DNA from: Methylacidiphilum kamchatkense Kam1
Lineage (GTDB): Bacteria > Verrucomicrobiota > Verrucomicrobiia > Methylacidiphilales > Methylacidiphilaceae
NCBI RefSeq assembly: GCF_007475525.1
Contig: NZ_CP037899.1
Coordinates: forward strand, 248,001 to 312,000
DNA length: 64,000 nt
Direction: 5' to 3'
The position numbers and the translations under genes are program-made. Below are positions 1-64,000 of the stretch, piece by piece (within the stretch, counting starts at the first letter, position 1; every line of letters begins with the position of its first letter). The notes under the pieces were generated by a model. That model did not search any database, was not told the origin of the DNA, and saw only the letters and a list, made by a program, of their open reading frames with translations.

Positions 1-592
1 AAAGTCCAAGATTATGCCAGGCTTCGATAAGACCATGATCTAAGGATGCGGCTTTCTGCAAGGGATACAAAGCTTCGTTAAACCTTCCTAGATTCATATA
101 AGCAACGCCCAGATGCAGCCAACCCTGTGCTGTGGGCTTAAGCAGAAGCGCTTCTTTAAAAGCTTCTAGAGCTTCCTTATGCTTAGAAAGGTGTTCTTCT
201 TCTAGACCCAGAGCCATCCAGTTTTCTGGATCCGTAGGATCGACGGCTACCGCTTTTTTGTAAGCTAATAAGGCTTTTCTACGGTTTCTCTGGAGGGTGT
301 AGCATTGGCCGAAGAGCCGGTAGATTTGCCCGTTTTTAGAATCGAGGCTTTGAGCTTTTCGTAATAGAGGGAAAACGTCTTTGTATTTTTTTTCTTCTAT
401 TAAAAGCTTAGATCTGTTAATCAGAAGTTTCGAAAGATCCTCTTTGGAGGAAGAAGGAGAAGAAAGAGCGGCCGCTTTGCTTTGGGAAGCCTTGGTTACT
501 TGAGAGGTCTTTGGGTTTTGGCTTAGAGCTAAAGAAGAAAAGAGAAATAAAGGGAGAAAAAAAGACAAAGGAAGAACGGTGATTGGTTTCAT
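1..592 (-). CDS. TPR-repeat protein, exported (3' end outside window)
   Basis: Reading the minus strand from the ATG at 590-592 gives an open frame of 197 codons that runs off the left edge, so the C-terminus is missing. The first ~24 residues (MKPITVLPLSFFLPLFLFSS...) form a hydrophobic signal peptide. A Ser/Lys-rich linker follows, then at least four 34-residue TPR units with typical spacing, for example 'GQIYRLFGQCYTLQRNRRKA' and 'AQGWLHLGVAYMNLGRFNEA'. TPR solenoids mediate protein-protein contact, so a periplasmic or envelope scaffold role is likely; no enzyme domain is visible. The gene is divergent from the TPS pore gene, with about 125 bases between the two starts. The exact partner is unknown. 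Confidence 0.85.
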   Translation of the reverse strand, partial: MKPITVLPLSFFLPLFLFSSLALSQNPKTSQVTKASQSKAAALSSPSSSKEDLSKLLINRSKLLIEEKKYKDVFPLLRKAQSLDSKNGQIYRLFGQCYTLQRNRRKALLAYKKAVAVDPTDPENWMALGLEEEHLSKHKEALEAFKEALLLKPTAQGWLHLGVAYMNLGRFNEALYPLQKAASLDHGLIEAWHNLGL

Positions 593-651
593 AGACTAAT
601 AGGAGTATAGTATTTTTTTTCTATAACCAAAAATTTTAAAACAACCTGGCG

Positions 652-679
652 TTGAGGAGCGCTTTTATTGTTGTATAAA
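652..679 (+). promoter_or_regulatory. Candidate sigma-70-type promoter for tpsB
   Basis: TTGAGG at 652-657 and TATAAA at 674-679 are separated by 16 bases and lie about 40 bases upstream of the ATG at 718. The match is good, but it is a motif call only. Confidence 0.4.
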
Positions 680-717
680 CTAGTAGCTTTGTTTTATTCT
701 TTCTTTCCCATTTTTTT

Positions 718-2549
718 ATGAAAGGTAAAGCGGTTTTTTTTCTTTTTGTCTTATGCTTGCATTGGCTCTGCCTTAGCGCGATTGCCCAGAAAGAGTCTTC
801 TTCAGAAAACACCACTTCCTCCACTACGGAATTCCCCCCGTTGCCTTCTAACCAAGAACAAGAACCTTCCTCTAGGACTTATTCTCAAGAGGTTCAGTCA
901 GCAGAAGCTGCTCCTTTTAGCCTTCCAAAAGAGAATGTAAGCGTCAAGCCTTTAAAATCCCAACAGCAGAAAAGCCGGCCGATCGTCGTCCTTTCTAATG
1001 GCTACACCTACATTGTAACAGGCAATACGGTGCTTTCTAAACATTCGATTCAAAAAGCGCTTCGATTAGCTACTGGCCCAGAGGATGCGGTGAACAAGTT
1101 GAAACTGCTCTACCAACAAAAAGGCTATTTTCTAGTGACTGTGCGCAGCGTGGCTATTGATAAAGAAATTGAACTGGAAGTCATTGAAGGAATGATCACA
1201 ACCATCCATGCTCCTAAGCCGTTGGACCTGTTTTATTATGGCCTTAAAAACCGGCGAAGTGTCCAGACTAGCGATGTGATTCGGGATAACATCAATGCGG
1301 AGAAGTATGCGAACCGCCAACAGGAACAGCCTAAAGTGAATTTTGAACCGGGTAAGGATTTTGCTACCAGCGAAATGTTTGTTGAAGAGCAGCCGGTGCA
1401 AACTTTTAGCCCTAACGTTCTTGACGAAGCAAAGCCGTGGGATACCTCCGTGATGTTCGGAAATTATGGGACGAGGTTTGTTTCTAGATACCTGACTGAT
1501 CTTTACGTTGGGTATCGGCCGGGCTATGGGCTTCAGATTACTGGGGATCTATCCTATGGATTGACTGGGTTTGATGCCTACAGTAATGGAGGACTTTATT
1601 ATGCGGGCACCTTTGGTCTTTCCTGGGCTTCTCCGTTGGGGCTTTATGGAGTGACTTATCGGCAGATGCATTTTCAGGAAGGGCCCAATTCGCTTGGACT
1701 ATTCAATATCCCAGGAATGACTCCAGAACTGGCAACACTCCTTGCTTCAGGGAGTACTGGGGATCTGCGTTATTGGCAGGTTTATGGGCAGCAGATCGCT
1801 TATGCTAGTGAATCGATCCGTTGGACGTTTGATGAGTATCTTTCTTTGACTAATTTCCAGGATTATTTTATTTTCCAACACCTTTATGCTCAAGACTACA
1901 ATGAATTTCAGATCGGCAGTTCGTTCAGCCAGAATTTTAACGCCTTTGGTAGGCCTGCTCGGTGGGATGCGGGTATCCATTACGTTCATGCCTTTTCGCA
2001 TGGAGGGTTTCAGGTGTTGAATCAAACGGTTACTACTCCAGGGGCGCCTTTCCCCTATTTTACCTATTTTAAGGCGAACTTGGATTACGTTCAAACTTTG
2101 CCCAAGGGGATGAGTTTTATGGTTTCGGGCTATGGGCAGCTTTCCGAGAATACCCTACCGATTATGGACATGTGGATCTTGGGGGGATGGGCAATCTTTC
2201 GGCTTGGTATCCTGCAGTACTTTTTGGAGATACGGGATTTATCGGTCGGACCGTGCTTTATTCACCGACCTGGAAAGTCTGGGGCTTTACGATTAATGCT
2301 TCGGGCTATTCGGAGATAGGGGGGAGCCGGTTTAGTTATGTGGCGCCGGGACCGGAGGGAGCGACCATGCCGGCATGGCAGTATTTGGGGGATGTGGGGG
2401 TAGGACTGGACGTCGTGCATCGGTATGGGACGACGATTAGTGCGTATGCGGCTTTTCCAATAATGTCTATTAATGTGCCGGTGGATCAACGCAATTATGC
2501 TACCGGAGGAAGAGCTGCGATTCTTTTTGTGTTAAGGCAAAATTTTTGA
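718..2549 (+). CDS. TpsB/FhaC/ShlB-type outer-membrane transporter, frameshifted at a G run
   Basis: This would be the outer-membrane pore that exports the TpsA exoproteins encoded next to it. A signal peptide spans residues 1-23 and is followed by a Ser/Gln-rich linker. A POTRA domain lies at about 95-165 ('YIVTGNTVLSKHSIQKAL', 'YQQKGYFLVTVRSVAIDKEI'). A beta-barrel fills the rest and ends in a terminal Phe, typical of outer-membrane barrels. The frame breaks at the G6 run 2181-2186. The first frame stops at 2319 and the rest continues in another frame to 2549. With one extra G the product is 610 residues, and the break then reads ILGG-MGNLSAWYP...GDTGF, matching the conserved barrel motif of the family (LGG...GD.GF). 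A strong downstream TpsA context supports the call. It may be a sequencing error, a phase-variable tract or a real lesion. Confidence 0.85.
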
Positions 2550-2555
2550 TTTTTT

Positions 2556-2690
2556 TTTGTTGACGGTTTGAAAAGGAAAAGAGAACATGGGCAAAAAAAA
2601 ACAAAGGGGAGGGGAAGAAAAAGTAAATATTTTTTTATTTTTTTGGTTGACAGAGAGAAAAGAAAGTTAGAAAACATGACAACGAGTCTA
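2556..2690 (+). promoter_or_regulatory. Duplicated promoter-like boxes ahead of tpsA1
   Basis: Two similar elements lie in tandem in the tpsB-tpsA1 gap. TTGACG is at 2560-2565 and TTGACA at 2647-2652. Each sits after a T-rich stretch and before a purine-rich stretch ending in AGA(A)AACATG. Related TTGACA boxes occur at about 7872 before the tpsA stub and at about 10811 before the last tpsA copy, so the leader was duplicated with the genes. No clear -10 box sits at ideal spacing. Confidence 0.35.
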
Positions 2691-2724
2691 GAAAAACAAA
2701 ATAAGTTAAAGGAGGAAAACTACA

Positions 2725-4868
2725 GTGAATAGAAAGTTCTTAAGGAAACTCTACAAGGCGATTTTGATTTTAGCTGCAGGCCTATGGTTAAGCCTGGGGC
2801 AGAAGGGTTGGGCGATCATTCCAACGATTCCATCAACTGCATTGCCGGGAAATGGGAGTGTTGTGGCTGGCTCAGTGACAAGTTATACAGGTGGTACTTT
2901 AACAGTTAGTGGGAATACGGCTATCTTATGGGGAAATGGTACTTTAAATAATCTACCACAAGGTGGAAGTGTGCCTGGTTTTAATATTGGTTCTAGTGCC
3001 ACTTTAACTATAACTGCTAGCTCATTTTCTCCGGTTTTAAATGTGGATGTTACTGGGAATCCTTCCCAAATCCTGGGGACATTAACTGCTTCTGCTAACA
3101 CCCCGGTCTTTGTGGCTAATGGCAGTGGGATTATTGTTGGTTCGAGTGCAACCATAAATGCAGTAGGAGGTATTGGGCTTTTGGGGTATGATCTTTCTAG
3201 TACAGCTTCAACTTTTGCTGGGACGGTGAGTGTGGGGTCAACAACGACGGGTTCTTTTGTTAATATTCAGTCTGGGGCATCTATTAGTTCGGGGGCTTCC
3301 ATTCTTGTAGCAGCGCCTCAGGTGAATGTTGGGATTGCGCATCCTGGGTCTATAAGTTATGTTAACAATTTTTTTGTGCTTTCAGGATATTCCTTTACTT
3401 CTTTTGATGGAACTGCATTATTAGGGCAAAGTCCGATTGCTGAAAGCAGTGGGTCGATTACGATTAGTGGACCGAGCAGTGGTACTTTTAGTTTTGTAAT
3501 TGGGGATTTCGTTGAGTCTTCCGGGAGTATCACGACAAGTGGGAATCTCATACTTCCTGGTGGAAAAAATACACAATGGGGGACAGGGAATGGTATTAAT
3601 CTCGCATCGGGAGTGTTAACCAATAATGGGACTCTTGAGTTTACAGGTTCTTCTCTAACTGGTGGAGTGGTTACAGGGTCGCTGGTGAATAATGGGACTA
3701 TTTTGGCCAATGGAGCTGATTTGTATATTTCTGTTGGTGGGAGCATTACCAATAATTCAGGGGCGACTATAACAGGTATAACTAGTACTGGTAACTTTAA
3801 TGTGACCTTAAACGCAGGAGTGCATGGATCTCCGGGCAATGGGATAGGAGGGGGATTAACAACATGGGAACAATCAGCGGGTTTGATAGTGTTGCACTCA
3901 GTGCTTCCAATGTGAATAATTTAGGGCCATATCCTTTGGGGAGTATTTCGAATACTGGAACGATTAGCATTACAGATCCTTCTTCATCGACTGTAGCGAC
4001 ATCTGCATTGGATATCACGAGTAGTACTGGTTCGGTGTTTTTAAATGGGGTTGTTAGCATGGCCGATCCTAACGGAGTGACAAACGCATCCTTTACTACA
4101 AACACCCTTGGTAATTTCGGCATGAATATGAATGCTAACGTGACGGCAGCTACTGTTGATTTTGATGTGCATAATCTGTCGGGTTCTGGGGTATTGACGG
4201 CCAGTACAGTTGATTTGACAGCCACAGGTAATGTGCGGAATGTGGTTAGTCCAACTAATCCGCTTCTTAACGGCTTTACCATTGCTAATGGGCCGTTTGG
4301 TTCTACTGCGATTACGATCAATGCCGATGGGAATGCTCCGCAGATTATTAATCTGCATGTGAATGGGAATGCGGTGATTAATTCAGGAGATACCGGTACG
4401 TTTGTTAATTCAGTAACTAGTCCTACTACAGGTTTAATGAATCCGGTGCCTAATGCTAGGGGGAATCTGCTTGTCAATGCTACTGGCAATCTGACGGTAA
4501 ATGGGAGTGCTAGTATTCTTATCGGCGATTATGCCTTAAGTACGGATATTTTGGGGTTGTCTAAAGCGTTTGTCTTTCCCGGAGGGGTAGCGTTAAAGGC
4601 TGGAGGAGTCATGACGGTGAATGCTTCGATTGACAATGGGTATACGGCGGTTGCTGGGACAAACTTCCAGGGGGTATTTTTATCAGCACCATCGATATTC
4701 GTAAATGGGCCATTTGTGACAAGTGGCAATACGATTGTGCATGCTAGTGGGCCAATCAGCGCAGCAGTGTATGTGGCATCACCGGTTTCGCCATTTTTCC
4801 CAAGTGTTTACACGGCGGTGTTAAGTTCGACAAACGGACCGGTGGTAAGCGCGTTTCCATGGCAATAA
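2725..4868 (+). CDS. TpsA-type secreted exoprotein, copy 1, frameshifted
   Basis: This is a secreted beta-helix candidate exported by the TpsB pore. The start is GTG 2725, chosen because a near-perfect Shine-Dalgarno (AAAGGAGG) lies about 10 bases upstream and the same start recurs in the paralogues. A signal sequence ends near 'GLWLSLGQKGWA' (about residue 30). The TPS secretion domain follows, with 'NPSQILGTL' and 'FVANGSGIIVGSSATI' standing where filamentous haemagglutinins carry NPNG-type motifs. The remainder is Gly/Ser/Thr/Asn-rich short-period repeat, and there is no anchor at the C-terminus (...VVSAFPWQ). The frame breaks at a G5 run (3850-3854) where copies 2 and 4 have G6. Restoring one G gives 714 residues, compact for this family. 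The second part begins near 3864 in the other frame. Confidence 0.8.
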
Positions 4869-4905
4869 TAAGATAAGGGATAGGAACGTAGGAGCTTAAA
4901 AAGAG

Positions 4906-4944
4906 AAAAAGGGAAGCTTATGAATAAGCTTCCCTTTTTTGTTT
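4906..4944 (+). terminator. Intrinsic terminator after tpsA1
   Basis: GGGAAGCTTAT at 4911-4921 pairs with ATAAGCTTCCC at 4924-4934. The hairpin is flanked by an A-run upstream and followed by a run of six T. The same hairpin recurs after two other tpsA copies. Confidence 0.85.
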
Positions 4945-5362
4945 GAATATAAAGGGGACTGAAATAAAGGAAGGTTGCGAAAAAAATATGAATAACGGGT
5001 TAAGTATTCGCTAATATACTAGAAGTGCGAACGAGAAAGACGAGAACCAACAATGAGATTACGTTCTTTTAGGAAATTGCAGCGTATTGAGTCGACAACA
5101 CTTGTTATAGTTTTGCCTTTTCAGTATATGTTTAATTCATTATTAGGTTATAAGACAATTTAACAGATTTTATGATAACTAGAAGAATAGGACATGATCT
5201 AAGAAATAGGACATGATCTAAGAACTATGACAATGACCGGGATAGAGGTATGAGTAAGAGTATCAAAGATATATATTTATTTTTTTGATGGATAGAAAAG
5301 AAGAATAGATAACTCTACTAGAGTCCTTATAAAAGTGAAATAATCAAAGGAGGAAAACTACA
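4945..5362. other. Intergenic leader region between tpsA1 and tpsA2
   Basis: No gene is visible. The first part ('AAGGTTGCGAAAAAAAT', 'CGAACGAGAAA') is recognisably related to the stretch after the third terminator at about 10715-10790. The stretch just before tpsA2 ('GAAGAATAGATAACTCTA', 'AGAGTCCTTA') is likewise related to that before the last copy. The array therefore grew by duplicating gene plus leader. The strong AAAGGAGG ribosome site of tpsA2 lies at about 5345-5353. Confidence 0.6.
5186..5223. repeat. Two-copy 19-bp direct repeat
   Basis: The unit AATAGGACATGATCTAAGA occurs twice head to tail (5186-5204 and 5205-5223; the last base may differ) about 140 bases upstream of tpsA2. With only two copies and no spacer it is not a CRISPR. 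A binding site or simple slippage duplication is possible. Confidence 0.75.
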
Positions 5363-7518
5363 GTGAATAGAAAGTTCTTAAGGAAACTCTACAAGGCGAT
5401 TTTGATTTTAGCTGCAGGCCTATGGTTAAGCCTGGGGCAAAAGGGTTGGGCGATAATTCCAACGATTCCATCAACTGCATTGCCGGGAAATGGGAATGTT
5501 GTGGCTGGCTCAGTGACAAGTTATACAGGTGGTACTTTAACAGTTAGTGGGAATACGGCTATCTTATGGGGAAATGGTACTTTAAATAATCTACCACAAG
5601 GTGGAAGTGTGCCTGGTTTTAATATTGGTTCTGGTGCCACTTTAACTATAACTGCTAGCTCAATTTCTCCGGTTTTAAATGTGGATGTTACTGGGAATCC
5701 TTCCCAAATCCTGGGGACATTAAATGCTTCTTTAAACACCCTGGTCTTTGTGGCTAATGGCAGTGGGATTATTGTCGGTTCACATGCATCGATAACTGCC
5801 CCAGCAGGTATAGGGCTTTTGGGGTATGGTCTTTCTGGTCAAGCTTCAAGTTTTACTGGAACGGTGAGTGTGGGGTCAACAACGACGGGTTCTTTTGTCA
5901 CTATCCAGTCTGGGGCAACTATAAATACTTCGGCTTTGTCTGGGGCTTCTATTCTGGTAGCAGCGCCTCAGGTGAATATTGGGATTGCTACTAGTGGATC
6001 TATAACTCCAAATGTATTTGGAGTTTTCGATGTGCTTTCAGGCTATCAATTTACTGGATATACCCCATTTACAGGGCTTTTTGCTACGGGTCCCTCACCG
6101 ATTGCTGGCAGCGCTGGGTCGATTACGATTAGTGGGCCCAGTAGTGGTGCTGCGTTTGGCTTTACAAGTGGGGATTTTGTTTTTTCCTCTGGTAGTATTA
6201 CAACAAACGGCAATCTCATACTTCCTGGTGGAACAAATACACAATGGGGGACAGGGAATGGTATTAATCTCGCATCGGGAGTGTTAACCAATAATGGGAC
6301 TCTTGAGTTTACAGCTTCTTCTCTAACTGGTGGAGCGGATACAGGGTCGCTGGTGAATAATGGGACTATTTTGGCCCCTGGAGGTAATTTGTATATTTCA
6401 GTTGGTGGGAGCATTACCAATAATCCAGGGGCGACTATAACAGATATAACTAGTACTGGTAACTTTAATGTGACCTTAAACGCAGGAGTGCTTGGACTTC
6501 CGGGCAATGGGATAGGAGGGGGGATTAACAACATGGGGACGATTAGTGGGTTTAACAATGTTATACTGCTTGCTTCTAATGTGAATAATTTAGGGCCATA
6601 TCCTTTGGGGAGTATTTCGAATACTGGAACGATTAATATTACCGATGCTCATGGAGTGAGTGCAGGATCACTTTTGGATATCGCAAGTAGGACTGGTTCC
6701 GTATATTTAAATGGGGTTGTAAATATAGCTGATCCTAAGGGGTGGCATCCGCTGAGTTTGCTACAAGGCTGAGTGGTGGAAATTTCGTTATGAATGCTAA
6801 CGTAACGGCAGTCAATGCCTCTTATGATGTGGGCAATCTGACGGGTTCTGGGGTATTGACGGCTAGTAGAGTTCTTTTAGATATAACAGGAAACGTACGG
6901 AACGTGGTCAGTTCAACCAATCCGCTTCTTAACGGCTTTACCATTGCTAATGGGCCATTTGGTTCCACTGCGATTACGATCAATGCCGATGGGAATGCTC
7001 CGCAGATTATTAATCTGCATGTGAATGGGAATGCGGTGATTAATTCAGGAGATACCAGTACGTTTGTTAATTCAGTATCTCTTCCTGCCAAAGGTTTAAC
7101 GAATGCGGTGCCCAATGCTGGGGGGAATCTGCTCGTCAATGCTACTGGCAATCTGACGGTAAATCCTGGAATTGCTGCCCATCATGACTTGAGCCGTGAT
7201 ATTTTAGGGTTGTCTGCGTTTGTGTTTCCGGGAGGGGTAGCGTTAAAGGCTGGAGGAGTCATGACGGTGAATGCTTCGATTGACAATGGGTATACGGCGG
7301 TTGCTGGGCCAAACTTCCAGGGGGTGTTTTTATCAGCACCATCGATATTCGTAAATGGGCCATTTGTGACGGATGGCAATACGATTGTGCATGCTAGTGG
7401 GCCAATCAGTGCAGCGGTGTATGTGGCATCACCGGTTTCGCCATTTTTCCCAAGTGTTTACACGGCGGTGTTAAGTACGAAAAACGGGCCGGTGGTAAGC
7501 GCGTTTCCTTGGAAATAA
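5363..7518 (+). CDS. TpsA-type secreted exoprotein, copy 2, frameshifted
   Basis: A close paralogue of copy 1, with the same GTG start, the same strong ribosome site and a near-identical first ~150 residues covering the signal sequence and TPS domain. Residues ~180-280 diverge from copy 1 in sequence and length (extra NTSALSG and TPNVFGVF segments), so this part of the helix is the variable one. The frame breaks at a G4 run (6739-6742) where copy 4 has G5. Adding one G gives 718 residues, and the second part overlaps from about 6742 to the TAA at 7516-7518. From ~6220 to the end it is almost identical to copy 4. The role is export through the neighbouring TpsB; the ligand or function outside the cell is unknown. 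Confidence 0.8.
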
Positions 7519-7555
7519 TAGGGTAAGGGATAGGAACGTAGGAGCTTAAAAAGAG

Positions 7556-7594
7556 AAAAAGGGAAGCTTATTAATGAGCTTCCCTTTTTTGTTT
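7556..7594 (+). terminator. Intrinsic terminator after tpsA2
   Basis: An A-run, then GGGAAGCTTATTAATGAGCT and TCCC followed by TTTTTT. It is the same hairpin as at 4906-4944 with loop changes. Confidence 0.85.
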
Positions 7595-7732
7595 TGGAGA
7601 TGAAGGGATTTATTTGGCTGGTTCTTTTCTTTTCGATTATGAGTCCATTAGTAACCAATGGGAATAGGGTGGTTCATAAACTAATTCCTGTAAGTGTAAA
7701 AGTTTGTTGAGTAAGTTCTGTATTACTTCTAG

Positions 7733-7790
7733 TTTTCCGAATATCTATACGGCGGTCTTAAAATCTAATGGATTAGTCGATAGCCCCTTT
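7733..7790 (+). pseudogene. Scrap of a tpsA 3' end
   Basis: Translating from TTT at about 7733 gives FPNIYTAVLKSNGLVDSPFP. This matches the shared C-terminus of the intact copies (FPSVYTAVLSSTNGPVVSAFP). There is no start and no upstream gene body, so it is the residue of a deleted tpsA copy. Confidence 0.65.
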
Positions 7791-8215
7791 CCTTTAAGGC
7801 TAATTGAAGCAAAATCCTTTTCTAGTTTGATCACTTCTTAGTAAAAAAAATATATATTCTTGATTTTTTGGTTGACAAATGGAAAGGAACATTAGAAAAA
7901 AATCGTATAGAAGACTAAAATAAATTCAAGATGGAATACTATACAGGAAATCGAAAGTTCTCAAAAAAACTCTATAGGACGGTTTTACTTTTAGCTGCTG
8001 GGCTATGGTTAAGTCTGGGACAGAAAGGCTGGGCGATTCCTATGCCTAGTGCATTGCCGGGAAATGGACAAGTTGTGACTGGAACAGTTTCATCATATGC
8101 TATTACAGGGACAAATACGGCGACTTTAACAGTAAATAACAGTAAATAGACTTTTTAAGACTTATTGAAACGAAACTTTTTTCTGGTTTGACCCCTTTTT
8201 AATAAAAAGAAAAGT
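7790..8215. repeat. Duplicated ~55-bp leader segments flanking the tpsA stub
   Basis: About 55 bases at 7795-7850 (GGCTAATTGAAGCAAAATCC...) recur in diverged form at about 8157-8212 (GACTTATTGAAACGAAACTT...). One copy precedes the stub gene and the other precedes the intact tpsA at 8281. This points to recombination between leaders as the route by which the stub lost its body. Confidence 0.55.
7931..8149 (+). pseudogene. Decayed 5' stub of a tpsA gene, copy 3
   Basis: The 72 codons match the signal sequence and the first part of the TPS domain of the other copies ('LAAGLWLSLGQKGWAIP', 'ALPGNGQVV'), then stop at TAG 8147-8149. Aligned to copy 1, the stretch that is the ribosome site GGAGG in copy 1 reads GATGG here, and the original GTG start reads AGG. 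The apparent ATG at 7931 is therefore a by-product of ribosome-site decay. The stub lacks everything needed for secretion and is probably not functional. Confidence 0.75.
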
Positions 8216-8280
8216 TATACCGTTTTCATTCTTTTATAGAATGAAACAGAAAAGAAACGACTTTATGAAAGGGGACAACG

Positions 8281-10623
8281 ATGAAAAATACGAACCGGCC
8301 GTTAGAAAGTTCCGTTCTCTTTTTGATTGCGTTTGGATTAATTTTTACAAGCCTTCGTTCTTCTTTTGCCCTGCCTGGATTTGGTCAGCTTCCTGGTCAT
8401 GGGGTCGTAGCCAATGGTGTAAGTGGAGTAAGTTATAACTTAACAGCTCCTAACCAGGCGACTTTAACGGTATCAAGTCCAACGGCGATTCTCTGGCAAA
8501 GTTCAGGAGGTACTTTAAATGTGACTGGTTCTGGTCCGGGATTTAACGTGGGATCCGGTGCCAAGTTTATTATTTCTACAACAAATACCAATTACAATCC
8601 AGTGCTGAACGTAGACACTACTGGTAACCCTTCGATAATCTTTGGAATGGTCCAATCAACCCCTACTGCACCTTTTATTTTAGCAAATGGCAGTGGGATT
8701 GTAGTTGGTTCTTCTGGAATTATTATTTCTCCTGCGGGGGTAGGACTTATTGGCTATAATGTACCTCTTTCAGTGGCTCAAAATTTTACTGGGTATGGGG
8801 TTGGGATAGTCCCTGGATTGACGGGCAGTTATGTAACGATTCAGACAGGAGCCTCGATTACTTATGGACCCACAAAAATTCCTCCTATTACTTCAGGAAG
8901 CCCAGTCGGAAGCGCCCTTTTAGTGACAGCTCCGCAGATTACTGTGGGCATTGCTACTTCCACCTCGTTTAACGGTGGATCTGCCAATCATTTCCTTGAT
9001 CTTCTTTCTGGATACCAGTTTCTCTTTTCGTTTCGCGCCCTTGGAGACAATAATGGGTTTCGGATAGCACCCACACCTATTTCCGGCAGTAGCGGGTCAA
9101 TCACTATGAACGGCCCTTCTTCTGGCAGCCCTTTTTCGTTCCCGACCTATTCCTACTTGCTTTCGTCTGGAAACATCACCACAAGCGGCAATCTGGTTTT
9201 GCCGGGTGGTCCTTTTCTTCAATGGGGAACGGGAAGCAAGGAGGTATGGCAAGGTTGGCTATATAACTATGGGAACCTTGCGTTTGCACAGACTTTGGAT
9301 CCTCAAACGCTTTCTACTCGTGGGTCTTTATTGAACTATGGATCCATTTTTTCCTATCCTACCGCCCCATTTTATAATGGACAAGGTCAGTTGCTACTTA
9401 AGCTGGGAACCACTCCAACCTTGGTTCTTTGGGTCAATGGGTCAATCATTAACCAAGCTGGGGCAGTGATGAACGCGACTTCGACGATAAGTGGAAGTTC
9501 GACAAAAGGTAGTATTGATTTGTGGGCACAGCAAGGAGCGCTTGTCAATTATGGGTTGATGCAGGGTTATGATTTTATCAATCTTTTTGCTCAGAACCCC
9601 AATCAGTTGAACTCTCAGTTTCCACTGGGCAGCGTGTTTAGTAATGGGACCTTGACGATTTCAAGTCCAACGGCTTTCACAGATACTTTTGTTAATCCGG
9701 GTAATGGAGCAATTACTCTTTTTGCTCCCTTATATCCGCATCAGCTCACAACCACTCCGAACATTAATCTTTGGATAAGCAGTGCGACGGGCAATGTGTA
9801 TTTGCCTAGTGGATCGATTCAAATAAGCGATCCCAATGGGATTCATGCGGCAGCCTTATCTGCTTCGAAATCTGGTGGAGTGTTTCTTTTAGACCTGCCA
9901 TTTACTTCGCAGCTTATTAGTTTTAAAGGAGGAGGATTAACTGGTTCTGGAATAATCACTACGAACCAATTTCATCTGAGTGCTACGGGAGACGTTCGGA
10001 ACGTGGTTAGTCCAACTAATCCGCTTCTTAACGGCTTTACCATTGCTAATGGGCCATTTGGTTCCACTGCGATTACGATCAATGCCGATGGGATAGCTCC
10101 GCAGATTATTAACCTGCACGTGAATGGGAATGCAGTGATTGATTCAGCAGGTACCAGTACGTTTCTTAATGAAATTACTCTTCCATTCAGTTTAAAATTC
10201 TTAACTAATATGGTGCCTAATAAGGATGGGAATCTACTCGTCAATGCTACTGGCAATCTGACGGTAAATCCTGGTACACCTACTAATTTTGCCTTGAGCA
10301 GGGATGTTTTAGGGTTGCCTGCATTTGTGTTTCCGGGAGGGGTAGCGTTGAAGGCAGGGGGAATCATCACGGTGAATACTACGATTGACAATGGGTATAC
10401 AGCGGTTGCTGGGCCAAACTTCCAGGGGGTATTTTTATCGGCTCCACAGATATTTGTAAACGCCCCGTTTGTGACAGATGGCAACACGATTGTGCATGCT
10501 AGTGAGCCAATCAGTGCTTTAGTGTATGTGGCAAAACCTTTTACGACCATTACGCCAAATATCTACACGGCGGTATTAAGTACGACAAACGGACCGGTGG
10601 TAAGCGCATTCCCATGGCAATAA
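8281..10623 (+). CDS. TpsA-type secreted exoprotein, intact diverged copy
   Basis: The only uninterrupted exoprotein gene of the array (780 residues). ATG 8281 follows a good ribosome site (GAAAGGGGAC). The signal peptide (MKNTNRPLESSVLFLIAFG...) differs from those of the other copies. The TPS domain keeps 'NPSIIFGMV' and 'ILANGSGIVVGSSG'. The middle is diverged and longer than in copies 1, 2 and 4. The last ~200 residues return to near-identity with the others ('NPLLNGFTIANGPFGSTAIT', 'FVFPGGVALKAGG', 'GYTAVAGPNFQGVFLSAP'). Known family behaviour: the TPS domain directs Sec-dependent export, then passage through TpsB. Receptor or adhesive function cannot be read from the sequence. If the breaks in the other copies are real, this would be the only working substrate. 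Confidence 0.85.
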   Translation: MKNTNRPLESSVLFLIAFGLIFTSLRSSFALPGFGQLPGHGVVANGVSGVSYNLTAPNQATLTVSSPTAILWQSSGGTLNVTGSGPGFNVGSGAKFIISTTNTNYNPVLNVDTTGNPSIIFGMVQSTPTAPFILANGSGIVVGSSGIIISPAGVGLIGYNVPLSVAQNFTGYGVGIVPGLTGSYVTIQTGASITYGPTKIPPITSGSPVGSALLVTAPQITVGIATSTSFNGGSANHFLDLLSGYQFLFSFRALGDNNGFRIAPTPISGSSGSITMNGPSSGSPFSFPTYSYLLSSGNITTSGNLVLPGGPFLQWGTGSKEVWQGWLYNYGNLAFAQTLDPQTLSTRGSLLNYGSIFSYPTAPFYNGQGQLLLKLGTTPTLVLWVNGSIINQAGAVMNATSTISGSSTKGSIDLWAQQGALVNYGLMQGYDFINLFAQNPNQLNSQFPLGSVFSNGTLTISSPTAFTDTFVNPGNGAITLFAPLYPHQLTTTPNINLWISSATGNVYLPSGSIQISDPNGIHAAALSASKSGGVFLLDLPFTSQLISFKGGGLTGSGIITTNQFHLSATGDVRNVVSPTNPLLNGFTIANGPFGSTAITINADGIAPQIINLHVNGNAVIDSAGTSTFLNEITLPFSLKFLTNMVPNKDGNLLVNATGNLTVNPGTPTNFALSRDVLGLPAFVFPGGVALKAGGIITVNTTIDNGYTAVAGPNFQGVFLSAPQIFVNAPFVTDGNTIVHASEPISALVYVAKPFTTITPNIYTAVLSTTNGPVVSAFPWQ

Positions 10624-10660
10624 TAAGGTAAGGGATAGGAACGTAGGTTCTTAAAAAGAG

Positions 10661-10700
10661 AAAAAGGGAAGCTTGTTAATGAGCTTCCCTTTTTTTTGTT
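10661..10700 (+). terminator. Intrinsic terminator after the intact tpsA
   Basis: A-run, GGGAAGCTTGTTAATGAGCT and TCCC, then a T-run of eight. It is the third occurrence of the array's shared terminator hairpin. Confidence 0.85.
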
Positions 10701-10876
10701 ATAAAGGGGAGTTAAAAAAGCAAGGTTGCGAAAAAAATCTGATTGATGAGCTAATTTTTATCACATATAATAGGAGCTCCAACGAGAAAAATAAGGAGGA
10801 ACATTTTTATTGACAGATAAAAAAGAAGAATAGACAACCCTATAAGAGTCCTTAGACAAGTAAGAGGAAAACTACA

Positions 10877-13011
10877 GTGAATAGAAAGTTCTTAAAAAAA
10901 CTCTATAAGGTGGTTTTAATTTTAGCTGCAGGCCTATGGTTAAGCCTGGGGCAGAAGGGTTGGGCGATAATTCCAACGATTCCATCAACTGCATTGCCGG
11001 GAAATGGGAATGTTGTGGCTGGCTCAGTGACAAGTTATACAGGTGGTACTTTAACAGTTAGTGGGAATACGGCTATCTTATGGGGAAATGGTACTTTAAA
11101 TAATCTACCACAAGGTGGAAGTGTGCCTGGTTTTAATATTGGTTCTAGTGCCACTTTAAATATAATTACTACGACACTTACACCTTCTCCGGTTTTAAAT
11201 GTGGATGTTACTGGGAATCCTTCCCAAATCCTGGGGACATTAAATGCTGCTGTTCTCACCCCGGTCTTTGTGGCTAATGGCAGTGGGATTATTGTTGGTC
11301 CGCATGCAAGCATAATTGCACCAGGAGGTATTGGGCTTTTGGGGTATGATTTTTCTAGTACAGCTTCAACTTTTGCTGGGACGGTGAGTGTGGGGTCAAC
11401 AACGACGGGTTCTTTTGTTAATATTCAGTCTGGGGCATCTATTAGTTCGGGGGCTTCCATTCTTGTAGCAGCGCCTCAGGTGAATGTTGGGATTGCGCAT
11501 CCTGGGTCTATAAGTTATGTTAACAATTTTTTTGTGCTTTCAGGATATTCCTTTACTTCTTTTGATGGAACTGCATTATTAGGGCAAAGTCCGATTGCTG
11601 AAAGCAGTGGGTCGATTACGATTAGTGGACCGAGCAGTGGTACTTTTAGTTTTGTAATTGGGGATTTCGTTGAGTCTTCCGGGAGTATCACGACAAGTGG
11701 GAATCTCATACTTCCTGGTGGAACAAATACACAATGGGGGACAGGGAATAGTTCTAATCTCGCATCGGGAGTGTTAACCAATAATGGGACTCTTGGGTTT
11801 ACAGCTTCTTCTCTAACTGGTGGAGCGGATACAGGGTCGCTGGTGAATAATGGGACTATTTTGGCCCCTGGAGGTAATTTGTATATTTCAGTTGGTGGAG
11901 CATTACCAATAATCCAGGGGCGACTATAACAGGTATAACTAGTACTGGTAACTTTAATGTGACCTTAAACGCAGGAGTGCTTGGACTTCCGGGCAATGGG
12001 ATAGGAGGGGGGATTAACAACATGGGGACGATTAGTGGGTTTAACAATGTTATACTGCTTGCTTCTAATGTGAATAATTTAGGGCCATATCCTTTGGGGA
12101 GTATTTCGAATACTGGAACGATTAATATTACCGATGCTCATGGAGTGAGTGCAGGATCACTTTTGGATATCGCAAGTAGGACTGGTTCCGTATATTTAAA
12201 TGGGGTTGTAAATATAGCTGATCCTAAGGGGGTGGCATCCGCTGAGTTTGCTACAAGGCTGAGTGGTGGAAATTTCGTTATGAATGCTAACGTAACGGCA
12301 GTCAATGCCTCTTATGATGTGGGCAATCTGACGGGTTCTGGGGTATTGACGGCTAGTAGAGTTCTTTTAGATATAACAGGAAACGTACGGAACGTGGTCA
12401 GTTCAACCAATCCGCTTCTTAACGGCTTTACCATTGCTAATGGGCCATTTGGTTCCACTGCGATTACGATCAATGCCGATGGGAATGCTCCGCAGATTAT
12501 TAATCTGCATGTGAATGGGAATGCGGTGATTAATTCAGGAGATACCAGTACGTTTGTTAATTCAGTATCTCTTCCTGCCAAAGGTTTAACGAATGCGGTG
12601 CCCAATGCTGGGGGGAATCTGCTCGTCAATGCTACTGGCAATCTGACGGTAAATCCTGGAATTGCTGCCCATCATGACTTGAGCCGTGATATTTTAGGGT
12701 TGTCTGCGTTTGTGTTTCCGGGAGGGGTAGCGTTAAAGGCTGGAGGAGTCATGACGGTGAATGCTTCGATTGACAATGGGTATACGGCGGTTGCTGGGCC
12801 AAACTTCCAGGGGGTGTTTTTATCAGCACCATCGATATTCGTAAATGGGCCATTTGTGACGGATGGCAATACGATTGTGCATGCTAGTGGGCCAATCAGT
12901 GCAGCGGTGTATGTGGCATCACCGGTTTCGCCATTTTTCCCAAGTGTTTACACGGCGGTGTTAAGTTCGACAAACGGGCCGGTGGTTAGCGCCTTTCCAT
13001 GGCAGCAATAG
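10877..13011 (+). CDS. TpsA-type secreted exoprotein, copy 4, frameshifted and mosaic
   Basis: Same GTG start context as copies 1 and 2, but the ribosome site is weaker (AAGAGGAAAA instead of AAAGGAGGAAAA). The frame breaks at 11897-11898, where GGTGGAGC replaces GGTGGGAGC of copy 2. Restoring one G gives 711 residues; the rest lies in the other frame to TAG 13009-13011. The gene is a mosaic. About 11356-11710 is essentially identical to copy 1 (3195-3550), while about 11720 to the end is near-identical to copy 2 (6230 onward). The shared hairpin terminator is absent after this copy. The function is as for the other TpsA exoproteins. Confidence 0.8.
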
Positions 13012-13322
13012 TAAAGAGTTTTAGTTTTTAAGGCGAGGAATTTTGGTTGAAGTATCCTTGACGGTTTCCTAATAATCCATTGGTTTTAAGCAGAACTTTT
13101 GGTAAGAATTTATTAGAAGTAAGGATAATTCTTCTAAGGATTTAGTGGACTAGTTCTGGAAATCTTCTTGTTTAAGTAAAAACAAGAAGTAGCTATCTCT
13201 TTTATCTTGAGCGAAAAAATTAGAGCAATTATTCTATGTGTGGGAAAGACAAACGAAGGGCTGTACTCAGCAAAGCAGGGATCTTTTTGTTATCTTAAAC
13301 AAAAAAACCAAGAGGGATAACC
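13012..13322. other. Intergenic region with a 10-bp hairpin (13164-13189)
   Basis: No gene is seen. CTTCTTGTTT at 13164-13173 pairs perfectly with AAACAAGAAG at 13180-13189 and is followed by a moderately T-rich stretch. It may terminate the tpsA array in place of the usual hairpin. The GTG of the next gene has AAGAGGGAT as a plausible ribosome site. Confidence 0.45.
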
Positions 13323-15539
13323 GTGGATCGTAGGGAAATGGAGCTTATTGTGGATTCTTCTCTTTTTGATCCTGATTATTACCTTCGATCTTATCCAGAT
13401 GTTAGACTTAATGGGCAACATCCTTTAGTGCACTTTGTGGAATGGGGATGGAAGGAAAGAAGAAACCCGCATCCGCTTTTTGACACGGACTATTATCTTA
13501 GGAATAATGCAGATATTGCCAATGAACAGATAAATCCCTTGCTCCATTTTCTTCTTTATGGCGCAAAAGAAAAACGGAACCCCCATCCGCTATTTGATAG
13601 CCGGTACTATTTAGAAGAATGCCCAGAAGTAGAGAAAGAAGAGTTGAATCCTCTAGTCCATTTTATAAAAGAAGGTTGTCGAGCCTATCACAATCCCCAC
13701 CCGTTATTCGATGTTCGTTTTTACTTGGAAAAAAATCCTGAAGTTGCCCAGTTGGAAGTTAATCCTCTTATCCACTTTTTAGAGCAGGGATGGAAGGAAG
13801 GCCGCAATCCTCATCCTGCTTTTGACTTAAACTATTATCTTCAGCAAAACCCGGATGTTAAACAAGCAGGAGTCAATCCACTGATCCATTTTATTGAACA
13901 TGGATGGAAAGAAAAAAGAAGTCCTCATCCAGATTTTCCGATCGGCAACTTAGAATCGGTTGAAGCTTTTTCCCATGCTTTTGTAGGTCCTTCCAGTCAA
14001 TTCGACTTTATGGGCGCAACCCAATTTTCTTTGCTATGGTCTTTGGGACTGCGTTCCTATCATTTCCTTCTTGATTTTGGCTGCGGGGCTTTGAGGGCGG
14101 GCAGGTTTTTCATCCAATACTTGCAGAAAGGAAGGTATTTTGGGATCGAACCAAACCGGTGGTTAATCGAAGAAGCCATAAAACATCAGTTGGGACTGGA
14201 TACAATCAGGCTAAAAAAACCTGTGTTTGATCATAATGAGCGGTTTTGTGCTGAGGTGTTTGGTATTGACTTTGATTTTATTCTTGCCCAATCGATCTTT
14301 TCTCATACGGGAAGCGATCTGATTATTCTAGCGCTGAACAACTTTAAGCGTTCTTTAAAGGATGATGGACTGATTGTATGCACCTTTATGGAAGGAGAGG
14401 AAGATTTTAAAGGATCGGGTTGGATTTATCCAGAAATAGTGCGTTATAAGCCTGAAACGATCCATTCTATTGCTCAGTCTGCTGGGCTGTTCATTCGTCG
14501 GCTGAAATGGTATCATCCTAGACAGAGCTGGTTTCTTTTGGCCAAAGATGAACGAAGATTACCTGATCCCAAGGTTCTAGAACTGCTTAGTGGAATTGTT
14601 TTGTATGAACCAGAGTTTGAGGAAGGTTGGAAGAGAAGCAAAACAATTATCCCAATGCTTCAGAACCTACAGGATCAAGAAAAAAATGAGCTTTTAAATT
14701 CTTTTTCCTATGCTCAGATTGATCCCTTTTACATTCAGTTGGATAAAAACCATGTCCGAAGAACAAAAAATATTTGTCTTATTCCTTCAGAAAAGAACCG
14801 GAGGGGCGGGAAATATTCTTATGGGGAATGGGCTCATGTCATTGGCATATTCCAAACCTTGATTTATTTTAATCTGGAAAAGAAGATGGCTAACAAAATA
14901 CTGGATGTGGGTTGCGGAACAGGACTTTTGGCAATGGCTTCTGAACCTTATATCCAAGATGGCGGCTATTACGTAGGACTTGACGTTTCCAAGGCTGACA
15001 TCCAGTTTTGTCTAAGTCATTATCCTCACGGGCAGTTTAAGTTTATTCATTTTGATTTATCCAATTCTTTATATGCACCTGATCAGAATTCAAACCTTAG
15101 GCCATGGCCTATCGAATCGCATCAATTTGATTTAGTAACTGCTTTGTCTGTATGGACTCATCTCAGGGAAGAAGAAGCCAGGTTTTATTTTAAAGAGATT
15201 CGGAGGGTGCTTAAATCCCAAGGCCGAGCAATCATTACATTCTTTTTTTTAGATCAGATTTATAAAGAGTCTCTTCTTCGTCGTTCTTTTGGAGAACAGG
15301 GAAGGTTTCATAGGACTGAGCAGGGTAAATGGGTTTTTGGAGACCCTGCCTATGGTTCTGAACATTGGAGATGTCCTCAATGGGTCAAAATTCCAGAAGA
15401 AGCGATTGGGGTTGACGAGCAGGGCTTAAAAGAGCTTATGGAAGAAGCGGGACTGAGGCAGTTGGCTTATTATCCTGGAAATTGGAAGGAAATCCCTGGA
15501 ATTTTTTTCCAAGATATTTTTGTGTTTCAACCTGAGTAA
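13323..15539 (+). CDS. Modular protein: five NPDV-type repeats plus two class I methyltransferase domains
   Basis: Five ~38-residue repeats ('FDPDYYLRSYPDV...HPLVHFVEWGWKERRNPHP') occupy residues ~14-205. Two SAM-dependent methyltransferase domains follow. The first has the glycine-rich motif LLDFGCGALRAGRFF near residue 248. The second has ILDVGCGTGLL near 526, with acidic residue D in 'YYVGLDVSKAD' and a post-motif 'VTALSVWTHL'. The repeats are known from bacterial polysaccharide and glycosyltransferase proteins; their exact role is not established here. The probable job is methylation of sugars in a surface polysaccharide. The start is GTG 13323. The gene is 8 bases ahead of the next one, so the two are probably co-transcribed and coupled. 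Substrate unknown. Confidence 0.75.
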   Translation: MDRREMELIVDSSLFDPDYYLRSYPDVRLNGQHPLVHFVEWGWKERRNPHPLFDTDYYLRNNADIANEQINPLLHFLLYGAKEKRNPHPLFDSRYYLEECPEVEKEELNPLVHFIKEGCRAYHNPHPLFDVRFYLEKNPEVAQLEVNPLIHFLEQGWKEGRNPHPAFDLNYYLQQNPDVKQAGVNPLIHFIEHGWKEKRSPHPDFPIGNLESVEAFSHAFVGPSSQFDFMGATQFSLLWSLGLRSYHFLLDFGCGALRAGRFFIQYLQKGRYFGIEPNRWLIEEAIKHQLGLDTIRLKKPVFDHNERFCAEVFGIDFDFILAQSIFSHTGSDLIILALNNFKRSLKDDGLIVCTFMEGEEDFKGSGWIYPEIVRYKPETIHSIAQSAGLFIRRLKWYHPRQSWFLLAKDERRLPDPKVLELLSGIVLYEPEFEEGWKRSKTIIPMLQNLQDQEKNELLNSFSYAQIDPFYIQLDKNHVRRTKNICLIPSEKNRRGGKYSYGEWAHVIGIFQTLIYFNLEKKMANKILDVGCGTGLLAMASEPYIQDGGYYVGLDVSKADIQFCLSHYPHGQFKFIHFDLSNSLYAPDQNSNLRPWPIESHQFDLVTALSVWTHLREEEARFYFKEIRRVLKSQGRAIITFFFLDQIYKESLLRRSFGEQGRFHRTEQGKWVFGDPAYGSEHWRCPQWVKIPEEAIGVDEQGLKELMEEAGLRQLAYYPGNWKEIPGIFFQDIFVFQPE

Positions 15540-15547
15540 TTATAGAA

Positions 15548-18500
15548 ATGCCAAATTTAGTAATAGTCATTGGGATGCATCGTTCAGGCAGCAGTGCATT
15601 GATGCGGGCTTTGAGTTATTTAGGGGTGGAATTAGGCGAAGAGCTGCTTGAGGCCAGGCCGGATAATCCGAGGGGTTTTTGGGAAGACAAGGAACTCCTA
15701 GCGATCAACGAGTTATTGCTTCAGGCCAGTGGGCTGCGTTGGGACAGTTGTCAGCATCCTAGGGTGGATGTATTCAGGCCGGAGGTGAGGCGGCTTTGGG
15801 AGAGGGCGATAGAGAGTTTCAGAGGGAAGTTGAGCTGTGGGGATAGTTTTGGGATGAAAGACTCGAGGATGATTCGGCTGTTGGAATTTTGGCATAGTGT
15901 TTTTCAGGAGCTTGGAGTCAGTCCTAGTTACGTACTGTCTCTGCGGGATCCGTTATCGGTAGCGGAATCGTTGTTTAGGCGGAATGGGTTTTCGCAGGCA
16001 AAATCGTTTTGTTTATGGCTCTCTCATTATCTTTTGCCATGGGGATGGTATGCACCGTTTTTGAAAGTTGTGGTGAGTTATGACCAGTTGATGAGTCAAC
16101 CGGGGGTGGAGTTAGAGCGGGTGGCTAGAAGGCTGGGTTTAAGGGTAGAGCCTGGGGTTGTGGAGAGGATAAAGGAAGAGTTTTTGGATCCGGCTCTGAG
16201 GCATGCGTGTTATTCGGAGGAGCGGCTAAGGGATCAGCTGAGTGGGTTTAATTTTTTGTATACGGTATGGGAAGCATTTGAGGATTTGGCGTATGGAGGG
16301 CAGGAAGAAGAAGCCAAGGCAAAGATTGAGAAGCTTTCTAGAGGGAGTTTTTCCTTGAATGAGCTCTTTGGTTTTGTGGACCAATACGAAAAGCTCGTAG
16401 AAGGGATAACCAGGGAGAAAAAAGTTTTAGAAACAAAACTTAGCAAGCTCTATACCCAACAAACACACATACAACAAGTAGTTGATGGACTGTCAGAATA
16501 TATCGCAAAACAGGCGACAAAACTATATCCCAAGCAGTTGGAAGAACAAAAACAGCTGATTTTTTTTGGATCAAAAAAGAAACCGCAACCACAAGATCCG
16601 ATTGTGGATCAGGCACGATTTGTTCTTGAACAAGGGATGTTTGATTTTGGTTATTACTGGAGCATTTATCTTGATGTGCGTAAAGATAGGAAAGATCCCC
16701 TTCTTCATTTTCTCCAGTATGGGTGGAAGGAAAGGCGCAATCCGCATCCGCTGTTTGATACGGATTATTATTTGAGAGAGAACGAGCAATTGGAAAAGGA
16801 AGGGATTAATCCGTTGGTGCATTTTTTAGAATGGGGATGGCGAGAGAAGAGGAATCCGCATCCGCTGTTTGATCTGAATTATTATTTAGGGCAGTGTCCA
16901 CAGCTAGAAGCGGAGGGGCTAAATCCTTTAGTTTATTATCTGAAAGGAGGATGGGAAGGAGGAAAGAGTCCGCACATACTTTTTGATTCGAGTTATTATT
17001 TGGAGCAGAATCCCGAAGTAGCGCAGGAAGGGATCAATCCGTTAGTGCATTTTTTAGAGCGGGGATGGCGAGAGAAGAGGAACCCGCATCCGCTGTTTGA
17101 TCTAGGTTATTATTTAGGGCAGTGTCCACAGCTAGAAGCGGAGGGGCTAAATCCTTTGGTTCATTTTGTGAAGTATGGGTGGAAGGAAAGGCGCAATCCG
17201 CATCCGCTGTTTGATACGGATTATTATTTGAGAGAGAACGAGCAGTTGGAAAAGGAAGGGATTAATCCGTTGGTGCATTTTTTAGAATGGGGATGGCGAG
17301 AGAAGAGGAATCCGCATCCGCTGTTTGATCTGAATTATTATTTAGGGCAGTGTCCACAGCTAGAAGCGGAGGGGCTAAATCCTTTGGTTTATTATCTGAA
17401 AGGAGGATGGGAAGGAGGAAAGAGTCCGCACATACTTTTTGATTCGAGTTATTATTTGGAGCAGAATCCCGAAGTAGCGCAGGAAGGGATCAATCCGTTG
17501 GTGCATTTTTTAGAGCGGGGATGGCGAGAGAAGAGGAACCCGCATCCGCTGTTTGATCTAGGTTATTATTTAGGGCAGTGTCCACAGCTAGAAGCGGAGG
17601 GGCTAAATCCTTTGGTTCATTTTGTGAAGTATGGGTGGAAGGAAAGGCGCAATCCGCATCCGCTGTTTGATGTTCAGTTGTATGAAGAAACACATCCAGA
17701 AACAGTAAGGACAAATGCTTTTCTTCATTATCTGGTTCATAAGCCAGAGGACTGGCAGGGGTATTGGGTGACGGAGGAGTTTGAAAAGAGGATTGCTGCG
17801 TTAGCTCTAAGTTGGAAAGATAAGAAAAAAGGTTCGCTTTTCCTGTTCATCGATCATGTTTTGGGAGGTGGAGCAAATTTTTATCGTCAACAATGGATCC
17901 ATCAGTTAGAAAAAGAAAATCAGTTAATTTTTCTTTTCTATTATAATTTTTTTAAAAAAGGCTATTATGTACGGATTTCAGGTTGGGAAAATCAGCTCTT
18001 ATTAAGCTGTAGCTGCCCAGATTCTTTTTTTTCTCATATAGGGGCCCTGTGTGAGGATTTTGATGGTCTAGAAATTATTCCTAATGCATTGGTTTCATTC
18101 CCTGAGCCTTTATCGATCCTTGAGTGGTGTTTGCAGCTAAAAAAACAGAAGGCAATCAAGATTATCGTTCCTATTCATGATTACTTCTGTATTTGTCCTT
18201 CTTACAATCTTTTGAACGATAAAGACCAGTTCTGTGGCATCCCGACAATTGAAGAATGCAGGCGTTGTCTTGTGGCTATTGATAAAGATGAAACTTATCC
18301 TAAAAATCTGAATATCGATTTATGGAGGGAAAAATGGCAAGATTTTTTGGAACATGCTGATGAAATTCTCTGTTTTTCTGAATCCTCGCTTTCCCTGCTC
18401 TTCAAAGCCTATCCAACTTTAGAGAAAAACCAGATTATTCTCAAACCCCATTCGATTGGGTCATTTCGCAAAGCAAAGCTAAGGGCTCCACAGCCAAATG

Positions 18501-18931
18501 AGGAAGTGATTGTGGGCATTGTAGGACACATCGATACGAAGGCTAAAGGTAAAGAACTGATTGGAGAGATGATTCAAACGATTCAGCTTGAAAAGTGGCC
18601 GATAAAGCTAGTGGTTATAGGAACGGTGGGTGATCCGGAGCTAGAAAAAAAACTGCATGTGTATGGTCCCTATAGGAAAGAAGAATTAGTATCTTTGATT
18701 GAATCTTCCATGGTAAATCTTTGTTTCTTGCCCTCGATTTGGCCAGAAACCTTTTCGTATGTTACTGAAGAGTTGATGGCAATGGGAGTTCCTTTAGCTG
18801 TATTCGATCTAGGAGCGCAGGCGGAAAAAGTCAGGCGGTATAAATGGGGTCATGTCATTTCTCACATTGATCCTCGGATTGCCTGTAAGGAAATTTGTGA
18901 GTTTGCTTTGCGGTTAGCGGAGCTAAAATAA
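15548..18931 (+). CDS. Trifunctional-looking protein: sulfotransferase domain, NPDV-type repeats, GT4-like glycosyltransferase
   Basis: 1127 residues. Residues 1-~250 form a P-loop sulfotransferase-family domain with the PAPS-binding signature GMHRSGSSALMRAL at 9-22. A coiled-coil linker spans ~275-345. About ten repeats of 38 residues cover ~358-730; four of them are duplicated as a block. Residues ~757-1127 look like a GT-B (GT4-like) glycosyltransferase, with 'VGIVGHIDTKAKGKELI' and the donor-site region 'PSIWPETFSYVTEELMAMG'. Known families suggest sulfation and glycosyl transfer to a surface glycan. Codon use is uneven: the sulfotransferase and repeat parts are strongly G-rich (GGG, AGG, TTG, GAG), while the C-terminal part is ordinary AT-rich. 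The protein may be a chimaera. Confidence 0.75.
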   Translation: MPNLVIVIGMHRSGSSALMRALSYLGVELGEELLEARPDNPRGFWEDKELLAINELLLQASGLRWDSCQHPRVDVFRPEVRRLWERAIESFRGKLSCGDSFGMKDSRMIRLLEFWHSVFQELGVSPSYVLSLRDPLSVAESLFRRNGFSQAKSFCLWLSHYLLPWGWYAPFLKVVVSYDQLMSQPGVELERVARRLGLRVEPGVVERIKEEFLDPALRHACYSEERLRDQLSGFNFLYTVWEAFEDLAYGGQEEEAKAKIEKLSRGSFSLNELFGFVDQYEKLVEGITREKKVLETKLSKLYTQQTHIQQVVDGLSEYIAKQATKLYPKQLEEQKQLIFFGSKKKPQPQDPIVDQARFVLEQGMFDFGYYWSIYLDVRKDRKDPLLHFLQYGWKERRNPHPLFDTDYYLRENEQLEKEGINPLVHFLEWGWREKRNPHPLFDLNYYLGQCPQLEAEGLNPLVYYLKGGWEGGKSPHILFDSSYYLEQNPEVAQEGINPLVHFLERGWREKRNPHPLFDLGYYLGQCPQLEAEGLNPLVHFVKYGWKERRNPHPLFDTDYYLRENEQLEKEGINPLVHFLEWGWREKRNPHPLFDLNYYLGQCPQLEAEGLNPLVYYLKGGWEGGKSPHILFDSSYYLEQNPEVAQEGINPLVHFLERGWREKRNPHPLFDLGYYLGQCPQLEAEGLNPLVHFVKYGWKERRNPHPLFDVQLYEETHPETVRTNAFLHYLVHKPEDWQGYWVTEEFEKRIAALALSWKDKKKGSLFLFIDHVLGGGANFYRQQWIHQLEKENQLIFLFYYNFFKKGYYVRISGWENQLLLSCSCPDSFFSHIGALCEDFDGLEIIPNALVSFPEPLSILEWCLQLKKQKAIKIIVPIHDYFCICPSYNLLNDKDQFCGIPTIEECRRCLVAIDKDETYPKNLNIDLWREKWQDFLEHADEILCFSESSLSLLFKAYPTLEKNQIILKPHSIGSFRKAKLRAPQPNEEVIVGIVGHIDTKAKGKELIGEMIQTIQLEKWPIKLVVIGTVGDPELEKKLHVYGPYRKEELVSLIESSMVNLCFLPSIWPETFSYVTEELMAMGVPLAVFDLGAQAEKVRRYKWGHVISHIDPRIACKEICEFALRLAELK
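16721..17671 (+). repeat. 456-bp in-frame tandem duplication
   Basis: The block 16721-17176 is repeated nearly identically at 17177-17632, and a third copy starts at 17633 for ~39 bases. The period of 456 bases equals 152 residues, exactly four 38-residue protein repeats, so frame is preserved. The near-identity indicates a recent event or ongoing homogenisation, and copy number may differ between strains. Confidence 0.9.
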
Positions 18932-19030
18932 TCTAAGCAGGAATAGGAAAGAGTTTGTTAGAGAAGCCGTTTATGGGGAAAACAGTAGATTAGAGCTGTA
19001 TCTATGAAAAATCTATAAAGGGGAGCTCTT

Positions 19031-19906
19031 GTGTTTAAAGCATGGTTTTCCTTTTTAAAAGGACTAAGGATTGATCGATCCATCAAACCTACTTTTTTTG
19101 AAAAAGCAAAGGCTACGGAAAAACCCAATGCCATGCCTCATTCGGATGAGCCACAGAAGAGCCATTTTTGCTTGGATTTTCCTAAGCCAATGGACCGGTT
19201 GATTATAAACAGCCCTGTTCTTGAAATTGACGGATGGTTTTTTGATTCTTCCGGACAGACGGCCCAATCGATTTGGATAGAAAAAGAAGGGGTATGTTAC
19301 CCAGTGGAACCAGTGAGGAGGGAAGACGTCAAGAAGACTTACTCTTTTCTTGTGGATTTATGGTGTGGGTTTAGAGCAAGGATTCCATTATCCCTTGAAT
19401 TTGAAAAAATAGAACTACTGGCCTTGCATCGTAGTGGTAGCAAAGAAGTGCTCTTTTCTTTTCAGGCGAAGTGGAGTGGACTTATACAAGAGGCAGACAG
19501 CCAAGCTCGTTTTGGTATTGACCAGCCGATAGCCGATCGGATCGTTACGGATGGATATTGGATTGAGATTAGTGGGTGGTGTTTTGACCAGCGTGGAAAA
19601 GCTGCCCAGGCGGTATGGTTAAAGTCGTCTCAGCAGCAGATTCGAGCCGAAAGTAGAATCCGACCGGATGTTAAAAAAGATTACCCCAAGCTTGAGGATC
19701 TTGGCTGTGGGTTTTTCCTTTTTTTGCCATTAACCGAAGAGGAACAAAGATACAGCCTTGAGGCGGAGTTTTTGGATGGAACAATTTATTCTTTGAAGAC
19801 ATTTTCTGCAAGAGGGTTCAATCGAAAAGAAAAAGAAGAGCAGTATGCCCGGTGGCTTTTAGAAGAAGCAAAATTTAAAGAGGAGGATTATTTAGCAAAG
19901 ATTTGA
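19031..19906 (+). CDS. Two GWxFD-type modules; N-terminal part of a glycosyltransferase split by TGA
   Basis: The start is GTG 19031 with GGGGAGC upstream. Two copies of an unnamed beta-rich module are visible at ~60-150 ('LEIDGWFFDSSGQTAQSIWI', 'RREDVKKTY', 'CGFRARIPL') and ~165-270 ('IEISGWCFDQRGKAAQAVWL', 'RPDVKKDYP', 'CGFFLFLPL'). The frame ends at TGA 19904-19906, but the next gene continues in the same frame. In the paralogues at 24523 and 27293 the same modules are fused to the glycosyltransferase part, and the alignment runs straight through the stop (FARSFNREE... versus SARGFNRKE...). This is therefore probably the N-terminal half of an 839-residue gene interrupted by a nonsense codon. 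The module binds no known ligand that I can name. Confidence 0.7.
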   Translation: MFKAWFSFLKGLRIDRSIKPTFFEKAKATEKPNAMPHSDEPQKSHFCLDFPKPMDRLIINSPVLEIDGWFFDSSGQTAQSIWIEKEGVCYPVEPVRREDVKKTYSFLVDLWCGFRARIPLSLEFEKIELLALHRSGSKEVLFSFQAKWSGLIQEADSQARFGIDQPIADRIVTDGYWIEISGWCFDQRGKAAQAVWLKSSQQQIRAESRIRPDVKKDYPKLEDLGCGFFLFLPLTEEEQRYSLEAEFLDGTIYSLKTFSARGFNRKEKEEQYARWLLEEAKFKEEDYLAKI

Positions 19907-19924
19907 CAGGATACCCAGTTTGCT

Positions 19925-21550
19925 GTGCATCCTTTTTTTTCGATCCTTGTTTTTTATGATCAACGATGGAATGAGGAAGATGTTTGCCGCCTGCTTTCGA
20001 CCTGTTTTTCTCAGTTTTATTCGCATTGGGAACTCTGGCTTTGTCCCTATGGCGCTGGATCAGTCTTTTCTGTTCAATCTTTTGAAAACCGTTGGCCTGG
20101 AGCCAAACAAAAGCTTCATTTTCTTAAAAAAACCTCTACAAAACTCGAAGCCTTGAATTGGGTTTTAACCTTTGCTCAGGGAGAGTATGTAGTGTTGATA
20201 GACCCTTCGGTCCAGCTTAGTAAAGAAGCTTTGTTTGTGTTTGTTGTAACAATTAATCGGTATCCTGATCTATTAATGGCTTTTTCTGATGAAGATTCGA
20301 TGGATGAGTCTGGCAACCGATCGGATCCTATTTTTAAGCCTGGCTGGAATCCAGAGCTTCTTCGTTCTAATAATTACATTGGACAGGCAGCGATTTACAA
20401 TAAGCAAACAGTTTTAGACCGGCTGAGCATAGCGCCTTTACTGGATGGTCAAGAAGAGTGGGATCTAGCTCTAAGAATTGGAAGTTTTGACTGCGACAAA
20501 GACAGAGTAGTTCATGTTCCTCGCATTCTTTTCCATCGCCGTGACTCAAAGCAAGCGGCTGGTCAGAATGACAGAGAAGATACGCAGCGATTGGTGTTAG
20601 AAGCCGATTGTCGTCGCAGGGGAAAGGATGAAGTAACAATCAAAAAAACAGAAGAAGGCTGGCATCTTCGGTATTCCATCGGTCCATTATCTCCTTTGGT
20701 TAGCATTATCATCCCGACACGGCTTCCTTTGCCTTATGTGCACAGGTGCATCGAGAGCATCCTTTCGAAGTCCACTTATCGGAACTTTGAAATCTTACTT
20801 GTGATAAACGGATACGGTTCTTTGGATCAAGAACAAAATGCTTTTTTATCCAAGTATTGTAACCTAAAGCAACTCCGGTTGTTGTGGTATGATCAGTCTT
20901 TTAATTATGCAGCGATCAACAATTGGGCTGCCAAAGAAGCAAGTGGCGAGCTTTTAGCGTTCCTGAACGATGACGTGGAAGTTATTAGTCCAGATTGGAT
21001 AGAAGAGATGGCTGGACATGCTTTTAGGAAAGAAGTGGGAATTGTTGGAGCAAAACTTTATTATCCAAATCTGACTATACAGAGCGATGGAATGATCCTT
21101 TGGAAAGATTACCGAAGGTTCCATGGCATGAGCCGAGAATTGTCTGGTTATCTAGGTTTGGCAAAACTCTGCCAAAACCTAACTGGTGTGATTACAGCCT
21201 GTGCGTTGATGCGCAGAGAATTATTCGAATGGATCAAAGGGTTTGATGAAGAATTTGCCTACAATTGGAACGACTTGGATCTTTGTTTGCGGTTAAAAGA
21301 AAGAGGATACTGGACGGTGTGGACGCCTTTTGCTGAGCTAATTCATTATTGTTCAGTTTCCGTTGGACGAGAATCGGTCGACAAACAGCGGGAATGGGAG
21401 GAGGAAAGAGAACTGTTCGAAAAAAAATGGAAAGAAAAATTTCCATCCGATCTGTTTTATAACCCCAACCTGAGTGATTCAGCTCCTTTTTATCGGCTTG
21501 GGACTACTCCTTGGGATATAAAGGCTTGGGGAAAGGAAAACAAAGAATAA
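19925..21550 (+). CDS. GT2 glycosyltransferase, tandem GT-A domains, C-terminal part of the split gene
   Basis: 541 residues from GTG 19925, in frame with the preceding CDS and 18 bases after its stop. The first GT-A fold ('HPFFSILVFY', 'EYVVLIDPSVQLS') has lost the DxD metal site of the family. The second ('LVSIIIPTRLPLPYVHRCIE', 'LLAFLNDDVEVISPDWI', 'FDEEFAYNWNDLDLCLRLKE') retains the NDD motif and the acceptor-side acidic cluster typical of O-antigen rhamnosyltransferase-like GT2 enzymes. It probably transfers a sugar to a surface glycan. A natural separate start is possible but less likely than a lesion, given the fused paralogues. Confidence 0.75.
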   Translation: MHPFFSILVFYDQRWNEEDVCRLLSTCFSQFYSHWELWLCPYGAGSVFSVQSFENRWPGAKQKLHFLKKTSTKLEALNWVLTFAQGEYVVLIDPSVQLSKEALFVFVVTINRYPDLLMAFSDEDSMDESGNRSDPIFKPGWNPELLRSNNYIGQAAIYNKQTVLDRLSIAPLLDGQEEWDLALRIGSFDCDKDRVVHVPRILFHRRDSKQAAGQNDREDTQRLVLEADCRRRGKDEVTIKKTEEGWHLRYSIGPLSPLVSIIIPTRLPLPYVHRCIESILSKSTYRNFEILLVINGYGSLDQEQNAFLSKYCNLKQLRLLWYDQSFNYAAINNWAAKEASGELLAFLNDDVEVISPDWIEEMAGHAFRKEVGIVGAKLYYPNLTIQSDGMILWKDYRRFHGMSRELSGYLGLAKLCQNLTGVITACALMRRELFEWIKGFDEEFAYNWNDLDLCLRLKERGYWTVWTPFAELIHYCSVSVGRESVDKQREWEEERELFEKKWKEKFPSDLFYNPNLSDSAPFYRLGTTPWDIKAWGKENKE

Positions 21551-21614
21551 GTTTTGATTAAACGAAAAAAAAAACGTTTCTATCCTTTATAGGCCAAAAA
21601 ATTGGATTGAGAAT

Positions 21615-23087
21615 ATGGCTGAGCCACAGCAAATGGATGCCGAAAAATGGATTCAGTCTTTGATTAGTAAAGTCCACGAGCAGACTGAGTGGATGAAGTT
21701 TCAACAGCAAGCTGCTGCCTTTGCTTCTTTGGCTTATGGTAGGCTGTGGGTTCAAGCACATCAGTCTTTTGAATTGGGCAAGCAATCTTTTGGATTCCGA
21801 TCGATTTTTTCAAAGAAAGACAGCTCACAGCTTTCTACAGCTTCTTGGATAGTTGTTGGCAAAGAAATTGCAAAATCCGCTCTATTCGATCCCGCTTATT
21901 ATCTCCAACAATACCCGGATGTTCGCCTCTCTGGAGTGGATCCACTGACTCATTTTGTTTTGTACGGTGCAACTGAAAAACGCAATCCGAACCCTTTTTT
22001 TGACGTTGAATATTATCTTCAGCAAAATCCGGATGTGGCGGAGTCCAAAATCAATCCGCTCTATCATTTTATCTGCTATGGGTGGAAAGAAGGTCGCAAA
22101 CCACATCCTCGGTTTGATCCAGCGTTTTATCTTGACAAGTATAAGGATGTTGCTGAGGCGGCCATTAATCCTCTGTCGCATTATCTGTTGTTTGGCCAGT
22201 TGGAAGGAAGAATTGGCTCTCCGGAGGAAGAGCGGCCGATTGATTCTCAGCAAAGAATTCTTATTAGCGGTTCTCTTATAGAAATTGAAGATTGGTATCC
22301 TTATGGATTTTCACCAAATCCAAGGTGGGGGTACGACAAGCCTGTACATCCGATCCTTTATTCAATAATTAAAAGATCTGAAGATCATTACCGCTCTCTT
22401 TTAACGGACTGGGTTCAGTATGCCGACGATATGCTTTCCTTTCCCCTTCATGACAATGGTTCTGAATTAGATCCATGCTGGGAAAACAGTTCTTTCCCAC
22501 CTTTGGATGCGATAGCTCTTTTTGGCATAATCGCCACCACAAAACCCGCTCTGTTTTTAGAAATAGGTTCGGGTTTTACTACCCGATGGGCTTATGCGGC
22601 TAAAGCGCGGTATTCACCGCTGACGAAACTGGTTTCAATCGATCCTAACCCTAGGGTTAAAGTGGATACATTATGCCAGCAGCTTTTCCGAAAGCCTCTT
22701 CATGAAGTGCCTTTAGACATTTTTGAGCAGTTGGAAGCGGGGGATATCCTTTTTGTTGATGGGACTCATCGGATTCTGCAGGGATCCGACGCAACTATTT
22801 TCTTTCTGGAGATCTTGCCTATATTAAAGGCTGGAGTGATCATTCATCTTCACGATATTTTTCTGCCTTTTGATTATCCACCACACTGGCAGAACAGATT
22901 TTATTCCGAGCAGTACGTGCTTGGATCGATCCTTTTGGTTGCATCCGAAAAATACAGAATTCTTTTTCCAAGCTTTTATGTGAGTCAGCATCAGGAGCTT
23001 TTAAAGATTTTGGACCCGCTGTGGATAAATCCTAAGCTGCATAGTTTAAAGCCAAAGGGGGGCTCTTTCTGGTTTGTTAAGCATTAA
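21615..23087 (+). CDS. Three NPDV-type repeats plus class I methyltransferase
   Basis: 490 residues. The helical N-terminus (1-90) has no recognisable family. Three repeats follow at ~93-205 ('FDPAYYLQQYPDV', 'FDVEYYLQQNPDV', 'FDPAFYLDKYKDV'). A methyltransferase-24-like Rossmann domain spans ~220-490, with 'FLEIGSGFTTRWA', 'VSIDPNPR', 'DILFVDGTH' and 'VIIHLHDIFLPFDYP'. The catalytic half is close to that of the next gene, which swaps the repeats for a GWxFD-type module. This shows that the two accessory domain types are interchangeable. The likely role is methylation of a sugar or lipid-linked glycan precursor. Confidence 0.75.
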   Translation: MAEPQQMDAEKWIQSLISKVHEQTEWMKFQQQAAAFASLAYGRLWVQAHQSFELGKQSFGFRSIFSKKDSSQLSTASWIVVGKEIAKSALFDPAYYLQQYPDVRLSGVDPLTHFVLYGATEKRNPNPFFDVEYYLQQNPDVAESKINPLYHFICYGWKEGRKPHPRFDPAFYLDKYKDVAEAAINPLSHYLLFGQLEGRIGSPEEERPIDSQQRILISGSLIEIEDWYPYGFSPNPRWGYDKPVHPILYSIIKRSEDHYRSLLTDWVQYADDMLSFPLHDNGSELDPCWENSSFPPLDAIALFGIIATTKPALFLEIGSGFTTRWAYAAKARYSPLTKLVSIDPNPRVKVDTLCQQLFRKPLHEVPLDIFEQLEAGDILFVDGTHRILQGSDATIFFLEILPILKAGVIIHLHDIFLPFDYPPHWQNRFYSEQYVLGSILLVASEKYRILFPSFYVSQHQELLKILDPLWINPKLHSLKPKGGSFWFVKH

Positions 23088-23156
23088 AAAGCAGAGTGCA
23101 TGGGATTTGCAAAAAAGAAAATTGTTAGTACTCGGTACAGCTTTTTTGGATGAGTG

Positions 23157-24353
23157 ATGAAGAACAGGACTGACTATTGTTTTGCGGTGGAAAAACCGGC
23201 TTTTCCTTTTCTTTTTTTGAAAGGAAGAAGCATAAAAATCAAAGGCTGGTTTGTAGGGCAGAATGGACAGAAGGCTGAAGGGATTTGGGTGCAGCTCAAA
23301 AACCATCTTTATATAGCCAATTCCATCAGACGGGAGGATGTAAAAGAAAAGTTTTTGCAGTCGGGAAAGACAGTCGATTCGAATTGTGGGTTTGAGGTGG
23401 AGATCGAGTTGAGCAGAGGGATCAAACACCTCGTTCTTTACGCAGATATAGGCTCAGGCAAAAGGATCGAAATGGCCAGGTTTGTAGTCTTTGTAAGCAG
23501 AAAAGCACAAGAGAGTGAATCAAAAAAAATGGATAATCCTCTAGAGTCAATCGAAGATTGGTATCCTTATGGGGCAACACTTGAACCCAGGTGGGGATAC
23601 AGCAAAGAGCCCCATTCGATCCTATTGAATATCCTGGAATCGAGTTATAAAACTTATCAAAAGTTCTTGCTTGATTGCAAGGCTTATCTGCCTGACTTGC
23701 TTTTAATCGAGACAACTCCAAGGACCGAAACGGATCCTTTCTGGATGAATGGATGGTTCGATAGCCTGGATGCCTTGGCGTTGTATGGGATGGTGGCTCT
23801 AAAAAAACCGAACGTTTTTTTGGAGATCGGTTCTGGGAATTCAACCCGGTTTGCTTATCTGGCTAAGAAAAGACGTTCGCCGTCAACAAAAATATTTTCA
23901 ATAGATCCGGCTCCCAGGTCTGAAATTGATCGATTGTGTGATGAAGTCTATCGTCTTCCCTTACAGCAAATGGGACTGTTGGTTTTTGAGCGGTTGGAGC
24001 CAGGCGACATCCTTTTTTTTGATGGGTCTCATAGGTTGTTGCAAGCTTCTGACGTAACTGTCTTTTTTCTTGAAGTCTTGCCCATTATAAAACCTGGGGT
24101 TCTAATCCATCTCCATGATATATTCCTTCCCCTTGACTATCCCCCTCAATGGGCAAAAAGGTTTTATTCTGAAGCATACGTCTTAGCTGTGCTCTTTGCT
24201 TTTGCTGCCGAGAAGTTTGAGATTCTTTTCCCATCGGCTTTCGTAGCGGCCAAGCCCGAACTTACTACTATTTTTAATGAACTTTGGCAGAAGTATGAGT
24301 CGGATGGATTAAAACCGCATGGTGGATCTTTTTGGTTTATGAAAAAGATCTAA
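23157..24353 (+). CDS. GWxFD-type module plus class I methyltransferase
   Basis: 398 residues from ATG 23157; a GTG one codon earlier is also possible. The N-terminal module (1-118) has 'IKIKGWFVGQNGQKAEGIWV', 'RREDVKEKF' and 'CGFEVEIELSRG'. The C-terminal domain (~125-398) is a methyltransferase-24-like fold with 'FLEIGSGNSTRFA', 'FSIDPAPR', 'DILFFDGSH' and 'VLIHLHDIFLPLDYP'. It is a paralogue of the catalytic domain of the preceding gene, probably from tandem duplication with accessory-domain exchange. Substrate unknown. Confidence 0.75.
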   Translation: MKNRTDYCFAVEKPAFPFLFLKGRSIKIKGWFVGQNGQKAEGIWVQLKNHLYIANSIRREDVKEKFLQSGKTVDSNCGFEVEIELSRGIKHLVLYADIGSGKRIEMARFVVFVSRKAQESESKKMDNPLESIEDWYPYGATLEPRWGYSKEPHSILLNILESSYKTYQKFLLDCKAYLPDLLLIETTPRTETDPFWMNGWFDSLDALALYGMVALKKPNVFLEIGSGNSTRFAYLAKKRRSPSTKIFSIDPAPRSEIDRLCDEVYRLPLQQMGLLVFERLEPGDILFFDGSHRLLQASDVTVFFLEVLPIIKPGVLIHLHDIFLPLDYPPQWAKRFYSEAYVLAVLFAFAAEKFEILFPSAFVAAKPELTTIFNELWQKYESDGLKPHGGSFWFMKKI

Positions 24354-24522
24354 TGAAACATTAATTAGCTTGTTAGCTATCACTGTTGGTAAGTTGTTCG
24401 CGGAATGGTTTATATAGCAAGAAAAACGATAGAGTAGCTTATTATAGAAAAGAGAATTTTATTGACGGGATGCTTTGCAGAGTTTTTAGATAAAGTCATT
24501 TTAATCAATCAGTTCAATTTGG

Positions 24523-26977
24523 ATGTCCCCAATCGGTAAAATTTGTTTTTCTCTTGAAGAGCCTAAAAGGCGGTTATTTTTTTCGAAAGAAAGAAAAATT
24601 TGTTTTCGAGGCTATTTTTTCGACTCTTTTGGAAGGAAAGCCAAGCAGGTTATTCTCCAATACAAAAATGAAAGGATATTAGCCGATTCGCAGCATAGGG
24701 AAGATATCCAAAGTAGGTATGCGAGATCAAATATCCAGATTGAAAAAGAAGTTGGGTTTGAAGGCTGGATCGAATTAAGCCGCGGATTAAAAGAAATTGA
24801 CATCTTAGCTGAACTCTCTGGTGGTCAAAGACTCCGGTTAGCTCGCTATTATATCGTCGTTTATGGCGCATCAAAACCCCACTCAAAGATAAAGCAGCAA
24901 GCAAATCCAGTTTGCCTACCGCCCGCTTACTTTTGTCTTGATGCACCACAAGCAGAAGAGCCGATAATAACAGAAGATATTTTTCTTGAAGTTAGGGGTT
25001 GGGTTTTTGATAAAGAAGGCAATCCTCCAAGTTCTATAATAGTAAAAAACTCTACTCGGGTATTCCCCTGCAAAGCAATCGCTCGCAGCGATGTGAAAGC
25101 AGATCATCCTATTCTAAAAGATATCTGGTGCGGCTTTTTGGCCAGGATACCCTTGGAAGAAAATCTCTTTGAATACATTGTGGAAGCAGAGTTTCCCAGT
25201 GGAAAGAAGCTTGAGCTAGGCAAGTTTTTTGCCCGTTCTTTTAATAGAGAAGAAAGAGTGAAATGGGATAGGGATCGCTACAGGGAATGGTTTGCCTTGT
25301 ATGGTCAGTTAATGGGGAGGGAGGAGGAGCTATTGAGGGGGCGTCTTAGCGGGTTTGCCTACAAGCCATTCTTTTCGATAATAATGGGGGTGGGGTTAGG
25401 GGACAGGCTAGAGGGGGTCTTAGCGAGTCTCCGGTCGGTAGTAGGGCAGTGGTATGAGCGGTGGGAAGTGCTTTTGGTATTGTATGGGGGCAGGAAACTG
25501 GCCATAGAGGAGCTTAGGGGTGTAGGTGGGGAGGATAAGCTAAGGATCATAGAGTTGAGCTATCCAGAGAAGGTGAAGGCAAAGGAGGCTGGGTTAAGGG
25601 AAGCTTGTGGGGAGTACTGCATGGTATTAGACAGTGGGGAGGAGCTAGTAGCGCATGCGTTGTACGTATTTGTGGAGGCGCTTCAGGGGGATAAGGCGTT
25701 GGATTTACTGTTTGGGGATGAGGATAGGCGGAGTGGTGGGGGGCAGGTGTACAGTCCGGTATTCAAGCCTGGGTTTAATTATGATTTATTGAGGTCGGTG
25801 AACTATTTAGGGCGGCCTGTGGTTTTTAGGAAGCAGAAGGCGATGGAGGTGGGAGGGTTTGACGAGGGGTTGGAGGGGGCAGAGGAGTGGGATCTTTATT
25901 TAAGGATGACGGTGGGGAAGGTGGATGGGCGTGGGGTTTGTCATCTGCCTTATGTGCTGTGTCATCGAGGAGGGGAAGCGGAAGCTGGAGGGGGTGGAGG
26001 GAGTGAGGGGGTGGAGAAGGAGGTGGTGTGGAGGGATTGTAAGCGACGAGGGGTAGGAGTGGAAGGGATAGAGAGGATGAGGGGAGGGTGGCGGATACGG
26101 TATGGGGTAGGTGAGGCGAAGCCATTGGTGAGCATAGTGATGCCTTCGAAGTGTCAGCTTGCTTATCTTCGGCCTTGTGTAGAGAGTGTAATGAGCAAGA
26201 CGAGTTATGATCGCTACGAGTTATTGTTGGTGGTGAATGAGAAGCGACTGAGGAATGCGGAGGTGGAGCGGTATTTGGAGGGGTTGAGTGGGGTGGGGGG
26301 AAGGTGCGACTGGTGGTGTATCCGGATGAGCCATTTAACTATGCGAAGATTAACAATGCGGCGGTGAGGGAGGCGCGGGGGAGGTATTGGCGTTGTTGAA
26401 TGATGATTTAGAAGTGATTACAGGGGATTGGCTTGAGGAGATGGTAGGGCATGCGATGCGAGCTGAGGTGGGGGCGGTAGGGGCGATGCTGTACTATCCG
26501 GATGGGACGATACAGCATGCTGGGGTGATATTGGCGGAGCGGGGGATTCCGGATCATAGGCTTAGGAATGTGAGGAAGGAGGAGGCAGCGGAGGGGGGCT
26601 ATCTTTGGTTTGAGCAGAATTTGAGTGCGGTGACGGCGGCTTGTGTTGTGATGCGGAAGGAGTGTTTTGAGGAGGTGGGGGGCTTTGACGAGAGTTATGC
26701 GATAGATTTAAACGACATAGACTTATGTTTACGATTGAGGCAGAGGGGCTATTTGATAGTGTGGACGCCCTTTGCTGAGTTTTATCATTACGAGTCGGTA
26801 TCGAAGATGGCGGACATAGCTGAGCAGTATGCCCTGTGGTCGGAAGAAAACTCGAAGTTTATAAAAAAATGGCGGCCTGTTTTCCCGCTAGATCCTTATT
26901 ACAACCCCAATTTGTCTTTCAAGCCTCCCTACTATAAACTCTCTTTCCCACCCAGGGTTAAATCTCTTATTAGTTGA
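24523..26977 (+). CDS. Two GWxFD-type modules plus tandem GT2 glycosyltransferase, two frameshifts
   Basis: Restoring one G in each of two runs, 26295-26300 (G6; the twin copy has G7) and 26377-26381 (G5; the twin has G6), gives one 818-residue protein. The modules lie at ~1-118 and ~135-245. The first GT-A domain (~280-515) is degenerate: the DSDD motif of the paralogue at 29775 reads 'MVLDSGEE' here. The second (~535-790) keeps 'ALLNDDLEVITGDWLEEM' and 'AIDLNDIDLCLRLRQRG'. From 25303 to 26960 the DNA is ~99% identical to 28055-29713 and strongly G-rich, unlike the AT-rich 5' part. The probable role is a surface-glycan glycosyltransferase. Confidence 0.75.
25303..26960 (+). repeat. 1.66-kb near-identical direct repeat, copy A
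   Basis: Matches 28055-29713, with only G-run length changes and a few substitutions (for example GCC/GTC near 25360/28112). It covers the C-terminal 550 residues of the glycosyltransferase. The sequence is G-rich and C-poor on the coding strand. Recombination between the copies would delete about 2.75 kb. Confidence 0.92.
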
Positions 26978-27292
26978 TTATTGGTGTTTAAGTTCTTCTT
27001 AGGATTGAATGATTTATACCAATCTTTTGCTATTAATCCATCGCTTAGAATAGGCTCAACAATATACTGCATTTGAAGAGGATTGGGAAAAATCAACTGC
27101 CCGAAGGTGATAACTTAATAGAAGGATTGCATGCAGGAATAGCCCATAGCTTGCTGGATCAAAAAATTATACAAAAGATTTTTTTTCGTTTTTTATTTTT
27201 GATTTAGAACCGATAGTATTTATTCTTACGATCAACTTTGTTCTAATCATTCATTAGTGGATTTATAATTTCTTCCAAAAGATCCAGAATCG
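26978..27292. other. Intergenic region, 315 bases
   Basis: AT-rich with no coding frame or strong hairpin. It contains the presumed leader of the second glycosyltransferase copy. No clear promoter motif could be picked with confidence. Confidence 0.4.
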
Positions 27293-29751
27293 ATGAATCA
27301 AAACCGAAGCTTTTTCTTTTCGATCGAATCCCCAAAGCATCGATTTCATGTCGTAAGAGAAAGAAAAATCTGCTTTAGCGGCTATTTTTTTGATGGTTAT
27401 GGTAGAAAAGCTAATCAGATCCTTATTAAGTGGAATGATAAACAAGTTATTGCAAATAGAGTAGACAGGGGGGATGTCCAAAGACTCTATGCTCAGAAAG
27501 GGATGGTTGTAGAACAGGCGGTGGGTTTTGAAAGCTGCATTGAATTGAGCCGTGGCTTAAAAGAAGTTGAAGTGATTGCTGAACTCTCGAATGGAGAGAA
27601 AATAAAGCTAAAGAAATTTATTCTCTACGTTTGGTCGAAGAAGTATTGCTTAGACCCGCTCTATAATAATAAGCACCAATTAGTTGGATATTATAATATT
27701 GAGAAGCCTCTTGAAAAAGAAGTCGTTTCGACCCAGCACTATATCGAGATAAGTGGCTATGTCGTAGACAAGGATGGCTATCCACCTCGAGTAGTCCAGA
27801 TCAAAACACCTACTAGAAAATATCCCTGCCAGCAGATTTGCCGACAGGGGATTCAGAAAGATTACCCCTTTGTCAAAGACACTCGTTGTGGGTTTGCAGG
27901 CTATGCTTTTTTAGAAGATATACCAAAGCAATACAGTATAGAAGTAGAGTTTCTGTCTGGACAAGTGGCTGAATTAGCAACGTTCTTTGCAAGCCTAAAA
28001 GTTCAGGAGGACAGAAGAGAAAAAGAGCTCTACCAAAAATGGTTCAGCTGCTACGGTCAGTTAATGGGGAGGGAGGAGGAGCTATTGAGGGGGCGTCTTA
28101 GCGGGTTTGTCTACAAGCCATTCTTTTCGATAATAATGGGGGTGGGGTTAGGGGACAGGCTAGAGGGGGTCTTAGCGAGTCTCCGGTCGGTAGTAGGGCA
28201 GTGGTATGAGCGGTGGGAAGTGCTTTTGGTATTGTATGGGGGCAGGAAACTGGCCATAGAGGAGCTTAGGGGTGTAGGTGGGGAGGATAAGCTAAGGATC
28301 ATAGAGTTGAGCTATCCAGAGAAGGTGAAGGCAAAGGAGGCTGGGTTAAGGGAAGCTTGTGGGGAGTACTGCATGGTATTAGACAGTGGGGAGGAGCTAG
28401 TAGCGCATGCGTTGTACGTATTTGTGGAGGCGCTTCAGGGGGATAAGGCGTTGGATTTACTGTTTGGGGATGAGGATAGGCGGAGTGATGGGGGCAGGTG
28501 TACAGTCCGGTATTCAAGCCTGGGTTTAATTATGATTTATTGAGGTCGGTGAACTATTTAGGGCGGCCTGTGGTTTTTAGGAAGCAGAAGGCGATGGAGG
28601 TGGGAGGGTTTGACGAGGGGTTGGAGGGGGCAGAGGAGTGGGATCTTTATTTAAGGATGACGGTGGGGAAGGTGGATGGGCGTGGGGTTTGTCATCTGCC
28701 TTATGTGCTGTGTCATCGAGGAGGGGAAGCGGAAGCTGGAGGGGGGGTAGGGAGTGAGGGGGTGGAGAAGGAGGTGGTGTGGAGGGATTGTAAGCGACGA
28801 GGGGTAGGAGTGGAAGGGATAGAGAGGATGAGGGGAGGGTGGCGGATACGGTATGGGGTAGGTGAGGCGAAGCCATTGGTGAGCATAGTGATGCCTTCGA
28901 AGTGTCAGCTTGCTTATCTTCGGCCTTGTGTAGAGAGTGTAATGAGCAAGACGAGTTATGATCGCTACGAGTTATTGTTGGTGGTGAATGAGAAGCGACT
29001 GAGGAATGCGGAGGTGGAGCGGTATTTGGAGGGGTTGAGTGGGGTGGGGGGGAAGGTGCGACTGGTGGTGTATCCGGATGAGCCATTTAACTATGCGAAG
29101 ATTAACAATGCGGCGGTGAGGGAGGCGCGGGGGGAGGTATTGGCGTTGTTGAATGATGATTTAGAAGTGATTACAGGGGATTGGCTTGAGGAGATGGTAG
29201 GGCATGCGATGCGAGCTGAGGTGGGGGCGGTAGGGGCGATGCTGTACTATCCGGATGGGACGATACAGCATGCTGGGGTGATATTGGCGGAGCGGGGGAT
29301 TCCGGATCATAGGCTTAGGAATGTGAGGAAGGAGGAGGCAGCGGAGGGGGGCTATCTTTGGTTTGAGCAGAATTTGAGTGCGGTGACGGCGGCTTGTGTT
29401 GTGATGCGGAAGGAGTGTTTTGAGGAGGTGGGGGGCTTTGACGAGAGTTATGCGATAGATTTAAACGACATAGACTTATGTTTACGATTGAGGCAGAGGG
29501 GCTATTTGATAGTGTGGACGCCCTTTGCTGAGTTTTATCATTACGAGTCGGTATCGAAGATGGCGGACATAGCTGAGCAGTATGCCCTGTGGTCGGAAGA
29601 AAACTCGAAGTTTATAAAAAAATGGCGGCCTGTTTTCCCGCTAGATCCTTATTACAACCCCAATTTGTCTTTCAAGCCTCCCTACTATAAACTCTCTTTC
29701 CCACCCAGGGTTACTCTTCTTCCTGAGGAGTGGAGATCTGAGAGGTTGTAA
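27293..29751 (+). CDS. Two GWxFD-type modules plus tandem GT2 glycosyltransferase, frameshifted twin
   Basis: The frame breaks once, at G5 28490-28494, where the twin has G6. With one G restored the protein is 819 residues. The modules at ~1-118 ('ICFSGYFFDGYGRKANQILI', 'GDVQRLYAQ') and ~140-245 ('IEISGYVVDKDGYPP', 'CGFAGYAFL') differ from those of the twin. The glycosyltransferase half is almost identical to the twin, including the degenerate first GT domain and the intact NDD motif in the second. The last residues differ (RVTLLPEEWRSERL), marking the edge of the duplicated block. The role is presumably a glycosyltransferase with a different N-terminal targeting or binding part. Confidence 0.75.
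28055..29713 (+). repeat. 1.66-kb near-identical direct repeat, copy B
   Basis: Partner of 25303-26960. G runs are G7 at 29046-29052 and G6 at 29129-29134, where copy A is one shorter, and G5 at 28490-28494, where copy A is one longer. Confidence 0.92.
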
Positions 29752-29774
29752 TTGGAAGGACGATAGGAACAAGT

Positions 29775-31877
29775 ATGAGGACGGGTTCGTTAAGCGAAGC
29801 AAAAAAAGTTCATTACTTGATAGAAAATCCCAAAAGCAAGGTGTTGTTTCTAAAGGATAGGCTATTGTATGTTTCAGGCTGGTTTTTTGGACCCGAAGGC
29901 AAAAGGGCAAAGAGAATAATTGCCCAGAGCAAAAATAGCGTCTTTGAAGCTGAAATAGTTGAAAGACCGGATGTAGAGCAGCAGTATTTCTCGCGGGAAC
30001 TGTCGATCCAGAGGGATTGCGGTTTTGAGATTTTCTGTGATTTGAGTCGAGGTGTCAAATATGTCGTCATTAAAGCTCAAAAAGATTCGGGGAAATGGAT
30101 TAAGCTTGGAAGTTTTATTGTTATTGTTCAGAAAACGAAAAGAAAAAAAACCATTAATTCCTATTATCAACATTGGCTAGAGCTTTTTGATTCTATTTCA
30201 CCCAAAGACCAAGAAAAAATAAAAGCGAGGATTACAAAATTATCGATTCAACCACTCTTATCGGTTCTAATGCCCGTGTACAATACACCAGAAAAATATC
30301 TTATTGAATCGATTGAATCGGTCAGAAATCAGATCTATTCGAATTGGGAGCTGTGCATTTCTGACGATGCTTCATCAGATCCAGCAGTACGACGAATTTT
30401 GGAAGACTATCGCAGGAAAGATCCAAGAATCAAGGTAACATTCCGGCAGATCAACGGTCATATGAGTGCCAATTCAAACAGTGCCCTGGAACTAGCGGAA
30501 GGAGAATTCATTGTACTTCTAGACTCGGACGATCTGCTTGCTCCGCATGCCCTTTATATGCTCGTTGAAGAAATTAATAGATTCCCCGAAGTCTGTATCC
30601 TGTATAGTGATGAAGATAAAATTGATGAAATGGGCAAGCGGTATGATCCTTTTTTTAAACCTGATTGGAATCCAGATCTTTTCCGATCTCAAAACCTTAT
30701 TAGTCATCTTGGAGCCTACCGAAGGGAGGTGGTAAAGAAGGTTGGAGGGTTTCGAATCGGTTATGAAGGGGCGCAAGACTGGGATTTAGCCTTGCGGGTA
30801 TGGGAACAGGTCGGAGATAAAGCTATAAGACACATTCCTTATGTTTTGTATCATTGGCGTGCAGTATCGGGTTCAACAGCTTTGGACATCCACACAAAAC
30901 CTTATGCTGCAAAATCGGCAAGAAGTGCCATAGTGGATCATCTAGCAAGAAAACAGATCAAGGCAGTAGTCCTTCCGGCGGGGCCATATTTCGAATATCA
31001 TCGTATCCTCTACGATATACCAAAACCGTATCCCAAAGTCAGTTTGATCATGCTTTCTGCCTTCAAACATTCCTTGGTGAAAGATTGCATAGAAAGTATT
31101 CTTTTTAAGACCGATTACAAAAACTTTGAACTTTTAATTGTTGCCAATGGTCCTAATGGTACGAGCCCAGAGATAACCACCTATCTTGATCAGCTGCAAA
31201 AGAGAGCTCAGCTTAGGGTATTGTATGACGATCAGAGCCCTTTTAACTATTCGAAGCTGAACAATTGGGCTGCTGAACAGGTGGATTCGAATATTATCGG
31301 ATTTATTAACGACGACTTAGAAGTTATCAATCCCGATTGGCTAACCGAATTAATGAGGCATATCTGCCGTCCAGAGATAGCGGCTGTGGGGGCTAAACTC
31401 TTTTATCCTCAAGGCACGATCCAGCATGCAGGAGTAGTGTTGCGCGTAGGCGGAGTGGCTGCTCACAGGTTTTCTGGCTTTAGCAGAGAATATAGTGGTT
31501 ATTTTTCCAATGCCTTGCTCCAACAAAATATTGGCTGTGTGACTGCTGCCTGTATGTTGATCAAAAAAGAAGTCTTTGAAGAAGTAGGAAAGTTTGATGA
31601 AAATTTAACAATCGATTTTGGGGATGTGGATTTATGCTGCAAACTGATCAGTAAAGGCTATTGGATAAGCTGGACACCTTATGCCGAATTAATTCATCAT
31701 GAATCAGTGTCTAGAGGCCGTCAAGCGAGCGAATATTCCAAAAAAGAATGGGTATACTGGCGTGAAAAATGGGGGAAAGTTCTTAGTGAGGATCCTTTTT
31801 ATAATCCCTGTCTTTCTCTAGAATGTCCTTATACTTTGGCCTTTCCTCCTAGAAGGAAGAATCCTTGGAATCAATAG
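29775..31877 (+). CDS. GWxFD-type module plus tandem GT2 glycosyltransferase, intact
   Basis: 700 residues. ATG 29775 lies 23 bases after the previous stop, with AAGGA upstream. One module is at ~1-118 ('LYVSGWFFGPEGKRAKRIIA', 'RPDVEQQY', 'CGFEIFCDLSRG'). Two GT-A domains follow. The first (~156-400) is complete, with 'LSVLMPVYNTPEKYL', 'ISDDASSDP' and 'FIVLLDSDDLLAPHAL'. The second (~410-690) has 'IIGFINDDLEVINPDW' and 'IDFGDVDLCCKL'. It is the only member of this set with both nucleotide-sugar/metal sites intact, so it may add two sugars. It resembles rhamnosyltransferase-like O-antigen enzymes. Donor and acceptor are not predictable from sequence alone. Confidence 0.8.
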   Translation: MRTGSLSEAKKVHYLIENPKSKVLFLKDRLLYVSGWFFGPEGKRAKRIIAQSKNSVFEAEIVERPDVEQQYFSRELSIQRDCGFEIFCDLSRGVKYVVIKAQKDSGKWIKLGSFIVIVQKTKRKKTINSYYQHWLELFDSISPKDQEKIKARITKLSIQPLLSVLMPVYNTPEKYLIESIESVRNQIYSNWELCISDDASSDPAVRRILEDYRRKDPRIKVTFRQINGHMSANSNSALELAEGEFIVLLDSDDLLAPHALYMLVEEINRFPEVCILYSDEDKIDEMGKRYDPFFKPDWNPDLFRSQNLISHLGAYRREVVKKVGGFRIGYEGAQDWDLALRVWEQVGDKAIRHIPYVLYHWRAVSGSTALDIHTKPYAAKSARSAIVDHLARKQIKAVVLPAGPYFEYHRILYDIPKPYPKVSLIMLSAFKHSLVKDCIESILFKTDYKNFELLIVANGPNGTSPEITTYLDQLQKRAQLRVLYDDQSPFNYSKLNNWAAEQVDSNIIGFINDDLEVINPDWLTELMRHICRPEIAAVGAKLFYPQGTIQHAGVVLRVGGVAAHRFSGFSREYSGYFSNALLQQNIGCVTAACMLIKKEVFEEVGKFDENLTIDFGDVDLCCKLISKGYWISWTPYAELIHHESVSRGRQASEYSKKEWVYWREKWGKVLSEDPFYNPCLSLECPYTLAFPPRRKNPWNQ

Positions 31878-31917
31878 GAACAAGTTCCACAAGAATAGAA
31901 AGAATAGACTAGTTGTC

Positions 31918-32874
31918 TTAATCCTGACTTTTTTCCATAACACAGAGATATTGACCACATTGAGACGGATCGTTGTAGATCAGTTGCATCTCTAGCATTT
32001 GGGCATATTCTTTAAATACTTCTGGCGTTAGGTAAATATCCAATAAGAGTTCATCTTTTCCCTGTTCCATGGAGTTGACTCGTTGGATAAACATCTTTCT
32101 ATGGATGTCATCTAAAATGCTCAAATAGCTGCATAGAATTCTGCCATTTTTTTTAAGCACTCTTTTAGCTTCTTTTAAGAAAATGAAACCTTCTTCTTCC
32201 AATAGATGGGTGAGGACTGAAAAGAAAACAACTAGATCAACTGAGTTATCTTCAAGAGGAAATTTATACTGGTTGTGAAACAAAAATTCCCAGCCTGGTC
32301 GATTACATCTATCCCTAGCGTATTCTAAGAGTTCGGGAACAATATCCATTCCTATATAATGCACTTGCTCAGCCATTTCGGATTGAGCTAATGCGTAAGC
32401 TAACCTTCCCGAACCACATCCTACATCGAGGATCATTTTGCCTTTTCTCAATTTGCCCCACTGGATGGTCAGATCTAAGAGGGTATTTCCCATTTTGATA
32501 TAGTCAAACTCATTTCCTACGGCTAAAGCCATTGCTGTTTGCCGGTCATAGCATTTTAGTAAATTGGCTATGTATTTTGGATAATCCATTCTAGTATTCC
32601 AAATAAAATTGGGAACAGGTTTTCTTCCTTCGAAAATACCCCATTCAAGATAATGGACTAGAGGATTGACGCCGCTATTTGCCACATCTGGATTATTTTG
32701 TAAATACCATCTTGTATGAAATAACCGACTCGGGTTTTTCCCCTCTTTCCATCCTATTTCCATATAGTGCTCGAAGGGAGTTTGCCCAGAAAAACTGACT
32801 TCTGGATAGTTTTTTAAGTAATAGTCTTTGTCGAAATAGCCAAAACGGATAATTTTTTCTTCAATTAGATTCAT
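31918..32874 (-). CDS. Two NPDV-type repeats plus class I methyltransferase
   Basis: 318 residues on the minus strand, convergent with the preceding glycosyltransferase. Two repeats occupy residues ~13-95 ('FDKDYYLKNYPEV', 'FHTRWYLQNNPDV'). A methyltransferase domain of the Methyltransf_11/25 type follows, with 'KMILDVGCGSGRLAYALAQ', 'YIGMDIVPELLEYA' and 'VDLVVFFSVLTHL'. It marks the right end of the glycan island. The probable role is sugar or glycan-terminus methylation. Confidence 0.8.
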   Translation of the reverse strand: MNLIEEKIIRFGYFDKDYYLKNYPEVSFSGQTPFEHYMEIGWKEGKNPSRLFHTRWYLQNNPDVANSGVNPLVHYLEWGIFEGRKPVPNFIWNTRMDYPKYIANLLKCYDRQTAMALAVGNEFDYIKMGNTLLDLTIQWGKLRKGKMILDVGCGSGRLAYALAQSEMAEQVHYIGMDIVPELLEYARDRCNRPGWEFLFHNQYKFPLEDNSVDLVVFFSVLTHLLEEEGFIFLKEAKRVLKKNGRILCSYLSILDDIHRKMFIQRVNSMEQGKDELLLDIYLTPEVFKEYAQMLEMQLIYNDPSQCGQYLCVMEKSQD

Positions 32875-33117
32875 TCTATAAGGTTTCCTCTCAAGGCCCT
32901 ATAAATTCTAAAATGCATTTTTACTTTAGAATGTTGCTAGAAGGATTATAAAGAATTTTTGTTTTTTTTCTTCCTCTTATAAACCTGCTCATTAATAGGC
33001 TTCATTTTAGGACAATGCTTGTCGAATTTACATAGCAAAATAGAGTTAAAAATTAAGCAATCCACTGTTAGCTCTTCAAGGCAACCTTTATGTATTTTGT
33101 CCAAAACTTCCTTTACA

Positions 33118-35607
33118 ATGCGATTTTTTTTAACCCCTCCTTTTATTTTTCTTTGCATTAGTTATTTTTCTTTTTCCATTTCGCTCATCCAAGCCCAACA
33201 AGCCTCTGCTCTTTCCGAAACTGTAGCAACCCTTCCTGAAGTGACTGTCGTGGCTTCTCCTGAACAACCATCTTCCTCATCCCTTCCCAACGCTTCGACT
33301 ACCACATCGGTCTACGGACCGGACCTTTCCCTGATCGACATTCCTAGAGATGTGTTAGTTGTATCTAAAGAACAGCTTAAAACAGTAATGCTACAATCGG
33401 TCAATGATCTGGTCGCCTTTAGCCCTTCGGTTAATCCTACTCAGGCTACAGGCAACGTTGTGAGCGAACCGGTGGTCAGAGGCCTGCCTGCGACTGCGTT
33501 TCGAAATGGCATGCTTGTTGGCTTTTCAAGCGGAGGGAATTGGGGACCTCTTTTGAATGTGAACGCTGATGATTCAATGGATTTGGTCACTGGGCCCGTC
33601 AGCCTGGTTTATGGGCCGCAAGAGTTTGCTGGAGGCTATCTCAATGAAGTGACCAAACAGCCCTTTTTTGATCGTTTGCATGCAGATGCTTATTATACCA
33701 TTGGCATGTATGGGAGTAATTTCTGGAATTTGGATGTAGGAGGGCCAATCAAAAAAGATAAACTGGCTTACCGGTTAGATTATTTTGGGCAGGAAGGCTA
33801 TGGACCGTTTAACTATTATAACGGCTCTTACTTGAATCGCCAATGTGGGTATTTGGCTTTAAGCTGGAAACCCATGGAATCCGTTCGTATCGATTGGAAT
33901 GGGGAAATAGACTGGAACAGCTTTTTGCCTTATGCAGGAATCAACCGGCCAACTCAATCCCTTATAGATTCTGGTTTGTATCAAAGCGGGTCCTGGATCG
34001 GCTATTATACACCTCCGGTTACCCCTTCGGCTCCATTCGGTCAATTTCATCCGGGCAGAGGGACTCCGCCTCCAGGCTTTGGTTACGCTATCGACTGGGG
34101 ACCATTGGTTCCAATAAGTAGTCGGACCAATCTTTTTGATACCCCATTGGATTTTTCCAAACAGCTGTATGCCGTAAGTCAAGCCATAACGACGGTGCAG
34201 TTGACTGAAGATTTTTCCTTGATAAATAACAGCCTTTTTGAGTTCTATCAGGCCAACGCTTCTCAACCTGTTCCAGATCCAACTTGGGTCGTTATGCCCT
34301 ATGGATATAATGTGGAAGATCGATTAGAACTGCTTTTTATGGAAGAACACTCGGCTAAGGAGTGTTGGCACAATGTGGACGTGGGATTGGCTTTTCGGTT
34401 TTTAACGGACTTGGAATATAGTGGAAGCTGGCATCCGGTAAGTAATCAGGCAAACTTGATCCAGCCACTAACCCAAGCGCAGGCTCCAGCGATCGTTCCC
34501 TATGCTCTTGCAATAAGCCCAGCTTATAACAATCCATTTCTTACCGATATTCCCATTCCTGGCTATCCGGGAGAATTTTTTAACGTAGACAATTTTGCTT
34601 CCACTCAGTGTAATTTTTATGAGATTTCTCCATTTTTACAGGACATCATTCATGTAGGGGAAAAGTTTAATCTCTTTTTAGGTGGCAGGTTAGACGCTTA
34701 TTTCGTTAATGCGCAACCGCCCTCTGGTACGCCTCCCGAACTTCTTTATCCCTTCACGGCCTATGAAGCTACTTCCATGAGTGCTTTGCTTCCTCAGCTA
34801 ACCATCAGCCCTACCTATAGGCCGTTTCCTTGGATGAACTGTTATGCTACGTATTATTTTGGTCAAACGACAGCCCAATCGATCTTTGGCAGCTTTGCTC
34901 CAGAATTTACTTCCACCTATTATCATCAGACCCAATCCCTTTATGAAGTAGGGACAAAGTTTAATCTGCTTCACGACACTTTCTTTTTAGGTTTATCGGC
35001 TTACGCGCAAACCGGGTTTATCCCTGCGTTTGTATTGCCGGGAGGAACGACTCCTACGGTTTCCGCTACCGTTGAAGGCATTCAGCTTCAAGGAAATTAT
35101 CAGCCGACTCGTCGGTTTTGGGTTAGTTTTGGATTTAATTATATGCAGGGTTACGAAAACTGGACGAACACTAATGGCGTTGGTCCGACAACTTTCACCC
35201 CTTATTCTGCAACTGTTGCGGCTCTTTATGGACTGCCGGTAAGCACGATCGTTTCTCTTGCTCCAGGAATCTATCCTTTTATTGGTTTTCCCAAAGAATA
35301 CGGCAATCTCATGGTCAGCTACAAATTTGATTGGGGCCTTGGAATTTCCCTCTGGGCTATTACTCAAGGAGGACAATTCCTTTCTTACGATTATTCGGTC
35401 CGGGCGCCTGCTTGGTATACGCTCAATGCCAGTATCTTTTATACTTTCTCTAACTGGGAAGCAAGAATATGGTTCTACAATTTTACGGATCATCATTACT
35501 GGATTGCTGGGGCTCCTGGATTTACTCCAGCACGGACGGCAAACCTCGAATATGCGGCTTTTCAAATGCCTTTTTGGGTTCAGGCTATGATTCGGTATTC
35601 GTTTTGA
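33118..35607 (+). CDS. TonB-dependent outer-membrane receptor
   Basis: 829 residues from ATG 33118. An in-frame start ~100 bases earlier is rejected because the hydrophobic signal peptide (MRFFLTPPFIFLCISYFSFS...) begins at 33118. A plug domain follows ('SLIDIPRDVLVVSKEQLKTV', 'VNDLVAFSPSV', 'VRGLPATAFRNGM'). A large 22-strand-type barrel ends in Phe (MIRYSF). The family imports siderophore-iron complexes or other scarce nutrients using TonB energy. The plug wording is closest to the siderophore type, but the ligand is not predictable. No TonB or ExbBD genes are in the window. The gene is divergent from the methyltransferase at 31918. Confidence 0.88.
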   Translation: MRFFLTPPFIFLCISYFSFSISLIQAQQASALSETVATLPEVTVVASPEQPSSSSLPNASTTTSVYGPDLSLIDIPRDVLVVSKEQLKTVMLQSVNDLVAFSPSVNPTQATGNVVSEPVVRGLPATAFRNGMLVGFSSGGNWGPLLNVNADDSMDLVTGPVSLVYGPQEFAGGYLNEVTKQPFFDRLHADAYYTIGMYGSNFWNLDVGGPIKKDKLAYRLDYFGQEGYGPFNYYNGSYLNRQCGYLALSWKPMESVRIDWNGEIDWNSFLPYAGINRPTQSLIDSGLYQSGSWIGYYTPPVTPSAPFGQFHPGRGTPPPGFGYAIDWGPLVPISSRTNLFDTPLDFSKQLYAVSQAITTVQLTEDFSLINNSLFEFYQANASQPVPDPTWVVMPYGYNVEDRLELLFMEEHSAKECWHNVDVGLAFRFLTDLEYSGSWHPVSNQANLIQPLTQAQAPAIVPYALAISPAYNNPFLTDIPIPGYPGEFFNVDNFASTQCNFYEISPFLQDIIHVGEKFNLFLGGRLDAYFVNAQPPSGTPPELLYPFTAYEATSMSALLPQLTISPTYRPFPWMNCYATYYFGQTTAQSIFGSFAPEFTSTYYHQTQSLYEVGTKFNLLHDTFFLGLSAYAQTGFIPAFVLPGGTTPTVSATVEGIQLQGNYQPTRRFWVSFGFNYMQGYENWTNTNGVGPTTFTPYSATVAALYGLPVSTIVSLAPGIYPFIGFPKEYGNLMVSYKFDWGLGISLWAITQGGQFLSYDYSVRAPAWYTLNASIFYTFSNWEARIWFYNFTDHHYWIAGAPGFTPARTANLEYAAFQMPFWVQAMIRYSF

Positions 35608-35744
35608 ATTACTGATCGAGCCAGCATTATGGATTGCTACAAAGACTATTGAATTCTCTAAGTCTTCTTAGTGCGGCTTGTTATCCAGATGAGGTCTTGG
35701 GTTAAAAGCATAGGAACTCTTTTTGACTGCATCCTTTTTAGGTT

Positions 35745-36158
35745 TTATCGATCGACATTTTTCAGGTTCTTATTGATGAAGGGAGGAGGCCAGATCACTT
35801 GCATATGCACCTCAACTACTCCCTCCTTCAACATGCCCAGCCGCCATGCGGCTCTCTTGGATAAATCCAGGCAACGACCTGCCACATAAGGCCCTCGGTC
35901 ATTAATTCTGACAAGAACCGTTTTATGGTTCCGGATGTTTTTCACAACGACATAGCTCCCAAGAGGAAGGGATTTGTGTGCTGCGGAGAGCGCCAAAAAA
36001 TCATAATGCTCTCCCGAAGCAGTAAGACTATCTACATACCATGAGGCTTTGCAGTGGAAAATGGGAAGTCCAGGAAAGAAAAAGGGCTCTGTTACATAGT
36101 ATAGAAGAAAACCGAAGGCAAATATCAAAAGCAAAAGAATCAATGAGAGCAAGCGCAT
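35745..36158 (-). CDS. rlpA: RlpA-like double-psi beta-barrel protein
   Basis: 137 residues, with a membrane-spanning or signal segment at 1-25 (MRLLSLILLLLIFAFGFLL...). One RlpA/expansin-like double-psi beta-barrel follows: 'ASWYVDSLTASGEHYD', 'LSAAHKSLPLGSYVVVKNI', 'VLVRINDRGPYVAGRCLDLS' and 'RAAWRLGM'. The conserved catalytic-type residues (H in AAHK, D in INDRGP) are present. In other bacteria RlpA is a septal lytic transglycosylase for denuded glycan strands. This protein lacks a SPOR domain, so a short RlpA-like form is the safer reading. A hairpin-rich leader lies upstream. Confidence 0.8.
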   Translation of the reverse strand: MRLLSLILLLLIFAFGFLLYYVTEPFFFPGLPIFHCKASWYVDSLTASGEHYDFLALSAAHKSLPLGSYVVVKNIRNHKTVLVRINDRGPYVAGRCLDLSKRAAWRLGMLKEGVVEVHMQVIWPPPFINKNLKNVDR

Positions 36159-36317
36159 GAAAAATGCATTTTACTAGAGAAGAAAAATGTTTCTGTTCTT
36201 TTTTGTTTTAAAAACATACAGAGGTAAAAAAACTCTCATCAATCTATTTTAAAAGATTAAAGCAGAGGTTTTGCAATATTATCGATGTGAGTTTTGCAGT
36301 TCCCTTTTTTCTTTTTG

Positions 36318-36397
36318 CATGCAAGAAAAAGAAGGCTTTTTCTGCTTACCCTTTGCTTGCGGATTCCTCCGTTGCCAGGTGCTCTGGCTTATGGCGC
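36318..36397 (-). ncRNA. Candidate structured RNA leader upstream of rlpA
   Basis: Read on the minus strand, GCCAG-AGCAC-CTGGC is followed at once by CGGA-GGAA-TCCG, a hairpin with a GNRA-type loop. Next comes AGAAAAAG-CCTT-CTTTTTCT, a terminator-like hairpin with a T-rich arm. The order aptamer-like stems then terminator, ~160 bases ahead of rlpA, suggests a regulatory leader. The hairpins could instead be the 3' UTR of the gene at 36405-37445. I could not match it to a known riboswitch class. Confidence 0.3.
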
Positions 36398-36404
36398 ATT
36401 TTCT

Positions 36405-37445
36405 TTATTCAAAGGCTTCTGAATAGGAAAAAGAAGGCAAAAAGATATTTTTACCTATAGCATCCAACGGTTTAGCCCATGGCTTTAATTCTGTCCATTG
36501 ATCTAGAGATTCTTCATCGCTATCTGTTTTTCTTAAACTGTTCAAGTCATAACGCTCGTAATAAGGGGGAATTTCTTCAGCAAACGAACAGAGCACGATC
36601 CCACGACCTTCCTTTTCAAAATACCAGTTTTTCAGTTTCTGATATTTCCCAAAGATTCTAGAGATTATATTGCCTTCTCTATAGATTTCTACAAAAGATC
36701 TATCCGTTTCTTTGAGTGTCCGTATCCAACCAACCGTCCCATTTCTTGCAACTTTAGCTTCTAAGCATTTTCCTGGGTATTCCAGGATAGTTTTCTGTCC
36801 GCTTTGCATAATAATAGTAATTCTTGTTGTTTTAGTATTATATTTCGTTTCCACTCTTACTGGATCATCCTTTTCGGTGCTCTTCTCATGACGGATGCAA
36901 AAAGGAAGGAAATCAACGTCTTCTCTTAAAAGCTGTTCCCATGCTTTGGTTCCAAAGGCCAATTCTTGACTACTTTCTGTTTTTATGAGTTTTCCATTTT
37001 CTAGGTCAAAGACTTCTACTCTAATATCATCTCCATTCGCATTGCGAGACCGAACGGCAGCAACCATATTCCCAATATCTTCTATTTGGCACAGAACCCA
37101 TGCTTCAATGAAAGGATAGGTACTGTGGATTTTTAGGGTTTTAGGATTTGCCTCTTTTTTTTCTCGTATTACCAAAGTATCGTCTGCAAAATCGACAGAA
37201 TGACCGATTCCTTTATGTATTCCTTCAATCCATCCAATGAACCGGTCTGTCTCAATGGGACAAAGTCCCAACTGACTTAGCAGGAAGGAAGAATCCGTTA
37301 TTTTCCCATGAATCCACCGTGACGAACAGGTTGGATAGGAACAAGGTTCATTCGTCGTCAAAAGATGAGCAGAAAGAATGAGAACCCCTAAAAAGGGAAA
37401 ATAGAACGATATCAAAAAAAATGGATATCGAATAAATTTCAGCAT
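36405..37445 (-). CDS. Membrane-anchored protein of unknown function
   Basis: 346 residues. A single hydrophobic segment lies at ~8-30 (FFLISFYFPFLGVLILSAHL), then a soluble domain presumably outside the cytoplasm. Short beta-rich stretches such as 'RVEVFDLENGKLIKTES', 'TRITIIMQSGQKTILEYPGK' and 'SFVEIYREGNIISRIFGKYQ' look propeller-like, but no repeat could be set out cleanly. I do not recognise the family. It lies 52 bases downstream of the PfkB-family kinase on the same strand, so the two may be co-transcribed. Confidence 0.6.
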   Translation of the reverse strand: MLKFIRYPFFLISFYFPFLGVLILSAHLLTTNEPCSYPTCSSRWIHGKITDSSFLLSQLGLCPIETDRFIGWIEGIHKGIGHSVDFADDTLVIREKKEANPKTLKIHSTYPFIEAWVLCQIEDIGNMVAAVRSRNANGDDIRVEVFDLENGKLIKTESSQELAFGTKAWEQLLREDVDFLPFCIRHEKSTEKDDPVRVETKYNTKTTRITIIMQSGQKTILEYPGKCLEAKVARNGTVGWIRTLKETDRSFVEIYREGNIISRIFGKYQKLKNWYFEKEGRGIVLCSFAEEIPPYYERYDLNSLRKTDSDEESLDQWTELKPWAKPLDAIGKNIFLPSFSYSEAFE

Positions 37446-37497
37446 CTAGTGCATATCCCTTCAAGGCAGAACAGCAAGCGTTCTCTGCTTGGTTTTT

Positions 37498-38418
37498 TTA
37501 ATAGTTTTCATAAAAAAGAGTACTAGCTCTGATCTTTTTTAGCTCGCTCTCTACTTCTTCTTTGGTTGGGAAAGAGGTTCTTGCCCCTTTTCGTGTACAG
37601 CTTAAAGCAGCTGTTACGGTCGAAAAAAGGAGAAGTTCTTTCCAGTTGAATCCACGAGCAAGCCCCAAACTAAAAGCTCCATGAAAGGCATCCCCTGCCC
37701 CATTGGTGTCCACAGCTATGATTGGCAAGCTTTTCATCTTACCTTCTTGGCCTTGGCATTTCCACAATACCCCTTTTTCACCAAGCGTCAGCACAAAATT
37801 TTTGTATTCTTTTGAAACCTGTTCGAATGCAATGAGAGAATTGTTGGAAGATGTTTTTTGTAATACAAACTTTTCTGAGGCAACGACATAATCTACTTCT
37901 GGAGCAAGGACTCTTGTGCCTTCGTGAAATGAGCCAGCATCCAGCACGGTCGGGATGTTTTCTTTCTTGGCTAATTTTAGAAATTCTTGAGAAGCGGCTA
38001 GCTCATGTCCATCGAAAAGAATGACTTTAGGCTTAATCAATGTTGTATTGATACCTTCTCCAGAGAGCTGAGGAGTCGATTTTTTGTAGTTAATGACCGC
38101 TCTTCGGCCATCTGGTTTAACTAAACAACAGGCAACCGGAGTAGGTGCGTTGCCGCGTTGGACTAAGCTTGTGTCCACTCCTTCCCGTTTGAATTCATCA
38201 AGGATTTTTTCGCCGAAATCATCCTTACCAACATACCCACAGAATGCCGAGGTGCCGCCTAGTCTTCTAACAGCCACGGCGGCATTCGCCCCTGGCCCTC
38301 CTCCGCAAATAATGAGGTCAGTTGCAAAGATTTTCTCATCGCTCTTGGGGTCTTTTTCTACATAAAAAGAAAGGTCGTAACAACTGTGGCCAACTGTTAG
38401 TACCTCAATTGGGTTCAT
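37498..38418 (-). CDS. PfkB-family carbohydrate/nucleoside kinase
   Basis: 306 residues from ATG 38416-38418; a longer frame from TTG 38463 is rejected because the family homology begins at 'IEVLTVGHSCYDLSFYVE'. Signatures are the substrate-binding 'CGGGPGANAAVAVRRLGG' and the C-terminal ATP/anion-hole motif 'DTNGAGDAFHGAFSLGL', with the catalytic Asp in GAGD. PfkB enzymes phosphorylate ribose, fructose, adenosine or related sugars; the specificity is not clear here. A perfect 26-bp palindrome lies immediately before the ATG. The gene is divergent from nadK. Confidence 0.85.
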   Translation of the reverse strand: MNPIEVLTVGHSCYDLSFYVEKDPKSDEKIFATDLIICGGGPGANAAVAVRRLGGTSAFCGYVGKDDFGEKILDEFKREGVDTSLVQRGNAPTPVACCLVKPDGRRAVINYKKSTPQLSGEGINTTLIKPKVILFDGHELAASQEFLKLAKKENIPTVLDAGSFHEGTRVLAPEVDYVVASEKFVLQKTSSNNSLIAFEQVSKEYKNFVLTLGEKGVLWKCQGQEGKMKSLPIIAVDTNGAGDAFHGAFSLGLARGFNWKELLLFSTVTAALSCTRKGARTSFPTKEEVESELKKIRASTLFYENY

Positions 38419-38422
38419 CGAA

Positions 38423-38448
38423 AGAAAATCTTTTATAAAAGATTTTCT
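38423..38448. promoter_or_regulatory. Perfect 26-bp palindrome before the pfkB start
   Basis: AGAAAATCTTTTA is followed directly by its exact reverse complement. It ends 4 bases from the ATG of the minus-strand kinase gene, where a ribosome site would be expected. It could be an operator for a dimeric repressor or an mRNA hairpin controlling translation. Confidence 0.55.
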
Positions 38449-38595
38449 AAAGGGAAAGCTCAATTTAGAAAAAAAACAATCGATAAAACTGACTATGCAT
38501 CGATCTTTTTAAGGTGAAACATTCGGATAAAAAAATTGCGGTTAAAAGAGAACAACTTATTGTGCTAATAATGGAGGGAAAATCTTCTATTATCT

Positions 38596-39471
38596 ATGTC
38601 TCTATTACGTGTTGGTCTTTTCGTTAACAAAGAAAAAAGGGGGGCTTTTGAACTTCTTTTGGAGCTTGTGGAATATTTTAATAAAGAAAAGATAGCTTTT
38701 ATATTGGAGGATTCCACCGCTAGGCTTATTGGGCAAAGAGGCATTTCTATAAGCCGATTTTCTGAGGAGGTAGATTTGATTTTGGTTGCAGGGGGTGATG
38801 GAACCATTATCAGAATAGCCCATGAAATCTTTCCATCTCCTGTTCCTATTCTAGGAGTTAATACTGGGAGTTTAGGATTCCTTACGGCAGTTTCCAGGGA
38901 AGAAATTCTGCCACAGCTCCCCAAAATATTGCAAGGTCGTTTCAGAAAAAGCCCCAGAATGGTTCTTAAGGCCGTCGGCTCTGCTTACGGAAATAATTTT
39001 GAAATTCCTTGTTCTTTGAACGATATTGTCCTTTTTAGAGGCGCTTATTCCCATATGGCGACAATTGATGTTTTTGCCCAGGGAAACCTCGTGACCGAAT
39101 TTCAATCCGACGGTCTTGTTGTTTCCACTCCTACCGGTTCTACAGCCTATGCATTGTCAACCGGAGGTCCGATTGTTATGCCTGAATCTGAAGTTTTTAC
39201 TCTTAATCCTATTTGCCCTCATACTTTGACTAATCGATCATTAGTATTTCCTGAAGAGGTCACTTTGCGGTTTTCTATACCACTGGGTGGAGGGCCAGTA
39301 CGACTCGAATATGATGGGATTGCTTACGGAGATCTCCATCCTGGGGATTGGCTTGAAATCGAGGCGAGCCCTAAAAAAGTTATTCTAGGGTTTCTTGAGG
39401 AGAGGAACTTTTTTGAAATTTTAAGAAGAAAGCTGCGTTGGAGTGGAGCAACCGTGGAGGATAATGCATGA
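38596..39471 (+). CDS. nadK: NAD kinase
   Basis: 291 residues. The enzyme phosphorylates NAD to NADP with ATP or polyphosphate. Signature motifs are GGDGT at residues 66-70, 'GVNTGSLGFLTA', 'LNDIVLFRG', 'TEFQSDGLVVSTPTGSTAYA' and 'STGGPIV'. The length is normal. ATG 38596 follows GGAGGG at a slightly long distance. Transcription is divergent from the PfkB gene, and ptsN-like follows 49 bases downstream. Confidence 0.93.
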   Translation: MSLLRVGLFVNKEKRGAFELLLELVEYFNKEKIAFILEDSTARLIGQRGISISRFSEEVDLILVAGGDGTIIRIAHEIFPSPVPILGVNTGSLGFLTAVSREEILPQLPKILQGRFRKSPRMVLKAVGSAYGNNFEIPCSLNDIVLFRGAYSHMATIDVFAQGNLVTEFQSDGLVVSTPTGSTAYALSTGGPIVMPESEVFTLNPICPHTLTNRSLVFPEEVTLRFSIPLGGGPVRLEYDGIAYGDLHPGDWLEIEASPKKVILGFLEERNFFEILRRKLRWSGATVEDNA

Positions 39472-39520
39472 AGGAGCTCGGCTTTCGATTGGTCCAACGG
39501 TTATTAAGAATGGGTGAGCG

Positions 39521-39976
39521 ATGAACCTCTCTGATGTATTAACCCAGGATCGAGTCCTCGTAAATTTATCAGCCAAAGATAAGTTTGAAGCAATCACTAA
39601 GGTAGCAAAAATTCTCGAACATAGTCCACTGCTTCAATCTTTTGATGCTTTCTTAGAGGCAGTCTTAGAAGCTGAAAAATCGGGGTTGACCTGGTTTGAA
39701 CAAGAAGTCGCTTTTCCGCATATCCGCAGTCAAGTAGTCAAAGAGTTAGTCATAGCCGCTGGATTTTTCCCTTCGGGCGTGTTGTTTAGAGAGGCTGCTC
39801 CATTAGTGCGATTGATTTTTGTAATCGGTGCTCCTAAAAAACTGAACACCAATGACATTATCGTAGTCGGGGCATTGGCAAGGATTGTTGCGACCAATAG
39901 ACAGCAACTGTTAAAAGCAAAAAGTGCTGAAGAATTTGTTAGTCTCATTGCTAGTCTTGAAAAACAACTCCAATAA
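39521..39976 (+). CDS. PTS EIIA type-2 domain protein (PtsN-like)
   Basis: 151 residues, a single EIIA fructose/nitrogen-type domain. The phospho-accepting His lies in 'VAFPHIRSQVV' (consensus VAIPH), and the downstream motif 'PLVRLIFVIGAPK' also fits. Such stand-alone EIIA proteins act as regulators of potassium, nitrogen or envelope functions rather than transporters. No EIIB, EIIC or HPr gene is in the window. It is probably co-transcribed with nadK. Confidence 0.8.
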   Translation: MNLSDVLTQDRVLVNLSAKDKFEAITKVAKILEHSPLLQSFDAFLEAVLEAEKSGLTWFEQEVAFPHIRSQVVKELVIAAGFFPSGVLFREAAPLVRLIFVIGAPKKLNTNDIIVVGALARIVATNRQQLLKAKSAEEFVSLIASLEKQLQ

Positions 39977-40236
39977 CCAATTTTATAAAAGTTTCCAGCT
40001 ATTTCTTCAGTAGATTCAATGTCTATAAGAAAGAAAGCTTGATTCTAATAGAGATAACTACAAAAAAGCCAATGCTGCTATAGGAAGCTAGCCACAAAAG
40101 TAGGAATAAAAAGATTGGTAGAAAGAAAAAGTAGCACAGGGATGAAAAGATTAGAAAGGGGTCTTTAGCCCGGAGGAAATTTCTTTTTGTTTAGCTTATT
40201 TTAGGTTAAAGTGATTTTATATCAGTTAACCCGCTA

Positions 40237-40325
40237 GGACAGGTGGCTGAGCGGATGAAGGCGCTCGACTCGAAATCGAGAATGGGGACAAAACCCCATC
40301 GCGGGTTCGAATCCCGCCCTGTCCG
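40237..40325 (+). tRNA. tRNA-Ser (anticodon CGA)
   Basis: The acceptor stem is GGACAGG (40237-40243) with CCTGTCC (40318-40324) and discriminator G. The anticodon stem CTCGA/TCGAG encloses loop CTCGAAA with anticodon CGA at 40271-40273. A long class II variable arm (GGGG...CCCC) and the T-loop GGTTCGAATCC are present. The length is 89 bases; CCA is not encoded. No duplicate of the 3' end was seen nearby, so no sign of integration at this site. Confidence 0.95.
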
Positions 40326-40488
40326 TTTCCCTTTAGGCTAAAAGTCGGAATAAAGAATCGTCGTGGTTGATCAATGGCTCATGCGTATTCACTGGAAAGA
40401 TCCTATCCGTTCTGCATTCCTAGAGTGAGGACGCTATTCCGGAGGAATTTAGACAAGAATAGGAAAGAAATGGTTCTTTAAGAAAGAA

Positions 40489-41070
40489 TTATCGACTGTT
40501 TTCAGAAGAAAAGAGACGGTTTTTGGGTTGACTTGAAAACACAGCTTTAACAATGTTTTCATTTTCACCATTTTTGGGGATGATTCTCAAAACATAGGCT
40601 GGGTGTCTTGGTGAAATATAAAAACTATCTCCAGGTTCAAGTCTTGCTAAGGTCCGTTGCTCCTGTGGATTTATAAATATAAACCGGGTTTTAGGGGTTA
40701 CGATTGTTTGAATTAAAGGTAAAAATCCTTTGATATCAGGTTTTGCTATCAGTGCCTTATTTTTTTTATTAAACCCAACAACTTTAAAATGCCCATAGAC
40801 CCAGAGATTTTTAACTTTATGTTTTTTGATGTAGGTAGAAAAGTTTTGAGTGGAGACAAGATGACTTTTTTTAGGTGAATAAATGGGTACAGTAGGACTC
40901 GATGCTCTTTCTGTTGACTGAAGGCCATCTGTTTTTTTATTCTGGTGTGTTTCCAATTGCTTTTGGGCTTGTTCAATGGCCTTATCAAGCTCTTCGGTTT
41001 CTGAACCGATAGCTTTGAATGGCAAGATGAACAGTAGAGTACAGAAAAGGAGCAAAGGGAATTGTTTCAT
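40489..41070 (-). CDS. Exported protein of unknown function
   Basis: 193 residues with a signal peptide (MKQFPLLLFCTLLFILPFKA) followed by a short charged helix (TEELDKAIEQAQKQLETHQ). The C-terminal domain contains 'NLWVYGHFKVVGFNKKNKAL' and 'KTRFIFINPQEQRTLARLEP', a small beta-domain. I do not recognise the family. It lies 18 bases downstream of the membrane protein at 41089, so the two are probably one operon. Confidence 0.65.
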   Translation of the reverse strand: MKQFPLLLFCTLLFILPFKAIGSETEELDKAIEQAQKQLETHQNKKTDGLQSTERASSPTVPIYSPKKSHLVSTQNFSTYIKKHKVKNLWVYGHFKVVGFNKKNKALIAKPDIKGFLPLIQTIVTPKTRFIFINPQEQRTLARLEPGDSFYISPRHPAYVLRIIPKNGENENIVKAVFSSQPKNRLFSSENSR

Positions 41071-41088
41071 AACAAAAAAATGGCCTTA

Positions 41089-42510
41089 TCATTTATTATT
41101 GAGTTCAACAAGTTTTGTTTTTAGAAGCGCAGCTTCTTTCTTAATTTCTTCAAGCTTTTCTTTGGTCAGTGGGCCATTCTTTAGTTCTGCCAAAAGCTCC
41201 CTCTGTCTTTTGATAATATACTCTTTTATTTTTTGTCCCTGCATTTGATATTCGTTCAGGCTGTAATAGGGCTGAGGAGATTGGGAGACAGTGCAACCGG
41301 CGATTTCTAAGCTAAAAGAAAATGGAATGACGCAGTGGAAAATCATTGTATTATTTGTAGCGGTAACATCGAAGAGATAGGCTTTAAGTTCTTTGCCAAA
41401 CGAAACGGTTGGTGCAAGGTTCTTAGCAAAAGCTTGAGACAGCTTTTGATAGAGAGATGCAGGAGTTTCTAAGTAAGTCCAAAGTTCAGCTGTTTGTCCT
41501 TCTTTTTTCGAATCTTCTGTAGGAACCCATACAATCATTATCCCAGTGAACGGAGACCATACTGGTTCTATGCGTTTTGCTGTAAACTGTCCGCAAATGA
41601 CCTCTGCGGTCTCATCTTTCCAATAATTCCACAGTTGAGGAATGAAGGAAGAGGGATGATCTTTGTATTTTTGTAGGAGTTGAGGGAAGTCAAAGAAAAG
41701 TTCTTCTTTGCTTAAAGCTGTCTTTAGTGTCCAGCCATAAGGCATGGATTTGGAAAGTTTCGTTTCTTCTTTTTCTAGTATTTTGGATATCTCTACTTTC
41801 GGTTGGAATAGAGAAAGGAAGGTATCTCTTTTATAGAACATCAGCAGGCTCAGCGCCAAAAAGCAAAGGACAACTAGGGAAAGAGATCTCGCGTTGAGTT
41901 TTAATTCTAAGTTCTCTGCCCACCGGATAATCTCTGATCGATCCTGGCTGACAGTGGGTTCTTCCTGCCCACAAGAAATGTCCGTCCATGGGGGCTGGGT
42001 GGCTTTGTCCTTATAAAACCAGAATGAGAGGCTTCGGAAAATCCAAAGTAATGGAGTTGAGAGGAGAAAATAGTAGAAAAGAGTCTTAGAAACAAACGAG
42101 GCAATAAAAGCAAAGACTAAAATAAGAGCCGGTTGGATAAGAAACCAGAACCATTGGTTTTGTGGTAGTCCAAAACGAGGCACTCCCCAAAATAACGGAT
42201 TGCGTTGGATCTTTTTCTTTTCTTCTTCAAAGTAAGCAAGAAACGTTTCGTAAAAGTAGATAAGAGTTAAGAACCCAGAAAAGAGAAGAACGACTGTGAT
42301 TTCAGAATGGGTGCTGTGCTTATTTAGCCAGGATAACACCAAAAGGATACCCAGGGAAGTTAAGAATCGTTTTGGATGGGCATAGTTTTTCCCTAGTCTG
42401 TGGACGGTCAACAGCTCACAGGGCAAAAACCAAGAGATATAAAGAAAAAACAGTTTTTTCAGTAGAACGACTCGGAAAGCAAGAGGCTTATTTTTTTCTG
42501 TTTGTTTCAT
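41089..42510 (-). CDS. Multi-pass membrane protein with C-terminal soluble domain, unknown function
   Basis: 473 residues. Hydrophobic segments lie near 15-35, 52-70, 74-95, 125-148, 150-172 and 213-232. A large soluble domain (~235-440) contains 'GWTLKTALSKEELFFDFPQL' and 'IFHCVIPFSFSLEIAGC'. The C-terminal helix is a coiled coil ('RELLAELKNGPLTKEKLEEI'). I do not recognise the family. With its downstream partner (40489) it forms an envelope gene pair. Confidence 0.6.
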   Translation of the reverse strand: MKQTEKNKPLAFRVVLLKKLFFLYISWFLPCELLTVHRLGKNYAHPKRFLTSLGILLVLSWLNKHSTHSEITVVLLFSGFLTLIYFYETFLAYFEEEKKKIQRNPLFWGVPRFGLPQNQWFWFLIQPALILVFAFIASFVSKTLFYYFLLSTPLLWIFRSLSFWFYKDKATQPPWTDISCGQEEPTVSQDRSEIIRWAENLELKLNARSLSLVVLCFLALSLLMFYKRDTFLSLFQPKVEISKILEKEETKLSKSMPYGWTLKTALSKEELFFDFPQLLQKYKDHPSSFIPQLWNYWKDETAEVICGQFTAKRIEPVWSPFTGIMIVWVPTEDSKKEGQTAELWTYLETPASLYQKLSQAFAKNLAPTVSFGKELKAYLFDVTATNNTMIFHCVIPFSFSLEIAGCTVSQSPQPYYSLNEYQMQGQKIKEYIIKRQRELLAELKNGPLTKEKLEEIKKEAALLKTKLVELNNK

Positions 42511-42811
42511 AGGAAGATAAAACTAAAAAACAAATGGCATGTTATTACCAAACATTGCTACCAGTTTTTTAAAGAATTTTACCTTCAGCCTTTTCGCTCT
42601 CCTCCTCTGACCAGAATATACAAGCATAGATTTTTTAATAGAAAAAATCAAGCATTCCTTTTTGAGGGTGTGAGCTAGGACATGCCTATAGAAAAGAAGG
42701 TATTTTTACAAATTCTTCTTTTTTAGGAAAATCAGCTATGTCAATTTGGTAGCGAGTTTTTAATGGTCCTCTTTTTTTAAGCTAGAAAAAGCTATTTTGT
42801 AGCTAGGAGTC
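42511..42811. other. Divergent intergenic region before the RND pump
   Basis: AT-rich and holds no gene. AAAAAGCTATTTTGTAGCT shows a short imperfect dyad just before TAGGAG, the ribosome site of the pump gene. Confidence 0.4.
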
Positions 42812-45800
42812 ATGTTGGAAAAATTCGCTACTACTTTGCTTGCTCATAAGCCTTTTGTCTACCTCCTGTTGTTTTTATATCTCTCTGCTGGTCTGTATAC
42901 GGCAACCCATCTGTCTATCGATGCCGTTCCAGATATTTCCAATGTACAGGTGCAGATTATTACTCCCGTACGGGATTTTGCTCCAGAAGAAATCGAAAAG
43001 CTTGTTACTTTTCCTTTGGAAAGGGAATGTTCAGGGATCCCTGGCCTTGAAGAAATGCGTTCCGTAAGCAAGTTTGGCATTTCACAGATCACCTTAGTGT
43101 TCAAAGATGGTACGGATATTTACAGAGCTAGGCAGCTTACGGGCGAAAGACTCATTACAGCGCTCGATAAAATTCCACAAGGGCTTGTACCAAGACTTGG
43201 CCCGATTAGTACGGGTCTAGGAGAAGTTTTTGTGTATGCTCTTGATTGGGAAAAGGACCATCCCAATAAGCCCAAAAGCCGTTTAGAAGAGCTGATGGAA
43301 TTGAAGCTCATTCAAGAATACCAGATTAAGCCGCAGCTTAGGATGGTCCCTGGAGTGGCAGATGTGAATACGCTGGGGGGGTATGATAAGGAAATTCTGG
43401 TAATGCCAGATCCTGAAAAATTGATGAATCTAGGGCTGACAGTCAAAGAACTTAGTGAGATCGTTGGGAAGAATGTGGAGAATGTGGGTGGAGCCTATAT
43501 AAAAAGGGCTGGAGAGCAAATGACAGTTAGAGCTGTAGGCAGAGTAGAAGATCTGCCTCAGATAGAAATCTTGCCAATAAAATATCCGGGTTGGACAAAG
43601 CCGCTCTTAGTTAAAGATATAGCGACAGTGGCCGTAGGAGCCAAAATTAGGGTAGGGGCCGCTTTGGTCAACGGGAGGGAAGTGGTTCTTGGGACTGTGC
43701 TCATGCGGGTCGGAGCTAATGGAAGAACGGTTTCTCAGAAGGTGTTGCAAAAAATCCAGCAAATCGAGCGGCAACTACCAGAAGGGGTCAAAATAGAAGT
43801 ACTCTACAACCGCTCAGAATTTATTGATCAGGTGATTCACACCGCTTTTTCTAATCTTCTGGAAGGGGCCACTCTTGTGGCCATAATCCTCTTTATTATT
43901 TTGGCTGATTGGAAGGCTTCTTTAATTGTTTCTTTCACCATCCCTCTTTCCTTTCTTTTTGCTATCTACGGAATGAGGCTTTTTCATTTGTCTGGTAATT
44001 TGATGAGTCTGGGAGCCATCGATTTTGGTCTCATTGTCGATGGAGCGGTCATAATGGTAGAAAACATTCTTAGGAAACTTGCTGAAAGCCAATCGAAGCT
44101 AGGGAGCTGTCTTCCTAGAAAAGACAAAGAGTTAATAGTCAAAGAAACTATTTCTGAAGTAGGCCAATCGGTGCTTATAGGAGTTTTAATCATTACTTTT
44201 GTGTATGTCCCCATTCTTAGTTTAAGCGGGGTGGCAGGTAAGACTTTTAGGCCCATGGCCATAACTGTTATCTTTGCGTTGATTGGTTCCATTTTATTTA
44301 GTTTTACTTTCATCCCTGTCATTTCAGCGGCTGTCTTGGGAAGGACCAAAGATTTTCAGAATCATGGTAGAGAGTTCAACCTATTAAAAAAAATCTATCG
44401 GCCTTTCCTTAGGTTTACCCTGAACCACGGTTGGTTTTTTGTAGGGGTAGCTCTTTTGTTCTTTCTCATTGCGATTTTGAAGTTTGGTTCTTTGGGAGCG
44501 GATTTTGTACCTAAGCTTGATGAGGGTTCCTATGACATCAATATTTTTAGAGAAAATACTATAGGGATAGATGCTTGTGTGGGAATGGAAAAGAAAACCG
44601 AAGAGGTGCTGCTCCAATCTTTCCCTGAAATCCGCTATGTCTATTCGCGTATTGGAATGGCGGATATAGCCACGGATCCAGCAAGTCCAAACGAACCGGA
44701 GCTTTACGTTATCTTAAAACCCAAATCGGGATGGAGAAAGATCAATGGCAAACCGATTTCTAAAGAGGATCTGGAAGACCTGATGGAAGAAGAAATAAAG
44801 CTTAAAGTTCCAGGCCAAGCCATGATTTTCTCTCAACCTATTGAAAACCGGTTCAATGACATGCTCCAAGGCGTTAAAGCGGATGTGGCTTTTAAAGTTT
44901 TTGGTTCCGATTATTTGACCATCTATTCGCTGACGGAACAAATTAAAAAGCTACTAGAAAATGTCCGTGGCGTGGTGGGCCTAGCCTTTGAAACCTCCGG
45001 GGTTGCTCCATCTCTGGAAATCATCCCTGATCGCCTAGCTATGGAAAAATATGTCGTCCAATCCAGTGAGATTAATGAAGCTGTCTCTGGAGCCTTAGGA
45101 GGAAAGACCGTTGGACAACTCATCGATGGAGTCAGACGCTATGATATTGTAGTCAGATTTTCGGATACAGAAAGAAACAATATGAATGCTTTGCTTTCTC
45201 TGCCAATACGCTCAGGTACTGGAGGCATTGTCTCCTTATCACAGGTTGCTTCTGCAAGCTACGAAAATCGACTCCGATCCATTTCTAGGGAAAATGGTAT
45301 CCGTCGGATCGCCTTGCTTGTAGACCTAGAAAGAAGGGATTTAGAAAGCTTTGTTAAGGAAGCCACAGAGAAGATCAATCGATTGGTACATTTTCCTCCA
45401 GGCTATTTTTATGAAGTTGGTGGACTCTACAGGAATTTTATCGAAGCCAAAGAAACATTGAAAGTGGTTGTTCCAATGGCCTCTTTGGCGATCATGATGC
45501 TCCTTTATTTTCTCTTCAAAAACTTCAGGCATTGCTTTATTGTCTTTTTTTCTATTCCGCTGGCGATTACAGGAGGCATATTTTCTCTTGTGTTGGCAAC
45601 TCTTCCTTTCAGTATTTCAGCATGGATAGGGTTTATTGCTGTATCCGGAGTGGCTATTCTAGAAGGACTTGTATTGTTAGGAGCTATTAACCGCATCCGT
45701 CTTTCTGGATATCCACTAGAAGAAGCGATCGAAGAAGGAGCGCTTATTCGGCTGCGGCCTGTATTAGCTACTGCGTTGGTAGCAAGTTTAGGGTTCTTCC

Positions 45801-46000
45801 CCATGGCCTTTGCTCAAGGTCCCGGAGCTGAAGTACAAAGGCCTTTAGCGATTGTTGTTATTGGAGGGATTGTTTCTTCCACGCTTTTAGATCTTGTAGT
45901 CCTTCCTGTATTTTACCTGTGGGTGGAAAGTCTATGGGATCGGTGGCAACAAAAATCATCTACTAAATGGGATGGAACCAAAGGTAGTTCTGTAAAGTAA
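42812..46000 (+). CDS. CusA/CzcA-type heavy-metal efflux RND transporter
   Basis: 1062 residues, full length. Family motifs are the N-terminal 'LSIDAVPDISNVQVQI' and 'FPLERECSGIPGLEEMRSVS', the TM4 'IDFGLIVDGAVIMVENILR' with proton-relay Asp, and the C-terminal 'GAEVQRPLAIVVIGGIVSST'. The protein drives proton-coupled export of monovalent or divalent metal ions across both membranes, normally with a membrane-fusion protein and an outer-membrane factor. Neither partner is next to it here. Metal type (Cu/Ag versus Co/Zn/Cd) cannot be set from what I see. Confidence 0.9.
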   Translation: MLEKFATTLLAHKPFVYLLLFLYLSAGLYTATHLSIDAVPDISNVQVQIITPVRDFAPEEIEKLVTFPLERECSGIPGLEEMRSVSKFGISQITLVFKDGTDIYRARQLTGERLITALDKIPQGLVPRLGPISTGLGEVFVYALDWEKDHPNKPKSRLEELMELKLIQEYQIKPQLRMVPGVADVNTLGGYDKEILVMPDPEKLMNLGLTVKELSEIVGKNVENVGGAYIKRAGEQMTVRAVGRVEDLPQIEILPIKYPGWTKPLLVKDIATVAVGAKIRVGAALVNGREVVLGTVLMRVGANGRTVSQKVLQKIQQIERQLPEGVKIEVLYNRSEFIDQVIHTAFSNLLEGATLVAIILFIILADWKASLIVSFTIPLSFLFAIYGMRLFHLSGNLMSLGAIDFGLIVDGAVIMVENILRKLAESQSKLGSCLPRKDKELIVKETISEVGQSVLIGVLIITFVYVPILSLSGVAGKTFRPMAITVIFALIGSILFSFTFIPVISAAVLGRTKDFQNHGREFNLLKKIYRPFLRFTLNHGWFFVGVALLFFLIAILKFGSLGADFVPKLDEGSYDINIFRENTIGIDACVGMEKKTEEVLLQSFPEIRYVYSRIGMADIATDPASPNEPELYVILKPKSGWRKINGKPISKEDLEDLMEEEIKLKVPGQAMIFSQPIENRFNDMLQGVKADVAFKVFGSDYLTIYSLTEQIKKLLENVRGVVGLAFETSGVAPSLEIIPDRLAMEKYVVQSSEINEAVSGALGGKTVGQLIDGVRRYDIVVRFSDTERNNMNALLSLPIRSGTGGIVSLSQVASASYENRLRSISRENGIRRIALLVDLERRDLESFVKEATEKINRLVHFPPGYFYEVGGLYRNFIEAKETLKVVVPMASLAIMMLLYFLFKNFRHCFIVFFSIPLAITGGIFSLVLATLPFSISAWIGFIAVSGVAILEGLVLLGAINRIRLSGYPLEEAIEEGALIRLRPVLATALVASLGFFPMAFAQGPGAEVQRPLAIVVIGGIVSSTLLDLVVLPVFYLWVESLWDRWQQKSSTKWDGTKGSSVK

Positions 46001-46179
46001 AATAAGCAGCAGCCCTTAGAATGAGAGCAATAGAAAGAAGATTTTGAGCAGGAAAGGAGGCAATCTTCAACACGAAGCCTGCCGCCGAAGAAAAATCAAC
46101 GAAAGAAAGACAAAAAAACCACTTTTTTTATCCAAGAGTGAATAAAAAAACTGCCTCCTATCTATTGAATCAGACTCTT

Positions 46180-47481
46180 TTACAACGAGCTTGTAGGCTT
46201 TTTAAGCTTGTCTTTAGGAAGAAAAGAAACAAGGATCAAACTGCCTATGAAGTAGCATAGGGGTAAGAGCATGGGAGTTTTAAAGGAGTTTGTGGCAATA
46301 AAAAGATAGCTAAAAGACAAGGGGCCAATGCCAGTTGCGATCCGGCAAATCAGACCCCAAAGCCCAAAATGCTTGCCGATTTTGTCTTCATCTGATAACA
46401 AGCTCATAACGGCTCGGGCAAGGGAAAGAAGAGAACCATTTCCAATACCAATGAGAAAGGATGCCACATAAAAGGAGGTTTTTGTTTCAGCAAAAACAAG
46501 GCTGCTAACACAACCGATCCAAAGCAAAAGATCTAGTTGAAGGGATCTTCGGGATCCCAACTTATCTTGGAAAAACCCAAAAATAAAAGAACCAAGCGTG
46601 CCACCTGCTTGAATCAAAAGGAAGATGCCTACCTGTTGAGCTCCTGTAATGCCGTATTCCATCTGCGCATAGACCGCTAGTATAATCATGAGAATAGTGG
46701 CTGCAGAAAAGAAAAGAAAAGAAGCAGCAAAATAAAGGAGCAGGGGTTTATTATGGGCAATGAGAAGAGCTGTTTCTTTAAGGTCAGTGAGGATTTTTAG
46801 AAGCGCTTGAGCAAAACTTTTGGTAGGAGTGGATTTTTTTTGGAGTTCCAGATTAAAGAATAGTGGAAAACCGCACATCATATAGATAGCAGCAACGATA
46901 GGAAAACAGAGTCGAAGAAGCTCGGTATTCGACACCGTAAAGCCAGGAGACAAGAGTGGATAAACGAGCAATAAGCTAAAAATGCCGCCTACATTCCCAA
47001 AAGCCCTCGTCCAGCCTGAAAATCTGCCAACAGAAGATGGAGGAATCAGTTCAGGTAGAAAACTTGAAAAAATATTTTCGGTAAAAGAAAAAGAAATATT
47101 CGCTACTGAATAACACAAAAGGCTTTTCCAGACATCCCCTTCGTGAGTCGTGCCTAAAAGCGCTGTTGCAAGGATACAGATCACAAAGAAGAACCCAAGA
47201 AGAAATTTTCTTTTAGCTAGGCAATCGGATAAGGCGCCGATAAAAGGAAGAAAAATCGCTACAAAAATTTGAGTGAAAAATGCAGCCATTCCCAACAAAA
47301 ACGTCCCATCGGTTCTCCGGGCACAGACGATTTGGACAAAATAAAGACTGAAAACCAGATCCACAAGAACGATGCTAAAAGAGACATTCCCAAGATCAAA
47401 TATTCCCCAAGACAACTTTTCTCTAAGCCCAACAGTTGTACTTGGTTTTAAGAGGATCTCTTTGGTATGGGCCTCATTCAT
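46180..47481 (-). CDS. MFS transporter, UMF1/Atg22-like, copy 1
   Basis: 433 residues with about twelve membrane segments. 'KLSWGIFDLGNVSFSIVLVD' and 'VFSLYFVQIV' at the N-terminus, and 'FIGALSDCLAKRKFLLGFFF' in loop 2-3, fit the Atg22/UMF1 branch of the major facilitator superfamily. The substrate is unknown; some relatives export amino acids. It is a tandem paralogue of the gene at 47595. Confidence 0.8.
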   Translation of the reverse strand: MNEAHTKEILLKPSTTVGLREKLSWGIFDLGNVSFSIVLVDLVFSLYFVQIVCARRTDGTFLLGMAAFFTQIFVAIFLPFIGALSDCLAKRKFLLGFFFVICILATALLGTTHEGDVWKSLLCYSVANISFSFTENIFSSFLPELIPPSSVGRFSGWTRAFGNVGGIFSLLLVYPLLSPGFTVSNTELLRLCFPIVAAIYMMCGFPLFFNLELQKKSTPTKSFAQALLKILTDLKETALLIAHNKPLLLYFAASFLFFSAATILMIILAVYAQMEYGITGAQQVGIFLLIQAGGTLGSFIFGFFQDKLGSRRSLQLDLLLWIGCVSSLVFAETKTSFYVASFLIGIGNGSLLSLARAVMSLLSDEDKIGKHFGLWGLICRIATGIGPLSFSYLFIATNSFKTPMLLPLCYFIGSLILVSFLPKDKLKKPTSSL

Positions 47482-47594
47482 GGGATCTTTTTGCTAGAGT
47501 AGATTAGTGACAACAACATAGACATCCACTTAAAGGCAAAGCCCTCCGATTGCCATTTGGACTTCAAGCTTTAAATAAAAAAACATTCTTATTC

Positions 47595-48908
47595 TTAAGA
47601 CCCATGAGCAGGCATTTTGCTTTCAATTTTCGTGGGTTTTTGGTTAGGGAGAAAGATCAAGCCAAAGAGCCCCAACCCGAAAAAGACGAGAGGAGCAAAA
47701 AGCGGGGTCTGGAACGATTTGTTAATTTCAAAAAGTAACCCGAAAACCAAAGGACCAATGCCTGAAGCCAATCGGCCAACAAGCCCCCAAAGACCGAAGT
47801 ATTCACCTACCTGTTCGGGAGGTGATATCAAGCCCATCAGCGCCCTGCTGACTGAATAAAGGGAGCCGTTTGCCGTTCCAATAAGAAAAGTGACCAAAAA
47901 GAAAAGCCATTTTTGATCCAAAAAGAGAGTTAAGGCCACACATACAAACCAAAGGCCAACATTAAGCTGAAGCGTTCTTTTGGGACCAAATGTATCTTCT
48001 AAAAATCCAAAAATAAAGGCACCTATAGCACTCCCTATTTGTAGAGTTAAGAAAAGCCAAATTTGTTCAGCACCACTGACTCCAAGCTGCATTTGAGAAT
48101 AGACAGCAATGACTACCATGATGACTGTGGCGCCGCTGCTGTAGAGAAAAAAAGCTAGGAAGAAAAGGAGCACGTATTTCTGTTTGAGTAGAGAAGGGAT
48201 CATTTGAGCCGTACGGCTATAAAAGTTTTTTAAAGCGATTGAAAAGTTTGCTTGGGAGCCTGGTGTTCTTTGGTGCGTGTTCAGAAAAAAAGGGAGGCCT
48301 GCAAGCGCATAGATGAGTGCAACTAAAGGAAAACACAATCGAATATGATCCACATTGGATTGAATAAACCCAGCAGAGAGTAACGGATAGATAGTCATAA
48401 GACTAATGAAGGCTCCTAGATTACCTGCGGCTCTACTCCAACCGGATATTCTCCCGAGCATGGACTCCGGAGCAATTTCTGGGAGAAAACTAGCAACCAG
48501 ACTTTCAGAAAAAGAAAAACTGATATGCGCAATCGCATAAGTGATTAATCCTTTCCAGACATCCCCTTCACCAGTTGTTCCTAAATAAGCCGTAGTCAGT
48601 GTGCATAGGATAAAGAAAACAAGAACAATCTCCTTTCTTTTCCCTGTCACATCTGAAAAGGTACCAACAAGGGGCAAAAGCAAACCAACAAGGAGTTGAT
48701 TAAGGAAAGTGGTAAAAGTGATCAGAAAGGTCGCATCCGTTCGGTGGGCGCAAATGATCCTTATGAAATAAAGGCTGAAAACCAGATCCACCACAACGGT
48801 GCTAAAAGCGGAGTTAGAAAAATCAAAAGCACACCAGGAAATTCTTTCCAAAAGTCCCGCTTCTTTTGGAATCTGTTGACTGTTCCCCTTTTTTTTAAAT
48901 GCAATCAT
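47595..48908 (-). CDS. MFS transporter, UMF1/Atg22-like, copy 2
   Basis: 437 residues and twelve membrane segments, similar to the downstream copy throughout (for example 'FSNSAFSTVVVDLVFSLYFI', 'GTTGEGDVWKGLITYAIAHI', 'GTANGSLYSVSRALMGLI'). The spacing of 113 bases to copy 1 and the same direction suggest tandem duplication and possible co-transcription. The substrate is unknown. Confidence 0.8.
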   Translation of the reverse strand: MIAFKKKGNSQQIPKEAGLLERISWCAFDFSNSAFSTVVVDLVFSLYFIRIICAHRTDATFLITFTTFLNQLLVGLLLPLVGTFSDVTGKRKEIVLVFFILCTLTTAYLGTTGEGDVWKGLITYAIAHISFSFSESLVASFLPEIAPESMLGRISGWSRAAGNLGAFISLMTIYPLLSAGFIQSNVDHIRLCFPLVALIYALAGLPFFLNTHQRTPGSQANFSIALKNFYSRTAQMIPSLLKQKYVLLFFLAFFLYSSGATVIMVVIAVYSQMQLGVSGAEQIWLFLTLQIGSAIGAFIFGFLEDTFGPKRTLQLNVGLWFVCVALTLFLDQKWLFFLVTFLIGTANGSLYSVSRALMGLISPPEQVGEYFGLWGLVGRLASGIGPLVFGLLFEINKSFQTPLFAPLVFFGLGLFGLIFLPNQKPTKIESKMPAHGS

Positions 48909-49492
48909 CTTTTGCTATAATGGCATTCTCTTATTTCAAGAAAGCAATGGGTTTTTCAAGCCACCTCTCCTCCTCTCTTAGGTTTTTTTCCCCTTGAAGG
49001 CATCCGCAGTACTTCTAGAGTGGTGCCTAAAACCGGCAATCTGGCCAGATAACTTAGGCCTGTTTCCAAGCTATCACGATCCAGCAATTCTCGGGTTCTT
49101 GCGGACTGACGGTATCGCCGCAGCCTCCAATACCATCAATACTATATAAACCTATATAAGCACTTTGAGTGTGCAGTCGAATTTTTCATCGCTAGCAGTT
49201 TTATAAAACTTGTGCTTCCTAGGCTAAGCTTGGTTTTCCCCTCTGGCTCTAAAGTGTATGTGCCAGCACTGGATCCAGTTGCTAATAGCCTTTCCCAACA
49301 TCCTCTTTGGGAGGATGGAACACCGGCAATCCCATGAAGAGAGAGGATGCGTACGCCTTTCATTTCAGAAATTCTAGCTTTATGCCTACTACATTCAATT
49401 CAAAAAACTAGACGGAGCTGGTTGTGGTACTCTCATCCTATAGAAAGAGATGGGTATGCCTGTACCCCCCCTCCTATAAAAGCTTGGGAAAT
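48909..49492 (-). other. Non-coding stretch with a possible decayed minus-strand gene
   Basis: There is no confident gene in ~580 bases. On the minus strand, from about 49420 down to 49060, protein-like text ('ECSRHKARISEMKGVRILSL', 'YTLEPEGKTKLSLGSTSFIK', 'IYSIDGIGGCGDTVSPQEPE') is broken by a stop and a frame change. This suggests the relic of a small Cys-containing exported protein. An isolated 73-codon frame (49142-49363) is part of it. A C7 run lies at 49465-49471. Confidence 0.3.
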
Positions 49493-51409
49493 TTATTCAA
49501 GGAATTTTTCCAAGCCAGGATCTTTGGGGATACCAAGACTAAGGGCATCCTGATAATGCCTTTTGGCAAGCTCCTTAGCTGGAGGTCGTTGGGTCGCATA
49601 GATGACAGCAAGATTGAAATGAGCATCCCCATAGTTAGGATCCAATTCTAGCGCTTTCCTTAGCTCTTTTTCTGCTGCCTCCTGCCAACCTTTCTTTGAA
49701 CAGGCTATTCCAAGATAATTCCTGGTCTTAGGATCATTTGGGTTGATAACTATTGCTCGAGTCAGTTCGGTGACAGCATTATCAAAAAGCCCTTCCTGGT
49801 AATATACAATTCCTAAGACTGAGTGAGAAAAGGCGTCGTTAGGGTTAAGTTTTAGAGCCTGAGCTAAGGCGTTTTCAGCTTCTTTGAGTTGTCCTTGCTG
49901 ATAATAAATTACTCCTAAATTAGCCCAAGCAGTGACACTGTTAGGGAATTTCTCCAGGATTTGATGATACTTTTCTGCTGCCTCTTGATAGTGTTGCTCA
50001 GAAAAAAGAGTGGAAGCTTCGTCAACAAGCTTCTGAAGGTCTGCAGGCAGAGAAGCTTGCAGCTCATTGCTTCCAACTGAATGAGGATCGGTCTGTGGCT
50101 TTGGATCAGACGGAATCGCACTCCCTTCATGGGAAGCCTGATAGGCGACCTGTTGAGTTCCTGGAGGAACAATGGCAGCGGTATTCTGAATATGATCAGT
50201 TGAGGAACCGTCTGGAGCTTCAGTCTTAGCCACAGCAGTTGACTGGGTGGGGGGAGTGGATTCTTCTGGAGGTTTGGTTAGTTGGGCTTCAAAGGTAGAT
50301 TGTTGGATTTCACTTAGATTAGGATTGATAGGCCCTTTAAGTAAAGCTTGTTCTTCGGGAGAAAGGGTAACCACTGGAGAAGACAAAAATTCAAGCTGTT
50401 TTTGCAGAAATTTTGAATCGATTTTGAGATTCTGTAGTTCTTCCAAAACAAGTCTCTTAGCCGAATCTCTTCGAGCTTGTTCTTGAAGCTGCCTGTTGAT
50501 AATCCCTCTTAAAATTTCGTTTTCTTTTCTTAAAGACTCGGTATTGGGAGCGTTAGCTAAGTCTCGGGCTGATTCAGCAAGTTTCTGTTGGGCAATCTCT
50601 AACTGTGTCTTCAGAGTGCTCGCTGTATTTCTGAAAACTTCGTTTTCTCTTTCCAAAATAGAAAGTTGCTCTTGTACTCCTTTGAGCTGATCTCGAAGGG
50701 CGGCGATCCCTGCCTCGCTATTGCCTGCCTGTAGCGTTCGTATTTTGGCTTCAGCTTGAGCTAGTTTCGCTTTCAAAGAATTGTTTTCCTGGAGAACGGC
50801 AGTGATTTTGCTTTCGATGTTGGTTGATTTAAACATCGCCAGCTCTTTTTGTGTCGCTGCAAGCCTGTTCCTTAGCATATTAGCTTCGGAAACCGCTTCT
50901 TCAAGCTTCATTTTTGTCTGGGATAACTCAGCTTCTAATTGGCTAATGCGGTATTTGAGTTTGGTAACCTCTTCATCGGACTTTGAACTTTTGTCGTGTT
51001 TGGAAAGAAGGCTCTTAATGACATCGTTATTTGATTCTAAAGAGGGTGGTTCGGTTCTGGAAGCATTGAGAGCAGTTAAAACGTTTTTTTGGACTTCATC
51101 AGGCGTTTTTCCTAGTTTCTGGCCAAGAAGACTCAGTTTGTCTTTGACAAAATTGATACGGAAATTCAGAATCCCCGGTTCCCATTCTGGAAAATTTTTT
51201 TTCAACAATTCGAGCCGCTTACAACATTCAGTATACCTTTGGAAGGCTCCGGCTATCTCTCCTTTTTTTTCCATCTGCTCCGCTTCTTGTAAGGCAAGAT
51301 AGATGTTCAAAAACTCATCTTGAGGAGAAACAACCGCTAAGCTTCTTGGGCTAAAGATATAGGATGACAGCAGTAAAAATAGCCAAAGAACCAGTCTTTC
51401 AAGCCGCAT
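49493..51409 (-). CDS. Exported coiled-coil and TPR protein
   Basis: 638 residues from ATG 51407-51409; a TTG three codons upstream is less likely. There is a signal peptide (MRLERLVLWLFLLLSSYIFS...) and a helical N-domain. A long coiled coil spans ~145-345 ('LKYRISQLEAELSQTKMKLE', 'LRKENEILRGIINRQLQEQA'). A Pro/Thr/Ser-rich linker follows at ~370-450. Five or so TPR units run from ~465 to the end ('VTAWANLGVIYYQQGQLKEA', 'AFSHSVLGIVYYQEGLFDNA'). It is probably a periplasmic scaffold for protein assembly. It is divergent from trpC with 190 bases between. Confidence 0.85.
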   Translation of the reverse strand: MRLERLVLWLFLLLSSYIFSPRSLAVVSPQDEFLNIYLALQEAEQMEKKGEIAGAFQRYTECCKRLELLKKNFPEWEPGILNFRINFVKDKLSLLGQKLGKTPDEVQKNVLTALNASRTEPPSLESNNDVIKSLLSKHDKSSKSDEEVTKLKYRISQLEAELSQTKMKLEEAVSEANMLRNRLAATQKELAMFKSTNIESKITAVLQENNSLKAKLAQAEAKIRTLQAGNSEAGIAALRDQLKGVQEQLSILERENEVFRNTASTLKTQLEIAQQKLAESARDLANAPNTESLRKENEILRGIINRQLQEQARRDSAKRLVLEELQNLKIDSKFLQKQLEFLSSPVVTLSPEEQALLKGPINPNLSEIQQSTFEAQLTKPPEESTPPTQSTAVAKTEAPDGSSTDHIQNTAAIVPPGTQQVAYQASHEGSAIPSDPKPQTDPHSVGSNELQASLPADLQKLVDEASTLFSEQHYQEAAEKYHQILEKFPNSVTAWANLGVIYYQQGQLKEAENALAQALKLNPNDAFSHSVLGIVYYQEGLFDNAVTELTRAIVINPNDPKTRNYLGIACSKKGWQEAAEKELRKALELDPNYGDAHFNLAVIYATQRPPAKELAKRHYQDALSLGIPKDPGLEKFLE

Positions 51410-51477
51410 CGTTGCCAATTTATTTTCGCTTTTCGTTTAAAAGTCAATAAGTTTTGATTGGAATTCAGGTCATAAGG

Positions 51478-51499
51478 TTTTACTCTTTAAAAAGTAAAA
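51478..51499. promoter_or_regulatory. Small inverted repeat in the trpC upstream region
   Basis: TTTTACT and AGTAAAA arms face each other across a short A/T core about 100 bases before trpC. No Trp-codon leader peptide was found, so attenuation is not indicated. Confidence 0.25.
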
Positions 51500-51601
51500 G
51501 TGTTGAAAAAAATATCGTTTTTATTTGGATTAATACATTTTTTTTACATAATAAGGCCTCAAAACATGGACAGTTGTTAAAACGCGCGAAATGAGTTTTT
51601 T

Positions 51602-52429
51602 ATGGATTATCCTAGGAATACATTAGAAACCATTATTGCTTCTAAAAAAGAAGAAATAAAAAAACTATTGCCTTTGCAGGCAAAGATGGAAAAAGAGCTA
51701 GCCAATCGGCCTTTCCCCAGGCCTACTTTTTCCCCTGCTTTACTCCATAGGAAAAGGTTAGGATTGATTGCTGAATTTAAAAGGGCTTCTCCATCCGCAG
51801 GACCAATCGCTCCATCCAAAGATCCTGTGACACAAGCAATAAAGTATCGTAAAGGGGGGGCAGACTGTCTAAGCGTGCTTACGGATTCGAAATTTTTCAA
51901 TGGTTCTTTGGAAGATTTTAAGAAGATTAGGCAAAAGGTGACACTCCCATTGCTACGCAAAGATTTCATCATTCATGAAGTTCAGGTTCTAGAAAGCCTT
52001 CTTATCGGGGCCGATGCGCTGCTATTGATCGTTGCTGCCTTACCATGGAAGCATTTTTTAAGACTCTATAGCTTTTGCCGACAGCTTGGAATGGAAGTAT
52101 TGGTAGAAGTCCATGACGAAGAGGAGATTGACAAAGCCCTTGAAGCCGGAGCAGATATTATTGGAATTAATAATAGAGATTTAAGAACATTCTCCGTGGA
52201 TTTGAGGACTACCAGAAGATTGCTTCCCAGGATTCCAGAAAATAAAATTGTAGTGAGCGAAAGTGGGATAGAAGCCAGTGACGATCTTTGTGACTTAAGG
52301 ATGAGGGGAGTTGATGCTGTTCTGATTGGAGAATTTCTCATGCGACAAGAAAATCCTGAGACTGTCATTCCAGAATTTTTTGCTCCTTCTTCTTTCCCAA
52401 GAGGCACAAGGAAAAGCCCGATTCTTTAG
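51602..52429 (+). CDS. trpC: Indole-3-glycerol-phosphate synthase
   Basis: 275 residues. The enzyme closes the indole ring of CdRP to give indole-3-glycerol phosphate in tryptophan synthesis. Motifs include 'LIAEFKRASPSAGPI' (catalytic Lys in EFKR), 'LSVLTDSKFFNGS', 'PLLRKDFI', 'IIGINNRDLRTF' and 'VVSESGIEASDD'. This is the standard (beta/alpha)8 length. First gene of a tight trpC-F-B cluster; trpF follows within 20 bases. Confidence 0.95.
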   Translation: MDYPRNTLETIIASKKEEIKKLLPLQAKMEKELANRPFPRPTFSPALLHRKRLGLIAEFKRASPSAGPIAPSKDPVTQAIKYRKGGADCLSVLTDSKFFNGSLEDFKKIRQKVTLPLLRKDFIIHEVQVLESLLIGADALLLIVAALPWKHFLRLYSFCRQLGMEVLVEVHDEEEIDKALEAGADIIGINNRDLRTFSVDLRTTRRLLPRIPENKIVVSESGIEASDDLCDLRMRGVDAVLIGEFLMRQENPETVIPEFFAPSSFPRGTRKSPIL

Positions 52430-52447
52430 GTCCGGCAAGTGGCATCT

Positions 52448-53101
52448 ATGAGCGTGAGTTCCTTTGCGGATTCTTCGAAAGTCTGGATTAAAATATGCGG
52501 AATTACTTCTCTAGAAGACGCGCTTATGGCAGTGGAGCTTGGCGCAGATGCTCTAGGTTTTGTCTTTTATCCCAAAAGCCCTAGATATCTAACAGTTGCA
52601 TCGGCTGCCAAAGTGATGCTTCGGCTTCCCCCTAGGATTGTGAAAGTGGCTGTCGTTGTTAATCCAAGCCGGGAACAAATAGAAACCCTTGAAAAAGAAC
52701 TGCCTATCGATCTTTGGCAGCTGCATGGAGAAGAAGACAGTAAGGCGGATTGTTGGCAATCTAGAAACATCATTAAGGCTCTAAGACCTCCCTTCGAAAG
52801 GAAACTGGAGCCATGGAAGGAAATCGTTCATGCTTTTCTTTTGGATTCTAAATCTGAACAATGGGGTGGGTCCGGTATCCCTTTTGACTGGAAAGAGGCG
52901 GCAGGACTACGACGACATTCTCAAAAACCTTTTATACTTGCCGGAGGCCTGAATCCGGAGAATATTCAAAAAGCACTCTTAGAAGTCGACCCGTTTGGAG
53001 TGGATGTTTCCAGTGGAGTGGAAAGCTATCCAGGGAAAAAAGACAAAAAGAAATTGTCAGAATTTATAGAAAAATGCAAAAAAGAGAGACGCTTTCGTTA
53101 A
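52448..53101 (+). CDS. trpF: Phosphoribosylanthranilate isomerase
   Basis: 217 residues from ATG 52448; an in-frame GTG three codons earlier is possible. The enzyme isomerises phosphoribosylanthranilate to CdRP. '[15 protein letters not shown]' carries the catalytic Cys, and '[11 protein letters not shown]', '[10 protein letters not shown]' and '[13 protein letters not shown]' fit the family. The 3' end overlaps trpB by 28 bases, suggesting translational coupling. Confidence 0.95.
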
Positions 53102-54294
53102 CGCTTCCAGATTCTTTAGGCTATTTTGGTCCTTATGGCGGACGCTTTGCACCGGAATCCTTGATGGAAGCTCTATTAGAGCTTGAAGACGCTTATAAAG
53201 AGGCCCAAAAAGATCCTCATTTCAAAGAAGAACTAGATGAGCTTTTAAAAAATTATGCCGGTAGGCCCACTCCCTTATATTATGCCAAAAGGCTTTCTTC
53301 CCTCTTTGGAGATAAAAAAGTTTACCTCAAAAGAGAAGATCTTTTGCATACAGGAGCTCATAAGATCAACAATACCCTTGGGCAGGTCCTTCTAGCTAAA
53401 CGGATGGGGAAGAAACGGATTGTGGCAGAGACGGGTGCGGGTCAACATGGCGTAGCCACAGCCACTGCCTGTGCACTCTTTGGGCTGGAATGTCGCATTT
53501 ACATGGGAGAGCTAGATATGGAAAGGCAGGCTCTGAATGTCACTCGCATGCAAATGCTTGGAGCAGAAGTCTATCCTGTTAGAGTTGGGCAAAAGACTTT
53601 GAAAGAAGCTATTAATGAAGGGATGAGGGATTGGGTGATCAATTTGCGCACTACCCATTATGTCCTTGGATCAGCTTTGGGGCCGCATCCTTTTCCAATG
53701 ATTGTAAGGGATTTCCAAAAAGTGATTGGCGAAGAGTGTCGGGCACAGTTTTTTAAGCAAGAGGGAAGGCTTCCAGATGTAGCCATTGCCTGTGTGGGGG
53801 GAGGGAGTAATGCCATAGGCTTTTTTTATGGTTTTTTGTCTGATCCTCAGGTGCGGCTTATTGGGGTAGAAGCGGGTGGTAATGGAGAAGCCCTAGGAGA
53901 GCATGCGGCTCGTTTTGCTTCTGGAAAACTAGGCATATTCCATGGAACAAAAACTTTTGTGCTACAAGATGAACATGGGCAGATCGCATCCACGCATTCA
54001 GTATCCGCCGGGCTGGATTATCCAGCAGTCGGTCCAGAACATGCTTTTTTAAGAGACCATTCCAGAGTTGAATACACCAAGGTTTCAGATGCAGAAGCTT
54101 TGGAGGGTTTTTTCTTGTTGGCTCAGACCGAAGGAATCTTGCCAGCACTGGAAAGTGCGCATGCTCTAGCCTACTGCTTGAAAATCTGCCGTGAGCTTCC
54201 CAAAGGAGCCATTGTGGCCGTTAATCTTTCGGGAAGAGGAGACAAAGACGTTAATCAAATCGTAGCCCTCCAAAATAAAGGCCAAAGAGTCTGA
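53074..54294 (+). CDS. trpB: Tryptophan synthase beta subunit
   Basis: 406 residues. It condenses indole and serine to tryptophan using PLP. The Schiff-base Lys is K97 in '[14 protein letters not shown]', and the PLP phosphate loop is '[12 protein letters not shown]'. '[20 protein letters not shown]' is a TrpB1-type hallmark. The usual partner trpA does not follow; gmk is next after 322 bases. Confidence 0.96.
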
Positions 54295-54616
54295 AACTAT
54301 GCATTTGGAGAAATATCACATCCTTTAGACCCCTGTGTGTTTATAACAAGCATAGCAGGCAAGAGGTTCTACGGGTAAAGTCCATGGAGAAAAAGCTTTT
54401 GGCTACGGTTCTTGGATGAGAGTAAAGAAACTAGTCTTCATGAGACACTTAGCTGCCGTTACTATCAGAATAAATGGCAGGGGATCTGACGGATAGGAAA
54501 TAGCAAATGGTTAATAAAAAATTTTAATTCTTTCCTTTCTTTGGGTTGTAAGAAAAAAAATAGTGTAAGCTAAAGATTTTCTTTATTTTACGATTGTATT
54601 TTGAATATTTTTTTCA
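54295..54616. other. Intergenic region between trpB and gmk
   Basis: No gene and no trpA remnant was recognised. A short open stretch starting ATGAGAGTAAAGAAACTAGT is under 30 codons and unconvincing. An AT-rich promoter region for gmk lies near 54560-54610. Confidence 0.4.
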
Positions 54617-55240
54617 ATGCAAAAGTTTTTTCGAAGAGAAGGAATTTTATTTGTAATATCGGCTCCTTCTGGAGCAGGGAAAAGCACTCTTTGTACTAAT
54701 TTAAGGAAAAGTCCAGACTTCATCTTTTCCATTTCCTGTACGACTCGGCCCCCTCGAGTAGGGGAAGTGAATGGAGAAGATTATTTTTTTTTAACTGAGG
54801 AAGAGTTTTTACAAAAGTTAGCGGCTCAGGAATTCCTTGAGCATGCTAAGGTTCACGGTCATTACTATGGAACGTTGAAGAGCACCGTAATCAATGCATT
54901 GAGAAACGGTACAGATGTCCTCCTGGACATTGATGTTCAGGGTGCCAGACAGATCCGGCAAAGTAATGATCCCCTATTAAGAAATGCTTTAGTCGATGTC
55001 TTTATCATGCCTCCGACGATTGAGGAGCTGGAAAGAAGGTTAAGGAAGAGAGGAACAGAAACCGAAGAGGAGCTGGCAATTCGGTTGAGAGCCGCCAAGG
55101 AAGAAATGAAACTTTGGCCTGAGTTTAAATACACCATTCTTAGTGGTTCGATGGAAGAAGATTTAACAAAATTTAGAGCGATCATGCGTGCCGAGCGTTA
55201 TCTGAGCCGTAGACTGACATTGATTGAAGAGCCTTTTTGA
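54617..55240 (+). CDS. gmk: Guanylate kinase
   Basis: 207 residues. The enzyme phosphorylates GMP to GDP. The P-loop is 'SAPSGAGKST' at ~15-24, and the GMP-binding stretch is 'SCTTRPPRVGEVNGEDYFFL'. 'EHAKVHGHYYGT' and 'VLLDIDVQGARQIR' are canonical. The length is normal. In many bacteria rpoZ and coaBC follow gmk; here only a coaC-like gene follows, after 225 bases with no omega-subunit frame seen. Confidence 0.95.
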   Translation: MQKFFRREGILFVISAPSGAGKSTLCTNLRKSPDFIFSISCTTRPPRVGEVNGEDYFFLTEEEFLQKLAAQEFLEHAKVHGHYYGTLKSTVINALRNGTDVLLDIDVQGARQIRQSNDPLLRNALVDVFIMPPTIEELERRLRKRGTETEEELAIRLRAAKEEMKLWPEFKYTILSGSMEEDLTKFRAIMRAERYLSRRLTLIEEPF

Positions 55241-55465
55241 GATTTATGTTTGAGAAACGTAGGAGTTTATTCATTCGAAACTCACTATGCTCTACGAAAT
55301 GTTTACTCAGGAGCTGGACCAATCATGAGTTGCTATAAAAAGCGTAGCTAATAAAAAACATCAAAAATTCATAAAAATTTTTATTGCTCTCTTTTATTAT
55401 GCTTTGATTTTAGTGGGTATGTCCTACTATACAGAAAAAGTCCACCGCATGAGATAGTTCTTTCT

Positions 55466-56058
55466 ATGAGCCAAGAGAAAACCATGGATTCTTTTTCAAT
55501 AGTTCTTGGTGTCAGTGGATCGATTGCGGCTTTTAGGGCTGTGGAGCTTGCCAGTATCCTCTCTAAGGAAGGCTATACCGTGGATGCCGTTCTTACTCCA
55601 GCAGCTACTCAATTCATTAAACCGCTTTCTTTCGAGTGCCTGACTCATCGGAAAGCGTATACCGATGAGATGCAGGAAAACTTACTCAATGGCAGACCAC
55701 TGCATATCGAACTAGCTCAGAAGGCAGGACTCATTCTTCTTGCTCCAGCTACTGCCAATATTATCGCTGAGTATGCCTTAGGTCTGGCGCCAAATCTGTT
55801 GACCTCTCTGTTGCTTGCAACCGTTGCCCCCGTATGGATTGCTCCAGCTATGAACGTTCATATGTGGCAGCATCCTGCTGTACAGCAAAATGTGCAGACG
55901 CTGAAGCAAAGGGGGTTGAATTTATAGGTCCAGAGGAAGGAGCGCTTGCTTGTGGGGATTATGGGAAAGGTAGGCTGTGGCCTGTGGAGGAGATTTGCCT
56001 GAAAATTATGAAAAAGTTTCCTTTGAAAAGCATGGATAGAAAGGCTTTGAATAGATGA
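55466..56058 (+). CDS. coaC: Phosphopantothenoylcysteine decarboxylase-type flavoprotein, frameshifted
   Basis: The HFCD flavoprotein domain only, without the CoaB ligase domain of the usual fused CoaBC/Dfp. Motifs are '[17 protein letters not shown]', '[20 protein letters not shown]', '[11 protein letters not shown]', '[15 protein letters not shown]' and, after the break, '[17 protein letters not shown]'. The frame breaks at the G5 run 55911-55915. One added G joins the two parts as '[13 protein letters not shown]' and gives 197 residues. The stop TGA overlaps the purE ATG (ATGA). This housekeeping gene shows the same lesion type as the surface genes. A UbiX/Pad-like flavoprotein is the alternative, but the PAMN motif favours CoaC. 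Confidence 0.8.
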
Positions 56059-56558
56059 ATTCAGTACAAAGCAATGATTCTTGTCCGCTGGTAGGCGTCG
56101 TTATGGGCAGTCGATCCGACTGGCAAACGATGAAGGCGGCTGTCGATCTCCTGGAAGCGTTTTCTGTTAGGTGTGAAAAAAAAATTGTATCTGCCCATAG
56201 AACCCCTGAGCTTCTTAGGGCCTATGGCCTGAGTGCGGCCGAGAGGGGGATTCGGGTAATAATTGCTGGAGCCGGTGGGGCTGCGCACCTGCCTGGTATG
56301 ATTGCTTCTTATACGAGGTTGCCTGTCCTTGGGGTACCCATTGAGAGTAAAGTGCTTCGTGGAGTTGATTCGCTCCTATCAATTGTTCAAATGCCATTTG
56401 GGATACCGGTAGGCTGTCTAGCGATTGGAGAAAGTGGGGCAAAAAATGCGGCTTTACTTGCCGTTGCTATCTTGGCCTTAGAAGATAAGCAGTTAGCTGA
56501 TAAGCTAGATGCATTCCGAGCTGAACAAACTAGAAAAGTCCTTGAGGAATCTTTGTGA
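56055..56558 (+). CDS. purE: N5-carboxyaminoimidazole ribonucleotide mutase
   Basis: 167 residues, class I PurE. It converts N5-CAIR to CAIR in purine synthesis. '[14 protein letters not shown]', '[11 protein letters not shown]', '[16 protein letters not shown]' and '[11 protein letters not shown]' are signature stretches. The start overlaps the upstream stop by ATGA, and purK follows 6 bases later, so the genes form a coupled operon. Confidence 0.95.
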
Positions 56559-56564
56559 TGGTTT

Positions 56565-57713
56565 ATGAAAGAAATTTTGCCAGGGGCAACGATTGGGATT
56601 CTTGGTGGAGGCCAGTTAGGAAGAATGGCCGCGATGGAGGCTAGAAGGCTTGGCTATGGAGTTGTGATCTATGATCCTGATCCTTCCTGTCCAGCTGCAG
56701 CTATTGCTGATAAGCATTGGATTGGGGGATACGACGATATCGATAAATTATTGGATTTCGCTGCTGCTGCCGATGTCCTTACCTACGAATTTGAAAATAT
56801 TTCTTCTTTAGCTCTAAGAAAACTCGAAGAAGAATCGCTTCTTTTCCCATCCGCAGCTGTGCTTGAAATATGCCAACATAGGGTTCGTGAAAAAGAATTT
56901 TTATCCAGCCGCGGATTCCCTACGGTTTCTTACAAGGTGGTGAATAGACCCGAGGAATTGAGTTCTAAAGCCGCTGATCTTGGTTTTCCATCGATTTTAA
57001 AGACCGCCCAACTTGGCTATGACGGAAAAGGACAGGTTTCTTTGTCATCCATTGAAGATTGTTTTTCAGCATGGGAAAATATAGGAAAGCCAGCTATAGC
57101 CTTGCTTGAAAAAAGACTTGAGCTTCTTGCTGAATTTTCTGTTATTATTGGCCGGGATCATAAAAAGAATGTTTCTTTTTTCCCTATTCCAAGGAATTTT
57201 CATAAGAAAGGAATTTTAGATTTTACAATTGTTCCTTCGGGCTTGGGGAAAAGGTTGGAAAAGGAAGCTAAGGAGATTGCTTTCGAAATTGCTGCCGCTT
57301 TGGACTTAATCGGGCTTTTGGCTGTGGAATTCTTTTTGACTGAGAACGAAGATATTGTAGTCAATGAATTGGCACCTAGACCTCATAATTCAGGGCACTT
57401 TAGCCTGGATATCTGCTTAACAAGCCAATTTGAACAGCTTTTAAGAATAATCTGTAATCTTCCTTTGGGTGCAACCTCCGCCAGGAGTAATGGGCTTATG
57501 CGTAATTTATTGGGAGATTTATGGCGGGCAGACAATCAGCCCAATTGGGCAGGATTGTTAAAACTGCCTGGCTTAAAACTGCACCTTTATGGGAAAAAAC
57601 AGCCTCGGGTTGGCAGAAAGATGGGTCATTACTGTATAGTGGGAGAGAATATGGATGATATTTTAGCTTTAGATACACAAGCTTTACAAATTCTGGAAAA
57701 CAATTTGTCTTGA
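56565..57713 (+). CDS. purK: N5-carboxyaminoimidazole ribonucleotide synthase
   Basis: 382 residues, ATP-grasp enzyme that makes N5-CAIR from AIR, bicarbonate and ATP, supplying PurE. Motifs are 'GILGGGQLGRMAAMEA', 'DVLTYEFENI', 'KTAQLGYDGKGQ' and 'NELAPRPHNSGHF'. Normal length. It ends 31 bases from the convergent thiS with no evident hairpin terminator between. Confidence 0.95.
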   Translation: MKEILPGATIGILGGGQLGRMAAMEARRLGYGVVIYDPDPSCPAAAIADKHWIGGYDDIDKLLDFAAAADVLTYEFENISSLALRKLEEESLLFPSAAVLEICQHRVREKEFLSSRGFPTVSYKVVNRPEELSSKAADLGFPSILKTAQLGYDGKGQVSLSSIEDCFSAWENIGKPAIALLEKRLELLAEFSVIIGRDHKKNVSFFPIPRNFHKKGILDFTIVPSGLGKRLEKEAKEIAFEIAAALDLIGLLAVEFFLTENEDIVVNELAPRPHNSGHFSLDICLTSQFEQLLRIICNLPLGATSARSNGLMRNLLGDLWRADNQPNWAGLLKLPGLKLHLYGKKQPRVGRKMGHYCIVGENMDDILALDTQALQILENNLS

Positions 57714-57744
57714 TGATAGTGGATTCTTAGGGCTTTACAGTAAA

Positions 57745-57957
57745 CTATCCTCCGGCTGTTACTCGGACAAGCTCAAGCTTGTCATTTGGTTGGAGAATGG
57801 TCTGCTCGTATTCTTTTTTTAATAGAGCGTTTTTATTTAACTCAACAAAAACAACGTTCTGATCGAGATCCAGTTGTTTGAGTAGCCGTAGAACGGATGT
57901 GTTTTTTGGCACAGAAATAAGCTGGCCATTTACTGTGATTTGAATTTGTTCAGGCAT
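57745..57957 (-). CDS. thiS: Sulfur carrier protein ThiS
   Basis: 70 residues ending in the required Gly-Gly (VRVTAGG), the site of thiocarboxylate formation for thiazole synthesis. A ubiquitin-like fold is indicated by 'IQITVNGQLISVPKNTSVLR'. ATG 57955-57957 follows GGAAGG and overlaps the end of thiH by 28 bases. thiF and thiG are not in the window. Confidence 0.88.
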   Translation of the reverse strand: MPEQIQITVNGQLISVPKNTSVLRLLKQLDLDQNVVFVELNKNALLKKEYEQTILQPNDKLELVRVTAGG

Positions 57958-59069
57958 GATTCCCAATCCTTCCATACAGGTTCATAGCCCATTTTTTTGA
58001 GAACGGTGGCAATTTCTTTAGCATCTCTCCTATCACATATTTCGAACTGTTCGGTGGCTTTAGCGCCTTTTTTTTCTTCTTCACAAAGAGCTATTGCTTT
58101 TCCTTTGGAACCTCTGTGTAGGGCATGGATTCCGGCCAAAGTATAGCCTCCGGGTTCTGTTCTGGAACCAGCACTTATCGCCGTGATTCCAAATGGGATT
58201 AATCTTTCTCTAAATGCTGGCTCTTCTCTAGTAGAAAGAACGATGCCAACTTGAGGGAAGCAGACACGGAAGGCGCACATAAAATGGAAAATATCCCGAT
58301 CCCCCAAAGGATAGGGGGGAGTGAACCCGCCAGCTGCGGGACGAAGCCGAGGCAGAGAAATGGTAAGATAGGCACGCCAGCATTTTTTCAAAAGATAAGA
58401 GCAGTGTGCAGCCAGGCAAAGCGCTTCTTCTTTCCAAGGAGCAAGCCCAAACAGGGCTCCTATGCCTAATCTGCGCGCACCAGCAGCATATGCTCTTTCC
58501 ACGGATTCGAGTCTCCAGAAAAAATCTTTTTTGGGGCCAAAACGATGGTATAGGCTATAGAGTTCAGGATTATAAGTTTCTTGATAAACAACTACCCCTT
58601 CCACTCCTGCTGCTACCATTCTTTCGTACTCAGCAGTTTCTAAAGGCGCAACTTCTATAGCGATTGACGGGAAAAGAGGACGAATTGTGTGGATACACTC
58701 TTCTAGATAACTTAAAGAGACATATTTTGGATGTTCTCCAGCTACAAGAAGAACCGAACGAAAGCCTTCGTTCCAAAGGTAAGTAGCCTCTTGAAGGACT
58801 TCTGTTGGAGTAAGAGTGAGCCTCAAAATCGAGTTGTCCCTTGAAAAACCACAATAGGAACAGCTGTTAATGCATTCGTTTGAAAGATAAAGAGGAGCAT
58901 AAAGTCGCAAAGTCTTCCCAAAATAATGTTGAGTAATTCTTTTGGCTTCCAGAGCAAGCGTCTGCAGTTCCTCATCGGTTTTTGGTAAAAGAAGCTTCCA
59001 GAATTTCGATAAAAGCCGGCTATCGACTTGTGAAGAAAAGGGAAGATTACGAAAGCTAGGAAAAGTCAT
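57930..59069 (-). CDS. thiH: 2-iminoacetate synthase ThiH, radical SAM
   Basis: 379 residues from ATG 59067-59069; a longer frame to 59198 is rejected because it adds an unrelated Cys-rich stretch. It cleaves tyrosine to dehydroglycine for the thiazole of thiamine. The [4Fe-4S] motif is C66-x3-C70-x2-C73 ('NECINSCSYCGFSRDN'). The family stretches 'VLLVAGEHPKYVSLSYLEE', 'GVVVYQETYNPELYSLYHR' and 'PRLRPAAGG' are clear. No TPP riboswitch was recognised upstream. Confidence 0.93.
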   Translation of the reverse strand: MTFPSFRNLPFSSQVDSRLLSKFWKLLLPKTDEELQTLALEAKRITQHYFGKTLRLYAPLYLSNECINSCSYCGFSRDNSILRLTLTPTEVLQEATYLWNEGFRSVLLVAGEHPKYVSLSYLEECIHTIRPLFPSIAIEVAPLETAEYERMVAAGVEGVVVYQETYNPELYSLYHRFGPKKDFFWRLESVERAYAAGARRLGIGALFGLAPWKEEALCLAAHCSYLLKKCWRAYLTISLPRLRPAAGGFTPPYPLGDRDIFHFMCAFRVCFPQVGIVLSTREEPAFRERLIPFGITAISAGSRTEPGGYTLAGIHALHRGSKGKAIALCEEEKKGAKATEQFEICDRRDAKEIATVLKKMGYEPVWKDWESCLNKFKSQ

Positions 59070-59121
59070 GGATATAAATCTAATAAAATAAAAATTGAAA
59101 CAAAAGCAAGGTCTATAACAC

Positions 59122-59424
59122 ACTGCTAGCGCCATCACTACAGTAGTTGGGTTGAGGGTTGGGCAGCCACTCCATGTGCGACATTCGCTGCCGTCCATTT
59201 CGGATAATTACTTTTTGAAACTAGAGGCACTGCTTAATCTTCTGACTAATTAGCTTACAAGCATCCCAGTGGCATTGGCTAATAGCCAGGCTATACTAGA
59301 TCATTCCATAATGGATGGGCCGGTGACGCAGGTAACCGCCGGGTATGTTTCCTTCGACGGGTTATCTGAAGTAAGGCACCATCCCTTGCTTTCTAGCATC
59401 CTAGGATTCTTAGCTAGCTGACTT
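59122..59424 (+). pseudogene. Possible decayed plus-strand gene upstream of thiH
   Basis: A plus-strand frame reads protein-like text ('TTVVGLRVGQPLHVRHSLPS', 'ISDNYFLKLEALLNLLTN', 'VTQVTAGYVSFDGLSEVRHH') interrupted by one TAG near 59255 and lacking a start. I do not recognise a family. It fills most of the ~400-base gap between thiH and the next gene; chance is not excluded. Confidence 0.25.
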
Positions 59425-59468
59425 AGCTAAAACTAGTTCTGGGCATAGAGAAGAAGCTTGTCGTGTTA

Positions 59469-61934
59469 CTAAAAACTCTTCTTTACCATGACGATGACTT
59501 TCGGAAGAGGGAGATCAGGATCAACTTCGCTAGGTTTGATCAACTGAAAGCCACTTTCTTTTAGTTTTTCTAAGATTTGTAAGGCAATTGGGGTAGGTTT
59601 GTTTTCGTTAGTGAGAGCCTGAGACAAAGTAATTTTGGTTTGCTCGGCTCCCTCTTTTTCTTTCTCTGTTAAAGGTATGCTAGCGTAAAGAGGCAAAGAA
59701 AAAATAAATTTGCCACCGGGTTTCAAAGCCACATAGATTTCATCGAAGATTGGGTAGTTATCATAGCTAAAAGTTTCAGGAAGGGCTCCAATTCCAATGT
59801 CAAAAGATCCACTAGGGATAGACTCAGGACTTTGCAGTTCTAGAGTTGGGCTAGAAAAGGCTTCTTTACAACCTGATAAAATCTCTTGCATTGGTTTAGA
59901 TAAGCCAAGGAGGAGAAGTTTTGTTTGTTGTAGGCTTTCGGTTGCTTCTTTTAAAGATTTGGCCGGAAGATTCAGTTCTTCAATCAATTTTTTGCTTAAT
60001 TCGAAATCTAATTCTTTTGAATAGCAATAGGGACAAAGGATCTGATCATAGCTGGGAGTGGAAGAGGTTTTGATTGGCAACTCTTTACCGCAGACTGGAC
60101 AGGGGGGATTGTTTGAAGCTTCTCTAAGCATCAGATTCGGACGCATCCGAGACCCAATTTTGAGAATAGGTCGAGAGAGTCTACCCTCTTTTCTCCCTTG
60201 AATTAGAAAATGGGAAAGGGGATTTAATTGCTGTTCGGCTACTTCTGGATACTGTTCTAAGTAATATTGGGTATCAAAGTAGGGGCTAGGATTTTTCCTT
60301 TTGATTGCTCCTTCTTCTATATAATGAATGAGTGGATTGATATTTTGTTCTGTCACCTCTGGATTTTGTTTGATGTAAAAAGCTGTATCGAAATAAGGGT
60401 TGGGGTTTAGATCCGCAACATAGCCTTCTCTGAAATAATGCCGTAAAGCCTCTTCTTTAGGGACATCAGGGGCCTGGAGAATATAAAAATCAGGGTCAAA
60501 AAGATTGAGTTGAAGCACCTTTTCAAACAGCTTGTTTTCTTCTCTTGCTTTTGGATTAAAAAGACAGGCAAAAAAAGAGTTCTTCTTGGCTGTTTTTCGA
60601 TAAATCTTACATTGTTGCTCTAATCTTTTAGCATCCAAGCAGTTTATTCTTCGAATTTCTTCAATCAATCGATTCTGATAAGTATGAAATTCTTTTTCTA
60701 GGTTGGATAAGTGTAGTTGTGTCTTTTTTAAGCTTTCTGCAGACTCAAATGGAGTCGGCTCTTTTTCAATAACGACTTTGAGTTGTTCAATCGTAGCACT
60801 TGTCTTTGGAGTCTTGATTGGGCTTTGTATACTGCTGACTGTTTTTTCTTGGGCGCTCTGCTGTTTTATTTTGTTGAGCTCTTCTTCTTTTTGTCGTAAG
60901 GCTTCTTTTTCTTTCTGCAGGAGCTGCAGTTGCTCGTTCAGAGTCTTGAGCTGATGATCCTGCTCAGAAATGAATTCCTTTAATGTGTTGAAAGTAAGGG
61001 ATAGATCGAATGGTTCTTCTAAGGGGAGCTTTGTGAGAAGAGAAAGATTGCGACAGAACTCTTTTTCTTTTTCTTCTAAGTCTTTTATTTTTTCAGCTAG
61101 CTCAGTAGCTTCTTTTTCTTTTTCTTTAAATTGAATTCTTAGAATTGCACTTTCCTGAATATTGGTCTCTAGCTCCTTAATTTTTCTAGAAAGATTTTCT
61201 TTTTCTTTTCTTAATTTTTCATTTCTTATTATGGCTTCGATTCCTTCTCCAAGTCGGACAAAAAAAGAGCGAACCACGTCAATGTCTTCTTTTTTAAGAT
61301 CGAACAAAGGTTTTAAAGGCTCAGCTATTTCTTTTCCTACGGCCAGGACGCCGAGGCCATAGCCATGGAGAAAATGGAAGTAAGGATAGGATTCTTTTAT
61401 TTCTTCCCAATACAACCAGCTTCCATAGGCTTTTCCCCGGGCATTGGTTCCATGAAGAAGAACAATGCCTCGGTCACTCATCTTTGGTAACCATTGTTCG
61501 AAATTATGGCGGACGGAAGGATAGGTGGAAGATCCATCGATATGCAGGAGGTCTATGGAGCCATCTTTGAAAAAGCTAAGTGCTTCATCGAAGCTAGTGG
61601 ACAGGAGTTTTGAAAAAGAACCGTAGCGAGGGTAATGATAAGATTCGAGTAGTTCTTGCTCTTCTTTTTCTACCGGAGGGGTATTTTCATCCCCATTCCA
61701 GTGATCAATGCCATAGCAGGCGGTGGGATAGTGTAAATATTTGACGGCCTGACAAAAAGCACAGTAGGAGTCTAGTTTATAGATGCCAAGTTCAACGAAG
61801 AGCTGAGGTGCGGCAGCGGCTGTCACCCAAAATGCAAAAGGAATGTGGCTATGCCAGGCCGAATCAGGTGTGAGTCTTTCAGGATAAAGAGAAAGGATAG
61901 GATGACAAAATGGGATTAAAGTATTTGCTGTCAT
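59469..61934 (-). CDS. Methyltransferase, coiled coil, three NPDV-type repeats, CxxC cluster and C-terminal domain
   Basis: 821 residues. The N-terminal class I methyltransferase (~1-235) contains 'HSHIPFAFWVTAAAAPQLFV', 'ELGIYKLDSYCAFCQAV', 'LLHIDGSSTYPSVRHNFEQW' and 'GIVLLHGT'. A long coiled coil (~235-420) follows, then three repeats at ~490-605 ('FDPDFYILQAPDV', 'FDTAFYIKQNPEV', 'FDTQYYLEQYPEV'). A four-Cys ribbon ('CPVCGKE' and 'CPYCYSKE') and a C-terminal region with 'EIYVALKPGGKFIFSLPL' suggest a reduced second methyltransferase. It uses the same parts as the glycan island 27 kb away and probably acts in the same surface pathway. Confidence 0.75.
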   Translation of the reverse strand: MTANTLIPFCHPILSLYPERLTPDSAWHSHIPFAFWVTAAAAPQLFVELGIYKLDSYCAFCQAVKYLHYPTACYGIDHWNGDENTPPVEKEEQELLESYHYPRYGSFSKLLSTSFDEALSFFKDGSIDLLHIDGSSTYPSVRHNFEQWLPKMSDRGIVLLHGTNARGKAYGSWLYWEEIKESYPYFHFLHGYGLGVLAVGKEIAEPLKPLFDLKKEDIDVVRSFFVRLGEGIEAIIRNEKLRKEKENLSRKIKELETNIQESAILRIQFKEKEKEATELAEKIKDLEEKEKEFCRNLSLLTKLPLEEPFDLSLTFNTLKEFISEQDHQLKTLNEQLQLLQKEKEALRQKEEELNKIKQQSAQEKTVSSIQSPIKTPKTSATIEQLKVVIEKEPTPFESAESLKKTQLHLSNLEKEFHTYQNRLIEEIRRINCLDAKRLEQQCKIYRKTAKKNSFFACLFNPKAREENKLFEKVLQLNLFDPDFYILQAPDVPKEEALRHYFREGYVADLNPNPYFDTAFYIKQNPEVTEQNINPLIHYIEEGAIKRKNPSPYFDTQYYLEQYPEVAEQQLNPLSHFLIQGRKEGRLSRPILKIGSRMRPNLMLREASNNPPCPVCGKELPIKTSSTPSYDQILCPYCYSKELDFELSKKLIEELNLPAKSLKEATESLQQTKLLLLGLSKPMQEILSGCKEAFSSPTLELQSPESIPSGSFDIGIGALPETFSYDNYPIFDEIYVALKPGGKFIFSLPLYASIPLTEKEKEGAEQTKITLSQALTNENKPTPIALQILEKLKESGFQLIKPSEVDPDLPLPKVIVMVKKSF

Positions 61935-62042
61935 GAAAGCTACGTGACCATTTTTTTTTAATCCATAATAGACAGATAAGGCAAGTCTATATGCTAAGTT
62001 TTTTAATCCTATAAGATGCCTACATCAAACCTTAATAAAAGC

Positions 62043-62846
62043 TTAAGGAGATAACAAGACCAGACAGTTAAGCTTCCGCAGTAAGTCCTTCAAAGTGGCT
62101 TTTTTTAAGTCGATGCCACTCATAGAAAAAATCAGCAAGCCTATTTTTTCTTCAGCAATAGTAGAGGCAAGAGCCATTGGATCTTTCCCTAAGCCTTCAA
62201 TAACGGAGAGTTGAGCCATGTCGCTAGCCAGCGCTTCGACATAATTTTTTTGGGCTGAGGACAGAGTCCCATTGAAGACAAAGAGGGTTAGGCCGCCGTT
62301 GAACTTTTTTGCGAGGTTTGCGGCAAAAGTAAGAATGGGAAGGAAATCTTTGGAAGGATTGATCAACACTCCAAAAGGCGGTCCCAGGGGTTTGTCAGAT
62401 GGAAGGAAAAGCACGGGTTTTTTGGCTTCTTCTAGCAATTGAAAAAGGGGGTCTTCATAAAAAGATAGAAAATTAGAAAAGGGTCCTTTTTGAGAGACGA
62501 TGATAAGATCACAGTTTTTTGCTGCTTCGATGAGTTCCATCCAAAGAAAACCCCGGGCGGTCTGAAAGGACCAGGGGATGTTGAGTTCTTTGGCAATGGC
62601 CGCTATTTGTTGTTCCATTTGGCTTGCCATTGTTCGAAATCTTCTAAGAAGGGATTCTGGTTCTAGGGATCTTGTTAGAGCCGAATGGATCTCTGTTTCA
62701 AAGGCAAAAGGCAGAGAGCTAAGCCTTAGAAGATTGACATCCTCAATGAATAAACCTAACAGTTCTGCTCTAAGCTTAGAGGCCAGCAATGCTGCCATTC
62801 TAAGTGAAAACGGTACGTTTTCGAAAAGAAGGATTTTACTTATCAT
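62043..62846 (-). CDS. Universal stress protein family, tandem domains
   Basis: 267 residues. Two Usp-like alpha/beta halves are visible, the first with 'ILLFENVPFSLRMAALLASK', 'CDLIIVSQKGP' and 'EEAKKPVLFLP', the second with 'GVLINPSKDFLPILTFAANL' and 'LLIFSMSG'. The ATP-loop Gly pattern is not clear in either half. The start overlaps the end of the Lon-like gene by 11 bases, so the two are coupled. A role in stress response is inferred from the family only. Confidence 0.65.
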   Translation of the reverse strand: MISKILLFENVPFSLRMAALLASKLRAELLGLFIEDVNLLRLSSLPFAFETEIHSALTRSLEPESLLRRFRTMASQMEQQIAAIAKELNIPWSFQTARGFLWMELIEAAKNCDLIIVSQKGPFSNFLSFYEDPLFQLLEEAKKPVLFLPSDKPLGPPFGVLINPSKDFLPILTFAANLAKKFNGGLTLFVFNGTLSSAQKNYVEALASDMAQLSVIEGLGKDPMALASTIAEEKIGLLIFSMSGIDLKKATLKDLLRKLNCLVLLSP

Positions 62847-64000
62847 TTTTTTCTTCTGCAGCTATGCTCTCAGCTTTTTGGTCTGGAGAAGTAAATTTTT
62901 GAGCCCGTTTTGCAAATTGAGATAACTTTGCTTCGACTTTACCATTGATACTTTCTGGTGGATATTTTCCTTGTGCGTCTCGTTCTCCGGCCGGTATTCC
63001 AGTAAGAATTTCCATCGCCTCATCAATTGTTTTCACCGCATATATCTTAAAGAGTCCTTTTTCCACAGCCTCCAGTACCTCCTCTTTCAACACAAGGTGT
63101 TGAAGGTTCGACCATGGAATAATGACTCCATTGTTCCCATCGAGTCCCCTAGCAGCGCAGGTATCAAAGAATCCTTCGATTTTTTCATTCACCCCTCCAA
63201 TAGCTTGGATTTCTCCAAGTTGATTGATTGACCCGGTAATAGCAATGGATTGGTAAATGGGATACTCGGAAAGAGCAGAAAGAAGAGCACAAAGTTCTGC
63301 TGCTGAGGCACTGTCCCCTTCTACAAGGGAGTAGGATTGTTCGAAAGCAAGTGTCGCACTCAACGATAGAGGTTCCTCAGGCAAATACCTGCCTGCCAGA
63401 AAGCCAGATAGAATAAGAACTCCTTTGGAGTGGATAGGACCACTCAATTTGACTTCTCTTTCTATATCAATGACATGCCCGTTGCCAAATCTCACTCTGG
63501 CTGTGATTTTCGTTGGATAGCCAAACATAAAATTGCCCATATCTATAACGGCTAGACCATTGATTTGTCCTACCTTGCTTCCTTTGGTCTCAACGAGTAG
63601 GATTTGGCGCTGGATCGATTCCTTTAATTGTTCCTCTATCCGGTTGATCCTTCTATAAGAAGATACAATAGCTGATCGCACATGTCCTGCAGAAATTAAC
63701 TGAGCGTTTTCTTTTTTTCTCCAGTACTCACTTTCTTCTAAAAGATCCAGAATTTTTCGTATATTTAGGGAAAATTTCTTTGCATCTTGAGAAAATCTTA
63801 AGCTCTGCTTAACAATAAGCCGAAGGGCTGACTTTTCGAGGGGAGCTATGCCATGGCTATGGCAGAGGGAAGCAATTAGTTGACAGTAGGGAAGAAGATT
63901 TTGAGGAGAGGCATCGAATTCTTCGCTAAAATCAGCGGTGATTTTGAAAAGGTCTTTGAACTCAGGATCAAATTGATAGAGCAGGTAATAGATCAACCGA
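62836..64000 (-). CDS. LonB-like ATP-dependent protease, C-terminal part (5' end outside window)
   Basis: The frame enters from the right edge; the apparent TTG at 63994-63996 is an internal codon. The visible ~388 residues include the end of the AAA+ region ('YYLLYQFDPEFKDLFKITAD') and the complete S16 protease domain. The catalytic Ser lies in 'LVEGDSASAAELCALLSALS' and the Lys in 'QAIGGVNEKIEGFFDTCAAR'. 'ITGSINQLGEIQAIGG' is a Lon hallmark. Similar to COG1067-type proteins rather than LonA. The C-terminal tail is Lys/Glu-rich. Confidence 0.85.
   Translation of the reverse strand, partial: RLIYYLLYQFDPEFKDLFKITADFSEEFDASPQNLLPYCQLIASLCHSHGIAPLEKSALRLIVKQSLRFSQDAKKFSLNIRKILDLLEESEYWRKKENAQLISAGHVRSAIVSSYRRINRIEEQLKESIQRQILLVETKGSKVGQINGLAVIDMGNFMFGYPTKITARVRFGNGHVIDIEREVKLSGPIHSKGVLILSGFLAGRYLPEEPLSLSATLAFEQSYSLVEGDSASAAELCALLSALSEYPIYQSIAITGSINQLGEIQAIGGVNEKIEGFFDTCAARGLDGNNGVIIPWSNLQHLVLKEEVLEAVEKGLFKIYAVKTIDEAMEILTGIPAGERDAQGKYPPESINGKVEAKLSQFAKRAQKFTSPDQKAESIAAEEKNDK

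Follow-up and report, generated by a model that had tools for sequence, protein, structure and literature searches.

Background

The closest described counterparts of the locus studied here are found in Neisseria meningitidis and Haemophilus influenzae. At the meningococcal tpsB-tpsA locus, downstream tpsC cassettes recombine with tpsA, for which gene conversion has been proposed, and tpsA/tpsC recombination is rare in vivo (PMC3848433). The variable part exchanged there is the 3' end, with a growth-inhibition module and an immunity gene, and the tpsC cassettes lack an N-terminus (PMC3848433). Gene conversion is also the inferred route by which the hmw1A and hmw2A loci of H. influenzae exchange their diverse binding domain; these loci belong to two separate operons and are marked by HMW1C glycosylation and heptamer-repeat phase variation (PMC8262952, PMC4849778). 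A literature search found no mention of two-partner secretion together with Methylacidiphilum.

The genome of Methylacidiphilum kamchatkense Kam1 (2,202,032 bp) was obtained by PacBio RS sequencing and HGAP3 assembly at 489x coverage, with reads of 14.7 kb on average (PMC6688271). In this study, a window of 64,000 nt (positions 248001-312000 of this genome) was analyzed, and all coordinates below are counted from its first letter. A first-pass annotation made from the letters alone had described the fourth of several tandem tpsA copies as a mosaic of copies 1 and 2, produced by gene conversion or recombination among array members. The Kam1 array resembles hmw1A/hmw2A, which encode paralogous two-partner-secretion adhesins, in that the swapped part lies inside more conserved ends, and differs from them in that its copies stand in one tandem array and the organism is a thermoacidophilic methanotroph from hot springs. 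Compared with the meningococcal locus, it consists of full-length tandem copies with conserved ends, including the 3' end, and a variable middle, and each tpsA copy has its own start codon, N-terminus and upstream region. Neither an immunity gene nor a variable C-terminus resembling a toxin was recognized in the array.

Organization of the array and assignment of TpsA and TpsB

The array spans about 10.3 kb on the forward strand and comprises one tpsB-like transporter gene (718-2549), which is frameshifted by 1 nt and is an open frame in relatives, followed by four tpsA-like exoprotein genes, namely copy 1 (2725-4868, GTG start), copy 2 (5363-7518), copy 3 (8281-10623) and copy 4 (10877-13011). 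Copy 3, with 780 aa, is the only one of the four that is open. The 5'-end remnant of an additional tpsA copy (7845-8082) was detected between copies 2 and 3. A genome search returned four matching places, every one of which was inside the array. Copies 1, 2 and 4 were of one type in the four-copy alignment. Copy 3 has two parts: its first ~1,700 nt (two thirds) are only about 40-60% identical to copies 1, 2 and 4 in most alignment windows, and its last ~640 nt are 82-84% identical to them (82-85% together with the terminator region). Farther along the window, an array of 114-nt (38-residue) repeats was found at 16695-17678 within a large gene (15548-18931), and this repeat array contains a duplicated block, offset by 456 nt, that is 98.8% identical.

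Copy 1 matched TIGR01901 (E 5e-8, 32.7 bits vs a cut-off of 29.1), copies 2-4 scored just or well below the cut-off, and a Pfam search of the tpsA copies gave no match. POTRA and POTRA_2 matches of the tpsB-like gene were weak and below cut-off; tpsB adjoins tpsA in strains G2 and V4 as well. A structure model of copy 3 was all-beta (pLDDT 61, pTM 0.69), and its fold matches included EtpA, HxuA, FHA and HMW1, although these were weak and none had E <= 0.001. Based on the TIGR01901 match of copy 1, the position of tpsB beside tpsA in G2 and V4 and the all-beta model, the locus appears two-partner-secretion-like. The N-terminus matches the filamentous-haemagglutinin secretion domain, for copy 1 above the cut-off. 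The likeness to this FHA/TpsA domain (TIGR01901; solved examples include 1rwr, 4i84 and 2odl) lies in the N-terminal match and the beta-rich model, whereas the motif in Kam1 is weak and diverged, with NPS.I and ANGSGI instead of NPNL and NPNGI.

Mosaic structure of copy 4

Up to position 11351, copy 4 shows mixed affinity together with private sites, and its 5' part (10896-11351) matches neither copy 1 nor copy 2 consistently. It is followed by tract 1 (11352-11723), which aligned to copy 1 at 3194-3565 with zero differences over 372 nt (372/372). The match to copy 1 reported in the first-pass annotation was thus borne out, with its start corrected to 11352 and its end to 11723. All of the 117 consecutive informative columns in tract 1 (11357-11701) were copy 1-like, and the claim that copies 1 and 2 clearly differ in this region agrees with their identity of 76.6%. 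A copy-4-specific spacer (11724-11796) comes next and carries four bases absent from both copies. Tract 2 (11797-12966) differs from copy 2 (6307-7476) by one substitution and two 1-nt indels over its 1,170 nt, with about 171 informative columns for copy 2 and one (11933) for copy 1; the identity of copies 1 and 2 to each other is about 79-91% there. The match to copy 2 had been placed from 11720 onward; it is indeed near-identical, but it begins only at 11797, after the four private bases. The two indels in tract 2 are private 1-nt deletions, one per copy, at 11896 in copy 4 and at 6738 in copy 2. The 3' end of copy 4 is an exact match to neither copy, and its downstream flank is its own, being unrelated to those of copies 1 and 2 (43% identity). 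Both tracts therefore have the structure expected of gene conversion tracts, that is, near-identical inner segments flanked on either side by diverged sequence specific to the copy. The proposal that the exchanged segment is the variable part of the gene held for tract 1, which falls in the most diverged gene part among copies 1, 2 and 4.

In a 3SEQ-style maximum-descent test with 5,000 permutations, the observed value was 152 and the permutation maximum 75. Differences inside and beside the tracts were also compared by Fisher tests, the flanks in both comparisons being picked after inspection, with 0/372 vs 25/258 for tract 1 (p ~1e-10) and 1/1168 vs 12/118 for tract 2 (p ~3e-12). A uniform identity profile across the copies is excluded by the permutation and Fisher tests, and both switches are far beyond chance; together with the exact tracts, these tests strongly support recombination among array members. 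Since copy-4-specific sequence stands before, between and after the tracts, there are two separate conversion-like tracts, independent of each other, rather than one crossover, and the single boundary assumed at first was not upheld. Both exchanges are recent, as almost no differences have arisen since.

These features also bear on the origin of copy 4 as a whole. Unequal crossing-over could have made it in one step as a hybrid of copies 1 and 2, and the head-to-tail arrangement together with the remnant at 7845-8082 implies that deletions or duplications do occur in the array. However, copy 4 does not match the supposed parents in its 5' 475 nt, in the 73-nt spacer or at its 3' end, and its downstream flank is unrelated, so that one simple crossover is already ruled out by the non-matching parts, above all the spacer, and we regard such an origin as extremely unlikely. 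An assembly artefact, in which HGAP put reads of one copy into another and created a false mosaic, is very unlikely. The assembly is PacBio-only, its authors suspect one error of the kind, a frameshift in hyhL (PMC6688271), and 1-nt G-run deletions in near-identical tracts are typical of such errors; on the other hand, coverage is deep and the mean read is longer than the array, so that reads span it (PMC6688271), each tract is flanked on both sides by copy-specific sequence, the four spacer bases occur in no other copy, and comparable intragenic mosaics were found in other genomes. Import of a tract from outside the family was rejected, since no relative closer than the array itself turned up when 288 genomes of the phylum were searched at the protein level. 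Convincing relatives among these genomes were confined to Methylacidiphilum and its sister genus, with a single other match at E 8e-4.

Ordinary homologous recombination (gene conversion) among array members is thus very probably the explanation of the mosaic. Through short double crossovers or heteroduplex repair between array members, copies 1 and 4 would recently have come to share a 372-nt piece, and copies 2 and 4 one of ~1.17 kb; the nearness and similarity of the copies may have favored such recombination.

Direction of transfer

Copy 4 had at first been taken as the recipient of both pieces, a view that did not stand, because outgroup states make the reverse at least as likely. If copy 4 was the donor, copies 1 and 2 would once have been alike, and copy 4 would have overwritten copy 1 along tract 1 and copy 2 along tract 2, for which two events are enough. 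At tract 1 sites where copies 1 and 4 agree against copy 2, Yel was copy 2-like at 39/61 (39:22) and SolV at 43/73 (43:30); at tract 2 sites where copies 2 and 4 agree against copy 1, Yel was copy 1-like at 90/128 (90:38) and SolV at 75/127 (75:52). At face value, the outgroups favor the copy 2 form as the older one in tract 1 and the copy 1 form as the older one in tract 2. In the 73-nt spacer, the outgroups were copy 4-like where scored (4:0 and 3:0). Copies 1 and 2, moreover, are 98.6% identical to each other over 10877-11160 and over the spacer, and have a downstream flank in common. Nevertheless, the site counts are skewed only moderately, copy 2 is nearer to copy 4 than to copy 1 upstream of the start, and the Yel and SolV copies are not proven orthologues of copy 1 or copy 2, for which reason we leave the direction, with copy 4 as donor or as recipient, at about even odds.

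Partial homogenization in related genomes

Related tpsA genes were compared in Methylacidiphilum sp. Yel (G001), G2 (G002), V4 (G003) and SolV (G004) and in m7, m8, m9 and m11 (G007, G008, G009 and G011) of the sister genus in the same family, with residues numbered on copy 3 and orthologue pairs picked by middle-region similarity. For G2/V4, the paralogue tree was rejected at residues 151-495 (AU p <= 1e-4), and at residues 651-780 the orthologue tree was rejected (AU p 0.013) and within-genome pairs were supported. For m9/m11, the paralogue grouping was rejected at residues 151-330 (AU 0.001), and at residues 496-650 the orthologue grouping was rejected (AU 0.004), again with support for within-genome pairs. 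In both pairs, the middle of the gene tracks orthology and a portion of the 3' third tracks the genome. Homogenization of part of the gene therefore recurs within the genomes of the family; it is not universal, since orthology is kept at the extreme 3' end in m7/m8. In Yel, the copy-3 gene is interrupted by a stretch of N right at the junction, which makes this strain a weak witness for 3' homogenization. Kam1 stands out in that the transferred sequence there also includes part of the variable middle.

The syntenic place in SolV (L033:6742-9673) holds one open tpsA and the broken start of a copy-3-like gene, and no match to tpsB was found anywhere in SolV, where the array seems to have collapsed.

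A second case of tandem-gene homogenization in the window is that of halves of two neighboring glycosyltransferase genes (25300-26960 and 28052-29713). Their identity to each other is 99.5% in Kam1 and 97.7% in SolV, but between Kam1 and SolV it is only ~91%. The second glycosyltransferase gene has a frameshift near 28492.

Frameshifts in G runs

The first-pass annotation implied working exoproteins, but copies 1, 2 and 4 and tpsB are frameshifted as sequenced, each through the loss of a single nucleotide, private to that gene, from a G run. In tpsB, the run at 2181-2186 is G6 and that of Yel and G2 is G7, the gene being a single open frame of 606-622 aa in relatives. The sites lacking one G relative to relatives or sister copies are 3850-3854 in copy 1, 6739-6742 in copy 2 (deletion at 6738/6739) and 11897-11898 in copy 4 (deletion at 11896/11897); the tpsA copies of G2, V4 and SolV are mostly open. 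The frameshift rate was estimated from a comparison with SolV along the rest of the window, which revealed one such break in about 45 genes; the 20 kb upstream showed no synteny with SolV. The deletions as a whole are either PacBio-only consensus errors, as suspected for hyhL, or real decay or slippage, and those in tract 2 of copies 2 and 4, being private to one copy each, either arose after the exchange or reflect sequencing errors.

Programmed antigenic variation, with one expressed copy, silent cassettes and G-run slippage as an on/off switch, would account for the shared segment within the variable middle of the gene and for the excess of frameshifted genes at the locus (4/5, against 1/~45 for the other genes in the window; Fisher p ~1e-4). 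We consider it improbable, as the G runs, at G2 to G6, are short, the copies of relatives are mostly open, each copy is served by its own upstream region, and a start codon and N-terminus per copy argue against truncated silent cassettes. It is decidedly improbable, too, that the array is a contingency locus in which tpsA conversion would reshuffle the exoprotein middle and G-run slippage would toggle tpsB and each tpsA copy; if true, one array in an environmental methanotroph would vary a surface protein by both routes.

Conclusions

Gene conversion among array members, which we prefer as the explanation of copy 4, is a type of event that is already known for related surface proteins in other bacteria, and the tpsA family is a new member of that kind. 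The genes would encode secreted surface proteins rich in beta structure, and mixing of the middle segment may alter their exposed surface. The mosaic is a further example of intragenic conversion between paralogous secreted-protein genes, here from thermoacidophilic Verrucomicrobia, in which host immune pressure is not expected. Homogenization of part of the gene has occurred repeatedly, in several lineages of a single family, and caution is needed in Methylacidiphilaceae, in which orthology is not assignable from whole tpsA genes.
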